NCBI RefSeq assembly: GCF_013337185.1
Contig: NZ_SWDE01000009.1
Coordinates: forward strand, 62,001 to 126,000
Direction of reading: 5' to 3'
DNA length: 64,000 nt
DNA from: Serratia proteamaculans
Lineage (GTDB): Bacteria > Pseudomonadota > Gammaproteobacteria > Enterobacterales > Enterobacteriaceae
The position numbers and the translations under genes are program-made. Within the stretch, counting starts at the first letter, position 1, and each line of letters begins with the position of its first letter. The notes under the pieces are model-generated. The model was given only the letters and a program-made list of their open reading frames with translations. It searched no databases and had not been told where the DNA came from. Below are positions 1 through 64,000 of this stretch, in pieces.

Positions 1-774
1 GTTTCCGGCGAAGGCCATATCACCTGCGGCCATTGCCGTAACTGCCGTGGTGGCCGTACGCACCTGTGCCGCAATACCACCGGCGTAGGCGTGAACCGCC
101 CAGGCTCGTTTGCTGAATATCTGGTGATCCCGGCGTTTAACGCATTCAAGATCCCGGACAATATTTCCGATGAACTGGCGTCTATCTTCGACCCGTTCGG
201 CAATGCGGTGCACACCGCGCTGTCGTTTGATCTGGTTGGCGAAGACGTGCTGGTTTCCGGTGCCGGGCCGATCGGCATCATGGCGGCGGCGGTGTGCAAG
301 CACGTTGGTGCCCGCCATGTGGTGATCACCGACGTTAACGAATACCGCTTGGATTTGGCGCGCAAAATGGGCGTGACCCGAGCGGTAAACGTCAGCAAAG
401 AAAACCTGAATGACGTGATGGCCGAGCTGGGCATGACCGAAGGCTTTGACGTTGGGCTGGAAATGTCCGGTGCGCCACCGGCGTTTCGTACCTTGCTCAA
501 TGCGATGAACCACGGTGGGCGTATTGCCATGCTGGGTATTCCACCGTCGGATATGTCGATCGACTGGAATCAGGTGATCTTCAAAGGGCTGTTTATCAAA
601 GGGATTTACGGCCGTGAAATGTTTGAGACCTGGTATAAGATGGCAGCGCTGATCCAGTCTGGTCTGGATCTGACGCCTATCATCACCCACCGTTTCTCAA
701 TCGACCAGTTCCAGCAGGGCTTTGACGCCATGCGTTCCGGTCAGTCCGGCAAAGTGGTTTTGAGCTGGGATTAG
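1..774 (+). CDS. tdh: L-threonine 3-dehydrogenase, 5' end outside the window
   Basis: Zinc- and NAD-dependent dehydrogenase that oxidises L-threonine to 2-amino-3-ketobutyrate, the first step of threonine breakdown with Kbl. The frame is open from base 1 and ends at TAG 772-774, giving 257 residues. The full E. coli enzyme is 341 aa, so about the first 84 residues, with the catalytic zinc ligands, lie upstream. The structural zinc motif CGHCRNC...C starts near window residue 9. The NAD-binding Rossmann loop [13 protein letters not shown] lies near residue 83. The ATG at 91 is internal. A hairpin terminator follows directly, then an IS element. kbl would be expected upstream. Confidence 0.95.
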
Positions 775-797
775 TTTTAAACAACTGCTCAGGAGTA

Positions 798-823
798 AAA
801 GGGGCCGGGATTCCGGCCCCTTT
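798..823 (+). terminator. Rho-independent terminator after tdh
   Basis: AAAGGGGCCGG, a GATT loop and CCGGCCCCTTT form an 11-bp perfect stem followed by TCTTT, 24 bases after the tdh stop codon. Confidence 0.85.
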
Positions 824-887
824 CTTTATGCTTTGACCCGTCCTAAATAGCGTTGACACATTTTACTCACGCGCAGAGGAAAATGTG

Positions 888-1286
888 ATGAACCAGTATG
901 TTAAACGCACGCAACGCGATTACTCTCTATCCTTTAAATTAGCCGTCGTCGAACAGGTCGAAAAAGGTGAAATGACCTGCCGTCAGGCCACTGACCGGTA
1001 CGGTATTCAGGGAAACGCAACGGTGTTGAACTGGCTACGCAAGCACGGTCAACTCGACTGGCGTTCATCCTCCCCCACAAGAACGTGCGGAGTCACCATG
1101 CCCAAAATGCCGCTTACGCCCGAACAACGCATTAAAGAGCTGGAACAGCAACTGGCTGAATAAGAAGTCAAAGCCCAGTTTTTTGAAGCCGTTGTGAAAG
1201 TGATGAATACCGAGTTCGGAGCCACACTGACAAAAAAGCAGTTGGCCGTCTTATCACGCAAACACAAACGCCGAGACTCACAATAA
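888..1286 (+). pseudogene. IS3-family transposase OrfA, broken by a nonsense codon
   Basis: OrfA is the helix-turn-helix DNA-binding part of an IS3-type transposase. The ATG at 888 follows AGAGGA by 7 bases (GTG 885 is an alternative). The N-terminal half reads as a typical HTH domain (SFKLAVVEQVEKGEMTCRQA, then GIQGNATVLNWLRKHG). After ELEQQLAE the frame hits TAA at 1161-1163, then continues open as EVKAQFFEAVVKVMNTEFGA and on to RRDSQ and a second TAA at 1284-1286, the normal end for this protein. A single base change, for example from TTA, would explain the stop. The leucine-zipper-like C-terminal part and the slippery site both lie past it. Confidence 0.8.
1232..1238 (+). promoter_or_regulatory. 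Programmed -1 frameshift site of the IS
   Basis: The heptamer A-AAA-AAG sits in the orfA frame (codons ACA AAA AAG). Slipping back one base here gives an open path that joins the orfB frame (TKKAVGRLITQT, then VCRYMGISRQAW), the usual way IS3 elements make the OrfAB transposase. In this copy ribosomes would stop at 1161, about 70 bases before the site. Confidence 0.75.
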
Positions 1287-1303
1287 CGCGCGTCTGCCGG
1301 TAT

Positions 1304-2101
1304 ATGGGCATCAGTCGGCAGGCGTGGTATCAGTCATTGCAACGCGAGTGCGGGAAAGAAAGACAGGCCCGGCACATCGTTGAGCACGTGACCGCCATTC
1401 GGCTGCACCAGCCCCGGCTGGGCACACGCAAACTGCATTACTTGTTGCGACAGCAGCCAGAGCCCGCGTTGCACGTTGGCCGGGACCGCCTGTTCCAGAT
1501 ACTGCGCTGTTCACGGCTGCTGGTGATGCCCAAACGGGCCTATCACAAGACGACACACAGCCATCATCGTTTTTACCGCCATCCCAATTTGCTGAAGCCG
1601 GGTGCAAATCAGGTCATTGCCCATCGCCCGGAACAGGTGTGGGTAGCGGATATCACCTACCTTCCGCTGCGGACAGGCACGGCGTATCTGAGTCTGGTAA
1701 CCGATGCCTGGTCGCGAAAAATCGTGGGTTATCATGTTCACGATAGCCTGCATACCCGGCATGTGGCCAACGCGTTCAAAATGGCGTTAGCCGGCAGGCG
1801 CACAACCCATGCGCTGGTTCATCACTCAGACCGGGGTATCCAGTACTGTTCGAAGGAATATCAGGAATTACATCAACGGCATGGTGTTACCTGTTCAATG
1901 ACGGATGGGTATGACTGTTACCAGAATGCCCTGGCGGAACGGGTAAACGGGATATTAAAAATGGAGTATCTGCTTGGCAGACCGGAAGATATCGGGCAGG
2001 CAAGGAAGATGGTCAGGCAGTCAGTGGAAATCTACAACACACGACGGCCACATCTGTCGCTACAATACAAAACGCCCGATGAAGTACATCGGGCGTTATA
2101 A
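1304..2101 (+). CDS. IS3-family transposase OrfB (catalytic domain)
   Basis: 265 aa integrase-fold transposase in the -1 frame relative to orfA. The HTH_21-like region at the N-terminus (RLGTRKLHYLL) is followed by an rve catalytic core. The three acidic residues are visible: D in VWVADITYLP, D in HHSDRGIQY, and E in NALAERVNGILKMEYL, followed by the conserved C-terminal RRPHLSL. The gene is intact. In active relatives the working enzyme is the OrfAB fusion, so alone this frame is probably not functional. ATG 1304 has no good ribosome site and may not be used; natural expression would be by frameshifting. Confidence 0.85.
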   Translation: MGISRQAWYQSLQRECGKERQARHIVEHVTAIRLHQPRLGTRKLHYLLRQQPEPALHVGRDRLFQILRCSRLLVMPKRAYHKTTHSHHRFYRHPNLLKPGANQVIAHRPEQVWVADITYLPLRTGTAYLSLVTDAWSRKIVGYHVHDSLHTRHVANAFKMALAGRRTTHALVHHSDRGIQYCSKEYQELHQRHGVTCSMTDGYDCYQNALAERVNGILKMEYLLGRPEDIGQARKMVRQSVEIYNTRRPHLSLQYKTPDEVHRAL

Positions 2102-2133
2102 GGCTGAAAAGTGTCAACCTATAGCAGGACTAG

Positions 2134-3111
2134 TCATTTAGGTTTGTCTACCGCTGACCCTGTCCAGCGTTGCCATTGGTGTTTGATGAACGTCACGGCC
2201 GGCGACTGTGCCACGCTTTCGCCGATCACGCTTATGGCTTTGCCTGCACTGACTTTTTCCTTCGGCAACTTGACCTTACACTGCTTGATACCGCCGGTGA
2301 ACGGGTTCTTCGGCTGCGGTTTCGGCGGTTTGACCGCTGGTGGGACGTAACTGCCACCGCTGCCGCCCTGCGGTTCATTCAGCAGTGAGCTGGGTTTTAC
2401 CAACACAATATCGGCCGGCAATGTCGGCAGCATTTGCTGTAACACTCTTACCGTCGCCGGGCGCGGGTGACCAATGGCGATGGCGGAACCGTTGCGTCGT
2501 GCCAACTCGACCGCGCGGTTGAACTGACGGCGGATATCGGCTTCGTTGGCGGTATCGTCCAGGAACACCTTCCGCTTGATCACCTTCACGTGTGTGCCGG
2601 CGGCAGCGCGAGTGGCCTGGCTATTGCCAATGGTCATGCTGTCGAGGAAATAGAGCTGGTAGCTGTCGAGCGCCTGCATCACTTTCTGCATGCCCGGCAG
2701 GCTGGAGGTCATGGCGCTGCCCATGTGGTTATTCATACCTACCGCATAGGGCACATTATTGACCGCATTGCGGATAATACGCTGGATCTCTTCGCTGCTC
2801 ATCGAAGGCTGCAACGTATCGCGTTCCAGCGGTTGTTTGCTGAGCGGTGCCATTGGCATATGGATCAGCACTTCACGCCCCTGACTGTGGGCGCGGGTAG
2901 CCATTAAGCGGGCATGGGGTGCGTTGGGCAGTACGGCGACGGAGATCGCCGTTGGCATCTGCAACACCGCGCCTTCTTCATGCGGTCGATAGCCCACATC
3001 ATCGATAACGATGGATAATTTTCCTGCCTGTGCGGCGCAAACCTGCAGCAGGCAGCCAATCAATACGACAGTACGGGTTTTGATATAGCGCAAATCTATC
3101 TTCCCAACCAC
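2134..3111 (-). CDS. yibQ: Divergent polysaccharide deacetylase family protein YibQ
   Basis: 325 aa secreted protein of the divergent polysaccharide deacetylase (DUF610) family; its role is not established. A hydrophobic signal segment (TRTVVLIGCLLQVCAAQA) precedes LSIVIDDVGYR, the start of the NodB-like fold. Family motifs such as MNNHMGSAMT and IAIGHPRPATV are present. The C-terminal tail beyond about residue 245 is proline- and lysine-rich and less conserved. The GTG start at 3111 overlaps the end of envC by 16 bases, so the two are probably cotranscribed. The stop codon lies only about 13 bases from the IS, so the last residues could have been altered by the insertion. Confidence 0.9.
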   Translation of the reverse strand: MVGKIDLRYIKTRTVVLIGCLLQVCAAQAGKLSIVIDDVGYRPHEEGAVLQMPTAISVAVLPNAPHARLMATRAHSQGREVLIHMPMAPLSKQPLERDTLQPSMSSEEIQRIIRNAVNNVPYAVGMNNHMGSAMTSSLPGMQKVMQALDSYQLYFLDSMTIGNSQATRAAAGTHVKVIKRKVFLDDTANEADIRRQFNRAVELARRNGSAIAIGHPRPATVRVLQQMLPTLPADIVLVKPSSLLNEPQGGSGGSYVPPAVKPPKPQPKNPFTGGIKQCKVKLPKEKVSAGKAISVIGESVAQSPAVTFIKHQWQRWTGSAVDKPK

Positions 3112-4430
3112 GGCAGTGGGTTAACGGCCTGACCCTGGCGACGAATTTCGAAATAGAGCGACGGCGTTCCCTGGCCCCCGCTGGTACCCACTAAGGCGAT
3201 TGGTTGACCGGCACGCACCTGCGCCCCGACATTGACCAACGCGCTCTGGTTGTAGCCATACAGGCTCATGTCACCCTTACCGTGCTCGATGACGACCACC
3301 AGACCATAGCCCTGCAACCAGTCGGCCAGCAATACGCGGCCATCGGCGATGGCTTTCACTTCGCTGCCTTCTCTGGCCTCGATGACCATGCCTTTCCAGC
3401 GTAACTCGCCTTGCAGCTGTTCGCCAAAGCCGTGCAGTGTGCGGCCGCGCACTGGCCATATGGCCTGTCCATTTGGTCGGCCGAGGCCACCGGTACGGGC
3501 CATCAGCGAGCGATCGGCTTCGCTTGGTTTATAACTGGTGCCGGTTTTCTTCGCCTGTTGTTCTTTGACGCGAACCTGTTCGCGCACCTTGGCGGCTTCA
3601 CGCGCTTCACGTTCCGCGCGGGCGCGGGCTTCACGTTCGGCCCGGGCAATTTTGTCGCGCATGCGGGTTTCGTTCTGACGCAGTTCCACCAGACGCTGCT
3701 GGTCTTTTTCCAGCGAGGCTTCCAGTGCGGTCAGGGTTTTCTTACGCGCTCCGCGTGCCTGCTCCAGCTTTTGCTGTTGCGTCTGTTGTTCGCCCAGCAG
3801 TGATTTCTGTTGGCCTTGCTTGGCGACCAGCGTGGTTTTTTGCTTGGCCAGTTCGGCGCGGGTTTGTTTCAGCTCTTCAATCGTTTGCTGACGTGCTTCG
3901 TTCAGATAACCGAAGTAAGCCAAAATACGCTCGCTGCGCTGGCTTTCTTCACCGCTGAGTACCAATTGGACGGCGCTGTGCTGGCCCTGCCTAAAGGCGG
4001 CATCGAGTTGTTTGGCCAGGATTTCCTGCTGGGTAGACTGCTGCTTTTGCAGCTTGGCGATTGAGGCGTTCAGGCCGGAGATATCTTTCCCCAACTGGCT
4101 CAGTGTGCCCTGGGTATCACGCAGCAGGCGGCTGGCCTGGGCAATGGTTTTTTCTTGCTGCTTAAGTTGATCCTGCAGTGAGCTGCGCTGTTGTTGCTGC
4201 TGTTTAACCGCCTTTTCTTTCTCGGCGATACTCTGCTGGATGTCTTTGAGCTGGGATTTGTTGTCCTCCGCCGCCTGGCTGGCTAACGGCAACAACAAGA
4301 CGCCAGCGTAAAATACGCTGGCGCACATGGTGGTCAACTTCCTTGGCGCGGTGCGTTCAGGCAGCGGTTGGCTGCCTGCGTTTGCGCTTCGGGTTACCCT
4401 TGATAGTGCAAAAAACGCCTTTTCCCTCAT
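3096..4430 (-). CDS. envC: Murein hydrolase activator EnvC
   Basis: Periplasmic activator of the septal amidases AmiA and AmiB, recruited by FtsEX during daughter-cell separation. The layout is an N-terminal signal region ending near SQAAED, a long coiled coil (about residues 55-280, rich in Q, K, E and A) and a C-terminal LytM/M23 domain (GQAIWPVRGRTL to the end LPWLGR). As known for EnvC, the LytM domain lacks the zinc ligands of active peptidases. The 444-aa frame is longer than E. coli EnvC (419 aa). An internal ATG at 4328 has AAGGAAG about 9 bases upstream and is a possible alternative start. It lies 9 bases after gpmI. Confidence 0.93.
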   Translation of the reverse strand: MREKAFFALSRVTRSANAGSQPLPERTAPRKLTTMCASVFYAGVLLLPLASQAAEDNKSQLKDIQQSIAEKEKAVKQQQQQRSSLQDQLKQQEKTIAQASRLLRDTQGTLSQLGKDISGLNASIAKLQKQQSTQQEILAKQLDAAFRQGQHSAVQLVLSGEESQRSERILAYFGYLNEARQQTIEELKQTRAELAKQKTTLVAKQGQQKSLLGEQQTQQQKLEQARGARKKTLTALEASLEKDQQRLVELRQNETRMRDKIARAEREARARAEREAREAAKVREQVRVKEQQAKKTGTSYKPSEADRSLMARTGGLGRPNGQAIWPVRGRTLHGFGEQLQGELRWKGMVIEAREGSEVKAIADGRVLLADWLQGYGLVVVIEHGKGDMSLYGYNQSALVNVGAQVRAGQPIALVGTSGGQGTPSLYFEIRRQGQAVNPLPWLGR

Positions 4431-4439
4431 GGAGAAGGA

Positions 4440-5984
4440 TTATTCCACGATGAACAGCGGCTTACCAGTCATCTCTTGCGGGATTTCCATTCCCATCAGC
4501 GTCAGCATGGTTGGCGCGATGTCCGAAAGCTTGCCACCATTGACTGCCTTGGCAGGCTTGCCGATGTAAATCAGCGGTACCGGCAGGCTGGTGTGAGCGG
4601 TATGCGCCTGACCGGTAGCCGGGTCACGCATCTGTTCGGCGTTGCCGTGATCGGCGGTGATCAGCAACTGCCCGTCAACAGCCTTAACCGCCTCGACTAC
4701 CTGGGCGATGCAGTTATCCAGCGTTTCTACTGCTTTCACCGCTGCGTCGTAAACCCCGGTGTGACCTACCATGTCGCCATTCGGATAGTTGCAGATAATA
4801 GCGTCGTACTTGCCGCTGCCAATGGCTGTCAGCAGTTTATCGGTCAGTTCGGCCGCGCTCATTTCCGGCTGCAAATCATAGGTAGCGACCTTTGGTGAGT
4901 TGATCAGCACGCGATCTTCACCGGTGAACGGCTCTTCAACACCGCCGTTATAGAAGAAGGTGACGTGGGCGTATTTTTCGGTTTCCGAGATGCGTAGCTG
5001 GGTCTTGTCGTGTTTCATCAGCCACTCGCCGAAGGTATTGCTCAGCGATGCCGGCGGATAGGCGCAAGGGGCTTTGATGTCGGCGGCATACTCGGTCAAC
5101 ATTACGAAATCACCAAAATTGATGACTTTGGCGCGAGGGAAACCGTCGAAATCGGCATTAACGAAGGAGCGGACGATCTGGCGTGCGCGATCGGCACGGA
5201 AGTTCATGAAGATCAGTGCGTCGCCATCATGTAATTCGGCAGAGGCTTCACCGGCGGCTTGCAGCACGGTCGGCTTGACGAATTCGTCGTTTTCACCGCG
5301 CTCATAGGCGGCCTGCAGGGCTCCCACGGCATTATCGGTGAGGTAATCGCCCTTGGCCTGAGTCAGCAGATCGTAGGCCAGCTGAACGCGGTCCCAACGG
5401 TTGTCGCGGTCCATGGCGTAATAACGGCCAATCAGTGATGCGATACGCCCGGTACCCAGTTTGGCAAAGGCTTCGCTAAAGCGTTGCAGAGAGGCTTCTG
5501 CGCTGCGCGGCGGGGTATCGCGACCGTCCAGGAAAGCGTGCAGGTAAACGGCTTTGGCGCCGCGCTGTGAAGCCAGTTCAATCATCGCCAGAATATGGTC
5601 TTCGTGGCTGTGGACGCCGCCCGGTGACAGCAGACCCATGATATGCACCGCTTTGCCTGCCTGCACGGCCTTATCGACCGCTGCCGTCAGCGTTGGGTTA
5701 GCGAAGAAATCACCTTCTTTGATTTCTTTATCCAGTCGGGTCAGGTCCTGATAAACGATGCGCCCGGCACCCAGGTTGACGTGGCCGACTTCGGAGTTGC
5801 CCATCTGGCCGTCAGGCAGGCCGACATCCAGCCCGGACGCGGCGATTAGCGTATGGGGTTGCTGTTGCCACAGACGATCCATCACCGGCGTTTTGGCGTT
5901 CAGAATGGCGTTGTCCTGTTGTTCCTCGCGGTGGCCGTAACCGTCCAGGATCACCAGTACCATCGGCTTTTTGTTGCTCGACAT
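4440..5984 (-). CDS. gpmI: 2,3-bisphosphoglycerate-independent phosphoglycerate mutase
   Basis: 514 aa manganese-dependent enzyme that interconverts 3- and 2-phosphoglycerate in glycolysis. The alkaline-phosphatase fold starts with [10 protein letters not shown] (metal-binding Asp). The phosphorylated serine lies in [10 protein letters not shown], near residue 64. Further metal ligands are in FLDGRDTPP and [11 protein letters not shown]. The start is placed at ATG 5984 because ACGAGG precedes it and family length matches; the open frame runs about 29 codons further upstream without similarity. It is first in a gpmI-envC-yibQ transcription unit, divergent from yibN. Confidence 0.96.
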
Positions 5985-6292
5985 TGCGTTAACCTCGTTA
6001 TGAACTTTATGAACTTTTAAGTTGTGAATAGCCATCAACCCATGGCCGGGCGGATGGCTATTCACTCTCAAAACTGCCCGATTTTACAACGCAACCGCTT
6101 AAAAAGAGCCCAGAGAGATCAAAGTTGCGGTGAACAGGGGCGGCTTTTATGCTGTGGTATCGTGAATTTCTCAGCGTAGCCCGCAGTTTCTGCAATAGCG
6201 CTTGCTTATTGGCTGTATTTGCTGCACTCGGCAGGTATACTCTGGAACCTTGAGTTATTTTTTCCCTTAACTAACGGGAGTTGTTACACCCC
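5985..6292. promoter_or_regulatory. Divergent gpmI/yibN control region
   Basis: 308 bases without a gene between the divergent starts. A TATACT element at 6236-6241 lies about 50 bases before yibN and could be its -10 box. No clear operator or RNA gene was recognised. Confidence 0.4.
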
Positions 6293-6727
6293 ATGCTGCA
6301 AGAAATTATGCAATTCGTTAGCAAGCATCCCATACTGAGCCTGGCCTGGATCGCCCTGCTGGTTGCGGTGATCGTCATGACGTTCAAGAGCAGTTTCTCC
6401 AAGGTGAAAGAGATCACCCGTGGTGAAGCCACCCGCCTGATAAATAAAGAAGATGCCGTTGTGGTTGATACCCGCAGCCGTGATGATTTCCGCCGAGGCC
6501 ACCTGGCCAACGCCATCAACCTGACCGCCAGCGAAATCAAAAGCGGCAGTCTGGGCGAGCTGGAAAAACACAAGGCTCAGCCGATCATCGTGGTTTGTGC
6601 CAACGGCACCACCTCCCGCGAGCCGGCAGAGAACCTGAGCAAGGCCGGTTTTGAAAACGTAGTTACGCTGAAAGACGGTATTGCCGGCTGGAGCGGGGAA
6701 AACCTGCCGTTAGTGCGCGGTAAGTAA
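6293..6727 (+). CDS. yibN: Membrane-anchored rhodanese-like protein YibN
   Basis: 144 aa. One N-terminal membrane helix (about residues 13-30, [16 protein letters not shown]) is followed by a cytoplasmic rhodanese domain. The CDC25-like [19 protein letters not shown] segment and the end motif [16 protein letters not shown] are family marks. The active-site loop begins with Cys102 ([10 protein letters not shown]), so sulfur transfer is chemically possible. The start is ATG 6293 preceded by GGGAG. It heads a run yibN-grxC-secB-gpsA in one direction. Confidence 0.92.
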
Positions 6728-6755
6728 TTCTTTAACGTATTTGAGGTGGTAATCC

Positions 6756-7004
6756 ATGGCTAACATTGATATCTACACCAAAGCGACCTGCCCGTTCTGT
6801 CATCGCGCCAAAGCGCTGCTGAACAGCAAGGGCGCCGCGTTTAACGAAATCGCCATTGATGGTGATAATGAAAAACGCGAAGCGATGATTGCGCGCAGTG
6901 GGCGCACCACCGTGCCTCAGATTTTCATCGACGGCCAACATATCGGCGGCTGTGATGATTTATATGAACTCGATGCTCGTGGTGGTCTGGATCCGCTGCT
7001 TTAA
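6756..7004 (+). CDS. grxC: Glutaredoxin 3
   Basis: 82 aa cytoplasmic dithiol glutaredoxin, reduced by glutathione and able to reduce protein disulfides. The CPFC active site is at residues 12-15 (KATCPFCHRAK). The cis-proline TVPQ and the glutathione-binding GGCDDLYELD follow. Length matches the family. It lies 28 bases after yibN and 59 bases before secB. Confidence 0.96.
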   Translation: MANIDIYTKATCPFCHRAKALLNSKGAAFNEIAIDGDNEKREAMIARSGRTTVPQIFIDGQHIGGCDDLYELDARGGLDPLL

Positions 7005-7063
7005 GCGGATGACTGCCGGTTACTGAGTATCAATAAGGACGTTTAACCAAGGGTATTACACAC

Positions 7064-7534
7064 ATGTCAGAACAAAACAGCACCGAGATGGCTTTCCAGA
7101 TCCAACGTATTTATACCAAGGATATCTCCTTCGAAGCGCCAAAGGCTCCGCAGGTTTTCCAGCAGGAATGGCAGCCAGAAGTTAAACTGGATCTAGATAC
7201 CGCTTCCAGCCAGTTGGCTGATGAAGTGTATGAAGTTGTACTGCGCGTAACCGTGACTGCGTCCCTGGGCGAAGAAACTGCGTTCCTGTGTGAAGTGCAG
7301 CAGGCGGGTATCTTCTCCGTAGCGGGCATCGACGGTACTCAACTGGCGCATTGCCTGGGTGCATACTGCCCGAACATCCTGTTCCCGTATGCGCGTGAGT
7401 GCATCACCAGCCTGGTTTCTCGCGGTACATTCCCGCAGTTGAACCTGGCACCGGTTAACTTTGACGCGCTGTTCATGAACTATCTGCAGCAGCAGTCAGA
7501 AGGCGAAGGTGCCGCCCCACATCAGGATGCCTGA
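7064..7534 (+). CDS. secB: Protein-export chaperone SecB
   Basis: 156 aa tetrameric cytoplasmic chaperone that keeps preproteins unfolded and hands them to SecA. The core ([41 protein letters not shown]) is typical. The acidic surface and C-terminal tail needed for SecA contact are present. The TGA stop shares one base with the gpsA start (ATGA overlap at 7534), so the two genes are translationally coupled. Confidence 0.97.
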
Positions 7535-8553
7535 TGAACACCGTCAATGCTTCAATGACTGTAATCGGTGCCGGCTCGTACGGCACCGCATTAGCTATTA
7601 CGCTGGCGCGTAACGGCCACTCCGTGGTGCTGTGGGGCCATAACCCCGAGCAAATTCAAAAAATGCAGCACGATCGCTGCAACCAGGCATTTCTTCCCGA
7701 TGTAGCTTTCCCCGATACGCTGTTGCTCGAAGCCGATCTGGCGCGCGCGCTGGCTGCCAGCCGCGATGTGCTGGTGGTGGTGCCAAGCCATGTGTTCGGT
7801 GACGTGCTGCGCCAGTTGAAACCGCATCTGCGTCCGGATGCCCGCATTGTGTGGGCCACCAAAGGGCTGGAAGCGGAAACCGGCAGGCTGTTGCAGGACG
7901 TGGCGCGCGAAGCGCTGGGCGAGGCTATTCCGCTGGCGGTGGTCTCAGGGCCGACGTTCGCCAAAGAGCTGGCTGCCGGGCTGCCGACCGCGATTGCGCT
8001 GGCCTCTACCGATGCACAGTTCGCCGAAGATTTGCAGCAGTTGCTGCATTGCGGCAAAAGTTTCCGCGTATACAGCAACCCCGATTTTATCGGCGTTCAA
8101 CTGGGCGGAGCGGTGAAGAACGTGATTGCCATCGGTGCCGGGATGTCTGACGGTATCGGTTTTGGTGCCAATGCGCGTACTGCACTGATTACCCGTGGCC
8201 TGACAGAAATGACCCGTCTCGGCTCTGCATTGGGCGCTGATCCATCGACCTTTATGGGCATGGCCGGGTTGGGCGATCTGGTGTTAACCTGCACCGATAA
8301 TCAATCGCGTAACCGCCGTTTCGGTATTATGCTGGGGCAGGGTAAAGGCGTACAAGAAGCGCAGGACAGCATCGGTCAGGTAGTCGAAGGTTATCGCAAT
8401 ACCAAAGAGGTATTGGCGCTGGCGCAACGCTACGGCGTAGAAATGCCGATTACCGAACAGATTTATCAGGTGCTGTATTGCCATAAAAATGCCCAGGAAG
8501 CTGCGCTGAGCCTGCTTGGGCGTACCAGAAAAGACGAAAAGCACAGCGCATAA
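7534..8553 (+). CDS. gpsA: NAD(P)-dependent glycerol-3-phosphate dehydrogenase
   Basis: 339 aa cytoplasmic enzyme reducing dihydroxyacetone phosphate to sn-glycerol-3-phosphate for phospholipid synthesis. The N-terminal Rossmann motif [10 protein letters not shown] is at residues 12-21. [18 protein letters not shown] and the catalytic lysine in [17 protein letters not shown] are conserved. The start overlaps the secB stop by one base. The secB-gpsA-cysE order is the enterobacterial one. Confidence 0.97.
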
Positions 8554-8659
8554 CCTATAAAACCGATATGCGGGGCGGCATGCTGACCCGGCAATTGAAT
8601 TGGGCTGTCTGACTGCGATGCGGTGAGGCAGCCTGTTTTGCAAGGCGGAGAGGAACCTG

Positions 8660-9481
8660 ATGTCGTCAGAAGAGTTAGAGCAGGTCTGGAATAGCATCAA
8701 ATCAGAGGCGAGAGAGCTGGCTGAGTGTGAACCGATGCTGGCTAGCTTTTATCATGCGACGTTGCTCAAGCACGACAACCTGGGTGGTGCGCTCAGCTAT
8801 ATTCTGGCAAACAAGTTGGCTAACCCGATTATGCCCGCTATTGCGGTGCGTGAAGTGGTGGAGGACGCCTACCTGGCCGATCAGCAAATGATCGCTTCGG
8901 CGGCTCGCGACATCCTGGCGGTACGCTTGCGTGACCCGGCAGTAGACAAGTACTCGACGCCGCTGCTGTACCTGAAAGGCTTCCACGCGCTGCAGGCATA
9001 CCGTATTGGCCATTGGTTGTGGTTGCAGGGGCGGCAGGCACTGGCGATCTATCTGCAAAACCAAATTTCGGTCGCTTTTGGCGTGGATATCCACCCGGCG
9101 GCAACCATTGGCTGCGGCATCATGCTCGACCACGCCACCGGCATTGTGATCGGTGAAACCGCGGTGGTAGAAAACAACGTCTCTATTCTGCAGTCGGTCA
9201 CCCTCGGCGGTACCGGGAAGACCAGCGGCGATCGCCATCCGAAGATCCGCGAAGGCGTAATGATTGGCGCCGGGGCTAAAATTCTCGGCAATATCGAAGT
9301 GGGAAAAGGCGCGAAAATCGGTGCCGGTTCAGTAGTGCTGCAATCGGTGCCACCGCATACTACGGCTGCCGGTGTGCCGGCGCGCATTGTCGGTCGGCCG
9401 GAAAGCGATACGCCATCGATGGATATGGATCAGTATTTCAACGGTACCAACCACGGCTTTGAGTACGGCGATGGCATTTAA
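8660..9481 (+). CDS. cysE: Serine O-acetyltransferase
   Basis: 273 aa enzyme that acetylates serine with acetyl-CoA, the committed step of cysteine synthesis. The N-terminal helical SATase domain (to about residue 140) is followed by a left-handed beta-helix of hexapeptide repeats (DHATGIVIGETAVVENNV, then GAKILGNIEVGKGAKIG). The C-terminus ends GDGI, with the Ile that docks into CysK to form cysteine synthase. The gene is preceded by GCGGAGAGGAACCTG and followed by a strong terminator. Confidence 0.97.
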   Translation: MSSEELEQVWNSIKSEARELAECEPMLASFYHATLLKHDNLGGALSYILANKLANPIMPAIAVREVVEDAYLADQQMIASAARDILAVRLRDPAVDKYSTPLLYLKGFHALQAYRIGHWLWLQGRQALAIYLQNQISVAFGVDIHPAATIGCGIMLDHATGIVIGETAVVENNVSILQSVTLGGTGKTSGDRHPKIREGVMIGAGAKILGNIEVGKGAKIGAGSVVLQSVPPHTTAAGVPARIVGRPESDTPSMDMDQYFNGTNHGFEYGDGI

Positions 9482-9502
9482 GCCGGTGGGTTACAGAATA
9501 AA

Positions 9503-9534
9503 ATCAGGGGAGCTTCGGCTCCCCTGATGCTTTT
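9503..9534 (+). terminator. Rho-independent terminator after cysE
   Basis: ATCAGGGGAGC, loop TTCG, GCTCCCCTGAT, then GCTTTTT: a perfect stem with a UUCG-type loop. It probably ends the yibN-cysE run. Confidence 0.9.
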
Positions 9535-9544
9535 TAGCGCGGCG

Positions 9545-10216
9545 TTAACCCTGTTTCGGGAAAGCTACGGTATCGGCGACCATTTCATCGATTGCCGCTT
9601 TGACTTCTTCTTCCGTTACCGGTGAGCTGCCGTTGTTGACGGTTTTGCCGTAGTTCTTGCGCACAACCTCCAGCACCGTCTTGCCGGTATCTTGATCGAT
9701 CAGCTGCGCTTCCAGGAACAGGGTGGTGTTTTGCGTCCGGTGCCCGGTGGCGGCCATGGTGCTGGCAACGACTGCGGCAACGGGCACCACTTCATAGAAT
9801 TTCACGTCTTCATCTTCGGCGGAGACGGCGGTAATCGCCACTTTTGCCAGCAAGACGCGAGAACCCGCCGGGCTTTTCAGGATTGTCGTGCGCTCGGCTA
9901 CCGCTTTTCTCATGCTTTGGTCGGTATAGTTCCTGATTTTATCCAGCGTTTGCTGGCTGACGCGATCGTTGGGTTTTGCCGCTGGATAGTAGACTACAGG
10001 GGAGAAATACACGCCTCGGTAGTTGGATTCTTTAAAGTCAGGATCGATCCAACGCAGCGTTTTATGTCCGCTTGGCGAGCTGGTTTCCTGCAGTTTGCTG
10101 TAGTCCGGCAGGAAGCCCGAGTACTGCTCTGTTTTAGTCACTTTCGATGCACAACCCGCCAGCAACAGGCCAGCCGCCAATACTGCAATGGCAACGCTCA
10201 AGCGTTGTTTTTTCAT
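9545..10216 (-). CDS. DUF3313-type outer-envelope lipoprotein
   Basis: 223 aa predicted lipoprotein. The signal peptide ends in the lipobox LLAGC with acylated Cys22, followed by ASKV, which has no Asp at +2 and so suggests outer-membrane sorting. The remainder matches the DUF3313 family in overall layout (YSGFLPDYSKL, LRWIDPDF, a basic middle, TGKTVLEVVRKNYGK). The function of this family is not established. It stands alone between cysE and trmL with its own upstream region. Confidence 0.75.
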   Translation of the reverse strand: MKKQRLSVAIAVLAAGLLLAGCASKVTKTEQYSGFLPDYSKLQETSSPSGHKTLRWIDPDFKESNYRGVYFSPVVYYPAAKPNDRVSQQTLDKIRNYTDQSMRKAVAERTTILKSPAGSRVLLAKVAITAVSAEDEDVKFYEVVPVAAVVASTMAATGHRTQNTTLFLEAQLIDQDTGKTVLEVVRKNYGKTVNNGSSPVTEEEVKAAIDEMVADTVAFPKQG

Positions 10217-10367
10217 ACGATTTCCTATGATGAGTGCCGATTACCCTTACAAAACATAGCTCATTATCTTCTGCTACAGCGATTGTTTTGGCGCCGAGCG
10301 TGCCATGTTTCAGAGCGGCCTATCAGGATCGTGATGTACAGCTTGTTTTTACCTGCAAAGCACGTGG

Positions 10368-10841
10368 TCAGGATTTGATCAGTGCGCCAGCATAGTCCAG
10401 CTGCCGCCAGGCTTCATACACCACCACGGCCACGGCATTAGACAGGTTCATGCTGCGGCTTTGCGCCTGCATGGGAATGCGGATTTTCTGCTGGGCGGGC
10501 AGCGCCTCGAGGATCTCTGCAGGAAGGCCGCGGGTTTCCGGTCCAAACAGCAGGTAATCGCCGGCCTGATAGCTGACCGCGCTGTGTGCCGGAGTGCCTT
10601 TGGTGGTCAGGGCAAACAGCCGCTGAGGGTTTTCGCTGGCGATAAAAGCGGCGTAGTCGGCGTGACGTCGGATGCTGGCGAATTCATGATAGTCCAGCCC
10701 GGCGCGGCGCAGGCGTTTGTCATCCCACGGGAAGCCCATCGGTTCTATCAGGTGCAGTTGAAAGCCGGTATTGGCGCACAGGCGGATGATATTACCGGTA
10801 TTGGGTGGAATTTCAGGTTCGAATAAAACAATGTTCAACAT
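10368..10841 (-). CDS. trmL: tRNA (cytidine/uridine-34-2'-O)-methyltransferase TrmL
   Basis: 157 aa SPOUT-class methyltransferase that 2'-O-methylates the wobble base of certain leucine tRNAs using SAM. The trefoil-knot motifs are visible: [13 protein letters not shown] (motif 1), [11 protein letters not shown] (motif 2) and [20 protein letters not shown] (motif 3). Length equals that of E. coli TrmL (YibK). It lies downstream of the cpxRA terminator on the same strand. Confidence 0.95.
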
Positions 10842-10843
10842 GT

Positions 10844-10867
10844 AAAAAGCCCCTCATGACGAGGGGC
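10844..10867 (-). terminator. Terminator of cpxRA
   Basis: On the minus strand GCCCCTC, a 5-base loop (GTCAT) and GAGGGGC are followed by TTTTTAC. It separates cpxA from trmL. Confidence 0.8.
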
Positions 10868-10904
10868 GCAGAATAACAAAATCTTACCGACCTGTCTTAG
10901 GCGA

Positions 10905-12278
10905 TCAGCGCTGATGCAGCGGTAGCCATAACACCAACCGCAGGCCACCGAGCGGACTGTCTTCCGCTTTTACCCAGCCGCGATGCTGGTTGACCGCCGC
11001 CTCTACGATTGCCAGGCCCAAACCGGTGCCACCGGAGGCGCGATCGCGTGCTTCGTCGGTGCGATAAAACGGACGGAAAATTTGCTCGCGATCTTCCGTA
11101 CTGACGCCCGGGCCGTCGTCGTCGACCACAATAGTGATGCCCTGGTTGTCCGCGCTGAACGCCACGGCGATCCTGGTGTTTGAGTAGCGCAGCGCGTTAC
11201 GCACAATGTTTTCCAGTGCGCTGTCCAACGCGCCGGCGTTGCCGAACAGCGTCCATGGACCGGGAGGGGCGGTAACTTCCAAATGCTTGCCCATTTGCTC
11301 GGCTTCAAAGCTGGCGTCATCGAGTACATTGGCCCACAGTTCATTGGCCAGCAGCCGCTCACGGACCAACTCGCTTTTCTGCTGTCCTCGTGACAACACC
11401 AACAGATCGTTGATCATCGAGTCCAGACGCTGCGCCTCGGTTTCGATGCGCTCCAGCTCACGCCCTTCGCCGTGGCGACGACGCATTAACGCGGTAGCCA
11501 GCTGCAGACGGGTTAGCGGGGTGCGCAGCTCATGCGAGATGTCGGAGATCAGCCGCTGTTGGGCGGTCATCATGCGTTCCAGAGAACTGACCATTTGGTT
11601 GAAACTGGCGCCGGTGGCCAGGAACTCTTGTGGCCCGGCTTCCAGTTCCGGATGCTGTTTCAGGTTGCCACGGGCGACGTCATCGGCCGCGTTTTTCAGC
11701 TTACGTGCCGGTTTCGCCAGACTCCAGGCCAGCCATAGCAGCAATGGGGCGCTGATCAACATGGTGACGATCAGCAACAGTAGCGGCCGGTCGAACATCA
11801 GGTTGATGAAATCGGATTGTGGGCTGTTGGCGGGGCGAATTAGATACAACTGGTAATTGTCTTCACCATCGCGCACGGAGAAGGGACCGACCAGCTCGAC
11901 ACGGCCGTATTTCTTCTTCTTCGGGTGGTCGGAATTATCAGATTGGCCGATAAAATTACGTACCAACTGCATTTCGTTGCGCTGCATGTTACCAATCACC
12001 CGGCCTTCGCTGGTGACCAGGATCAGACGCTGCCCTGGCGGGGCCCATTTTTCAATGGCGCGGAATAAACGCCGCCACCACATCAGGTCGTTGGCCGGAT
12101 CGTTTTGCAACTCGGCCTCGACATGTTGTTCCAGCATCAGCCCCTGCCGCTGCTCGCTGTCCAGCAGCGAGGTCATTTGGCGGGAGTCGAGCTTGGGCAC
12201 CATCAACACCAGCATCAGCACCAGGGCTAATGTGAACCAAAAAATGGCGAAGATGCGTGCCGTCAAACTGTTGATCAT
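10905..12278 (-). CDS. cpxA: Envelope-stress sensor histidine kinase CpxA
   Basis: 457 aa inner-membrane kinase/phosphatase of the Cpx two-component system, which senses misfolded envelope proteins and phosphorylates CpxR. Order: TM1 (about residues 9-27), periplasmic sensor (about 30-163), TM2 (LLLLIVTMLISAPLLLWLAW), HAMP, the H-box DISHELRTPL with the phospho-accepting His near 248, then the N, G1 and G2 boxes (NIVRNALRYS, DDDGPGVS, GGTGLGLAI). The ATG at 12278 gives exactly the E. coli length and overlaps the cpxR stop by 4 bases (ATGA). The open frame upstream of it is the overlap with cpxR. Confidence 0.97.
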   Translation of the reverse strand: MINSLTARIFAIFWFTLALVLMLVLMVPKLDSRQMTSLLDSEQRQGLMLEQHVEAELQNDPANDLMWWRRLFRAIEKWAPPGQRLILVTSEGRVIGNMQRNEMQLVRNFIGQSDNSDHPKKKKYGRVELVGPFSVRDGEDNYQLYLIRPANSPQSDFINLMFDRPLLLLIVTMLISAPLLLWLAWSLAKPARKLKNAADDVARGNLKQHPELEAGPQEFLATGASFNQMVSSLERMMTAQQRLISDISHELRTPLTRLQLATALMRRRHGEGRELERIETEAQRLDSMINDLLVLSRGQQKSELVRERLLANELWANVLDDASFEAEQMGKHLEVTAPPGPWTLFGNAGALDSALENIVRNALRYSNTRIAVAFSADNQGITIVVDDDGPGVSTEDREQIFRPFYRTDEARDRASGGTGLGLAIVEAAVNQHRGWVKAEDSPLGGLRLVLWLPLHQR

Positions 12279-12973
12279 GTTGCAGATACCATTAAGTAAC
12301 CCCGTCCACGCAACGTTTTGAACCACGGGTGGCCGTCTTTGCGGTTCGGTAGTTTACGTCGCAGGTTAGAGATGTGCATATCGATGGCGCGATCAAACGG
12401 CGTCAGACGTTTGCCCAGCACTTCCTGGCTAAGCAGTTCACGTGATACCACCTGGCCCAGATGCTGTGCCAGCAGGTACAACAGGGTAAATTCGGTGCCG
12501 GTAAGATCCAGCGTTTGGCCGTCAAAGCTGGCTTCCTGGCGGCCTGGATTGAGCTGCAAGCCGTCAACGTCCAGCGTGGGCGCGCCCGTATCGACGTTTT
12601 GCTGCTGTTCGCTCCAGTTGGAACGGCGCAGGATCGCCCGAATGCGAGCTACCAGCTCACGATCGTTAAAAGGTTTTGGCAAGTAGTCATCGGCACCCAG
12701 TTCCAGACCCAGTACGCGGTCCAATTCGCTGCCGCGTGCGGTCAGCATAATCACTGGCGTCTGGTGGTGCTGACGCAGCTCTTTTAACGTATCGATACCG
12801 TTTTTCTTCGGCATCATGATATCGAGCAACAGCAGATCAATGGAGCTGTCCAGAAGCGACAACGCCTGTTCACCATCGTAGGCCACGACGATGGTAAAAC
12901 CTTCCATTTCAAGCAGTTCTTTTAACAGCGAGGTCAGCTCGCGGTCGTCGTCAACTAACAGAATTTTGTTCAT
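12275..12973 (-). CDS. cpxR: Envelope-stress response regulator CpxR
   Basis: 232 aa OmpR/PhoB-type regulator. The receiver domain (1-120) has the acidic pocket D8-D10, the phosphorylated D51 (LLLLDIMMPKKNG) and the conserved Lys in LPKPFNDRE. A winged-helix DNA-binding domain follows (TLDLTGTEFTLLYLL to RGRGYLMV). ATG 12973 is chosen because AGGAGG lies upstream and the sequence starts MNKILLVDDD as in E. coli. A perfect CpxR box in the intergenic region suits autoregulation and control of divergent cpxP. Confidence 0.97.
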   Translation of the reverse strand: MNKILLVDDDRELTSLLKELLEMEGFTIVVAYDGEQALSLLDSSIDLLLLDIMMPKKNGIDTLKELRQHHQTPVIMLTARGSELDRVLGLELGADDYLPKPFNDRELVARIRAILRRSNWSEQQQNVDTGAPTLDVDGLQLNPGRQEASFDGQTLDLTGTEFTLLYLLAQHLGQVVSRELLSQEVLGKRLTPFDRAIDMHISNLRRKLPNRKDGHPWFKTLRGRGYLMVSAT

Positions 12974-13027
12974 TGTATTTTTTCCTCCTGACGCAAAATA
13001 CGTCATCAACTGTTGGCATTCCATGAC

Positions 13028-13042
13028 TTTACGTAGTTTTAC
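13028..13042 (-). promoter_or_regulatory. CpxR box between cpxR and cpxP
   Basis: Read on the minus strand it is GTAAA-ACTAC-GTAAA, a perfect match to the CpxR consensus GTAAA(N5)GTAAA. It lies 55 bases before cpxR and 80 bases before cpxP, so it can serve both divergent promoters. Confidence 0.85.
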
Positions 13043-13122
13043 ATGCACTGACGCATGTTTGCAGGTGCAGCAGTACACTGCTCCTCGTTGATTCGCAAAG
13101 TGAGAAAGCACGAGGAGTTAAA

Positions 13123-13617
13123 ATGCGTAAGGTGACCGCATTAGTTATGGCATCAATGCTGGCAATAGGTTCTACCGCTGCGTTTGCTGCTGACACTACA
13201 TCGGAAACTGTACCGACTCCCGGCAACGACACGATGACTCGAGCACCAGGTCAGCACCACATGTTTGACGGTGTCAGCCTGACCGAAGAGCAGCGTCAGC
13301 GAATGCGCGATTTAATGCGCCAGGCCCGCCACGATTTGCCTGGTGTCAATGTAGCTGAAATGGAAGCCATGCATAAGCTGGTGACCGCAGACAAATTTGA
13401 TGAAGCCGCCGTGTATGCCCAGGCGGAACAGATGGCTCAGCAACAGGTTAAGCGTCAGGTCGAAATGGCCAGAGTACGCAACCAAATGTATAACCTGCTG
13501 ACGCCACAGCAAAAAAGTGTTTTAGACCGGAAACATCAGCAGCGCATGCAGCAGATGGAGCAACAAATTTCTGGTTTGCAGCAAACTTCTGCCCAGAAGT
13601 TAAGTATGACTGAGTAG
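13123..13617 (+). CDS. cpxP: Periplasmic Cpx inhibitor and chaperone CpxP
   Basis: 164 aa. A signal peptide ends near AAFAAD. The mature protein is helical and rich in Q and M, with two LTxxQ repeats ([13 protein letters not shown] and [12 protein letters not shown]), the hallmark of the CpxP/Spy family. CpxP damps CpxA signalling and aids DegP in clearing misfolded proteins. CACGAGGAG precedes the start. Its 3' UTR carries the sRNA CpxQ, and the AT-rich insertion begins right after. Confidence 0.95.
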
Positions 13618-13624
13618 TCCCTGT

Positions 13625-13683
13625 TTTTCCTTGCCATAGACACCATCCCTGTCTTCCCCCGCCATGATGGCGGGGTTTTTTTT
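13625..13683 (+). ncRNA. cpxQ: CpxQ small RNA from the cpxP 3' UTR
   Basis: 59 bases starting at TTTTCCTTGCCATAGACACC, 8 bases after the cpxP stop, closely resembling the E. coli and Salmonella Hfq-dependent CpxQ that RNase E releases from cpxP mRNA. The seed region (CCATAGACACCATCCCTGTC) is preserved. The terminator CCCCGCC-ATGAT-GGCGGGG plus eight T closes the RNA. CpxQ represses inner-membrane protein mRNAs during envelope stress. Its last 33 bases and the next three form the left copy of a 36-bp direct repeat. Confidence 0.85.
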
Positions 13684-13686
13684 GTC
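13651..13686 (+). repeat. 36-bp direct repeat, left copy (end of CpxQ)
   Basis: Runs from GTCTTCCCCC to TTTTTTTGTC. It is base-for-base identical to 15691-15726 and exactly 2,040 bases from it. Flanking bases do not match on either side. This copy is the native end of cpxQ. Confidence 0.95.
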
Positions 13687-13752
13687 AATTTTTTAGTCGT
13701 TCTTGAGTTGTTGATTAAGATCACGGCATTAATGATTGTTCTTAGATGCACT

Positions 13753-15327
13753 CTATCCACTAATTGTATAGTAGCGATTGATTTTCTCTGTTATTTCTGT
13801 TTTTTCACCAATGCTCATTTTTGAATTTTTAGTGTTAACAATGAAACTTCCAATAGCCGTAGTATTCTCAAAGACACTTGAACAATGACTGTCAAATAAA
13901 GAGCAGCCAAGGAAGTAATTCCCTCCATTCTTTACTCCAAGTATATCCAGCAGAGTTGGAGCCAGAGCTAGTGAGTTTTTACCATCCACATCAAAATTTA
14001 TTGTTGGTGCGTTTTTCTTATAAATCATCAATGGTATTTTATCAACAAATACATCGCTTTCTGAGTTAAATGTTTCCTTGAATTTTGGCGTAGGGAAGGC
14101 AGCATGATCAGCTGTAAATACAAGGATGGTATTGTCTGCAATTTTGCTATTTTTAAACTTCTCAAAAAAAACGCCGAACTGATGGTCAAGATTATGGAAT
14201 TTATTATTGTATTCGTTATTGCCGTCACCAAATTTTTCGTCCGGACTATCCATTCCAATATGAGTGCCTACGGTGTAGACGCCTATAAAGAAAGGTTTAT
14301 CATGGGGTTCATTAATTTTTTCCCACAGTAACTCATAGGTTTGTTTATCGGTTAACTTAATATCTGTGGCATCATTGAAATCCTCGTTACCATAAACATC
14401 ATCAAATCCTAGTGTGGATATCATTTGGCTAAGATTTTCTTGTCTGCTGTTCGGAGCGATAAAATAAGATGTATAATTATGCGTTGCAAGTATGTTTGGT
14501 ATACTGATCAATTTTCCGTTAAAACGTCTCTTTACCGTGGTAGCTGATACTTCACCTACACCAACATGTTCTGGATTGAATCCACCGAGGAATTGATAAC
14601 CTGATGTCAGTTGTCCCCGGATACCACGAAATGTCGCTGCTGTATGGTTATAGTAATTTAAAAAATTGAAAGACTGCCGGGAGAGCTTGATAAGATTAGG
14701 TGTCATATTATCACTCATAACCACAGAGGATAGTCCTTCGGTAAAGATGACGACTATATTTTGGTTTTTTGAATGTAGCGACAGAGGAAGGCTGTCTTTT
14801 TCAGATGAGATAGACTCCCTTTTAAAGTATTTCGCATTGCTTGGGTTTATCGCATAGATGCTGCTATATTGGTTATATGCTTCATAAACGCTATTTGAAA
14901 ATTTATATATTGGTGTGTTTTTCCATAATAAAATTGCCATCACTGAAGAAAATAATAAACAAACCAGTGGTAAGCCTTTAAGCGGTTTTTGAGATGATTT
15001 AAAAGATAAAGCAAAATAAAGTAGAGTGATTAATATTGTTGATGCAATAATTTCAACGCCTACCACTCTAGCTTCGCCAAGGTTTGTTATGGTTAATGGC
15101 TGTATGTAAAATCCCGTGTTAAATATTGAGGACAGCTGAACCCCTTCAATTACAACAAAAAACAGCGCAATTATTTTAATTAATAAGTATGATCTATATC
15201 GCACGAGCAAAGTGATTGCTGTCATTTCCATGATGAAGGGGAGTAAAAAACTGTGCGAAAAACCAACAATGTAAATTATTATAAATAATTTGATGGGGTA
15301 GGTTAAATTTGTGATTAATTTGTTCAT
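13753..15327 (-). CDS. LtaS/OpgB-like sulfatase-fold membrane phosphotransferase
   Basis: 524 aa. About four membrane helices lie in residues 12-134, followed by a periplasmic alkaline-phosphatase-superfamily domain. Likely metal and catalytic residues are E197 (IVVIFTEGLSS), a threonine in HTAATFRGIRGQLTSG (probably T232), H356 (VGTHIGMDSP) and D407-H408 (VFTADHAAF). The plan resembles lipoteichoic acid synthases and OpgB, which move phosphoglycerol from phosphatidylglycerol to a sugar or polymer; phosphoethanolamine transferases are related. The substrate cannot be told. Codon use is AT-rich, unlike all neighbours, pointing to horizontal transfer. It stands alone, facing cpxP, with no accompanying glycan genes. 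Confidence 0.7.
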   Translation of the reverse strand: MNKLITNLTYPIKLFIIIYIVGFSHSFLLPFIMEMTAITLLVRYRSYLLIKIIALFFVVIEGVQLSSIFNTGFYIQPLTITNLGEARVVGVEIIASTILITLLYFALSFKSSQKPLKGLPLVCLLFSSVMAILLWKNTPIYKFSNSVYEAYNQYSSIYAINPSNAKYFKRESISSEKDSLPLSLHSKNQNIVVIFTEGLSSVVMSDNMTPNLIKLSRQSFNFLNYYNHTAATFRGIRGQLTSGYQFLGGFNPEHVGVGEVSATTVKRRFNGKLISIPNILATHNYTSYFIAPNSRQENLSQMISTLGFDDVYGNEDFNDATDIKLTDKQTYELLWEKINEPHDKPFFIGVYTVGTHIGMDSPDEKFGDGNNEYNNKFHNLDHQFGVFFEKFKNSKIADNTILVFTADHAAFPTPKFKETFNSESDVFVDKIPLMIYKKNAPTINFDVDGKNSLALAPTLLDILGVKNGGNYFLGCSLFDSHCSSVFENTTAIGSFIVNTKNSKMSIGEKTEITEKINRYYTISG

Positions 15328-15690
15328 TGCCGCTTCTTGTGATTATATACAGTTTAAACTAACTGTAATTGAAAGATGAATGGTATTTTATAGTGGGATA
15401 GTTGTTATTTTCAATAAATTGTTTTTTGTTTATGATTGAGGTTGTAGTTGTAATATTTTTGGTTTTTTGTCAGTGGTATTTTTATTTAATCATAATTATT
15501 ATTTTTTTGTGAAAAAATAATAATTTAAGTTATCGGATGAAATAATTTAGATAGGTCGCGCCCAATATAAAAAGTATTTTTTTTGCGTAACCGGTTCCGA
15601 AGATATGCATTCCGTGACGTATAAAGCTAAATATTACATTTTTTCGTAGCACCAAAACTGGCCAGACTTAGGCAATATCATGCAAGGTGA
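15328..15690. other. AT-rich non-coding part of the insertion
   Basis: About 360 bases with no convincing frame. It should hold the promoter of the minus-strand phosphotransferase gene and contains a perfect 14-bp inverted repeat at 15494-15525. Nothing else was recognised. Confidence 0.5.
15494..15525. repeat. Perfect 14-bp inverted repeat in the insertion
   Basis: AATTATTATTTTTT, loop TGTG, AAAAAATAATAATT. It is all A/T in the arms. It may act as a weak terminator or a protein target; no function is known. Confidence 0.7.
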
Positions 15691-15726
15691 GTCTTCCCCC
15701 GCCATGATGGCGGGGTTTTTTTTGTC
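15691..15726 (+). repeat. 36-bp direct repeat, right copy
   Basis: Exact second copy of the CpxQ end, including the GC-rich hairpin and T-run. It lies 47 bases before fieF without the rest of cpxQ, and would terminate transcripts coming from the insertion toward fieF. Confidence 0.95.
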
Positions 15727-15773
15727 CATCATTCCGCTATATTGACCCTCTCAATGTTTAACATGGATGGGTT

Positions 15774-16676
15774 ATGGAACCGCAATATGCGCGTCTGGTG
15801 AAATCCGCCGCGTTAGCTGCCACTGCGTTGGCCTCCATACTGCTACTGATCAAGATTGTCGCCTGGTACCACACCGGTTCCGTGAGCCTGCTGGCGGCGC
15901 TGGTAGATTCATTGGTGGATATTGCCGCGTCGCTGACAAACTTGCTGGTGGTGCGTTATTCGCTGCAGCCAGCCGACGAGGAACACACCTTCGGGCATGG
16001 TAAGGCCGAGTCGCTGGCCGCGCTGGCGCAGAGCATGTTTATTTCCGGTTCGGCGCTGTTTCTGTTTCTGACCGGCTTCCAGCATCTGTACTCTCCGGAA
16101 ACACTGCGCGATCCCGGTATTGGTATTGCCGTGACGGTGGTGGCGTTGTTCAGCACCTTGCTGCTGGTCACCTATCAGCGTTGGGTGGTAAGGAAAACCC
16201 GTAGTCAGGCAGTACGAGCAGATATGCTGCATTATCAGTCAGATGTCATGATGAATGGTGCTATTCTTATAGCGCTTGCGCTAAGCTGGTACGGTTTTCA
16301 ACGAGCGGATGCGCTGTTTGCATTGGTCATTGGCGTCTACATTCTTTATAGCGCGTTGCGGATGGGTAATGAAGCTGTGCAATCGCTGCTGGACAGGGCA
16401 TTGCCGGATGATGAACGTCAGGCGATCATTGATGTGATTTCTTCCTGGCCAGGGGTGAAAGGGGCGCACGATCTGCGGACCCGCCAGTCCGGTCCGACGC
16501 GTTTTATCCAGTTGCATCTGGAAATGGACGATGCGCTGCCGCTGATGCAGGCGCATCTTCTGGCCGAGCAAGTGGAGCAGGCATTGTTGCATCGTTTCCC
16601 CGGGGCGGATGTCCTCATCCACCAGGATCCCTGTTCTGTGGTACCAGAGGGCCGACAGGGGCGTTGGGAGCTATAA
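15774..16676 (+). CDS. fieF: Cation diffusion facilitator, Fe2+/Zn2+ efflux FieF
   Basis: 300 aa inner-membrane proton antiporter exporting divalent iron and zinc. Six membrane helices are expected. The metal site is formed by DSLVDIAAS in helix 2 and HYQSDVMMN in helix 5. The cytoplasmic C-terminal domain has the [23 protein letters not shown] pattern that binds bridging zinc. ATG 15774 follows GGATGGGTT. The usual neighbour cpxP is separated from it here by the 2-kb insertion. Confidence 0.95.
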
Positions 16677-16795
16677 TCAATGCAGGGCCTGTAAGATTGG
16701 TGCAACGGGTGAATGGCGGAGTTAGCTCGGCGTGCCATAGTGGTTTTTTACCGCAATATTGCGTGACTTGAATCAATTCAGCTGGGTGTTTTTGT

Positions 16796-16801
16796 TATAA
16801 T
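16796..16801 (+). promoter_or_regulatory. Likely -10 element of pfkA
   Basis: A consensus TATAAT in the context TTGTTATAAT, 106 bases before pfkA. No good -35 box was found at 17 bases. Confidence 0.45.
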
Positions 16802-16907
16802 ATCCAGCAATAAGCCGTAAAGCTGATTTTCTGCAGCCGGAGAGGTTCCAAGACAATCGGCGAATACAGAATTCTTAAGAAATTGCATCTACAGTTCAGA
16901 GGTAGTC

Positions 16908-17870
16908 ATGATCAAGAAAATCGGTGTACTGACGAGTGGCGGTGATTCGCCGGGTATGAACGCTGCGATCCGTGGCGTTGTGCGTGCTGCACTTTCAGAG
17001 GGTCTGGAAGTTTTTGGTATTTACGATGGCTACCTTGGCTTGTACGAAGATCGCATGGAAAAATTGGACCGCTACAGCGTGTCCGATATGATCAATCGCG
17101 GCGGCACCTTCCTTGGTTCAGCCCGTTTCCCGGAGTTCAGAGACGACAGCGTACGTGCCAAGGCGATTGAAAATCTGCAAAACCGCGGCATTGATGCGCT
17201 GGTGGTGATTGGCGGTGACGGTTCCTATATGGGCGCTAAACGCCTGACGGAAGAAGGTTTCCCTTGTATTGGCTTGCCGGGCACTATCGATAACGACGTG
17301 GCCGGTACCGACTACACCATCGGTTTCTTCACCGCGCTTGAAACCGTGGTGGAAGCGATTGACCGCCTGCGTGACACCTCATCTTCACATCAGCGTATTT
17401 CTATCGTTGAAGTGATGGGGCGTTATTGCGGCGATCTGACGCTGGCGGCGGCGATTGCCGGCGGTTGCGAGTTCATCGTATTGCCTGAAATTGAGTTCAA
17501 CCGCGAAGATCTGGTGTGTGAAATCAAAGCCGGTATCGAAAAGGGTAAAAAACACGCGATCGTGGCGATCACCGAGCATATCTGCGATATCGATGAGCTG
17601 GCGCGCCATATCGAGCAAGAAACCAAGCGTGAAACCCGCGCTACCGTGTTGGGGCATATTCAGCGCGGCGGTTCTCCGGTAGCTTACGACCGTATTCTGG
17701 CTTCCCGCATGGGCGCTTACGCCATCGAGCTGTTGTTGCAGGGCTACGGTGGCCGCTGTGTCGGTATCCAAAACGAGAAGATGGTGCACCACGACATCAT
17801 CGATGCGATCGAAAATATGAAGCGTCCATTCAAGGGCGACTGGCTGGATACGGCGAAAAAGCTGTACTGA
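16908..17870 (+). CDS. pfkA: 6-phosphofructokinase I
   Basis: 320 aa ATP-dependent enzyme that phosphorylates fructose-6-phosphate, the main control step of glycolysis. The ATP loop [13 protein letters not shown] is at residues 11-23. The catalytic Asp lies in [16 protein letters not shown] near residue 127. Allosteric and substrate residues ([19 protein letters not shown]) are present. Length equals E. coli PfkA. GAGGTAGTC precedes ATG 16908 and a terminator follows. Confidence 0.97.
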
Positions 17871-17895
17871 TCCCGTTTTTATTCAGGCAATCGAA

Positions 17896-17920
17896 GCCTC
17901 CGCATGCGGAGGCTTTTTTT
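17896..17920 (+). terminator. Terminator after pfkA
   Basis: GCCTCCGCATGCGGAGGC followed by seven T. Confidence 0.9.
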
Positions 17921-18055
17921 ATGTCTGCCGCGGTATATTCCAGAATCGTCTAGCCCAACATTTTTTATTCTTTAATTGATAGACCAGTTTCTGGCAGGCT
18001 CTGATGCTAAATCAACCGATTGAGGTTGCGATTATTTTTCCTGGGGAGCGAGTCG

Positions 18056-19051
18056 ATGCGTACGAGTAAATGGGGTGTAGGTCTGACAATCATGCTGCTG
18101 GCGTCCGGCGCTATGGCGAAAGATATCCAATTGCTGAACGTTTCATACGACCCGACGCGTGAATTCTATCAGGAATACAACACCGCATTCGGTAAATACT
18201 GGCAGCAACAGACCGGCGATAAAGTCACGGTTCGCCAGTCGCATGGCGGCTCCGGCAAGCAGGCGACCTCGGTGATTAACGGCATTGAGGCAGACGTGGT
18301 GACACTGGCGCTGGCCTATGACGTGGACGCTATCGCCGAGCGCGGGCGCATTGACAAAGCGTGGATCAAACGCCTGCCGGACAACTCGGCGCCTTATACC
18401 TCGACCATTGTGTTCCTGGTGCGCAAAGGCAACCCAAAACAAATTCACGACTGGGCGGATTTGATCAAACCGGGTGTCTCGGTAATCACGCCGAACCCGA
18501 AAACCTCTGGCGGCGCGCGTTGGAACTATCTGGCAGCCTGGGGTTACGCGCTGCATCAGAACAATAACGATCAGGCCAAGGCGCAAGAATTCGTTAAAAA
18601 CCTGTATAAGAACGTCGAAGTGCTGGATTCCGGTGCACGAGGCTCAACCAATACCTTCGTTGAACGCGGTATCGGTGATGTTCTGATCGCCTGGGAGAAC
18701 GAAGCGCTGCTGGCGGAAAAAGAGCTGGGTAAGGACAAATTTGAAATTATCACTCCAAGCGAATCGATTCTGGCTGAGCCGACCGTGTCGGTAGTGGATA
18801 AAGTGGTTGATAAGCGCGGTACCCGCGATGTGGCTACGGCTTACCTTAAGTATCTGTATACGCCGGAAGGGCAGACCATTGCGGCGAAAAACTATTACCG
18901 TCCACGCGATGCGGCAGTGGCGGCCAAGTTTGCCGACCAGTTCCCGAAACTGAAGTTGTTCACCGTGGATGATACTTTCGGTGGTTGGACCCAGGCGCAG
19001 AAGGTGCACTTTGCCACCGGCGGTGTGTTTGACCAAATAAGCAAACGTTGA
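18056..19051 (+). CDS. sbp: Sulfate-binding protein Sbp
   Basis: 331 aa periplasmic receptor that feeds sulfate to the CysTWA ABC importer. The signal peptide ([21 protein letters not shown]) is followed by [20 protein letters not shown]. Ligand-loop motifs are visible: [27 protein letters not shown] and [10 protein letters not shown]. The start ATG 18056 has GGGGAG 7 bases upstream; the open frame extends 12 codons further without support. The gene lies between pfkA and tpiA. E. coli has cdh between sbp and tpiA, which is absent here. Confidence 0.95.
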
Positions 19052-19071
19052 TGCTCAATGGGCAGCAATAA

Positions 19072-19095
19072 AAAACCCCGGCAAGCCGGGGTTTT
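19072..19095. terminator. Bidirectional terminator between sbp and tpiA
   Basis: AAAACCCCGGC, AA, GCCGGGGTTTT: a perfect stem with A- and T-runs on both sides, serving the convergent genes. Confidence 0.9.
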
Positions 19096-19117
19096 GTTAT
19101 TTATTAGCCGGGTGAAA

Positions 19118-19885
19118 TCAGGCTTTTTTAGCTGCTGCAGCGGCTTTGACGATCACGGCGAAAGCATCGGCTTTCAGTGATGCGCCGCCAACCAGCGCGC
19201 CGTCGATGTCCGGCTGAGTGAACAGCTCGGCAGCATTTTTATCGTTCACGGAGCCGCCGTACTGGATGATCACTTCTGCAGCCACGGCTGCGTCCTGCTT
19301 GGCGATGTGATCGCGGATAAATTTGTGTACTGCCTGTGCTTGCGCAGGGGTAGCAGATTTACCGGTACCGATAGCCCAAATTGGCTCATAAGCGATAACC
19401 GCGCCTTTAAAGGCTTCTGCACCCTGGGTTTTCAGTACGGCGTCGATCTGGCGTGCGCAAACTTCTTCGGTTTTACCCGCTTCGTTTTCAGCGTCTGTTT
19501 CACCGATGCACAGCACTGGGATCAGACCGGCAGTTTTCAGCACGGCAAATTTCTCGGCGATCGCAGCGTCAGTTTCTTTGTGGTAAGTGCGACGCTCGGA
19601 GTGGCCGATGATGATGTATTGCGCACCAATATCTTTCAGCATGTCGGCGGAAACTTCACCGGTGAATGCGCCGGACAGGTTCACGTCTACGTTTTGGGCG
19701 CCCAGAGCGATGCGGCTGCCGGCCAGTGCGTGCTTGGCCTGGTCCAGGTACATGACCGGTGGTGCGATAGCGACGCCACAACCGTCAACGCTGCTCAGTT
19801 CATTGCGCAGCGCGGCGATCAGTTCGTTAACCATGTGAGTGCTGCCGTTAAGCTTCCAGTTACCCATAACTAATGGATGACGCAT
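19118..19885 (-). CDS. tpiA: Triosephosphate isomerase
   Basis: 255 aa TIM-barrel dimer interconverting dihydroxyacetone phosphate and glyceraldehyde-3-phosphate. Catalytic residues are visible: Lys in GNWKLNGS, His in IIIGHSERR and Glu in [14 protein letters not shown]. The phosphate loop GGSVNDKNA and GALVGGASL close the barrel. TTGTTGGAGGAAAAAAC precedes the ATG at 19885. Confidence 0.97.
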
Positions 19886-20012
19886 GTTTTTTCCTCCAAC
19901 AAGGGAACGCGAGAGTCGAAATAACCACTGCCGGACCGGCAGTTTACCTGCCCAACAGTATAGAGATGATTAAGCGCGAAGGCTTTGCTTTTCGTCATTA
20001 AATGACCAGCTG

Positions 20013-20618
20013 TTACGGCTCGGATAGCGTCAGCTTAACCGGTTCAACAGCGAAAGTTACCCCTTTATCGCCGTTGTCCGCGACCACATAACGGATCGCA
20101 CCGACCTGCTGTTGGTAAAAGCGTGACCCTTTGCCTTTCTCCAGCAGGTTGGCTACTTTGCTCAGGCTTTTTTCCACCGTCAGCGCCGGTTCAAACTGGC
20201 GCATCAGTGCGGCCATATAGCTGATGGCAATGGTACGGGCCGCCTTTTCTTCGCTGCTTTGCTGCAGCGGCAGATGGGTAATTTGCAGCGTTTTGATTTT
20301 GCCGGTGCCCTTCTCCAGCGCAGTGGAGGCATAGAGATTTTCGTTCAGCTTGCTGGCGGCTCGCGTCAGCAGTGGCGTATCGTCTTCTGCGGTGGCGATG
20401 GCGCGAAATTCGCCAATCGGCAGCGCCGGGTTGTCGCGGTTATATTTTTCGCGGAATTTTACCACTGTCAGATCAAACGTCGGCGCCCCTGCCTGCAGGT
20501 ACGGCGCGGTGGGTGATGCACTGACTGTGGCATCCGGCGGATCGGCCCAGGCGCTGCTGATACTCAGCAACAGGCCGGCGATGGCGATGGTTTTTCTCAG
20601 CATGGTATAACACGGCAT
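20013..20618 (-). CDS. yiiQ: DUF1454 family protein YiiQ
   Basis: About 201 aa with an N-terminal signal peptide (LRKTIAIAGLLLSISSAWA). The body has the YiiQ pattern: PYLQAGAPTFDLTV, NEFRAIA-type segment, ENLYASTALEKGTGKIK, and RYVVADNGDKGVTFAVEPVK near the end. The function is unknown; a periplasmic location is likely. The start could be ATG 20618 or 20603; neither has a strong ribosome site. It is downstream of tpiA's start and divergent from yiiR. Confidence 0.85.
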   Translation of the reverse strand: MPCYTMLRKTIAIAGLLLSISSAWADPPDATVSASPTAPYLQAGAPTFDLTVVKFREKYNRDNPALPIGEFRAIATAEDDTPLLTRAASKLNENLYASTALEKGTGKIKTLQITHLPLQQSSEEKAARTIAISYMAALMRQFEPALTVEKSLSKVANLLEKGKGSRFYQQQVGAIRYVVADNGDKGVTFAVEPVKLTLSEP

Positions 20619-20804
20619 CAAGAACAAAGATGGCTCCGATTAAAGCGATAACCGAGGGGGATTGTCAAAGATCCCGCGTCATTATCGCTTGCTGACAGGA
20701 AAGCTGTGCGTTACTCCGCGTAATGCGGGGCAGAAATCTTCGCCCGGCAGTGCCTATGTTACACTGCACGGCAGAATATGGGCAGGCTAACAACGCAGGA
20801 TTCA

Positions 20805-21230
20805 ATGACAATACAACAGTGGTGCTTTTCGTTTAAGGGCCGAATTGGGCGGCGTGATTTTTGGATTTGGATGGTGCTGTGGCTGGTGCTGATGGTTGTG
20901 GCTTTTTCTCTCGCCAGTCGTGAGCTGGTGGATATCCAGACCATCGCATTCTTTATCGTGGGCTTGCTATGGCCGACGGCGGCGGTGCTGGTGAAACGGC
21001 TGCATGACCGTAATAAAGCCGGTTGGTGGGCGTTATTGCTGATCCTGGCGTGGTTGCTGGCGGCGGGCAACTGGGACATGCTGGCACCGCTCTGGCAATG
21101 GGGCGTCGGGCGTTTTATCCCGACGCTGATCATTGTGATGATGATGATCGATTTGGGCGCCTTTGTTGGCACGCCCGAGACCAACCGTTTTGGCCCGCCG
21201 GCCGAGCCGGTGAAGTTCAGCGCACAATGA
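20805..21230 (+). CDS. yiiR: DUF805 membrane protein YiiR
   Basis: 141 aa. It begins MTIQQWCFSFKGRIGRRDFW, the signature of DUF805 proteins, followed by about four hydrophobic helices (FWIWMVLWLVLMVVAF, IAFFIVGLLWPTAAVLV and others) and the RLHDRNKAGWWALL motif. Function unknown. ATG 20805 with CAGGA upstream is preferred to the longer open frame. It converges with fpr. Confidence 0.85.
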   Translation: MTIQQWCFSFKGRIGRRDFWIWMVLWLVLMVVAFSLASRELVDIQTIAFFIVGLLWPTAAVLVKRLHDRNKAGWWALLLILAWLLAAGNWDMLAPLWQWGVGRFIPTLIIVMMMIDLGAFVGTPETNRFGPPAEPVKFSAQ

Positions 21231-21239
21231 GGTGGCAGC

Positions 21240-21986
21240 TTACCAGTATTGCTCGCTGGTGATATGGCCAGGCTTGCGGCGCAGGTGCTTGCGCATCTGC
21301 CGCTGCTCCTTCAGCGTTTGCTGGGTATCCCGCACCATTTGCGGGTTACCGCACAGCATTACATGGTCGGTTTCCGCGTTGAGGGGTAATCCCACCGCCG
21401 CTTCCAGCCGACCATCCTCGATCAGTGCCGGCACGCGGCCGGTCAGCGAGCCGGTGACTTCTTCACGGCTGACAATAGTCTGAATGCGCAGTTTGCCGTT
21501 GTAACGCTGCTGTAATTGCTGCATCAGCGGCAGGTAGCTGAGATCGCGCGCAAAGCGGGTGGCATGCACCAGCACCAGATTTTTGAAGCGCTCCAGGTCT
21601 TTGCCTTCCTGCAGCATCGACAGGTAAGGGCCGATGGCGGTGCCGGTCGCCAGCATCCACAGGGTGTCGCATTCAGGCACTTCCTCCAGCACGAAAAATC
21701 CGGCGGCCTCTTTGGTCACCATCACTTCGGAACCTGGTCGCAGCTGATTGAGGCGTGGGCTCAGTTTGCCTTCCGGCACGGTGACCAGGTAAAACTCCAG
21801 GTTCGGATCGCTGGGGGCGTTGACGTAGGAATAGGCGCGTTGCACGCGTTCGCCGTCGATTTCCAGCGCCAGTTTGGCAAATTGCCCGGCGAAAAAGGGA
21901 GCAATGGGGGCATGGACGGTGATGCTGAACAACCCGTCGGTCCATTGCGTGACTTGCGTAACCTTGCCATTAACCCAGTCAGCCAT
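21240..21986 (-). CDS. fpr: Ferredoxin/flavodoxin-NADP+ reductase
   Basis: 248 aa FAD enzyme passing electrons from NADPH to ferredoxin or flavodoxin, used for Fe-S repair, radical enzymes and oxidative-stress defence. FAD-binding RAYSYVNAP, NADP-binding GTAIGPYLSML and the C-terminal EQYW are visible. It starts 3 bases after the stop of the upstream regulator gene, so both form one operon. In E. coli fpr is a SoxS target; no clear soxbox was identified. Confidence 0.95.
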   Translation of the reverse strand: MADWVNGKVTQVTQWTDGLFSITVHAPIAPFFAGQFAKLALEIDGERVQRAYSYVNAPSDPNLEFYLVTVPEGKLSPRLNQLRPGSEVMVTKEAAGFFVLEEVPECDTLWMLATGTAIGPYLSMLQEGKDLERFKNLVLVHATRFARDLSYLPLMQQLQQRYNGKLRIQTIVSREEVTGSLTGRVPALIEDGRLEAAVGLPLNAETDHVMLCGNPQMVRDTQQTLKEQRQMRKHLRRKPGHITSEQYW

Positions 21987-21989
21987 ACT

Positions 21990-22613
21990 CTAAAGCTCCA
22001 ATGGTCGAATCAAATAAGCACAATGTCGTGAGCCGGAAATGGCGTGCGCAGTACGTTCTATGCGATAGCCTTGGCCAAACAGACGGTTAAACAGTTGTAG
22101 CTCCGAGTTGCACAGGCTGCTGCAAGCGGTGGCCGCCACGCCGATTGGGCAGTGGTTTTCCACCAATAGCATGCCTTGCGGGTGCTCTAACAGTTCGGCC
22201 ATGTAGCCATCATGCTGCCGCAGGCGCACCAATCGGGCGAGTTTGGCCTGATGGCAGTCCTCCTCAGACAGTTCTTCAGCATAGCGCTGATAAAGCTTGT
22301 CTTCGCGCGCGCTGAGCAACTGCTCCACTCCTTCGGCACCAAACAACTGATGAGCCGATCCCAACAACTCTGTCGCCAGCCGATCGTGGCCATTGGCAAA
22401 CTGGGCGTGGCCCTGCTGGGTCAGCGACCAGTAGCGTGTGGGGCGACCTACCTTGGTGCGCGCTTCCTCGTAACCCACCAGCTCACGTTTTTCCAGAGAT
22501 TGCAGATGCTGACGAATACCCATGGGGGTGATGTCCAGACGCTCAGCCAGCATTTTGGCGGAATGCGGCCCCAAGGTTTTTAACTGCAATAAAATCAGCT
22601 CTGTTGTCTTCAT
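21990..22613 (-). CDS. HTH regulator with SufR-like cysteine motif
   Basis: 207 aa. A winged helix-turn-helix occupies residues 1-70 (AKMLAERLDITPMGIRQHLQ, then VGRPTRYWSLTQQGH). The C-terminal half carries Cys155, Cys164, Cys168 and Cys198 (NHCPIGVAATACSSLCNSE, then SGSRHCAYLI). This layout recalls SufR and other COG2345 regulators whose cysteines hold an Fe-S cluster. It is placed directly ahead of fpr in one operon, which would suit control of Fe-S or redox balance. The regulated genes and the cluster are inference. I know no E. coli counterpart at this locus. Confidence 0.75.
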   Translation of the reverse strand: MKTTELILLQLKTLGPHSAKMLAERLDITPMGIRQHLQSLEKRELVGYEEARTKVGRPTRYWSLTQQGHAQFANGHDRLATELLGSAHQLFGAEGVEQLLSAREDKLYQRYAEELSEEDCHQAKLARLVRLRQHDGYMAELLEHPQGMLLVENHCPIGVAATACSSLCNSELQLFNRLFGQGYRIERTAHAISGSRHCAYLIRPLEL

Positions 22614-22909
22614 AAACCCAATCCCTATGGCGTTATTTTATTTCAAGATGATGAAAATAATTATCGATTAAATGCTAAAGCCAAACTATTGAAAGTTTGC
22701 CATTTTTAACCCATAAGCAGTAGACGTACAGTTTAATTTACGAGGCTGGTTGGCTTTGCTGCCACTGTGACGCAGATCAATATCTGTCTGAAACTCGCTA
22801 AAAAAATTAAATTTGTTAGCTTATGCCGCCATAGAGGGCTGCTCGCCGTTCTGGCTGAATTTGGGGCCATACCGGGACGCTGTGACGAGTTAATACGTTA
22901 ACGAAGATA
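22614..22909. promoter_or_regulatory. Divergent regulator-fpr / emrD control region
   Basis: 296 bases, AT-rich near the regulator start (AAATAATTATCGATTAAATG). It must hold promoters for both directions. No defined operator or sRNA was recognised. Confidence 0.35.
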
Positions 22910-24094
22910 ATGAGAAAAATAGAAAACTTTCACCTGTTGGTGATGCTTACACTGTTAGTGGCCGTCGGTCAGATGGCACAAACCATTTATGTCCCCGTGA
23001 TTGCTGATATTGCCAAGGATCTGTCGGTGCGCTCCGGTGCCGTGCAGCGGGTGATGGCGGCTTATCTGATGACCTATGGTTTCTCGCAGTTGATTTACGG
23101 CCCGCTGTCGGACCGTATTGGCCGTCGGCCGGTGATCCTGGCCGGGATGATGATCTTCATGATGGGTGCGCTTGGCGCGCTGTTGTCCACGAACCTGACG
23201 ATGCTGGTTGCCGCCAGCGCCATTCAGGGGATGGGGACCGGTGTGGCGGGGGTGATGGCGCGAACCATGCCGCGTGATCTGTATGCCGGTACTTCGCTGC
23301 GCTATGCCAACAGCCTGCTCAACATGGGCATTCTGGTCAGCCCGTTGCTGGCACCGATCATCGGTGGGGCATTGGCGATGGTATTTGGCTGGCGCGCCTG
23401 TTATGCCTTCCTGTTGGTGTTGTGCGCCGGAGTGGCCTTCGCCATGTTCCGCTGGCTGCCGGAAACCCGACCGCAGCAGACTGAAAAAAGGCGTATGTTG
23501 GCAAGCTTCCGCAAGCTGCTGGCGGACAGTACTTTCAGCTGTTATCTGGTGATGCTGATTGGTGCTCTGGCGGGGATCGCGGTCTTTGAAGCCAGCTGCG
23601 GCGTGCTGATGGGGGGCGTACTCGGCCTTAGCGGGCTGACCGTCAGTATCCTGTTTATTCTGCCCATCCCGGCGGCGTTCTTTGGTGCCTGGTATGCCGG
23701 TCGTGACGGCAAAAGTTTCCACAGTCTGGTGTGGCATTCGGTGATCAGTTGCCTGCTGGCGGGTCTGATGATGTGGATCCCCGGGTGGTTTGGCGTGATG
23801 AATATCTGGACGCTGATTGTGCCGGCGGCGCTGTTCTTCTTCGGTGCCGGGATGCTATTCCCGCTGGCCACTACCGGGGCGATGGAGCCGTTTCCCTATC
23901 TGGCTGGTGCGGCGGGCGCATTGGTCGGGGGCATGCAGAACATGGGTTCCGGTCTGGCGACCTGGCTTTCCGCCATGCTGCCGCAGACCGGGCAGTTCAG
24001 CCTCGGCCTGCTGATGTTTGCCATGGCATTACTGATTCTGCTGTGCTGGTGGCCGTTATCGCACCGGATGCAGCATCAGGGACATACCGTATAA
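22910..24094 (+). CDS. emrD: MFS multidrug efflux transporter EmrD
   Basis: 394 aa, 12 membrane helices, drug:H+ antiporter of the DHA1 family. Motif A is seen as YGPLSDRIGRRPVIL and motif C-like as GTGVAGVMARTMPRDL. The sequence parallels E. coli EmrD along its whole length (NLLxMLxLLVAVGQMAQTI at the start, LFPLATTGAMEPFPYLAGAAG late). Known substrates include uncouplers and detergents. In E. coli emrD sits elsewhere, so its place between fpr and glpX differs. Confidence 0.92.
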   Translation: MRKIENFHLLVMLTLLVAVGQMAQTIYVPVIADIAKDLSVRSGAVQRVMAAYLMTYGFSQLIYGPLSDRIGRRPVILAGMMIFMMGALGALLSTNLTMLVAASAIQGMGTGVAGVMARTMPRDLYAGTSLRYANSLLNMGILVSPLLAPIIGGALAMVFGWRACYAFLLVLCAGVAFAMFRWLPETRPQQTEKRRMLASFRKLLADSTFSCYLVMLIGALAGIAVFEASCGVLMGGVLGLSGLTVSILFILPIPAAFFGAWYAGRDGKSFHSLVWHSVISCLLAGLMMWIPGWFGVMNIWTLIVPAALFFFGAGMLFPLATTGAMEPFPYLAGAAGALVGGMQNMGSGLATWLSAMLPQTGQFSLGLLMFAMALLILLCWWPLSHRMQHQGHTV

Positions 24095-24100
24095 AACTGA

Positions 24101-24121
24101 CAGGGCGCCTTCGGCGCCCTG
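24101..24121. terminator. Hairpin between emrD and glpX
   Basis: CAGGGCGCC, TTC, GGCGCCCTG. The T-rich side (TCAGTTTTAT) reads on the minus strand, so it suits the end of glpX best and may also end emrD. Confidence 0.7.
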
Positions 24122-24126
24122 ATCAT

Positions 24127-25137
24127 TTACAGCAGGAATTCGTGCAGCGCCGGGTCTTTACGATCCAGATAATGGGTCGAGCGGATGCGGCGGATAGTGC
24201 GTGATTTGCCGCGGATCAGCAGGGTTTCCGTGGTGGCCATATTGCCCTGACGGCTAATGCCTTCCAATAAATCGCCCTTGGTGATGCCGGTAGCGGAGAA
24301 GATCACGTTGTCGTTGCGTGCCATATCATCCAGCAGCAACACTTTGCCGGCTTCAATGCCCATCTCTTTGCAGCGCGCCAGTTCTTCCTCGCCGATACGG
24401 CGATTCTCGGCGCTGTCGCCCTTCACCTGGTGGCGTGGTAACAAACGCGCTTGCATATCGCCATCCAGTGCGCGGATCACCGCAGCGGAAATGACCCCTT
24501 CAGGCGCGCCGCCGATGCCGTACATCACGTCGACTTCACTGTCGGGCATACAGGTCAGGATCGAGGCCGCCACGTCGCCGTCGGGAATAGCGAAGACTCG
24601 CACCCCAAGTTGCTGCATCTGGGCGATAACTCCGTCGTGACGCGGCTTGGCCAGAATGACCACCGTCAATTGACTCAGCGGCTTGCCCAGACAGACCGCG
24701 ACCTTGTTCAGGTTCTCAGCCAGCGGCAGGTTAAGGTCGATAGCGCCGCGTGCTGCCGGGCCCACCACCAGTTTTTCCATATACATGTCGGGGGCGTGCA
24801 GGAAGGTGCCGCGATCGCCCACTGCCAGTACTGCCAACGCATTGGGCTGGCCCATGGCGGTCATGCGGGTGCCTTCGATAGGGTCGACGGCGATATCCAC
24901 CGCGTCGCCCTGGCCACTGCCGACCTGCTCGCCGATATACAGCATTGGCGCTTCATCAATTTCGCCTTCGCCGATCACGATGCGGCCATCGATATCCACT
25001 TTATTGAGCATAATGCGCATTGCGTTGACTGCAGCACCATCGGCGGCGTTCTTGTCGCCGCGTCCCAACCATTTGTAGCCCGCCAGCGCGGCGGCTTCGG
25101 TAACACGGGAAAATTCGATGGCTAATTCACGTTTCAT
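24127..25137 (-). CDS. glpX: Fructose-1,6-bisphosphatase class II
   Basis: 336 aa Mn2+-dependent enzyme hydrolysing fructose-1,6-bisphosphate, part of the glycerol regulon. Starts MKRELAIEFSRVTEAAALAG; metal and phosphate residues lie in GEGEIDEAPMLYIGE and VDPIEGTRMTA; GIGGAPEGVISAA is conserved. ATG 25137 gives the E. coli length; the frame upstream has no similarity. It follows glpK with a gap of about 130 bases and completes the glpFKX unit. Confidence 0.96.
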   Translation of the reverse strand: MKRELAIEFSRVTEAAALAGYKWLGRGDKNAADGAAVNAMRIMLNKVDIDGRIVIGEGEIDEAPMLYIGEQVGSGQGDAVDIAVDPIEGTRMTAMGQPNALAVLAVGDRGTFLHAPDMYMEKLVVGPAARGAIDLNLPLAENLNKVAVCLGKPLSQLTVVILAKPRHDGVIAQMQQLGVRVFAIPDGDVAASILTCMPDSEVDVMYGIGGAPEGVISAAVIRALDGDMQARLLPRHQVKGDSAENRRIGEEELARCKEMGIEAGKVLLLDDMARNDNVIFSATGITKGDLLEGISRQGNMATTETLLIRGKSRTIRRIRSTHYLDRKDPALHEFLL

Positions 25138-25267
25138 GGCAAAACCTGTCTGTGAGAAAGGGAGAAAATATCGACAAAGTTTATCACAGCGGGCGATGGT
25201 GGGGCGGGGCAAAAAAAACGCGCCGCCCGGAGGCAGCGCGTGATGGGGTTAACCTGACCAAACAGCG

Positions 25268-27665
<2,398 letters not shown>

Positions 27666-27783
27666 AATGTTGTTGTCCTGCAAAACGGCGGTTATGGGTT
27701 TATAGGCTCGGGATGTGTATCGATCTGGCCTATGGGTACAGTTTTTTCATCTCGTCCAATTATTAATTGAGGACGTGATGTAA

Positions 27784-27803
27784 ATTTATCGTTAACGAAC
27801 ATA
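27784..27803 (-). promoter_or_regulatory. GlpR operator of glpFKX
   Basis: On the minus strand TATGTTCGTTAACGATAAAT, matching the palindromic GlpR consensus WATGTTCGWTAWCGAACATW at about 18 of 20 positions. GlpR represses glycerol genes until glycerol-3-phosphate is present. Confidence 0.75.
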
Positions 27804-27825
27804 AACGAGAAATAGCGAAATCAAA

Positions 27826-27847
27826 ATGTGTGTGCTTCGTCATAAAA
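27826..27847 (-). promoter_or_regulatory. Probable CRP site upstream of glpF
   Basis: TGTGT-GCTTCG-TCATA fits the CRP pattern TGTGA-N6-TCACA with two mismatches and lies 23 bases from the GlpR operator, on the side away from glpF. Catabolite control of glpF is known in E. coli. Confidence 0.45.
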
Positions 27848-28203
27848 TTGAGCGAATTCGCGTCGTTTTGTGTTCTTTCTGCTCCATGAAACTGTGATCT
27901 GACCAGTGATTTGCCCACCGTTCGTTAACAAACCCATTTACGCACGCTGGGCATTTTCAGTTTTTGCTGATGGTCGCGGCAGGAAAATTGCAACAGACTG
28001 CGCGTTGAGCCGGATGTTGCTAGACAGTCGGGGACAGGCTACTTACAATCGTTTTTATCGAAAGAAGCGTTTTATCGAGACAGGCGCGTTATTTTCAATA
28101 AAAGCGTGTGTCACTTGGCGCGATGCATATTCGCAGCAGTTGCAACCAAAGTTGCGGCCGTTACCTATAGATGTACGCCTTGCTATCATGAGGGGACTGA
28201 AGA

Positions 28204-28443
28204 ATGTCATTTGAAGTATTTGAGAAATTGGAATCAAAAGTTCAGCAGGCGATCGATACCATCACCCTGCTGCAGATGGAAATTGAAGAGCTGAAAGACA
28301 AAAACAACACTCTTTCACAGGAAGTTCAGGCTGCCTCTGGCAACCACGAATCGTTGGTTCGCGAGAACCAGCAACTGAAAGAAGAGCAGCACGTATGGCA
28401 AGACCGTCTGCGTGCGCTGTTGGGCAAAATGGAAGAAGTCTGA
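28204..28443 (+). CDS. zapB: Cell division factor ZapB
   Basis: 79 aa, almost entirely coiled coil ([18 protein letters not shown], then [13 protein letters not shown] and [12 protein letters not shown]). ZapB binds ZapA at the Z-ring and links it to the chromosome terminus through MatP. GAGGGGACTGAAGA precedes ATG 28204. Length matches the family. Confidence 0.95.
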
Positions 28444-28463
28444 TTCCGTATTGCACGATCGAA

Positions 28464-28486
28464 AAGGGCGCCTAAGGCGCCCTTTT
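28464..28486. terminator. Terminator between zapB and rraA
   Basis: AAAGGGCGCC, TAA, GGCGCCCTTTTT; usable on both strands for the convergent genes. Confidence 0.85.
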
Positions 28487-28499
28487 TCATATCTGAAGA

Positions 28500-28991
<492 letters not shown>

Positions 28992-29065
28992 TTACGTCTG
29001 TTTGCCGCTGGAATAACCAGTATATCCCTTTATTCGCCCTGTTGGCAAAATCATCAGTTCGATGG

Positions 29066-29983
29066 CTAACTGAGCACCACGCCGATAGCGAACAATATGT
29101 TGGCCAGTAACGCCGCCTTGACCATATGCTCAAGCATCGGTCGCATGCCGGCTGGCGTAGGGTCGCGCAACACGCGCAAGCCATGACGTACCAGCAGCGG
29201 GATAGCCAATACAAACAGCCAGCCCCACAGGCTATGCAGATTGAGCAGCGTGAACAGCGTAAAGCACGCCACTGCGCCGATCAGCAGCAACAGGTGGTAA
29301 TAACGCGCCTTCTGCGGCCCGAGCCGGACTGCCAGGGTATTCTTGCCGTTGGCGCGATCGCTTTCGATATCGCGCAGATTATTGATATTGAGCACGGCCG
29401 CTGCCAGCAGGCCACAGGCAGTGGCCGGCAGCATGACGATGCTGTCAAAGGTGTGGGTTTGCAGGTAGAAAGTCCCCGCCACGCTCAGCCAGCCGAAGAA
29501 CACCAGCACCGAGATATCGCCCAGCCCCAGATAGCCATAAGGTTTGTTGCCGACGGTATAGGTAATGGCGGCAACGATAGAAAGCCCACCCAAGACCAGG
29601 AAACCCACCACATCGCTGGGTTGTTCACAGGCTACGGCGATCAGCGAACTGCCGGCGATGGCGATCAGTACCACCGTCACCACCAACGCCCGTTTCATCT
29701 GCGCCTGGGTGATCATGCCTTTTTGCATGCCACGTAGCGGCCCGATGCGGTCTTCCTTGTCGCTGCCTTTTATCGCATCACCATAGTCGTTCGCCAGGTT
29801 GGAGAGAATTTGCAGCAGGCCGGCCGTCAGCAGCGCCAACAGCGCCACGCCGGGTTTCAGGCTACCTTGCCAGGCGGCAATGGCAGAACCGACGACGATC
29901 GAGGCAAAGGCCAGCGGCAGGGTGCGCGGTCGTAAACTTTCAAGCCAGGCTCTGGCCGGGGAGATGGTAGTTGATGAGCTCAT
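29066..29983 (-). CDS. menA: 1,4-dihydroxy-2-naphthoate polyprenyltransferase
   Basis: 305 aa integral membrane prenyltransferase joining DHNA to an octaprenyl chain in menaquinone synthesis. Begins with AWLESLRPRTLPLAFASI; Asp-rich sites are NLANDYGDAIKGSDKEDR and NNLRDIESDRANGKNTLAVRLG. Eight or so membrane helices are expected. It is followed by rraA and preceded by the hslVU unit. Confidence 0.95.
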   Translation of the reverse strand: MSSSTTISPARAWLESLRPRTLPLAFASIVVGSAIAAWQGSLKPGVALLALLTAGLLQILSNLANDYGDAIKGSDKEDRIGPLRGMQKGMITQAQMKRALVVTVVLIAIAGSSLIAVACEQPSDVVGFLVLGGLSIVAAITYTVGNKPYGYLGLGDISVLVFFGWLSVAGTFYLQTHTFDSIVMLPATACGLLAAAVLNINNLRDIESDRANGKNTLAVRLGPQKARYYHLLLLIGAVACFTLFTLLNLHSLWGWLFVLAIPLLVRHGLRVLRDPTPAGMRPMLEHMVKAALLANILFAIGVVLS

Positions 29984-30024
29984 TTTTCGCTTCAGAGTTA
30001 GTGGCTGTGTCCGTTAGAAATAAT

Positions 30025-30049
30025 TGTGGGAGGCGAAATGCCTCCCACA
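30025..30049 (-). terminator. Hairpin after hslU
   Basis: TGTGGGAGGC, 5-base loop, GCCTCCCACA, followed on the minus strand by AATTATTTC. A likely end for hslVU transcripts. Confidence 0.7.
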
Positions 30050-30076
30050 GATGACTGACTGGACATGATTGAGCGA

Positions 30077-31411
30077 TTATAGGATAAAACGACTCAAATC
30101 TTCATCCGCTACCAGTTCATCCAGATGATTACCTACGTAATCCGCATCAATTGTAATGGATTGACCATTAATTTCACTCGCATCATAGGAAATATCTTCC
30201 ATCAGACGCTCAAGCACGGTGTGTAAACGACGCGCGCCGATGTTTTCGGTGCTTTCGTTAACCTGCCATGCGGCTTCGGCGATGCGGCGGATGCCTTCGG
30301 CGGTGAACTCGATATTGACGCCTTCGGTGCCCATCAGCGCTTTATACTGCTCGGTCAGCGAAGCGCTTGGCTCGGTCAGAATACGCTCGAAGTCTTCGGT
30401 GGTCAGCGCCTGCAACTCAACGCGGATCGGCAGACGGCCCTGCAGTTCCGGGATCAGGTCTGACGGGCTGGCGGTCTGGAATGCGCCGGAAGCGATAAAC
30501 AGAATGTGATCGGTTTTCACCATCCCGTGCTTGGTGGAAACGGTACAGCCTTCCACCAGCGGCAACAGGTCACGCTGCACGCCTTCGCGAGACACGTCAG
30601 GGCCGGAGCTTTGGCCGCCACGCTTACAGATTTTGTCGATCTCGTCGATAAACACGATGCCGTGCTGCTCAACCGCTTCGATCGCCTGTTCTTTCAGCTC
30701 TTCCGGGTTCACCAGCTTGGCCGCTTCTTCTTCCACCAGCAGTTTGAAGGCTTCTTTGATCTTCAGCTTGCGTGGTTTCTGCTTCTGGCCGCCGAGGTTC
30801 TGGAACATTGACTGCAACTGGTTGGTCATTTCTTCCATGCCAGGAGGCGCCATGATTTCTACGCCCATCGGTGCGGCAGCCAGATCTATCTCAATTTCCT
30901 TGTCGTCCAACTGGCCTTCACGCAGTTTCTTGCGGAATGCCTGGCGAGCTGCGGACGGCTCCTGATGCTCTTCCGCCTGGCCCCAGTTGTTCTTGGCCGG
31001 CGGGATCAACGCATCAAGGATGCGCTCTTCCGCCAGCTCTTCGGCGCGGGTACGGTTCTTGTCGATGGATTGCAGACGCACCATTTTGATCGCAGCATCG
31101 GTCAGGTCGCGGATAATAGAATCCACTTCTTTCCCAACGTAGCCCACTTCGGTGAACTTGGTGGCTTCAACCTTGATGAACGGCGCATTGGCCAGTTTCG
31201 CCAGACGGCGGGCGATTTCAGTTTTACCGACGCCGGTCGGGCCGATCATCAGAATGTTCTTTGGGGTGACTTCATGGCGCAGCATCTCGTTGAGCTGCAT
31301 CCGGCGCCAGCGGTTACGCAGGGCGATGGCAACGGCACGTTTGGCCTTGTTCTGGCCAATGATGTAGCTGTCCAGTTCGCTGACGATCTCGCGCGGGGTC
31401 ATTTCAGACAT
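30077..31411 (-). CDS. hslU: HslUV protease ATPase subunit
   Basis: 444 aa AAA+ unfoldase that feeds substrates to HslV. Walker [12 protein letters not shown] and Walker [10 protein letters not shown] flank the inserted I-domain (about residues 110-240). The conserved C-terminal tail ends DLSRFIL, which inserts into HslV pockets to activate it. It begins 12 bases after hslV. Confidence 0.97.
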
Positions 31412-31423
31412 AGTATTCGATCC

Positions 31424-31954
31424 TTACGCTTTGGAAGGCAATTCTTCAATGGTGTGGAAATGGTTGGTGTAAATACAGATGTCACCGGCGATGTTGAGGG
31501 ACTTATCAACAATTTCGCGGGCGCTCAGCTCGGTATTTTCCAACATCGCGCGGGCGGCTGCCTGGGCGTACGGACCGCCGGAGCCAATCGCAATCAAATC
31601 ATTTTCAGGCTGGATCACGTCACCGTTGCCGGTGATGATCAGCGAAGAGTTTTCATCCGCTACTGCCAGCAGCGCTTCGAGCTTGCGCAGCATGCGGTCG
31701 GTACGCCAGTCTTTCGCTAATTCAACGGCTGCTTTCACCAGGTGACCCTGGTGCATTTCCAGCTTGCGCTCGAACAGCTCAAACAGCGTGAAGGCATCCG
31801 CGGTGCCACCGGCAAAACCGGCAATCACTTTGTCGTTATACAGGCGACGCACTTTCTTGACGTTGCCCTTCATTACCGTATTGCCCAAGGTAGCCTGGCC
31901 ATCGCCACCGATCACTACCTGGCCGTTACGGCGTACGCTTACAATTGTTGTCAC
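31424..31954 (-). CDS. hslV: HslUV protease proteolytic subunit
   Basis: 176 aa proteasome-like threonine protease. After removal of Met1 the chain starts with the nucleophile Thr ([19 protein letters not shown]). [20 protein letters not shown] and [15 protein letters not shown] are conserved. A sigma-32 promoter lies about 80 bases upstream. Degrades misfolded proteins, SulA and RcsA in E. coli. Confidence 0.97.
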
Positions 31955-32032
31955 GAGCAGACCCTCGTTGAAGACGGAAAGAAGCCCTCGCAGTATCTGC
32001 TTGCACAGACACTACGAGGCATATTGAGAGTA

Positions 32033-32061
32033 TAGATGGGGGGGGATTGAAGCTTTTCAAC
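32033..32061 (-). promoter_or_regulatory. Sigma-32 heat-shock promoter of hslVU
   Basis: On the minus strand GTTGAAA, 13 bases, CCCCATCTA. This matches the RpoH pattern CTTGAAA-N11-16-CCCCATnT. The -35 box touches the last codon and stop of ftsN. Confidence 0.8.
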
Positions 32062-33001
32062 CCCCAACGGAGAGGGGAATGCAACTTGACATGCCTACGC
32101 CCTTCAGGCGCGACAGGGTTTTGTCCGCAGCAGCCCGGCTGCTGTATGGGCCGAGCACCACACGATTCCAGCCGCCGCCGGCGGTGATGCGGCTTTCGAT
32201 ACCTTCAAACGCCAGGCGTGCGCGCACGGATTCCGCCTGATCGGTTGCGCGGAATGAGCCACACTGCACCATCCACTTTTGCTTCGATTCAGGTTTGGTT
32301 TCCTGCTTGGCCGTTTCCTGTGTCACTTCCGGTTTGGTTTCCGGTTTCGGCTGCGGTTTCGGCTCTGGATGCTTAACCTGAACCGGCGGCTGGGTTACCG
32401 GCTGCGGCTTGGGTTGTGGCTTCGGCTGCTGTACCGGGGTGGTCGTCGCGCCGTTGTTAAACGGGTTACGCGGTTGAGTCACCTGCGGTTGCTGCACCTG
32501 TTGCTGCTGAATCTGCTGTTGTTGCACCTGTTGCTGTTGCTGCTGCTGACGGCTACGTGCGGCGGCCTGTGAAGGGTCGTTATACGGCACTTCATTGAGC
32601 TGTGTCGGACGTTGTTGCATATCCGCCTGCATTTGATCCAGCAGTTGGCGTTGTTCCGCCGTGAGCTGAGTCTTGGAGTTGGCTTCACCGCCTGCCGTAG
32701 GTTCGGTAGGGGTTTGCACGCCAATCTGACGGTTCTCCAGCTCTTTGATGTAGCGCCAACGTTCTTCCGGTTTCGGCGGCAAGCCGTTACCTGGACGAGC
32801 GCTGTGCACAGGTAGCAACTGCGTATCATCCGGCTTGTTGTGCGTAATGAAATAGAGGCCACCGATAAAGACAACCAGAAGTGCGACGGCCAGCGCCAAC
32901 ACGGTTTTGGAGACCTTCGGAGAACTGCGTTTTTTACGGCTGGGGGTTTTACGCTTAGCTCCTGCTGCGCGCCCACGGCTTACATAGTCTTTTTGTGCCA
33001 C
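32057..33001 (-). CDS. ftsN: Essential cell division protein FtsN
   Basis: 314 aa bitopic protein that triggers septal peptidoglycan synthesis. A short basic cytoplasmic tail (MAQKDYVSRGRAAGAKRK) contacts FtsA; a membrane helix spans about residues 33-50 (VLALAVALLVVFIGGLYF). A periplasmic linker is strongly repetitive, with Q-rich then PKPQPKP-type stretches. The C-terminal SPOR domain (KWMVQCGSFRATDQAESVRA to the end) binds denuded septal glycan. Length is close to E. coli (319 aa). It follows cytR. Confidence 0.95.
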   Translation of the reverse strand: MAQKDYVSRGRAAGAKRKTPSRKKRSSPKVSKTVLALAVALLVVFIGGLYFITHNKPDDTQLLPVHSARPGNGLPPKPEERWRYIKELENRQIGVQTPTEPTAGGEANSKTQLTAEQRQLLDQMQADMQQRPTQLNEVPYNDPSQAAARSRQQQQQQQVQQQQIQQQQVQQPQVTQPRNPFNNGATTTPVQQPKPQPKPQPVTQPPVQVKHPEPKPQPKPETKPEVTQETAKQETKPESKQKWMVQCGSFRATDQAESVRARLAFEGIESRITAGGGWNRVVLGPYSSRAAADKTLSRLKGVGMSSCIPLSVGG

Positions 33002-33066
33002 TATTATTCCGCTGTGTCCTGATGAGGGGATAAGTCCGTCATGTTACTGAACCCTAAAATATTTGA

Positions 33067-34095
33067 CTAGCGTTTCGGGGCAGCGGTGCTGCCTCTGATA
33101 ATCAATTCACTGTCCAATAGCCGGGAGCCGCTTGCCACGGTCTGCCCGTGTAGCTGCTCCAACAGCAATAACATTGCCTGCTGGCCAATCTGGTAGCGCG
33201 GTTGAGCCACGGTGGTTAACGGTGGATCGCAATACTGCGCCAGTTTGATGTCGTCAAAGCCGATGATAGAAAGGTCCTGCGGTACCCGCAGCCCCATCTT
33301 TTTCGCCTGTGACAGCACGCCGATTGCCATTACGTCACTGTGGCAGAACACTGCCGTCGGCGGTTTTGGCTGTGCCATCAACGTTGCCAGCGCCTGAGCG
33401 CCAGCTTCGTAGGTGAAATCACCCCGGGTAATATAGCTGCTTTCGACGGTAATGCCATTACGACGTAGCGCCTGAATGTAACCTTGCAGGCGATAATGGC
33501 TGAGCGGCATCTGCTCCGGCCCGGCGACACAGGCAATTTGCTGGTGGCCGAGCTGATGTAAATAATGTACGGCTTCGAAGGCGGCGGTCAGGTTATCGAT
33601 GTGCACCGTCGGCAGTTCCAGCTCCGGAGCAAACTCGTTGGCCATCACCATCGGCGGCAGGTTGCGCTGCTCTTCCTTGCTGGCGTCGAACGGCAGGTTG
33701 GAGCCGAGCAGCAGCATGCCATCGATTTGTTTGGTGATGATCAGATTGACGAAGGTGCGTTCCTGCTGGTTTTGCTGAGCGCAGTCGCCAATCAGCACCA
33801 GGTAGCCCTGTTGTGCGGCGGTTTGCTCGATCCCCTGGATCACATCGGCGAAAAACGGATCGCAAATGTCGGGGACGATCACCAGGATAGTCCGGGATTC
33901 GTTACGCTTGATATTGCGTGAGAGGGCATGAGGAGAATAGCCCACGGCCAGTACGGCCTGTTCCACTTTCTGACGCGTCGGCGTTGACACCTTTTCCGGG
34001 TTCATCAGCGCACGCGACACGGTTGCCGTTGAAACGCCCGCCATTTCGGCAACGTCTTTCATGGTTGCCATGGATAATTCTTTCTTGTGTTCCAA
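33067..34095 (-). CDS. cytR: LacI-family repressor CytR (TTG start)
   Basis: 342 aa repressor of nucleoside uptake and catabolism genes, acting with CRP and released by cytidine. The LacI-type HTH (ATMKDVAEMAGVSTATVSRA) is followed by a periplasmic-binding-like effector domain (ILVIVPDICDPFFADV, HSDVMAIGV, IGFDDIKLAQYC). The TTG at 34095 is chosen because AAGGAG stands 7 bases before it and it gives 11 residues before MKDV, the same as E. coli. ATG 34071 is the next choice. It is monocistronic with ftsN downstream. Confidence 0.94.
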   Translation of the reverse strand: MEHKKELSMATMKDVAEMAGVSTATVSRALMNPEKVSTPTRQKVEQAVLAVGYSPHALSRNIKRNESRTILVIVPDICDPFFADVIQGIEQTAAQQGYLVLIGDCAQQNQQERTFVNLIITKQIDGMLLLGSNLPFDASKEEQRNLPPMVMANEFAPELELPTVHIDNLTAAFEAVHYLHQLGHQQIACVAGPEQMPLSHYRLQGYIQALRRNGITVESSYITRGDFTYEAGAQALATLMAQPKPPTAVFCHSDVMAIGVLSQAKKMGLRVPQDLSIIGFDDIKLAQYCDPPLTTVAQPRYQIGQQAMLLLLEQLHGQTVASGSRLLDSELIIRGSTAAPKR

Positions 34096-34384
34096 CGCCT
34101 TTCTCCTTGCGTTAGCCCCATGCCAACGCGACGACTTCAGTTTGCTCACAAATTCTGGCGTGCGGTGGTGTTGTTATCATTTAGCGCCATCCGCGCTCAA
34201 ACATTCCGTCACTGTCCTGCAAGAGGTGACAAAATTGCCTTCGCAGTTATTCTAAACAGAATATGTCCTGCCTTTGTTACCTAATTTGCATAAAAAGTGT
34301 GACCTGGGAAGGTTTTTTAGCGTTCGCTCGCAATTTCAAGGGTAAACGTTTGCATTGGATCAACTGAATCAGACTTTTCTGGGT

Positions 34385-36610
<2,226 letters not shown>

Positions 36611-36648
36611 TCAGTTTACACTGCGCATCGGCAAATGTACGGTTCCGA

Positions 36649-36677
36649 TTGCGCGGCATTTTTAATTTCTGTATAAT
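36649..36677 (+). promoter_or_regulatory. Sigma-70 promoter of rpmE
   Basis: TTGCGC, 17 bases, TATAAT, about 100 bases ahead of rpmE. A second TATAAT follows at 36691-36696. Confidence 0.6.
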
Positions 36678-36779
36678 TTGCCGCCTTTGGTATAATTCGA
36701 TACCAAATTCTTTATCAACCACGTGTGGTGTCTGGCGAAACAGGGCTGGATAGCGACACGGCCTTAACTGAGGTTTCCC

Positions 36780-36995
36780 ATGAAACAAGGTATCCACCCA
36801 AAATACGAAGAAGTTACTGCTAACTGCTCTTGCGGTAACGTGATCAAAATCCGCTCTACAGTGGGTCACGATCTGAACCTGGACGTTTGTGGCGAATGCC
36901 ACCCGTTCTACACTGGCAAGCAGCGTGATGTTGCTACCGGTGGCCGCGTTGACCGCTTCAACAAGCGTTTCAGCGTGCCAGGCGCTAAGAAATAA
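36780..36995 (+). CDS. rpmE: 50S ribosomal protein L31, zinc-binding form
   Basis: 71 aa. The zinc ligands Cys16, Cys18, Cys37 and Cys40 are all present ([20 protein letters not shown]), so this is the C+ form made when zinc is sufficient. TGAGGTTTCCC precedes ATG 36780. Codon use is of the highly expressed type. A terminator follows and metJ converges. Confidence 0.97.
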
Positions 36996-37014
36996 GATTT
37001 CTTATCGTCAGATG

Positions 37015-37041
37015 AAAAAGGCGCCTTCGGCGCCTTTTTTC
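37015..37041. terminator. Terminator between rpmE and metJ
   Basis: AAAAAGGCGCC, TTC, GGCGCCTTTTTT; bidirectional. Confidence 0.9.
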
Positions 37042-37076
37042 GTTTCTACCGTCTGCAAGCAAGTGCAGACCGGCGC

Positions 37077-37394
37077 TTAGTATTCCCAGGTATCGGGATC
37101 CACACCCAATTCACGCATCAGCAGTTTCGCGGCTTCCGGGATTTCATCGCTGCGTTCTTTGCGCAGGTCTTCGTCGTTCGGCAGCGGCTGGCCGGTAAAG
37201 GCGTGCAGAAATGCTTCGCACAGCAATTCGCTGTTGGTGGCATGGCGCAGGTTATTCACCTGGCGACGCGTCCGTTCATCGGTAAGGATTTTCAGGACCT
37301 TCAGCGGAATGGATACCGTGATTTTTTTTACTTGCTCGCTTTTTTTACCGTGTTCAGCGTAAGGGCTGACATACTCGCCGTTCCACTCAGCCAT
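37077..37394 (-). CDS. metJ: Methionine repressor MetJ
   Basis: 105 aa ribbon-helix-helix dimer that binds met boxes with SAM as corepressor. The beta strand [20 protein letters not shown] contacts [23 protein letters not shown] forms the helices. Length equals E. coli MetJ. Divergent from metBL across a region with tandem met boxes. Confidence 0.97.
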
Positions 37395-37711
37395 GGGACA
37401 CCTTAAAATTGTCAGAAAAATTACAAAATTCTAAAAACCGGCCAATTATGCCCGATCTTCACTGTTCTCACTAAATAAATGTCAATTTTACGCGACCAGG
37501 GTCACTGAATGCGGACGATCAATAGGCGTCGCCTATGCATTCCGGGTTAACATCGTATCGTCATCTAAAACTGGCATAATTTTAGCGGGTATTAGGCTTT
37601 TGCTCAATCTATACGCAAAGAAGTTTAGATGTCCAGATGTATTGACGTCTATCCTCGCTGCGATTAATCTTTAGGCCTCATTCATCCCAATCCCGAGAGC
37701 CGAGAGACCCT
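37395..37711. promoter_or_regulatory. Divergent metJ/metB control region
   Basis: 317 bases holding promoters for both genes and the met-box array at 37619-37650. No small gene was seen. Confidence 0.7.
37619..37650 (+). promoter_or_regulatory. Met-box array before metB
   Basis: Tandem 8-mers related to AGACGTCT: AGATGTCC, AGATGTAT and TGACGTCT, with a weaker AAGAAGTT before them. These are binding sites for MetJ-SAM. Confidence 0.8.
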
Positions 37712-38872
37712 ATGACGCGTAAACCTGCCACGATTGCCGTACGTAGCGGCCTGAACGATGACGAACAGTACGGCTGCGTTGTCCCGCCGATCCACCTATC
37801 CAGCACCTATAATTTCACCGACTTCAACCAGCCTCGTGCTCATGACTACTCACGTCGCGGTAACCCGACGCGTGACGTGGTCCAGCGTGCGCTGGCAGAA
37901 CTGGAAGGCGGCGCCGGTGCGGTGATGACCAGCAGCGGGATGTCGGCAATCCACCTGGTGACCACGGTATTCCTGCAACCCGGCGATCTGCTGGTGGCAC
38001 CGCATGATTGCTATGGTGGCAGCTATCGCCTGTTCGACAGTTTGAGCAAGCGTGGCGCTTACCGCGTGCTGTTTGTCGATCAGGGGAATGAAGAAGCATT
38101 GCAGCAGGCGTTGGCGCAAAAGCCCAAGCTGGTGCTGATTGAAAGCCCAAGCAATCCGCTGCTGCGCGTGGTAGATATTGCGGCGATTTGCGATGCGGCA
38201 CACGCCGTGGGGGCGTTGACGGTGGTGGACAACACCTTCCTCAGCCCGGCGCTCCAGCAGCCGATTGGGCTGGGTGCCGATTTGGTGGTGCATTCCTGTA
38301 CCAAATACCTCAATGGTCATTCCGACGTGGTGGCCGGTGCGGTGATCGCCAAAGATAAAGACCTGGCGGTGGAATTGGCGTGGTGGGCCAATAATATCGG
38401 TGTGACCGGTGGCGCGTTCGACAGCTATTTGCTGCTGCGCGGCATGCGCACGCTATCGCCGCGTATCAAGGCAGCGCAACAAAACGCCGATGCGATTGTC
38501 AGTTATTTACAGCAGCAACCCTTGGTGAAAAAGCTGTATCATCCTTCTCTGCCTCAGAACCCTGGGCACGAGATTGCACGTCGTCAGCAACGCGGCTTTG
38601 GCGCGATGCTCAGCTTTGAACTGGACGGTGATGAAGCGCTACTGCGTCGTTTTCTGTCTGCCCTTGAGCTGTTTACTCTGGCAGAATCCCTGGGCGGCGT
38701 AGAAAGCCTGATCTCGCATGCAGCGACCATGACCCACGCAGGTATGGCGGCAGAAGCCCGTGCGGCGGCCGGTATTTCCGAGAGCCTGCTGCGTATCTCC
38801 GTGGGTATTGAAGACAGTGAAGATTTGATTGCCGATCTGGAACGAGCCTTCCAGGCGGCGGCAACGAGGTAA
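37712..38872 (+). CDS. metB: Cystathionine gamma-synthase
   Basis: 386 aa PLP enzyme joining O-succinylhomoserine and cysteine, in methionine synthesis. The Cys/Met metabolism family pattern is clear: SRRGNPTRDVVQRALAELEG at the active-site tyrosine and phosphate region, and the PLP lysine in VVHSCTKYLNGHSDVVAG. It is followed within 2 bases by metL, a single operon under MetJ. Confidence 0.97.
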   Translation: MTRKPATIAVRSGLNDDEQYGCVVPPIHLSSTYNFTDFNQPRAHDYSRRGNPTRDVVQRALAELEGGAGAVMTSSGMSAIHLVTTVFLQPGDLLVAPHDCYGGSYRLFDSLSKRGAYRVLFVDQGNEEALQQALAQKPKLVLIESPSNPLLRVVDIAAICDAAHAVGALTVVDNTFLSPALQQPIGLGADLVVHSCTKYLNGHSDVVAGAVIAKDKDLAVELAWWANNIGVTGGAFDSYLLLRGMRTLSPRIKAAQQNADAIVSYLQQQPLVKKLYHPSLPQNPGHEIARRQQRGFGAMLSFELDGDEALLRRFLSALELFTLAESLGGVESLISHAATMTHAGMAAEARAAAGISESLLRISVGIEDSEDLIADLERAFQAAATR

Positions 38873-38874
38873 GC

Positions 38875-41310
38875 ATGAATGCAATTGCGGTAGCAGGGCC
38901 GGTGAGCGGCCGTCAACTACACAAGTTTGGCGGCAGCAGCCTGGCGGACGTGAAGTGTTATCTGCGGGTGGCCGGGATCATGGCCGAATACAGCCAACCG
39001 GGTGACATGATGGTGGTATCGGCTGCCGGTAGCACCACCAACCAACTGATTAGCTGGCTGAAGCTCAGTCAAAGCGATCGCCTTTCTGCGCATCAGGTTC
39101 AGCAGACGCTGCGTCGCTATCATAGCGAATTGATTGGCGGTCTGCTCCCACCGGAAACTGCCGAGCCGTTGATCGCCGAATTTATTCAGGATCTGGAGCG
39201 TTTGGCGGTATTGCTGGACGAAAAGCTCGACGACGCTGTGTATGCCGAGGTGGTTGGGCACGGTGAGATTTGGTCGGCGCGGCTGATGGCAGCGGTACTG
39301 AACAAGCTGGATATGCAGGCCGCCTGGCTGGATGCGCGTGACTTCCTGCGCGCAGAACGTGCCGCTCAACCCCAGGTTGACGAGGGCCGCTCTTATCCAT
39401 TGCTGCAACAGTTGCTGGCTCAGCACCCGGGCAAACGCCTGGTGGTGACCGGCTTTATATCACGCAACGACGCTGGTGAAACCGTGCTGTTGGGGCGTAA
39501 CGGCAGTGACTATTCCGCTACCCAGGTCGGCGCGCTGGCCGGTGCGGAGCGCGTGACCATTTGGAGCGACGTGGCCGGGGTGTACAGCGCCGATCCACGC
39601 AAGGTAAAAGATGCCTGCCTGCTGCCACTGCTGCGTCTGGATGAAGCCAGTGAACTGGCGCGCCTGGCGGCACCGGTGCTGCATACTCGTACCCTGCAGC
39701 CGGTGTCCGGCAGTGATATCGATCTGCAACTGCGCTGTAGCTATCAGCCGGAACAAGGCTCAACGCGTATCGAACGCGTGCTGGCTTCCGGCACCGGCGC
39801 GAAGATTGTCACCAGCCATGACGACGTGTGTTTGATTGAGCTGAACGTTGCCAGCCAGCATGACTTCAAACTGGCGCAGAAAGAGCTGGATTTGGTGCTT
39901 AAGCGCGCTCAGATCAAACCGCTGGCGATCGGCATTCATCCTGACCGTAATCTGGTTCAACTGTGCTACACCTCGGAAGTGGTGAACAGCGTGCTGCGTA
40001 CCTTGCAGGATGCGGCATTACCGGGGGAACTGCGGCTGCGTGAAGGCCTGGCGCTGGTGGCGCTGGTGGGCGCGGGCGTTTGCAAGAATCCGCTGCACAG
40101 CCACCGTTTCTATCAACAGTTGAAAGACCAGCCGGTAGAATTTATCTGGCAGGCCGAAGACGGCATCAGCCTGGTCGCGGTACTGCGTCAGGGGCCGACT
40201 GCGTTGCTGATCCAGGGCCTGCATCAGACCCTGTTCCGCGCCGAGAAAAGCATTGGCCTGGTGCTGTTCGGTAAAGGCAACATCGGTGCACGCTGGCTGG
40301 AGCTGTTTGCCCGCGAGCAGAAAAACATTTCCGCCCGCAGCGGCTTTGAGTTCAGCCTGGCGGGCGTGGTGGACAGCCGCCGCAGCCTGCTCAATTACGA
40401 TGGGCTGGATGCCAGCCGCGCCCTGGCGTTCTTTGAGGACGAAGCACAGGAGCTGGACGAAGAGTCCTTGTTCCTGTGGATGCGTGCGCATCCGTTCGAC
40501 GATCTGGTGGTGCTCGACGTGACCGCCAGTGAGGAACTGGCCGAACAGTATCTGGATTTTGCCAGCTATGGCTTCCATGTGATCAGTGCCAACAAGCTGG
40601 CGGGCGCATCGTGCAGCGATAATTATCGTCAAATTCGTGATGCCTTCGCCAAAACCGGTCGTCACTGGCTGTATAACGCGACCGTCGGTGCCGGCCTGCC
40701 GGTCAACCATACGGTGCGTGACCTGCGCGACAGCGGCGACAGCATTCTGGCGATTAGCGGTATTTTTTCCGGCACGCTTTCCTGGCTGTTCCTGCAGTTC
40801 GATGGCACGGTGCCGTTCACCGAGCTGGTGGATCAGGCCTGGCAGCAGGGGCTGACCGAACCGGATCCGCGGGTTGACCTGTCCGGCCAGGACGTGATGC
40901 GCAAGCTGGTGATCCTGGCGCGAGAAGCGGGCTACGATATTGAACCGAATCAGGTGCGAGTCGAATCGCTGGTGCCTGCGGGGGCCGAACAGGGCTCCGT
41001 CGATCAGTTCTTCGAAAACGGCGATGCGTTGAACCAGCAGATGCTGCAACGTTTTGAGGCCGCCAGTGAAATGGGGCTGGTGCTGCGCCACGTGGCGCGT
41101 TTCGATGCCAACGGTAAGGCGCGAGTCGGCGTGGAAGCGGTACGGCCTGAACATCCGCTGGCATCGTTGTTGCCGTGCGATAACGTGTTCGCTATCGAAA
41201 GCCGCTGGTACCGCGACAACCCGTTGGTGATCCGCGGGCCGGGTGCCGGGCGTGACGTCACTGCCGGTGCGATCCAGTCAGACCTTAACCGTTTGGCGCA
41301 ACTGCTTTAA
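38875..41310 (+). CDS. metL: Bifunctional aspartokinase II / homoserine dehydrogenase II
   Basis: 811 aa. The N-terminal aspartokinase domain (QLHKFGGSSLADVKCYLRVA; LLGRNGSDYSATQVGALAGA) spans about residues 10-300, a linker/ACT-like region follows to about 455, and the C-terminal homoserine dehydrogenase starts at GLVLFGKGNIGARWLEL with SANKLAGASC and GTLSWLF. It makes aspartyl phosphate and reduces aspartate semialdehyde for methionine. The E. coli enzyme is repressed by methionine rather than feedback-inhibited. Confidence 0.97.
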   Translation: MNAIAVAGPVSGRQLHKFGGSSLADVKCYLRVAGIMAEYSQPGDMMVVSAAGSTTNQLISWLKLSQSDRLSAHQVQQTLRRYHSELIGGLLPPETAEPLIAEFIQDLERLAVLLDEKLDDAVYAEVVGHGEIWSARLMAAVLNKLDMQAAWLDARDFLRAERAAQPQVDEGRSYPLLQQLLAQHPGKRLVVTGFISRNDAGETVLLGRNGSDYSATQVGALAGAERVTIWSDVAGVYSADPRKVKDACLLPLLRLDEASELARLAAPVLHTRTLQPVSGSDIDLQLRCSYQPEQGSTRIERVLASGTGAKIVTSHDDVCLIELNVASQHDFKLAQKELDLVLKRAQIKPLAIGIHPDRNLVQLCYTSEVVNSVLRTLQDAALPGELRLREGLALVALVGAGVCKNPLHSHRFYQQLKDQPVEFIWQAEDGISLVAVLRQGPTALLIQGLHQTLFRAEKSIGLVLFGKGNIGARWLELFAREQKNISARSGFEFSLAGVVDSRRSLLNYDGLDASRALAFFEDEAQELDEESLFLWMRAHPFDDLVVLDVTASEELAEQYLDFASYGFHVISANKLAGASCSDNYRQIRDAFAKTGRHWLYNATVGAGLPVNHTVRDLRDSGDSILAISGIFSGTLSWLFLQFDGTVPFTELVDQAWQQGLTEPDPRVDLSGQDVMRKLVILAREAGYDIEPNQVRVESLVPAGAEQGSVDQFFENGDALNQQMLQRFEAASEMGLVLRHVARFDANGKARVGVEAVRPEHPLASLLPCDNVFAIESRWYRDNPLVIRGPGAGRDVTAGAIQSDLNRLAQLL

Positions 41311-41319
41311 TTTTCTTGT

Positions 41320-41350
41320 GGGCGCGGATCTGCCGCGCCCTTCGTTTTTC
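41320..41350 (+). terminator. Terminator after metBL
   Basis: GGGCGCGG, ATCTG, CCGCGCCC, then TTCGTTTTTC. Confidence 0.8.
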
Positions 41351-41433
41351 CTGCCATAATTCTTCTTATTCTGAACGTGAAGTTCTTTCTCTTAACGGGT
41401 GAGGATTAATCATCTTATTCCCCTCAGTTTCCT

Positions 41434-41451
41434 GTTGACTCTTTAGTCAAC
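41434..41451. repeat. Small palindrome upstream of metF
   Basis: GTTGACT, CTTT, AGTCAAC. It contains TTGACT, which could double as a -35 box; no -10 box at standard spacing was found. Confidence 0.4.
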
Positions 41452-41469
41452 ATACGGCATTTTCTATCT

Positions 41470-41493
41470 AGACGTCTAAACGTATAGACGCTT
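41470..41493 (+). promoter_or_regulatory. Met-box array before metF
   Basis: AGACGTCT (perfect), AAACGTAT and AGACGCTT in tandem, ending 44 bases before metF. MetJ repression is expected. Confidence 0.85.
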
Positions 41494-41516
41494 AATAAGA
41501 TAAAGCAAAACAGTGA

Positions 41517-42440
<924 letters not shown>

Positions 42441-42443
42441 AAA

Positions 42444-42472
42444 AATGCCGGTCAGTATATTCTGACCGGCAT
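42444..42472 (+). terminator. Terminator after metF
   Basis: AATGCCGGTCAG, short loop, CTGACCGGCATT, then GTTGTTTG. Confidence 0.85.
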
Positions 42473-42492
42473 TGTTGTTTGCTGATGACCGC

Positions 42493-43434
42493 TTAAAGAT
42501 CCAGCACCAGCGTGGGTGAACGAGCGCGGGAAACGCAGATTAGAATCGAACGGTTGGCGGCGCGTTCTTCATCGCTTAAAACATAATCCCGATGGTCTGC
42601 TTCACCCGCCAACAGCGTGACTTCGCAGCTGCGACACAGCCCCTCACGGCAGTTGAAAGGCAGATTGATGCCGTTTTGTTCCAGAGTTTCCAGAATCGAG
42701 ATACCCGGCAACACCCGATAACGCCCACCGCTGCGCTGCAATTCAATATCAAAAGCCTCTCCCTCCTCGCTGACAACATCCCCGGCGGTAAAGCGTTCGA
42801 AATGGAGCCGATCGGCAGGGATTTGTTGTGCCTGGGCAAGGCGTTGTACTTCTTCCATCAGCGACTCCGGCCCACAACAGTAAATGTGCTCCTCCGGCGC
42901 AATGGCTTTCATGGCCGACACCAGATCCTGGCTGCGGGTTTGGCTGTCGGTATGGATCCGTACGTTATTTCCTGCCGCTAACAAAGGCTCCAGCCAGGAC
43001 TGAGGGTAGTGAGAGCGGATAAACCAGTCCAAATGCCATAAATATCCGTGCCGCTGACACCACAGGATCATGCTGCGGATCGGGGTAATGCCAATGCCCC
43101 CGGCAATAAAGCGGTAGTGCGGAACACCGGGCACCAAAGGAAACAACGAACGCGGTTCACCAATGGTCAGTTGTTCCCCTACGCGCAATTGCTGATGAAT
43201 ATAGGAAGACCCTCCACGCGAAGCGCTGGCCAGAGCGATCCCCAGACAATAGCGATGCGTTTCATGAGGATCGTTGCATAACGAGTAAGGCCTGACCTGG
43301 CCATTGGGTAAATGCAGATCCAGGTGATCGCCGGCGGCAAAGGGCTGCAGGGGACGATCGTCGGCCGCTGTTAGCTCAATGCCGATGACGTTTTCCGCCA
43401 GGTGATAAAGCCGGGAGACCTTAACCGTCCTCAT
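42493..43434 (-). CDS. VanB-like oxidoreductase (ferredoxin reductase component)
   Basis: 313 aa electron-transfer partner of a Rieske oxygenase. Order: flavin-binding domain (RPYSLCNDPHETHRYCLGI), NAD-binding domain (FIAGGIGITPIRSM, CCGPESLMEEV), then a C-terminal plant-type 2Fe-2S domain with ligands in CREGLCRSC and a last Cys in ILICVSRA. This is the phthalate dioxygenase reductase/VanB arrangement. It overlaps the oxygenase gene by 4 bases, so the pair is cotranscribed. Substrate identity rests on the partner. Confidence 0.85.
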   Translation of the reverse strand: MRTVKVSRLYHLAENVIGIELTAADDRPLQPFAAGDHLDLHLPNGQVRPYSLCNDPHETHRYCLGIALASASRGGSSYIHQQLRVGEQLTIGEPRSLFPLVPGVPHYRFIAGGIGITPIRSMILWCQRHGYLWHLDWFIRSHYPQSWLEPLLAAGNNVRIHTDSQTRSQDLVSAMKAIAPEEHIYCCGPESLMEEVQRLAQAQQIPADRLHFERFTAGDVVSEEGEAFDIELQRSGGRYRVLPGISILETLEQNGINLPFNCREGLCRSCEVTLLAGEADHRDYVLSDEERAANRSILICVSRARSPTLVLDL

Positions 43435-44468
43435 GGTGCTTCCCCGCTGCGACTTTCCTGCTCCAGACGCTGTGTGACATGCCAGCGGAACTGCGCCAGG
43501 GCGGCATCAATGGCAAAGGGCAACATCTTGAAGTCCGGTGCCAGCGCCAGGCTCTGTTGCTGGGCGGTGATAATCACGCGGTCTTCATCAAAAGCCTGCA
43601 GGATAGCGCGGTGGATCTGAGCGGTGACCTCTGGTTTATCCAGCGCAAAATTATGTGGCTGGCAGAAAAAATAGTGGGTGCTGTTTTCCGTTTCCGGCGT
43701 GAGCGCCTGACAACTGTAAAATTCCAAAGCGCCATTGCGATTACCCTCAGGTGCACCCTGACCGGCCGGGGCGACGCCGGAATCCATCCGCAGAATGCCC
43801 GGCAGGGTGAAATGGTAAATATTCCAGCGGTCGACCCGTTCGGGGCAGCCTTCAATATCGCCGACAAACGGCGGCGGCGGCATATTCATCAGCCAGCGGG
43901 TGATGCGAACGCCGTCTTCCATTTTTTCCACTTTGGGCTGCACATTGGCGTATTCCTCACCCCCACCCAGGGTGGTGCTGTGCACGTAGGGCAAGTGGGA
44001 AAAGTCGAGCAGGTTGTCGCAGATCAGCAGGTAGTTGACGTCATAATGCAGATAGCCGGGGATATAGCGCCATTGCGGCGAGTCGAGCCAGGGCGTGTCG
44101 GGAATGGTTGCCGGGTCAGCCAACTGCGGGTCACCGGGCCACAGCCAAATCCAGTTATTGCGCTCTACCACCGGGAAGCTACGCACCCGCGCCTGCGGGG
44201 GTAAACGGCTTTGCAGCGGGGCTTCAACGCAGACGCCTTCTGAAGTGAATCTCAGCCCGTGATACATGCAGCGGATATCGTCACCTTCACGGTTTCCTAA
44301 AGACAAAGGTGCGCCGCGATGGCAACAACGGTCTTCCAGCGCCTTCACCGCTCCGGATTCGGTCCGATAAAATACGATGGGAATACCAATGATGGTGCGA
44401 GCAAACAGCGCATCGTCGAGAATTTCATGTGACCAGGCAGCGACATACCACGTATTGCGAATAAACAT
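43431..44468 (-). CDS. Rieske oxygenase, vanillate O-demethylase-like (VanA)
   Basis: 345 aa oxygenase component. The Rieske 2Fe-2S ligands are C-H in DRCCHRGAPLSLG and C-x2-H in CMYHGL (about residues 47-70). The mononuclear iron site is in CDNLLDFSHLPYVHSTTLG, with Asp and two His. Length and N-terminus (FIRNTWYVAAW) fit vanillate O-demethylases, which release formaldehyde and protocatechuate from vanillate. Other methoxy-aromatics are possible. The LysR gene is divergent. I know no counterpart at this place in E. coli. Confidence 0.8.
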   Translation of the reverse strand: MFIRNTWYVAAWSHEILDDALFARTIIGIPIVFYRTESGAVKALEDRCCHRGAPLSLGNREGDDIRCMYHGLRFTSEGVCVEAPLQSRLPPQARVRSFPVVERNNWIWLWPGDPQLADPATIPDTPWLDSPQWRYIPGYLHYDVNYLLICDNLLDFSHLPYVHSTTLGGGEEYANVQPKVEKMEDGVRITRWLMNMPPPPFVGDIEGCPERVDRWNIYHFTLPGILRMDSGVAPAGQGAPEGNRNGALEFYSCQALTPETENSTHYFFCQPHNFALDKPEVTAQIHRAILQAFDEDRVIITAQQQSLALAPDFKMLPFAIDAALAQFRWHVTQRLEQESRSGEAP

Positions 44469-44586
44469 AGCACACTCCTGTGTAGGGGTTTTGTGGCCGC
44501 CTAAAGGCAGCTCGTTGCATTCCCTGCAAGCTATGTAATTATATTGTTAAATTCAACGCGAAGAGATTCATCAGGAGATGCATGCT

Positions 44587-45537
44587 ATGCATATGAAAGG
44601 ACTTGATTTAAATCTCCTTATTGTTTTTGATGCGCTTTTGTGTGAAAAAAATGTTACATGCGCAGCGCAAAAGCTCGGTCTTTCTCAAAGTGCGGTAAGC
44701 CATGCACTGGCACGTTTGCGGACTTTCTTTGACGATCCTCTGTTTATCAAAGGGGCGGTTGGCATGGAGCCGACCCCCAGAGCCTTGCAACTGCGCGCGC
44801 CGATCGGCCGGATATTGTTGGAAGTGCGCCAGCATATCCAGTCGCCGACCCCTTTTGAACCCGCCTTGGCGCGGCGCCAATTTACCCTGGCCTTGACCGA
44901 CCTGGGGGAGGTGGTGATGCTGCCCACGTTGCTGAGGCAGTTTCGGCAATTAGCTCCGCGTTGCACGCTGCGTAGCGTGCAGATCCCGCCGGAGCAGATG
45001 GAGCAGGCGTTGGCCGGAGGAGAGCTGGATTTGGCGGTAGGGGCATTTCCCTCACCGGCGGAAGTGTTGTTTCAGCAACGGCTTTATGATCACACTTTTG
45101 TGGTGCTGGGCAGTAGCCACAATAGCCAATTACACAAGGGCATCACGCGCGAGCTCTTTGAGTCCTTGCCTCATGTGGCGGTCAAATATCCCGGCCGGTT
45201 GGGGGCCTGCTATGACGCGGTGCTGGAACAGTTGGAGATACGGCGCAATGTATGCCTGACCACCCCGCATTTTCTGACCATTCCGTTTTTACTGGAGCAA
45301 AATCCAGATCTGATTGCGACGGTGCCGTTAGAGCTGGGGCTGATTTTTGCCCAGAGTCGCCACATCACATTGTTGCCACCGCCTATCCTGCTGCCATCCT
45401 TTACTCTGCGTCAGTATTGGCATCCGCATTTTCATGATGATGCGGCAAATCAATGGTTACGGCAGTTGATACGGCATACGTTCGAGAATTATCCCGAAGT
45501 TGACGGCAACCGGCCGTTGCGGCTGAGTGCCTTATAA
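44587..45537 (+). CDS. LysR-family regulator of the adjacent oxygenase genes
   Basis: 316 aa. The HTH occupies residues 1-65 (LDLNLLIVFDALLCEKNVTC, LSQSAVSHALARLRTFFDDPLF), followed by an effector domain of the NodD/NahR subgroup (ALARRQFTLALTDLGEVVML). ATG 44587 is preferred because AGGAG stands 9 bases upstream; ATG 44578 directly abuts that site. The divergent layout with the van-like pair and an imperfect palindrome GTTAAATTCAAC at 44546-44557 suggest it controls them. The inducer is unknown. Confidence 0.82.
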   Translation: MHMKGLDLNLLIVFDALLCEKNVTCAAQKLGLSQSAVSHALARLRTFFDDPLFIKGAVGMEPTPRALQLRAPIGRILLEVRQHIQSPTPFEPALARRQFTLALTDLGEVVMLPTLLRQFRQLAPRCTLRSVQIPPEQMEQALAGGELDLAVGAFPSPAEVLFQQRLYDHTFVVLGSSHNSQLHKGITRELFESLPHVAVKYPGRLGACYDAVLEQLEIRRNVCLTTPHFLTIPFLLEQNPDLIATVPLELGLIFAQSRHITLLPPPILLPSFTLRQYWHPHFHDDAANQWLRQLIRHTFENYPEVDGNRPLRLSAL

Positions 45538-45552
45538 CCCATCAGCGACGGA

Positions 45553-45591
45553 TAAAAAAAACGGCCCCTGTAAACAGGAGCCGTTTTTTAC
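45553..45591. terminator. Bidirectional terminator between the LysR gene and ppc
   Basis: AAAAAAAACGGCCCCTG, TAAA, CAGGAGCCGTTTTTT, with one mismatch in the stem. Confidence 0.9.
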
Positions 45592-45601
45592 AACGCTCAA
45601 C

Positions 45602-48238
45602 CTAGCCGGTGTTGCGCATCCCGGCGGCGACGCCGGCAATGGTCACCATCAGCGCCTGCTCAACGCGGGCATCCGGTTGCTCCTGCTGACGTGAACGGTG
45701 CAGCAGTTCGGCCTGCAGCACGTTCAGCGGATCGGTATACACGTTACGCAGCGCAATGGATTCGGCGATCCATGGCAGGTCTTCCATCAGGTGCGCGTCA
45801 TTGGCGATGGTCAACACCACCTTGATGTCGCTTGCCAACTGGTCGCGCAATTGCTGGCCCAGTGGCCACAGCGATTTGTCGACCAGACGCTGATCGTAGT
45901 ATTCCGCCAGCCACAGGTCGGCCTTGGCGAACACCATTTCCAGCATCGCGATGCGGGTGGAGAAGAATGGCCAGTCGCGGCACATGGCTTCCAGTTGATC
46001 TTGCTTGCCAGCTTTCACCGCCTCTTGCAAACCGGCACCGGCACCCAGCCAGGCCGGCAGCATCAGGCGGTTCTGCGTCCAGGCGAAGATCCATGGAATG
46101 GCGCGCAGGCTCTCAACGCCGCCGTTTGGCTTGCGTTTGGCCGGGCGTGAACCCAGCGGTAACTTGCCCAGCTCCAGTTCCGGCGTCGCAGCGCGGAAGT
46201 ACGGCACGAATTCCGGATTTTCACGCACGTAACCACGATACATTTTACATGAGGTGTCTGACAGGTCATCCATCAGTGCACGCCACTCTTTTTTCGGCTC
46301 CGGCGGCGGCAACAGGTTGGCTTCCAGGATCGCACCGGTGTACAGCGCCAGACTGCTGATGGTGACTTCCGGCAGGCCAAATTTGAAGCGGATCATCTCG
46401 CCCTGTTCGGTGACGCGCAGGCCGCCTTTCAGGCTGCCCGGCGGTTGCGACAGCAGTGCCGCATGCGCCGGAGCGCCACCACGGCCGATCGAGCCGCCGC
46501 GGCCGTGGAACAACGTCAGCGCTACGCCGGCCTTTTCACAGGTTTTGATCAGGGCGTCTTGCGCGCGGTACTGCGCCCAGGAGGCGGCCATCACCCCGGC
46601 GTCTTTCGCCGAGTCGGAATAGCCAATCATTACCATCTGTTTGCCCTGGATAAAGCCGCGGTACCAGTCAATATTCAGCAACTGGGTCATCACGTCGTCG
46701 GCATTGTTCAGGTCGTCGAGGGTTTCGAACAGCGGGGCCACCGGCAGGGCGAACGGGCAACCGGCTTCTTTCAGCAACAGGTGAACCGCCAGCACGTCAG
46801 AAGGCGTACGCGCCATGGATATCACGTAGGCGGCAATCGAACCCTGCGGCGCTTCGGCAATGACCCGACAGGTTTCCAGCACTTCCTGGGTGTCGGCACT
46901 CGGCTCCCATTTAAGCGGCACCAGCGGGCGTTTGGAGTTCAGTTCGCGGATCAGGAACGCCTGTTTGTCGGCTTCCGACCAGCTTTCGTAATCGCCCAGC
47001 CCCAGATAACGGGTCAGCTCGGCAATGGCCTCGGTGTGGCGAGTGCTTTCCTGACGTACGTCGATACGTACCAGCGGCACGCCAAAGCAGCGCACGCGAC
47101 GCAGGGTATCGAGCAACTGGCCATTGGCGATGATGCTCATGCCGCAGGCCTGCAGCGACTGGTAACAGGCGAACAGCGGTTCCCACAGCTGTTCGTTATT
47201 CACCAGCAGGTCGTGTGGTTTGAGTACGCGCTCACCCTTCAGGCGACCTTCCAGATAAGCCTGAGAGCTCATCAACTGGCTGCGCAATTGCTTCATGATC
47301 TCGCGGTATGGCTCTTGCACCTCGTCGCCACCGGCCCGTGCGCGCAGTTCCGGAGTACATTCGGTCATCGACAGCTCGGAGACCAGCACCTGAATGTCGC
47401 GGGTGAACAGGTCGCAGGCCTTCCAACGGCTGAGCAGCAGCACGTGGCGGGTGATTTCAGCCGTCACGTTAGGGTTACCGTCGCGGTCACCGCCCATCCA
47501 GGAAGTGAAACGTACCGGCACGGCTTCCGCCGGCAGGCTGTAATCGATGGAGTTTTCCAACTGTTCGTTGAATTCACGCAGGAAGGCAGGCACCCCTTCC
47601 CACAGGCTGTTTTCCACTACCGCAAAGCCCCATTTGGCTTCGTCGATCGGGGAAGGGCGATGTTTGCGGATCTCGTCGGTATGCCAGGACTGGGCGACCA
47701 ATTGGCGCAGGCGGCGCATGATCTTGTTGCGCTCGTAGTCGGCCAGATCGTTATGGTCGAGCTGGCTGAGGCAGGTGTTGACCTCAACCAGCTTGTGGAT
47801 CAGGGTGCGGCGGGTGATTTCCGTCGGGTGCGCGGTCAGCACCAGTTCGATGGAAAGCTGGGATACCGCATTTTGCAGCTCTTTGGTGCTGAGCTTTTTG
47901 TCTTTCAGCCGGGTGAACAACTGCGCCAGCGCTTCCGGGTTGCTGGCGGCTTCGCCATTGGGTGAAATGCTGTGGTACTGCTCGGCGACGTTGGTCAGAT
48001 TGAGAAACTGGCTGAAGGCGCGTGCCACTGGCAGCAGTTCGTCGTTGGACAGGTTTTGCAAGGTAGAAAGCAGCTCCTGGCGATGTGCCTCGTTACCTGC
48101 ACGTGAAGATTTGGAAAGCTTACGGATAGTTTCAACGCGATCGAGAATATGCTCGCCCAGCGCTTCTTTGATGGTATCGCCGAGCAATTTGCCGAGCATA
48201 CTGACATTACTTCGCATTGCCGAATATTGTTCGTTCAT
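45602..48238 (-). CDS. ppc: Phosphoenolpyruvate carboxylase
   Basis: 878 aa anaplerotic enzyme making oxaloacetate from PEP and bicarbonate. Catalytic His in [13 protein letters not shown], the GGDRDGNP motif, [10 protein letters not shown], and the glycine-rich [14 protein letters not shown] loop are intact. It ends MRNTG as in the family. ATG 48238 ([16 protein letters not shown]) with AGGGG upstream is chosen; the frame extends 17 codons further without support. In E. coli it is activated by acetyl-CoA and inhibited by aspartate. Confidence 0.97.
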
Positions 48239-48496
48239 ATAACCCCTGACCCAGTTCTGTATGATTTTTATCTTGTAAGTAAATTTCACGTGTCAGGCAA
48301 ACCGCGCCTGTTTCATCTCGCCACGTTCCTGTCCAATGGCCAATTGACACTATTTTTAGCAAAAAAACATCAAAATCGGCGCATTTTCTGAAATTTAATT
48401 ACGGCGCGCCGGTTATCAGTCTGGCTTATTTCATTGGTTTTCTACTTATTAGGAGGTAGGGGAATGATAAATCATTAACCCTACCTTGTATCCGGT

Positions 48497-49648
48497 TTAT
48501 TGGCGACAGAAGTGGCTGACCAATTGACCCAGCAGCTTGCGTGTCGGTTCGATAAAGCCGGTATCTATATATTCGTCCGGTTGATGCGCCTGGTCGATAG
48601 AGCCGGGACCCAACACCAGCGTCGGGCAGACCTGCTGGACGAACGGGGCTTCGGTGCAATAGTTGACCACCTGCGTGCGGGTGCCCAGCAGTTTCTCAAT
48701 CACCGCCACCATATGGTGATCGGTCGGGCACTCATAACCCGGTACCGAGGCATGCAGCTCCTCAATGCTCAGGCGGCCCGGCCAGCGCTGGCTGATCGGT
48801 TCGAGGGTTTGCTGCATCAGTTCGTTGATGTTGTCGAGCGTCATGCCCGGCAACGGGCGGATATCCAGATGCAGCTCGCAGCAGGCGCAGATACGGTTGG
48901 CCGCATCGCCCCCGCTGATATGACCGAAGTTCATGGTCGGGTAGGGCACGGCAAAGGCCGGGTTGTTAAAGCGCTCTTGCAGCGTTTTGCGCAACTCCAT
49001 CAGGCGGCCGATAGTTTCATGCATCAGATCGATGGCGTTCACGCCGCGCGCCGGGTCGCTCGAGTGGCCGGATTGGCCGACGATGCGGATAGCGTTGGCT
49101 ATATGGCCTTTATGCGCCCGCACCGGCTGCAGCGAGGTTGGCTCCCCGATAATGGCGAAGTCCGGACGAATGCTGGTGGAAGCGGCAAAATAACGTGCGC
49201 CGGCCATCGTCGTTTCTTCATCTGCGGTGGCCAGAATGTATAAAGGCTTGGTCAGTTGGCTGGCGTCGATGTCGCGCACCGCATCCAGAATAAAGGCAAA
49301 GAAGCCTTTCATATCGGCGGTACCCAGACCGTACAGCTTATTGTCGTGTTCGGTCAGAGTGAAAGGATCGCGCGTCCAGCGGCCTTCATCATAAGGCACG
49401 GTGTCGGTGTGGCCCGCCAGCAGCAGGCCGCCGCTGCCTTCACCGATACTGGCCAGCAGGTTGAATTTGTTGCGGCTATCCGGCACCGGTTGCACGTCGA
49501 CGCGAAAGCCCAAATCGGCAAACCAGCCGGCCAGCAAGTTGATTAACGCTTCATTACTCTGATCGAGGGCGCCATCGGTGGCACTGATCGACGGAGTGGC
49601 GATCAACGCCCGGTACAGCTCAATAAATGGAGGTAATTTCATCTTCAC
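48497..49648 (-). CDS. argE: Acetylornithine deacetylase (GTG start)
   Basis: 383 aa M20-family dizinc hydrolase releasing ornithine from N-acetylornithine. Metal ligands: His and Asp in [11 protein letters not shown], the bridging Asp in [11 protein letters not shown], Glu-Glu in [10 protein letters not shown], and His near the end in INQ-like [12 protein letters not shown]. The GTG at 49648 gives the E. coli length and has AAAGG about 10 bases upstream; ATG 49642 is an alternative. Divergent from argCBGH over shared ARG boxes. Confidence 0.95.
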
Positions 49649-49673
49649 TGTTGACAGCCTTTGGTTAGGTTGG

Positions 49674-49710
49674 TATCAATATTCATGCATTTATTGTGAA
49701 TAAAAATACA
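49674..49710. promoter_or_regulatory. Tandem ARG boxes of the argE/argC divergent promoters
   Basis: Two ArgR half-palindromic sites, TATCAATATTCATGCA and TGTGAATAAAAATACA, closely match the remembered E. coli argE-argCBH operator. ArgR with arginine should repress both directions. Confidence 0.8.
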
Positions 49711-49858
49711 ATAAGCTGGAGCGTAAGGGAACCCGATTCCCGGATGATTATAAAAACATCAACGCTCGACCTCGTGGGTGAACGGCAAAACAACGCTGGT
49801 GAGCCTGGAAACCTGAGTCGAATACGACCAAACGCAAGTCTAGAAGGTGAAAGGCCCC

Positions 49859-50863
49859 ATGTTGAATACGCTGATTGTCGGTGCCAGCGGTTATGCCGGA
49901 GCAGAGCTCACGGCGTACCTTAATCGTCACCCACACATGAACATAACCGCTTTAGCGGTTTCAGCGCAAAGTGCAGATGCAGGAAAATTGCTTTCCGATT
50001 TGCACCCCCAGTTAAAAGGCATTGTCGATCTCCCCTTGCAGCCGCTGGTTGACGTAGCCGCCGCCGCTGTGGGTATCGACGTAGTGTTCCTGGCGACGGC
50101 ACACGAGGTCAGCCACGATATCGCGCCGGCATTCCTGGCCGCAGGTTGCGTGGTGTTTGACCTGTCCGGCGCATTCCGCGTGAAAGATGCCGCCTTCTAC
50201 AGCCAATATTACGGTTTTGAACATCAGCATGCCGACCTGCTGGAGCAAGCGGTGTATGGCCTGGCGGAATGGCAGAGCGACAAAATCAAACAGGCGCAGC
50301 TGATCGCCGTACCGGGTTGTTATCCGACGGCGGCGCAGTTAGCGCTGAAACCGCTGATCGACCAGGAGTTGCTGAACCTGGATCAGTGGCCGGTGATCAA
50401 CGCGACCAGCGGCGTCAGCGGTGCGGGCCGTAAGGCCAGCGTCACCACCAGTTTTTGTGAGGTGAGCCTGCAGCCGTACGGTATTTTCAACCACCGTCAC
50501 CATCCGGAAATCGTCGCGCATCTGGGCGTGCCGGTCATCTTCACGCCACATTTGGGTAACTTCCCGCGTGGTATTCTCGAAACCATCACCTGTCGCCTGA
50601 AAGCCGGCGTGACTGCGCAGGACGTGGCCGCCGTTTATCACGCCGCCTATGACGACAAACCACTGGTGCGGCTGTATGACCAGGGCGTACCGGCATTGAA
50701 GTCCGTCGTCGGGTTGCCGTTCTGCGACATCGGCTTTGCCGTACAGGGTGAACACCTGATCGCCGTAGCGACGGAAGACAACCTGTTGAAAGGCGCGGCC
50801 GCTCAGGCGGTGCAATGCCTGAATATCCGTTTTGGGTTCCCTGAAACCCAGTCATTACTTTAA
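49859..50863 (+). CDS. argC: N-acetyl-gamma-glutamyl-phosphate reductase
   Basis: 334 aa NADPH enzyme of arginine synthesis. NADP loop [11 protein letters not shown] (residues 7-17); catalytic Cys in [13 protein letters not shown]; substrate residues in [12 protein letters not shown] and [12 protein letters not shown] 49859 gives the E. coli length. First gene of argCBGH. Confidence 0.97.
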
Positions 50864-50892
50864 TAAATCACCAGCGTGGGATGTATACAGCG

Positions 50893-51666
50893 ATGAACCC
50901 GTTAATTATCAAGTTAGGTGGCGTGTTATTAGACAGTGAAGAGGCGCTGGAGCGTCTGTTTACCGCACTGGACAGCTACCGTCAGCAGCATCAGCGCCCG
51001 TTGGTGATCGTCCACGGCGGTGGTTGTCTGGTGGATGAGCTGATGAAAAAGCTTTCCCTGCCGGTGGTGAAGAAGAATGGCCTGCGGGTGACCCCGGCCG
51101 ATCAGATTGACATTATTACCGGCGCGCTGGCCGGCACCGCCAACAAAACCTTGCTGGCGTGGGCCATCAAGCACCAGATTAACGCGGTCGGCCTGAGCCT
51201 GGCAGACGGTGGCAGCGTCACCGTCACCCCGCTGGATCCGGCGCTGGGCCACGTGGGCAATGCGCAACCGGGTTCCCCGTTGCTGCTCAATACCCTGCTG
51301 GCTGCCGGTTACCTGCCGGTGATCAGTTCCATCGGTATCACCGCCGATGGGCAGTTAATGAATGTGAACGCCGATCAGGCGGCGACGGCTCTGGCCGCCA
51401 CCCTGGGTGCGGATTTGATCCTGCTGTCGGATGTCAGTGGCATCCTCGATGGAAAAGGGCAACGCATCGCAGAAATGACGGCGCAAAAAGCGGAACAACT
51501 GATTGCCCAGGGCATCATCACTGATGGTATGGTGGTGAAGGTGAATGCGGCGCTCGATGCGGCCCGCACCCTCGGTCGCCCGGTAGATATCGCCAGTTGG
51601 CGCCATGCCGATCAGCTTCCTGCACTGTTTAACGGCGTGTCAATTGGCACCCGGATCCTCGCTTAA
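50893..51666 (+). CDS. argB: Acetylglutamate kinase
   Basis: 257 aa amino-acid kinase phosphorylating N-acetylglutamate. [15 protein letters not shown], the [17 protein letters not shown] loop, [19 protein letters not shown] and [11 protein letters not shown] are conserved. ATG 50893 matches the family start; the open frame is four codons longer. It lies 29 bases after argC. Confidence 0.97.
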
Positions 51667-51691
51667 ATTTAGAATTAAAAAGGAAAAGACC

Positions 51692-52912
51692 ATGCAAAAC
51701 CAAGGCATCAAAAAAATCGTTCTGGCGTACTCTGGCGGTCTGGATACTTCGGCCATCATTCCCTGGCTGAAAGAAAACTACGGCGGCTGCGAAGTGGTAG
51801 CCTTCGTGGCGGATATCGGCCAGGAGCGCGGCGATCTGGAAGGTGTAGAGCAAAAAGCCCTGCAATCCGGTGCCTCTGAGTGTCACGTGGTTGATCTGCG
51901 TGAAGAATTCATCCGTGACTACGTTTACCCGGTACTGCAGACCGGCGCCCTGTATGAAGGCAGCTATCTGCTGGGTACCTCCATGGCGCGCCCGATTATC
52001 GCTAAAGCACAGGTTGAACTGGCGCTGAAAGTCGGTGCTGACGCACTGTGCCACGGCGCAACCGGTAAAGGTAATGACCAGGTGCGTTTCGAAACCACCT
52101 ATACCGCACTGGCCCCACATCTGAAAGTGGTTGCCCCTTGGCGTGAGTGGAACCTGCGTTCCCGTGAAGCGCTGCTGGACTACCTGAAAGAGCGCAACAT
52201 CCCGACCACTGCGTCGCTGGAAAAAATCTATAGCCGTGACGAGAATGCCTGGCACATCTCTACCGAAGGCGGCGTGCTGGAAAGCCCGTGGAACGCACCG
52301 AACAAAGACTGCTGGGTCTGGACTGTAGACCCGCAGGAAGCGCCGGATCAGCCTGAGCAAGTGACCATCACCGTAGAAAAAGGCTGCGTAGTGGCCGTTA
52401 ACGGTAAAGCTCTGAGCCCGTACAAATGTCTGGAAACCCTGAACGTGCTGGGTGCCAAGCATGGCGTGGGCCGTATCGACATCGTAGAAAACCGTCTGGT
52501 GGGCATCAAATCCCGTGGTTGCTACGAAACCCCGGGCGGTACCATCATGGTGGCGGCACTGCGCGGCGTTGAGCAACTGGTGCTGGATCGCGACAGCTTC
52601 AAATGGCGTGAGCAACTGGGCCTGGAAATGTCTTACGTGGTGTACGATGGCCGCTGGTTTGCTCCGCTGCGTCGTTCACTGCAGGCCTCCGCCGAAGCGC
52701 TGGCCGAAGAAGTTAACGGCGAAGTGGTGTTGCAGCTGTATAAAGGCCAGGTGACGGCGATTCAGAAGAAATCCGCCAACAGCCTGTATTCCGAAGAGTT
52801 CGCGACCTTCGGCGAAGATGAAGTTTACGATCACAGCCACGCGGGCGGTTTTATCCGTCTGTTCTCACTCTCTTCACGCATTCGCGCGCTGAACGAGAAA
52901 AAGAACAAGTAA
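51692..52912 (+). CDS. argG: Argininosuccinate synthase
   Basis: 406 aa ATP enzyme condensing citrulline and aspartate. The PP-loop is [17 protein letters not shown]; other motifs are [15 protein letters not shown] and [27 protein letters not shown] precedes ATG 51692. It is the roughly 400-aa type common in bacteria, whereas E. coli has a longer, 447-aa enzyme encoded elsewhere. Its place between argB and argH makes a complete argCBGH operon. Confidence 0.96.
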
Positions 52913-52937
52913 CTTAGTAATTATTCGGCGTGACTTG

Positions 52938-52965
52938 ATAGGGGCGCAGCATGCTGCGCCCCTAT
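52938..52965. repeat. Perfect 28-bp palindrome between argG and argH
   Basis: ATAGGGGCGCAGCA followed by its exact reverse complement. No T-run follows, so it is not a standard terminator. It may protect the upstream mRNA or pause transcription between the two genes. Confidence 0.8.
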
Positions 52966-52989
52966 TCGCATAAAAATCAGGAGTAAGGT

Positions 52990-54363
52990 ATGGCACTTTG
53001 GGGCGGACGGTTCAGTCAGGCGGCAGATCAGCGGTTCAAACAATTAAACGATTCTCTGCGCTTCGATTATCGCCTGGCGGAACAGGACATTGTGGGTTCG
53101 GTGGCCTGGTCGAAAGCGCTGGTCACCGTCAACGTATTGACGGCAACCGAGCAGCAGCAGCTTGAGCAGGCGTTGAACGGGCTGTTGGCGGAAGTGCAGG
53201 CCGATCCGCAGGCGATTGTCAGCAGCGATGCGGAAGATATTCATAGCTGGGTGGAGCAGAAGCTGATCGACCAAGTCGGCGATCTGGGCAAAAAATTGCA
53301 CACCGGTCGTAGCCGTAACGATCAGGTCGCGACCGATCTGAAATTGTGGTGTAAACAGCAGATTGGCGATTTGCATCAGGCCATTGTGCAACTGCAACAG
53401 GCGCTGGTGGAAACCGCCGAAGCCAATCAGGACGCAGTGATGCCGGGCTATACCCACCTGCAGCGTGCGCAGCCGGTGACTTTTGCCCACTGGTGTTTGG
53501 CCTATGTGGAAATGCTGGCGCGTGACGAAAGCCGTTTGCAGGACACGCTGAAGCGCCTGGATGTCAGCCCGCTGGGCAGCGGTGCGCTGGCTGGCACTGC
53601 CTATCCGATCGACCGTGAACAACTGGCCGGTTGGCTGGGCTTTGCTTCGGCCACCCGTAATAGTCTCGACAGCGTTTCCGACCGCGACCATGTGCTGGAG
53701 TTGCTATCCAATGCCTCCATCAGCATGGTGCACCTGTCGCGCTTTGCCGAAGACCTGATTTTTTTCAACAGCGGCGAAGCGGCATTCGTCGATCTGTCTG
53801 ACCGTGTGACTTCCGGCTCATCGCTGATGCCACAGAAGAAAAACCCGGATGCGCTGGAGCTGATCCGTGGCAAATGTGGCCGCGTGCAGGGTGCATTGAC
53901 CGGAATGATGATGACGTTGAAAGGCCTGCCGTTGGCATATAACAAAGACATGCAGGAAGACAAGGAAGGGCTGTTCGACGCGCTTGATACCTGGATGGAT
54001 TGCTTGCAGATGGCTGCGTTGGTGCTGGATGGGATTCAGGTGAAACGCCCGCGTTGTAAAGAAGCGGCGGAGCAGGGCTACGCCAACTCGACCGAACTGG
54101 CGGACTATCTGGTCGCCAAAGGCGTGCCGTTCCGTGAGGCGCACCATATCGTCGGTGAAGCGGTAGTGGAAGCCATTCGTCAGGGCAAGGCGCTGGAAGC
54201 CCTGCCGTTGACTGATTTGCAGAAATTCAGCGCAGTGATTGGCGACGATGTGTACCCGATCCTGGCACTGCAATCCTGTCTGGATAAGCGCTCAGCCAAA
54301 GGCGGCGTTTCTCCTCAGCAGGTCGCCAGCGCGATCGCCGCAGCGAAACAGCGTTTGGCTTAA
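52990..54363 (+). CDS. argH: Argininosuccinate lyase
   Basis: 457 aa fumarase-superfamily tetramer splitting argininosuccinate into arginine and fumarate. [35 protein letters not shown], and the mobile signature loop [20 protein letters not shown] with catalytic Ser are present. AGGAGTAAGGT precedes the ATG. The last gene of argCBGH. Confidence 0.97.
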
Positions 54364-54380
54364 TTAGGTTACTCAATATC

Positions 54381-54420
54381 AAGGGCGCAGTTCATAGGCA
54401 GAACTGCGCCCTTTGTTTTT
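54381..54420. terminator. Terminator after argH
   Basis: AAGGGCGCAGTTC, 7-base loop, GAACTGCGCCCTT, then TGTTTTT. Confidence 0.88.
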
Positions 54421-54427
54421 GGCCGGA

Positions 54428-55876
54428 TTACTCGCCCGGGCAGCGCTGGCAGCGTTCGGCCTCGGCCTCGCCCAGTTTTAGTTTGGCCTGCAGATCGCGC
54501 AGTGCGGTGCGCAGGCCTTCTTCGATCACCGGATGGTAAAACGGCATGTCCAGCATCTGGTTGATAGTCATTTGCTGTTGGTGTGCCCAGGCCAGCAGAT
54601 GGGCGATATGCTCAACGTCCGGGCCCATCATCTCTGCACCGAGGAAACGCCCGGTACCCTGTTCGCCGTAGACATGCAGGATGCCCTTATTGCGCAGCAT
54701 CACGCGCGAGCGCCCCTGATTCTCGAACGACACCTCGCCGACTTCAAAACAACCACAGGCGCTAAATTTCTCGCTCAATTCGCGAAAGGTAGAGCCGACC
54801 ATGGCAATTTGCGGATCGGAGAAGACTACCGAGATCGCGCTGCGGCGCAGGCCTGGGCTGACTTCCGGGAAGCTGCCGGCGTTGCTCCCGGCAATACGTG
54901 CCTGATCGCTGGCTTCATGCAACAGCGGCAGTTGGTTGCTGGCGTCACCGGCGATAAAGATGTGCGGAACGCTGGTTTGCATCGTCAGGCGATCGGCCAG
55001 CGGCACTCCTCGGGCATCCAGCTGCAGGCCGGTATTCTCCAGGCCCAGATTATCGACGTTTGGTCGGCGACCGGTGGCGGCCAGTACATAATCCACCATG
55101 ATCTCCTGCGGCTTGCCGTGTAAATCCTGATAACGGATAAACACTTTGTCGCCTTCGCGCTGCATCATCTCCACTTTCACATCGGCATCAAGATAGAACT
55201 CTTCACCCAGGGTTTTAGCGGCGTAGTTGCGAACTGCGCTGTCAGTCAACGGGCCGACGGCGCCGCCAACGCCAAACACTTTGGTCTCTACCCCGAGACG
55301 ATGCAGCGCCTGACCCAGTTCCAGGCCAATCACACCTGGCCCGAACACTGCCACCGACTGTGGTAAATCATCCCAGTTGAAGACGTCGTCATTGACGATC
55401 AGTCTGTCACCCAGTGCATTCCAGGGCGCGGGCCAGCTTGGGCGGGAACCGGTGGCGATAACAATGCGCTGCGCCACGATGCGCGTATGTTCATCCACCT
55501 GTAGGGTGTTGTCGTCGATAAAACGGGCGTAGCCGCTAATTTTGTCGGCCGCTGGGATCTCGTCGACACCTTCCAGCACAAAGCCGACGAAGCGGTCGCG
55601 TTCGCGTTTGACGCGGTCCATCACTTCACGACCATTAATGGTGGTTTTGCCCGCGGGATACACGCCAAAGCCCGGCGCCCGCTCGATTTGATGCACCGCC
55701 TCGGCGGCGGCGATCAGTAACTTGGATGGCATGCAGCCAACGCGTGCGCAGGTGGTGCCGTAGGCCCCGCCCTCAATCATCACTACACTGGGGGTCGAAA
55801 GCTTGGCGGCGCGATAGGCGCCCAGACCGGCGGTGCCGCCACCGATAACGACGACGTCAACATTCAACTGTTTCAT
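54428..55876 (-). CDS. Lpd-like FAD disulfide reductase
   Basis: 482 aa pyridine nucleotide-disulfide oxidoreductase of the dihydrolipoyl dehydrogenase type. FAD motif VVIGGGTAGLGAYRA; redox-active CARVGC (near residue 44, within GTTCARVGCMPSKLL); second FAD motif IFIAGDASNQLPLLHEA; C-terminal base HPVIEEG. It ends with an extra CQRC motif. It is unlinked to 2-oxoacid dehydrogenase genes; instead it follows the peroxiredoxin-glutaredoxin gene, so its disulfide substrate may be glutathione-related. ATG 55876 has AGGAG 5 bases upstream. The true substrate is unknown. Confidence 0.82.
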   Translation of the reverse strand: MKQLNVDVVVIGGGTAGLGAYRAAKLSTPSVVMIEGGAYGTTCARVGCMPSKLLIAAAEAVHQIERAPGFGVYPAGKTTINGREVMDRVKRERDRFVGFVLEGVDEIPAADKISGYARFIDDNTLQVDEHTRIVAQRIVIATGSRPSWPAPWNALGDRLIVNDDVFNWDDLPQSVAVFGPGVIGLELGQALHRLGVETKVFGVGGAVGPLTDSAVRNYAAKTLGEEFYLDADVKVEMMQREGDKVFIRYQDLHGKPQEIMVDYVLAATGRRPNVDNLGLENTGLQLDARGVPLADRLTMQTSVPHIFIAGDASNQLPLLHEASDQARIAGSNAGSFPEVSPGLRRSAISVVFSDPQIAMVGSTFRELSEKFSACGCFEVGEVSFENQGRSRVMLRNKGILHVYGEQGTGRFLGAEMMGPDVEHIAHLLAWAHQQQMTINQMLDMPFYHPVIEEGLRTALRDLQAKLKLGEAEAERCQRCPGE

Positions 55877-55891
55877 ATCCACTCCTGAAAG

Positions 55892-55919
55892 CTAAAAAAA
55901 GGGCGGGCCGGAGCCCGCC
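55892..55919 (-). terminator. Terminator after the peroxiredoxin-glutaredoxin gene
   Basis: On the minus strand GGCGGGC, TCCG, GCCCGCC, CTTTTTTTAGC. It lies between the hybrid peroxiredoxin and the Lpd-like gene, so the latter needs read-through or its own promoter. Confidence 0.8.
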
Positions 55920-55953
55920 AAAAGTTCACGTTGGCTTTGTTATTACTTATAAA

Positions 55954-56685
55954 TCAGGCTGACAGGAAGGTTTCCAGGTCATCGCTACCGCCAATATGAC
56001 GGCCGCCGATGAACACCTGCGGTACCGTGGCACGGCCGCTGACGGCGCGCAGGCTGACGGTAGTCGCGTCCTGACCCAGTACGATCTCTTCATACTGGAT
56101 GCCACGATCCTGCAGCATTTGTTTGGCTTTGGCGCAGAACGGGCAGCCCGGCTTGGTAAACAGCGAAACCGACTCCTGCACTTTGAATTCTGGTGCCAGA
56201 TATTTCAGCATGGTGTCGGCGTCAGACACTTCAAACGGGTCGCCCGGCTTGTTGGGCTCGACGAACATTTTCTCTACTACGCCATTACGCACCAGCATCG
56301 AATAACGCCATGAGCGTGGGCCGAAACCCAGATCGGCTTTCTCGACCAGCATGTTCATGCCTTTGGTGAATTCACCGTTGCCGTCCGGCACGAAGGTGAT
56401 GTTTTCAGCATGTTGATCGGCTTTCCAGGCGTTCATTACGAAGGTGTCGTTCACCGAGACGCACAGGATGCTGTCAACGCCATGCTGTTTGAATACGCTG
56501 GACAGCTCGTTGTAGCGCGGCAGGTGGCTGGAAGAGCAGGTCGGAGTAAAGGCACCTGGCAGTGAAAACACGATAACGGTTTTATCTTTAAACAGGTCGT
56601 TGGTCGTTACATCGATCCATTGGTCACCCTGACGGGTGTGGAAGGTGACCTGAGGAACTTTTTTGCCTTCTTGACTGGTAAACAT
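55954..56685 (-). CDS. Hybrid peroxiredoxin-glutaredoxin (PGdx)
   Basis: 243 aa fusion. Residues 1-160 are a Prx5-type peroxiredoxin with the peroxidatic Cys in [16 protein letters not shown]. Residues 170-243 are a glutaredoxin with the active site GCPFCAKAK and the cis-Pro TVPQ, GG motif HIGGSDDLE. Such hybrids (as in Haemophilus) reduce peroxides with glutathione, without a separate reductant. AAGGGG lies 7 bases before ATG 56685. It is divergent from oxyR and faces the conserved OxyR operator, so induction by peroxide is likely. Confidence 0.92.
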
Positions 56686-56770
56686 GAATTAACCCCTTAA
56701 TTAGGAAAAATAATTTTTAGCTTTCAGCGTTATGCCGCTTTGATGGGACACATTATTGCCGCCGGGGGTT

Positions 56771-56818
56771 GATAGATCTAATCGCTCATTGCTATCTTAT
56801 CTATCGCCATGAGCTATC
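56771..56818. promoter_or_regulatory. OxyR operator between PGdx and oxyR
   Basis: Spaced ATAG/CTAT elements (GATAG 56771, GCTATC 56791, CTATCG 56801, GCTATC 56813). The stretch CTATCGCCATGAGCTATCG is almost the same as the remembered E. coli oxyR-oxyS operator. It should mediate OxyR autorepression and activation of the gene on the other side. Confidence 0.7.
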
Positions 56819-56836
56819 GTGGTCTGGAGGGAAACA

Positions 56837-57754
56837 ATGAATATTCGTGATTTAGAGTACCTGGTCGCCTTGGCCGAGCACCGGCATTTCCGCCGTGCCG
56901 CCGATTCATGCCATGTTAGCCAACCCACGCTCAGTGGGCAGATCCGCAAGCTGGAAGACGAACTGGGTGTGATGTTGCTCGAACGCACCAGCCGCAAGGT
57001 GTTATTTACCCAGGCGGGCCTGTTGCTGGTGGAGCAGGCGCGTACCGTGCTGCGCGAAGTCAAAGTTCTGAAAGAGATGGCCAGCCAACAGGGCGAAGCC
57101 ATGTCCGGGCCGCTGCATATCGGCCTGATCCCGACCGTTGGGCCTTATTTGCTGCCGCAGATCATCCCTACGCTGCATAAAACCTTTCCCAAGCTGGAAA
57201 TGTACCTGCATGAGGCGCAAACCCAACAGCTGCTGGCGCAACTCGACAGCGGTAAACTGGACTGTGCGATCCTGGCGCTGGTGAAGGAAACCGAAGCCTT
57301 TATCGAAGTGCCGTTGTTTGATGAGCCAATGAAGCTGGCGGTGTACTCCGATCACCCATGGTCGCAGCGCGACCGCGTGGCGATGCCGGATTTGGCAGGG
57401 GAAAAACTGCTGATGCTGGAAGATGGCCACTGCTTGCGCGATCAGGCAATGGGCTTTTGCTTCCAGGCCGGTGCCGACGAGGATACCCATTTCCGGGCGA
57501 CCAGCCTGGAAACGCTGCGCAATATGGTTGCGGCAGGCAGTGGTATTACGTTGCTGCCGTCATTGGCGGTACCGCCACAGCGTGAGCGTGACGGCGTGTG
57601 CTATCTCGACTGTTACAAACCTGAACCCAAGCGCACCATTGCGCTGGTGTACCGCCCCGGCTCTCCATTGCGCAGTCGTTATGAGCAATTGGCCGAGGCG
57701 ATCCGCGAGCACATGCAAAACTACCTGGGTACCACGCTAAAACAGGCGGTTTAA
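56837..57754 (+). CDS. oxyR: Hydrogen peroxide sensor and regulator OxyR
   Basis: 305 aa LysR-type regulator. [23 protein letters not shown] to [17 protein letters not shown]; the redox cysteines are in [15 protein letters not shown] (positions equivalent to Cys199 and Cys208). ATG 56837 has GGAGG 6 bases upstream and gives the E. coli length. Its 3' end overlaps the convergent sthA gene by 18 bases. Confidence 0.97.
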
Positions 57755-59134
57755 GCCGTTCAGCGCTGCCACCCGGTAGGCTTCGGCCATGGTCGGATAG
57801 TTGAAGGTCGTATTAACGAAATACTCGATAGTATTGCCTTCACCTTTCTGTTCCATGATCGCCTGACCGATGTGAATGATCTCCGCCGCACGCTCACCGA
57901 AGCAGTGGATCCCAAGGATCTGCAGGGTGTCGCGATGGAACAGGATCTTCAGGCTGCCGACGTTCATCCCGGCAATCTGCGCACGCGCCAGATGTTTGAA
58001 CTGGGCGCGGCCCACTTCATACGGCACCTTCATCGCCGTCAGTTCCTGCTCGGTTTTACCGACGGAGCTGATTTCCGGAATGGTATAGATACCGGTAGGG
58101 ATGTCTTCAATCAGATGCCCGCTGGCTTCGCCGGAGGCAATTGCCTGCGCAGCAATACGGCCCTGATCGTAAGCGGCAGATGCCAGGCTCGGATAACCAA
58201 TTACGTCACCCACGGCATAAATGTGCGACAGCGCAGTCTGGTACATGCTGTTCACTTTCAGCAGGCCACGGCTGTCTGATTCAAGACCGACGTTCTCCAG
58301 CCCCAGTGAGTCCGTGTTACCGGTACGGCCGTTGGCATACAGCAGGCAGTCCGCTTTCACTTTCTTGCCGGATTTCAGGTGAACAATCACGCCGTCGTCG
58401 GTGCCTTCGATCTTCTCGAACTCTTCGTTGTGACGGATCACCACGCCGTTGTTCCAGAAGTGGTAAGACAGCGAGTCCGACATTTCCTGGTCGAGGAACG
58501 CCAGCAGGCGATCGCGGGTGTTGATCAGATCGACCTTCACGTTCAACCCACGGAAGATAGACGCATATTCGCAGCCGATAACCCCGGCGCCGTAAATGAT
58601 CACGTGGCGCGGTTCGTGGTTCAGTTCGAGGATTGAATCGCTGTTGTAAATGCGCGGATGGTTGAAATCGACGCTTGACGGGTTGTAAGGGCGCGAGCCG
58701 CAGGCGATAACGATATGATCGGCGCGGATGGTGTCCTGGGTGCCGTCCATATAGCTGACGCTGACGGTGTTGGCGTCGATAAAGCGTGCATCGCCGGCAA
58801 ACAGCTTGCATTGGTTACGCTCATAGAACCCTTGGCGCATCCGGGTTTGCTGGTTAATCACGTTATCGGCATGGCGCAAAATATCAGGGAATGTCGCGCT
58901 GAGCGTGCGTGAATTGTTATAAAGCGGGTTCTGGTTGAATTCGATAATGCGGCTAACGGCGTGGCGGAGGGCTTTGGACGGGATGGTACCCCAGTGGGTA
59001 CATCCGCCGCCTACGTTATTGTACCGTTCGATAACGGCCACGCGGGCGCCCTGTTTCACCAACCCCATAGCGGCACCTTCACCACCAGGGCCCGAGCCAA
59101 TAACTATGGCATCAAATTGATAGTGCTGTTGCAT
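57737..59134 (-). CDS. sthA: Soluble pyridine nucleotide transhydrogenase
   Basis: 465 aa FAD enzyme of the disulfide-reductase fold that moves hydride between NADPH and NAD+. The FAD motif [15 protein letters not shown] is intact; at the usual redox site it reads [14 protein letters not shown], with one Cys replaced by Thr, as known for this family. ATG 59134 gives the E. coli length. Convergent, overlapping oxyR by 18 bases; divergent from fabR. Confidence 0.96.
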
Positions 59135-59349
59135 AGGGGAGAGACCTGTCTTATACAAAATTACAACGGTATCTTAACATCATAGCGCTGAGTGCCCAAT
59201 CACCATTAGGCTTTTTGAGGCAAAGCACAAATGGTGCAGGCGGAAACTGTGACAGGGCGCGTTTGTATAAATGCTGTTGCAATAAAATTTGCTATATTGC
59301 CGGGTCTACGGCGTTAGACTGACAAAATGGATCTTATCTGGATATGCAT

Positions 59350-59982
59350 ATGGGCGTCAGAGCACAACAAAAAGAACGGACTCGTCGTTCCCTCATTGAG
59401 GCGGCCTTCAGCCAGCTAAGCGCCGAACGCAGCTTCGCCAGCCTGAGCCTGCGTGAAGTCTCGCGTGAAGCGGGCATCGCACCGACGTCATTCTACCGTC
59501 ACTTTCGTGACGTGGATGAGTTGGGGCTGACCATGGTTGATGAGAGCGGCCTGATGCTGCGGCAACTGATGCGCCAGGCGCGTCAGCGTATTGCCAAGGG
59601 CGGCAGCGTGATCCGCACCTCTGTCTCCACCTTTATGGAGTTTATCGGCAATAATCCCAACGCCTTCCGCCTGCTGCTGCGTGAGCGCTCCGGTACTTCA
59701 TCGGCCTTCCGTGCGGCGGTAGCGCGTGAGATCCAACATTTTATCGCCGAACTGGCAGATTACCTCGAGCTGGAAAACCATATGCCGCGCAGTTTTACCG
59801 AAGCGCAGGCTGAAGCTATGGTGACCATCGTATTCAGCGCCGGTGCTGAAGCGCTGGATATCGATATCGAACAACGGTGTCGTCTTGAGGAACGTTTAGT
59901 GCTGCAACTGCGGATGATTTCCAAAGGTGCTTATTATTGGTATCGCCGCCAACAAGAAAAAGCTTCTGTATCCCACGTATAA
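59350..59982 (+). CDS. fabR: Unsaturated fatty acid repressor FabR
   Basis: 210 aa TetR-family repressor of fabA and fabB that reads the unsaturated to saturated acyl balance. [26 protein letters not shown]. The effector domain matches E. coli almost throughout ([20 protein letters not shown]). ATG 59350 matches the E. coli start; ATG 59344, two codons earlier, is possible. yijD follows 13 bases later in one operon. Confidence 0.96.
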
Positions 59983-59995
59983 AAGGTAGAAAGCG

Positions 59996-60364
59996 ATGGA
60001 AAAACCAAGCCGTGAGAATGGCACCTTACTGCTGGCGTTGATTGCCGGCCTTTCGATCAACGGTTCGTTCGCCGCGCTGTTCAGCTCGGTGGTGCCGTTT
60101 TCGATTTTCCCTATCCTGACTTTGGTGTTGGCGGTTTACTGCCTGCATCAGCGTTATCTGCACCGTGCGATGCCGGACGGCATGCCCAAGCTGGCCGCAG
60201 CGACCTTCCTGTTGGGGGTGTTGTTGTACAGTGCGATTGTCCGTGCCGAATACCCGCAGATTGGCTCCAACTTCCTGCCGGCTATTGTTTCCGTGGCGCT
60301 GGTGTTCTGGATTGGTATCAAGCTGAAAGCGCGTAAGGCGCTGGATGAGAATACGACGGCCTGA
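59996..60364 (+). CDS. yijD: DUF1422 inner-membrane protein YijD
   Basis: 122 aa with four predicted membrane helices ([68 protein letters not shown]). Conserved neighbour of fabR in enterobacteria; function unknown. AAGGTAGAAAGCG precedes the ATG. Confidence 0.9.
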
Positions 60365-60375
60365 AGGGTGTAAAG

Positions 60376-60403
60376 CAGGGGCGCAGCAATAATAGCGCCC
60401 CTG
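60376..60403. terminator. Hairpin between yijD and trmA
   Basis: CAGGGGCGC, 10-base loop, GCGCCCCTG between convergent genes. T-runs are weak. Confidence 0.6.
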
Positions 60404-60408
60404 TCAGA

Positions 60409-61512
60409 TTAAACGCGTTTTTCCAACAGCACGCCGCATTCCATATGATGGGTGTACGGGAACTGATCGAACAGTGCCAGGCGGCTGATACTGTGGGTTT
60501 CCTGCAGGGTCTCCAGATTGGCGCACAGCGTTTCCGGGTTGCATGAGATATACAAAATACGCGGATAGGCCTGCACCATTTTCACCGTTTCATCGTCCAG
60601 CCCACTGCGTGGCGGATCGACGAAAATGGTTTCACAGTTATAGCTGCTTAAATCAATATCTTTCAACCGATTAAACTCGCGTACTCCGTTCATGGCTTGG
60701 GTGAAATCCTCCGCTGCCATACGGATAATCTGCACGTTATCGATCTGATTGGCCGCAATGTTGTACTGTGCCGCCGCGACCGAAGGTTTGGCGATTTCGG
60801 TAGCCAGCACCCGCTCGAAGTTACGCGCCAGTGCCAAAGAGAAGTTACCGTTCCCGCAATACAGCTCCAGCAAATCGCCTTTAGAGCCGGTGGTCACGTC
60901 CAGAGCCCACTCCAGCATCTGTATATTCAGTGCCGCATTCGGCTGGGTGAAGCTGTTTTCCACCTGGCGATAGATCATGTCGCGGCCGGCAACCGGCAGC
61001 ACTTCGTCTACATAATCCTGATCCAGCATGATTTTCATTTTAGACGCGCGGCCAATCAGCTGCAGGTCAAAGCCCTGCGCGCGCAGATCATCACGCAGCT
61101 TTTCTGCCTGCTGCTGCCATTCGTCGTCCAGCTTGCGGTGATACAGCAACGAGGCGATGATTTTGCCGCTGCGGGTCGACAGGTAGTCAATCTGGAACAG
61201 CTTGCGGCGCAGAATAGGCTCTGGCTTGATGGCGGCGATCAGTGCGCTCATCAGGCGGTTAATCAATTCGCTGGCGGCAGGGAACTTGTCGACGCGGATG
61301 CGTTGTTTGGTCTGCTGATCAAACATGATGTGGTACATCTCGTCTTCATCATGCCAGATGCGGAATTCGGCGCGCATGCGGTAGTGGCTTACCGGCGAGC
61401 GGAACACTTCCGGCTCGGGTGCCGTGAACGGTGACATCAGCGTTTTCAACCGGGCAGTTTTCTCCGCCAGTTGGTCATCGTAACGTTCAATAGGCAAATT
61501 CTCGGGCGTCAT
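60409..61512 (-). CDS. trmA: tRNA (uracil-54-C5)-methyltransferase
   Basis: 367 aa SAM enzyme making ribothymidine at position 54 of tRNA. SAM motif [16 protein letters not shown]; catalytic Cys in [27 protein letters not shown] is the DPPR motif. Length equals E. coli TrmA. Divergent from btuB; E. coli has the same trmA/btuB arrangement. Confidence 0.97.
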
Positions 61513-61648
61513 GTTTCTTCTCGTCAGGCAAAATTGATCAGCGGAGATTGTAGGGAATCAGTCCGTGAAGTCCAGTTTTGTCGTGTTTATTATTTGTAAC
61601 ATTGGTAGCAGTCTAGACATCTATTTACATTGATCGTAGCATTGTCGT
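61513..61648. promoter_or_regulatory. trmA/btuB divergent promoter region
   Basis: 136 bases upstream of the riboswitch aptamer; must hold the promoters of trmA and btuB. No clear boxes were assigned. Confidence 0.4.
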
Positions 61649-61912
61649 CCGGCCTCAAGCAGCGAGTGAAAAGGGAATCCGGTTCGAATCCGGAGCTGAC
61701 GCGCAGCGGTAAGGGGAAGTCACGGCGATAGCGTTTACGCAGACACTGTCCATTGCAGGATGGGAAGTCATCGCCCGGTGCAGGTAGCTCACTGGCCACC
61801 CGCAACTCCCAAGCCCGAAGACCTGCCGGTGTTACGTCGCAATGCCCGTGGCCGTCGCGAAATACCGGCCATGTTCCTGCGGCATCCGCCAATTAAGTTT
61901 GGATGCTTTTTC
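61649..61912 (+). ncRNA. Cobalamin riboswitch in the btuB leader
   Basis: Aptamer about 61649-61829: P1 arms CCGGC (61649) and GCCGG (61825), the conserved GGGAATCC...GAATCCGGAGCTGACGC segment, GCGGTAA, and the B12 box AAGCCCGAAGACCTGCC. The expression platform is GGCATCC (61881) pairing with GGATGC (61901), next to the btuB start, which would hide its ribosome site when adenosylcobalamin binds. The layout follows the E. coli btuB leader. Confidence 0.9.
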
Positions 61913-63805
61913 ATGACAATTACAAAAAATACACTGCTGGCGGTGGTTTCTTCGATCACGGCTTTTTCTGGATGGGCGCAAGACAACACCACAGCCAAGA
62001 ACAGCGATGACCTGGTGGTTTCCGCCAACCGTTTTCCACAGCCGGTTTCTTCCGTGCTGGCACCCACTTCTGTCGTCACCCGCGATGATATCGACCGCTG
62101 GCAGGCAAAAAGCCTGACCGATGTGATGCGCCGCCTGCCGGGCGTAGATGTGTCGCAAAATGGTGGTCTGGGGCAAGCCAGTTCGCTGTTTATCCGCGGT
62201 ACCAACTCCAGCCATGTCCTGGTACTGATTGACGGCATTCGTCTGAATCAGGCGGGCGTCAGTGGTTCTTCCGACCTCAGCCAAATTCCGATCTCGCTGG
62301 TGCAGAAAGTCGAGTTTATCCGTGGACCGCGTTCGGCGGTCTATGGCTCCGATGCCATCGGCGGTGTGATCAACATTATTACCACTCGTGAAAAAAACGG
62401 GACTACGCTTTCTGCCGGCATGGGGTCAAACGGCTATCAGGCCTATGACGCCTCTACCCAGCAACAGTTGGGCGACAGCACGGTGGCGACCCTCGCCGGC
62501 AACTATACCTATACCAAAGGGTATGACGTGGTGGCGAATCTGCCAGACAGCTTCGGTAACCCGGCGCAAACTGACCGCGACGGTTTCATGAGTAAATCTC
62601 TGTATGGCAGCATAGATCATAAGTTTAATGAGGCTTTCAGCGGATTCGTTCGCGGCTACGGTTATGACAACCGTACGGCTTATGATGGTAATTACAGTTA
62701 TTCCGACCCGGCACATTCAGACGCACTGCCGGATACCCGCCAGCTGTATAGCCAAAGTTGGGATAGCGGCCTGCGTTACCAGGACGGTATTTATGCCACT
62801 CAATTGATTGCCAGCTATAGCCACAGTAAGGACTATAACTACGATCCCAAGTATGGCCCTTATTCTGCCTCTGCAACTTTGGATGATTCCACCCAATACA
62901 ATGTGCAGTGGGGTAATACCTTCCAGGTTGCCAATGGCAATATCAGTACGGGTGTTGATTGGCAGGATCAGAAAATAGAGCCAGGCACGGCTTACATTAC
63001 CGACAGCAAGAGTCAGCGTAATACCGGGCTTTATCTGACGGCACAGCAGCAGATCGATTCCTTTACTCTGGAAGGGGCGGTGCGGGGTGATGATAACTCG
63101 CAATATGGCTGGCATGGCACTTGGCAAACCAGTGCTGCGTGGGAGTTTGTTGAGGGTTATCGTGCCATTGCCTCCTACGGGACTGCGTTTAAAGCACCGA
63201 ATCTGGGACAACAATACGGCAGCTTTGGCGGCAACCCGGATTTGAAGCCAGAGGAAAGCAAACAGTGGGAAGGGGGCTTTGAAGGATTGACTGGGCCGGT
63301 GACCTGGCGTGTCACGGGTTATCGTAACGATATAGACAACCTTATTAGCTATGCATCCAGCGGCTCTGGTTCTGCTTATTACAACGTTAATCAGGCAACC
63401 ATTAAAGGCGTTGAAGCTACGGCTTCCTTTGATACCGGGCCGTTGACCCACCAGATTGGCTATGACTATGTTGATCCACGCAATGCCAAAACCAACGAAG
63501 TTCTGCTCCGTCGTGCCAAGCAGCAGGTGAAATATGAGCTGGACTGGCAGGTCTATGATTTCGATTGGGCCGTGACCTACCATTATCTTGGGGAGCGTTA
63601 TGATGGCGACTACAGTGGTTACACTACGCGCACGGTCAAACTCGGCGGTGTCAGCCTGTGGGATCTCGCAGTTTCGTATCCGGTCACATCTCATCTGACA
63701 GTTCGTGGTAGAATCGCCAACCTGTTTGATAAAGATTATGAGACGGCTTATGGCTACGCTACTCCAGGAAGAGAATACTACCTCACTGGAAGCTATACCT
63801 TCTAA
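61913..63805 (+). CDS. btuB: Outer-membrane vitamin B12 receptor BtuB
   Basis: 630 aa TonB-dependent transporter. A signal peptide ([17 protein letters not shown]) precedes the TonB box DDLVVSANR. The plug domain (about residues 35-155, [48 protein letters not shown]) is followed by a 22-stranded barrel ending [12 protein letters not shown] with terminal Phe. ATG 61913 is the start; the frame upstream belongs to the riboswitch. Slightly longer than E. coli BtuB (614 aa). Confidence 0.97.
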
Positions 63806-64000
63806 CACCACCGCGAAGGCCCGTCCGACGGTGCTGGTATTTGATTCCGGCGTCGGCGGGTTATCGGTGTATCAAGAGGTTCGGCAATTGCTGCCGGACC
63901 TCCACTATATATACGCTTTCGATAATGTGGCGTTTCCCTACGGTGAGAAATCCGAAGAGTTTATTGTTGAACGCGTGCTGGAGATTGTCAGTGCGGTGCA
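63750..64000 (+). CDS. murI: Glutamate racemase, 3' end outside the window
   Basis: Makes D-glutamate for peptidoglycan. ATG 63750 opens a frame overlapping the end of btuB by 56 bases, as in E. coli: [20 protein letters not shown], then [20 protein letters not shown] with the first catalytic Asp, and [14 protein letters not shown]. It runs past the window end after 83 codons. The N-terminal stretch before PTVLVFDSG is variable in the family. Confidence 0.92.

Follow-up and report, generated by a model that had tools for sequence, protein, structure and literature searches.

The DNA between the host genes cpxP and fieF of Serratia proteamaculans contains a 2-kb AT-rich islet bordered on both sides by the terminator end of the small RNA CpxQ, which raises the question of how this islet arose and what it encodes. 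The window analysed here is a stretch of 64,000 nucleotides (positions 62,001 to 126,000 of contig NZ_SWDE01000009.1), and its relevant features are collected in Table 1. A repeat search confirmed the exact 36-bp direct repeats, 2,040 bases apart, which had been reported in a first-pass annotation of this DNA; the match extends to 38 of 39 bases. The repeat consists of the CpxQ terminator hairpin, its T run and the bases GTC. In the 5.28-Mb genome only two places match the first 33 bases of the repeat with three mismatches or fewer, and an exact 36-mer pair at such a short distance is far beyond what chance could plausibly produce. The 2,004 bp between the repeats have a GC content of 33.8%, compared with 55.2% for the whole window, and the 2-kb windows of lowest GC fall within the islet. 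The ORF listing revealed one credible gene, coding for a protein of 524 amino acids, and no tRNA was found in the window. Comparison with the annotated cpxQ of E. coli MG1655 bore out the earlier claim that the left copy keeps CpxQ complete. Since the repeat is the 3' end of the sRNA itself, CpxQ was left whole by the insertion, as is apparent from the sequence.

Table 1. Features of the cpxP–fieF locus (positions within the window).
Feature	Position	Strand	Basis
cpxP, host gene left of the site	13123..13617	+	ORF; strong match in 26 of 30 genus genomes
cpxQ small RNA, about 59 nt, 3' part of the cpxP transcript, complete	13625..13683	+	Comparison with E. coli MG1655 cpxQ
P2-type core, 15 bases, CACCATCCCTGTCTT	13641..13655	+	One forward match in this genome (G000)
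Left 36-bp repeat copy: CpxQ terminator hairpin, T run, GTC	13651..13686	+	Repeat and pattern search
Foreign islet, 2,004 bp, 33.8% GC	13687..15690		GC content; absent from sister genomes
Predicted sulfatase-fold transferase, Lpt-O-like; candidate O-antigen phosphoethanolamine transferase	13753..15327	-	ORF, domain, homology
AT-rich region upstream of the islet gene	15328..15690		Sequence
Right 36-bp repeat copy, adjoining fieF-side host sequence; without the CACCATCCCT part of the core	15691..15726	+	Repeat comparison
fieF, host gene right of the site	15774..16676	+	ORF; 95.2% identity to fieF at the G019 empty site

The promoter of the islet gene would be expected in the AT-rich region upstream of it, and promoter-like sites in the scanned upstream region were no more frequent than in shuffled sequences. 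A perfect AT-rich inverted repeat with 14-nt arms and a 4-nt loop is located in the same region (15494-15525). On the strand opposite to CpxQ, the Rfam model Hrs1 (RF02628) matches positions 13607-13683 (minus) with 64.4 bits, a match that may stem from the palindromic terminator or from a model built on the other strand. An ordinary cobalamin riboswitch was detected elsewhere in the window (61637-61844, plus, 87.6 bits).

The distribution of the islet in the genus was examined in 30 genomes. The islet protein was identified only in the genome of the window and is absent from the 29 others. The 26 genomes with a strong match to cpxP comprise 23 in which the locus includes fieF and a single terminator copy, and three in which it is occupied, those of the window, G018 and G015. 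An empty site with one copy, as had been proposed for a search among relatives, was found in G019, where the right flank is the same as in the window. Neither of two patterns named beforehand as arguing against recent integration was seen: the 23 unoccupied loci each have a single terminator copy, and the gene is neither conserved across the genus nor of normal base composition. A search of the 30 genomes with the region upstream of the islet gene returned, apart from the region itself, a single piece of 35 bases in another genome and another of 32 bases within the region's own palindrome. The view that the islet is foreign DNA, already taken in the first-pass annotation, is thus supported by its base composition and its restriction to one genome. 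Three of the 23 single-copy genomes (G006, G007 and G008) contain about 170-180 bp of extra sequence before fieF with no second terminator copy.

The same islet was recovered from an independent source, the metagenome contig IMGVR_UViG_3300035562_000049. The left part of this contig holds the end of cpxP, cpxQ with a terminator copy, an integrase, a regulator, other phage genes and a terminase. The right part, which follows a gap of about 9.7 kb in the reading, holds sheath and D genes, a VasI-domain gene, a terminator copy, the islet, another terminator copy and fieF. P2-type prophage genes therefore stand between cpxQ and the islet on this contig. The islet of the contig shares its ends and 97.7% identity with that of the window; no match to a 20-base pattern from the right end was obtained in the viral contigs, so the contig copy differs there. 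Between window and contig, the islet gene shows 14 synonymous and 9 non-synonymous changes (pN/pS 0.18), which makes it look constrained, with the small number of 23 differences, and fieF shows 33 synonymous and 2 non-synonymous changes. Synonymous divergence is lower for the islet gene (pS 0.041) than for fieF (pS 0.143), and the two lineages may thus have exchanged the islet since they separated. This lower divergence does not decide between the explanations of its origin.

Comparison with known phages and with published prophages settled that P2-type phages use the 3' end of cpxQ as an attachment site in the chromosome. The attachment core of phage WPhi reportedly lies in the cpxP terminator. 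The int–ogr stretch of WPhi, where we take attP to be located, holds the 3' end of E. coli cpxQ, with one base of the hairpin loop differing from MG1655. In G018, the genes directly downstream of the cpxQ terminator match the PHROGs families of integrase, origin-nicking replication protein, portal and large terminase, and another contig opens with a second core immediately ahead of fieF; the element was read over about 11.6 kb and 2.5 kb, which is part of the whole. The integrase of this element shares about 69% identity with the integrases of WPhi and other P2-type phages. The integrases and other cargo that were to be sought at the same place thus exist within the genus, in G018 and in G015 (described below). 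A query of 448 bases spanning the site was run against 5,426 E. coli genomes, of which 5,375 gave a match; judged by coverage, 4,545 of these contain one place with at least 80% of the query, and the remaining 830 contain none. In the E. coli lysogen ERP001, an integrase directly follows cpxP. Passages in the literature place the Wphi1 (P2) prophage of E. coli W at cpxP–fieF (PMC3032704), a P2-type prophage of Salmonella at yiiP–cpxP (PMC6449608) and a 31-kb prophage of an O157:H7 strain between cpxP and fieF, with no type stated in the passage concerned (PMC7609406). No paper naming cpxQ itself as attachment site was found in the open-access literature. The earlier remark that cpxQ was undescribed as an insertion site consequently holds for the name of the sRNA gene and fails for the place, where prophages have been published.

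P2-family prophages of the WPhi type at cpxP–fieF resemble the islet in using the 3' end of cpxQ and in keeping CpxQ whole. They differ from it in that the islet lacks an integrase, any detected phage gene and clear arms, and that its right repeat is without core bases 1-10. P2-type prophages at the RybB and CyaR sRNA genes, listed in Table 2 of PMC3032704, likewise integrate at an sRNA gene, but a different one; the rybB site also appears in a passage of PMC10121019, where the phages are called Felsduovirus. The hairpins of the cpxQ side and the fieF side differ in G018, G324, G114 and G336, and hardly or not in the others compared. In the P2-type insertions noted in this respect (loci L034, L103, L106-L108, L223, L227 and L189), some cpxQ-side stems are different from the fieF-side stem and still paired. 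From such a difference it would seem that the exchange takes place ahead of the hairpin, the CpxQ terminator being supplied by the phage, and lysogens may carry a host–phage chimeric CpxQ.

In order to survey the use of this site, the 15-base core CACCATCCCTGTCTT was counted in 392 genomes of the family. It was present in 240 of them, 24 of which have two or more copies, a count that units lacking the core on one side escape, the islet of the window among them. The copies lie on one contig and strand in 14 of the 24 genomes, and on different contigs or opposite strands in the other 10. Ten core intervals, in nine genomes, measure 28-36 kb and correspond to the size of a P2-type prophage (judged by length, with three junctions read in G324). 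Six further intervals, in six genomes, measure 1.1-4.6 kb, and G386 has both kinds. Each of the six short units starts next to a gene read as cpxP, and together they come from five other genera. Their cargo is diverse: a Peptidase_M78/HTH protein beside an unassigned one in G114; the gene of a Tae4 amidase effector in G236; a WapI-like immunity protein (24.9 bits, Pfam cut-off 27) beside an unassigned protein in G182; a pair that by eye is like that of G182 in G336; and ParDE in G386. Phage fragments are retained in the units of G182, G336, G386 and G188. The units of G114 (L223, 2.2 kb) and G236 (L226, 1.1 kb) are integrase-free, with about 2.1 and 1.0 kb between the cores. Both P2-type arms were matched in them, and none of the 157 phage ORFs tried gave a match. 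These ORFs came from the phage stretches of five loci, so that such null results are not proof.

Two reduced units in a row were found in G015, each with an integrase fragment fused to a D fragment and with one cargo gene. The first, of 2.2 kb, carries a TM2 gene, a cargo shared with the longer prophage contig L045, where TM2 lies beside attR and which itself appears to have suffered a deletion. The second lies before fieF and carries an Acyl_transf_3 gene on the minus strand, the orientation of the islet gene; the link between its halves is deduced across a contig break that parts them. Both int–D fusions (L038 and L104) have nearly the same join, around a short shared TCTCAA-like stretch. 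These two relics have different integrase lineages yet almost the same fusion point, which suggests a recurrent deletion. Some prophages at the site have cargo beside attR; in L041 and L046, which have a P2-type D gene, no cargo was found between D and attR. In the cargo slot beside attR of the IMG/VR contig L044 (354-1742), a Fic-domain protein was observed that matches the SoFic model of PADLOC. The reduced units of G015, G114, G236, G182, G336, G386 and G188 are similar to the islet in their size of 1-5 kb and in having one or a few cargo genes. Unlike the islet, they are flanked by the core on either side; G015 excepted, the core search was what led to them, so that this difference is partly a matter of selection.

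The ends of the islet were compared with the signature of P2-type insertions. The core CACCATCCCTGTCTT is present at the left end of the islet only, not at both ends. The right repeat has the hairpin but is devoid of CACCATCCCT, the 10 bases with which the P2-type core begins. In a search of viral contigs based on the hairpin, and thus free of core selection, eight of nine hairpin copies were preceded by CATCCCTGTCTT, the sole exception being the right copy of the islet on the metagenome contig. The other junction copies compared keep the core too, most of those loci having been fetched by the core search. None of the 157 phage ORFs from five loci matched the islet at E 1e-4, in line with the initial statement that the islet has no integrase, for which no ORF was seen either, and blastn found neither P2-type arm in it. 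At the left end of the islet, GTCAATTTTTTA, nine of 12 bases match the best P2-type attL arm. With a model built on 12 arms, three of which include one T of the T run, 10 of 3,986 islet 12-mers score as well as the left end; this number rises to 93 without the host-shared GTC and to 241 without GTCA. An identity of 9/12 was reached by 522 of 20,000 random draws. The left end scores 2.18, against a leave-one-out minimum of 10.28 for real arms, and a model built on six arms was weaker (60 and 220 of 3,986). The arm motif TGTGGAC was also considered as a test; it is missing not only from the islet but also around both ends of the prophage on the metagenome contig, and was therefore dropped. Both 36-bp copies read as a plain duplication of host sequence. 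With the gap in its core, the missing phage ORF and arm matches and its weak left end, the islet does not qualify as a clean P2-type insertion. Either the loss of phage genes took part of the right end with it, or another process produced the duplication. The att-like character first ascribed to the repeats is hence sound as to the place, one used by P2-type phages, and falls short in the right repeat, which is without the full P2-type core.

The islet gene had been annotated as coding for an envelope enzyme, and its product contains a Sulfatase domain (PF00884, E 1.6e-21). By sequence it matches three solved chains, namely the uncharacterised VP1736, a lipoteichoic acid primase and LtaS2. Genes on five 6.85-kb plasmids of Escherichia and Shigella code for proteins with 40.4-41.0% identity over 85% of the islet protein. 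The pSFyv protein is 39% identical to it in a full-length alignment, and the block NYYNHTAATFRGxRGQLTS and a DH motif are common to both. The five matching plasmids include that of S. flexneri 2002017, which measures 6,850 bp. This strain and this size are given for pSFxv_2 in a passage of PMC3458804, which also reports that lpt-O of pSFxv_2 was shown to add phosphoethanolamine to the O-antigen. On the basis of homology, the islet gene is predicted to encode an O-antigen phosphoethanolamine transferase of the Lpt-O kind. While lpt-O of Shigella flexneri pSFxv_2 and the like gene of pSFyv are plasmid-borne, the islet gene is chromosomal.

Relatives of the islet gene were located by an alignment-based scan (86 found, 80 kept), from which three neighbourhoods were taken, and by a genome search, which contributed three more. 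In four of these six neighbourhoods the gene lies beside gnd (two Rahnella species, Pseudenterobacter and one further genome); the Buttiauxella relative stands beside a phosphomannomutase gene and the Pantoea relative near the his operon. The gnd, his and phosphomannomutase genes, as well as the D gene, the position of ogr and the P2 map referred to above, are our readings of the sequence. None of the six relatives whose neighbourhood was read sits at cpxQ. A protein-only scan of genome contigs gave no relative of the islet protein. In the family search, 33 of 295 genomes had some match, strong only in the genome of the window and in three others (37-40%), the remaining matches being weak and to other sulfatase-fold genes. 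Besides the copy on the metagenome contig, no relative with more than 44% identity was found in these searches, and PADLOC gave no match for the protein. The islet gene was found in no phage record, seven records matching part of the protein at 22.8-25.4%, and the islet DNA gave no match to phages. In E. coli, the islet DNA matched 68 of 5,426 genomes, and the 15 matches listed comprise only a 75-base piece inside sulfatase-like genes.

How the islet came to lie at cpxQ can be read in several ways. We give about an even chance to the islet being the eroded relic of an integrated element, probably of P2 type, that kept its cargo gene. The element would have integrated at the 3' end of cpxQ, leaving CpxQ whole; its integrase and phage genes would then have been lost, and the cargo gene from the slot next to attR would have been retained. 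Against a P2-type relic speak the right repeat without CACCATCCCT, the failure of the phage ORFs and arms to match the islet, the lack of the gene in phage records, the two contigs (L041 and L046) with no cargo between D and attR, and the plain host-like duplication that the repeats form. In favour of such a relic, the metagenome contig has P2-type prophage genes between cpxQ and the islet, and prophage-length insertions, tandem ones and cargo units of 1-5 kb all recur at cpxQ. This recurrence would be a coincidence if, as we consider possible though rather unlikely, the locus acquired part of an O-antigen gene cluster through ordinary recombination that happened to duplicate 36 bp of host sequence with no integrase involved, either by RecA exchange via a circular piece carrying the terminator or by template switching. 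Such a capture would agree with the host-like appearance of both repeat copies, with the position of relatives beside gnd in four of the six neighbourhoods read, and with an islet in which no integrase ORF, phage protein or arm was detected; the low synonymous divergence of the islet gene relative to fieF fits an exchange between lineages, and a mobile cassette equally. Apart from the contig copy, however, no relative above 44% identity was found, so that a donor cluster is missing.

In our estimate it is improbable that the islet originated as a non-autonomous cassette or as what is left of a different integrative element; its attP would have had no more of the core than the hairpin part, and an integrase supplied in trans would have moved it. 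The repeat of the islet does cover the hairpin and not the P2-type core, the islet gene is less diverged than fieF, as movement would imply, and the integrase-free units of two other genera keep both P2-type arms, which trans-mobilisation would require. Internal deletion accounts equally well for those two arm-bearing units, however; neither a circular form nor a second location of the islet is known, and the best match in the genome of the window to the integrase of the site is only 41% identical and located elsewhere. A long shot is the broader proposal of a class of cargo cassettes at the 3' end of cpxQ that lack an integrase, are bounded by the phage core and could be moved in trans by P2-type integrases, with the islet of the window as a serotype-changing member with eroded or diverged ends; the best cases of such a class would be the units keeping just both arms, such as that of G236 with about 1 kb and the Tae4 effector gene. 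An assembly artefact or a chance likeness of two terminators was rejected: terminator hairpins can be alike, but the repeat is an exact 36-mer, sister genomes have one copy, and the independent metagenome contig carries the same islet and junctions. Returning to the relic of an integrated element, the product of its cargo gene would, as judged from homology, modify the surface sugar of the cell, and serotype and perhaps phage sensitivity would change as a result.

The islet adds to a known setting, since a P2-type landing site at cpxP–fieF is already in print. Small cargo genes accumulate where phages land at the end of a stress-response sRNA, with no harm to the RNA, and P2-type insertion appears able to provide CpxQ with a phage-supplied terminator hairpin. 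The short core-flanked units in several genera raise the question of whether they are dead relics or cassettes that a phage integrase still moves. The islet gene itself adds a chromosomal candidate for phosphoethanolamine modification of the O-antigen.
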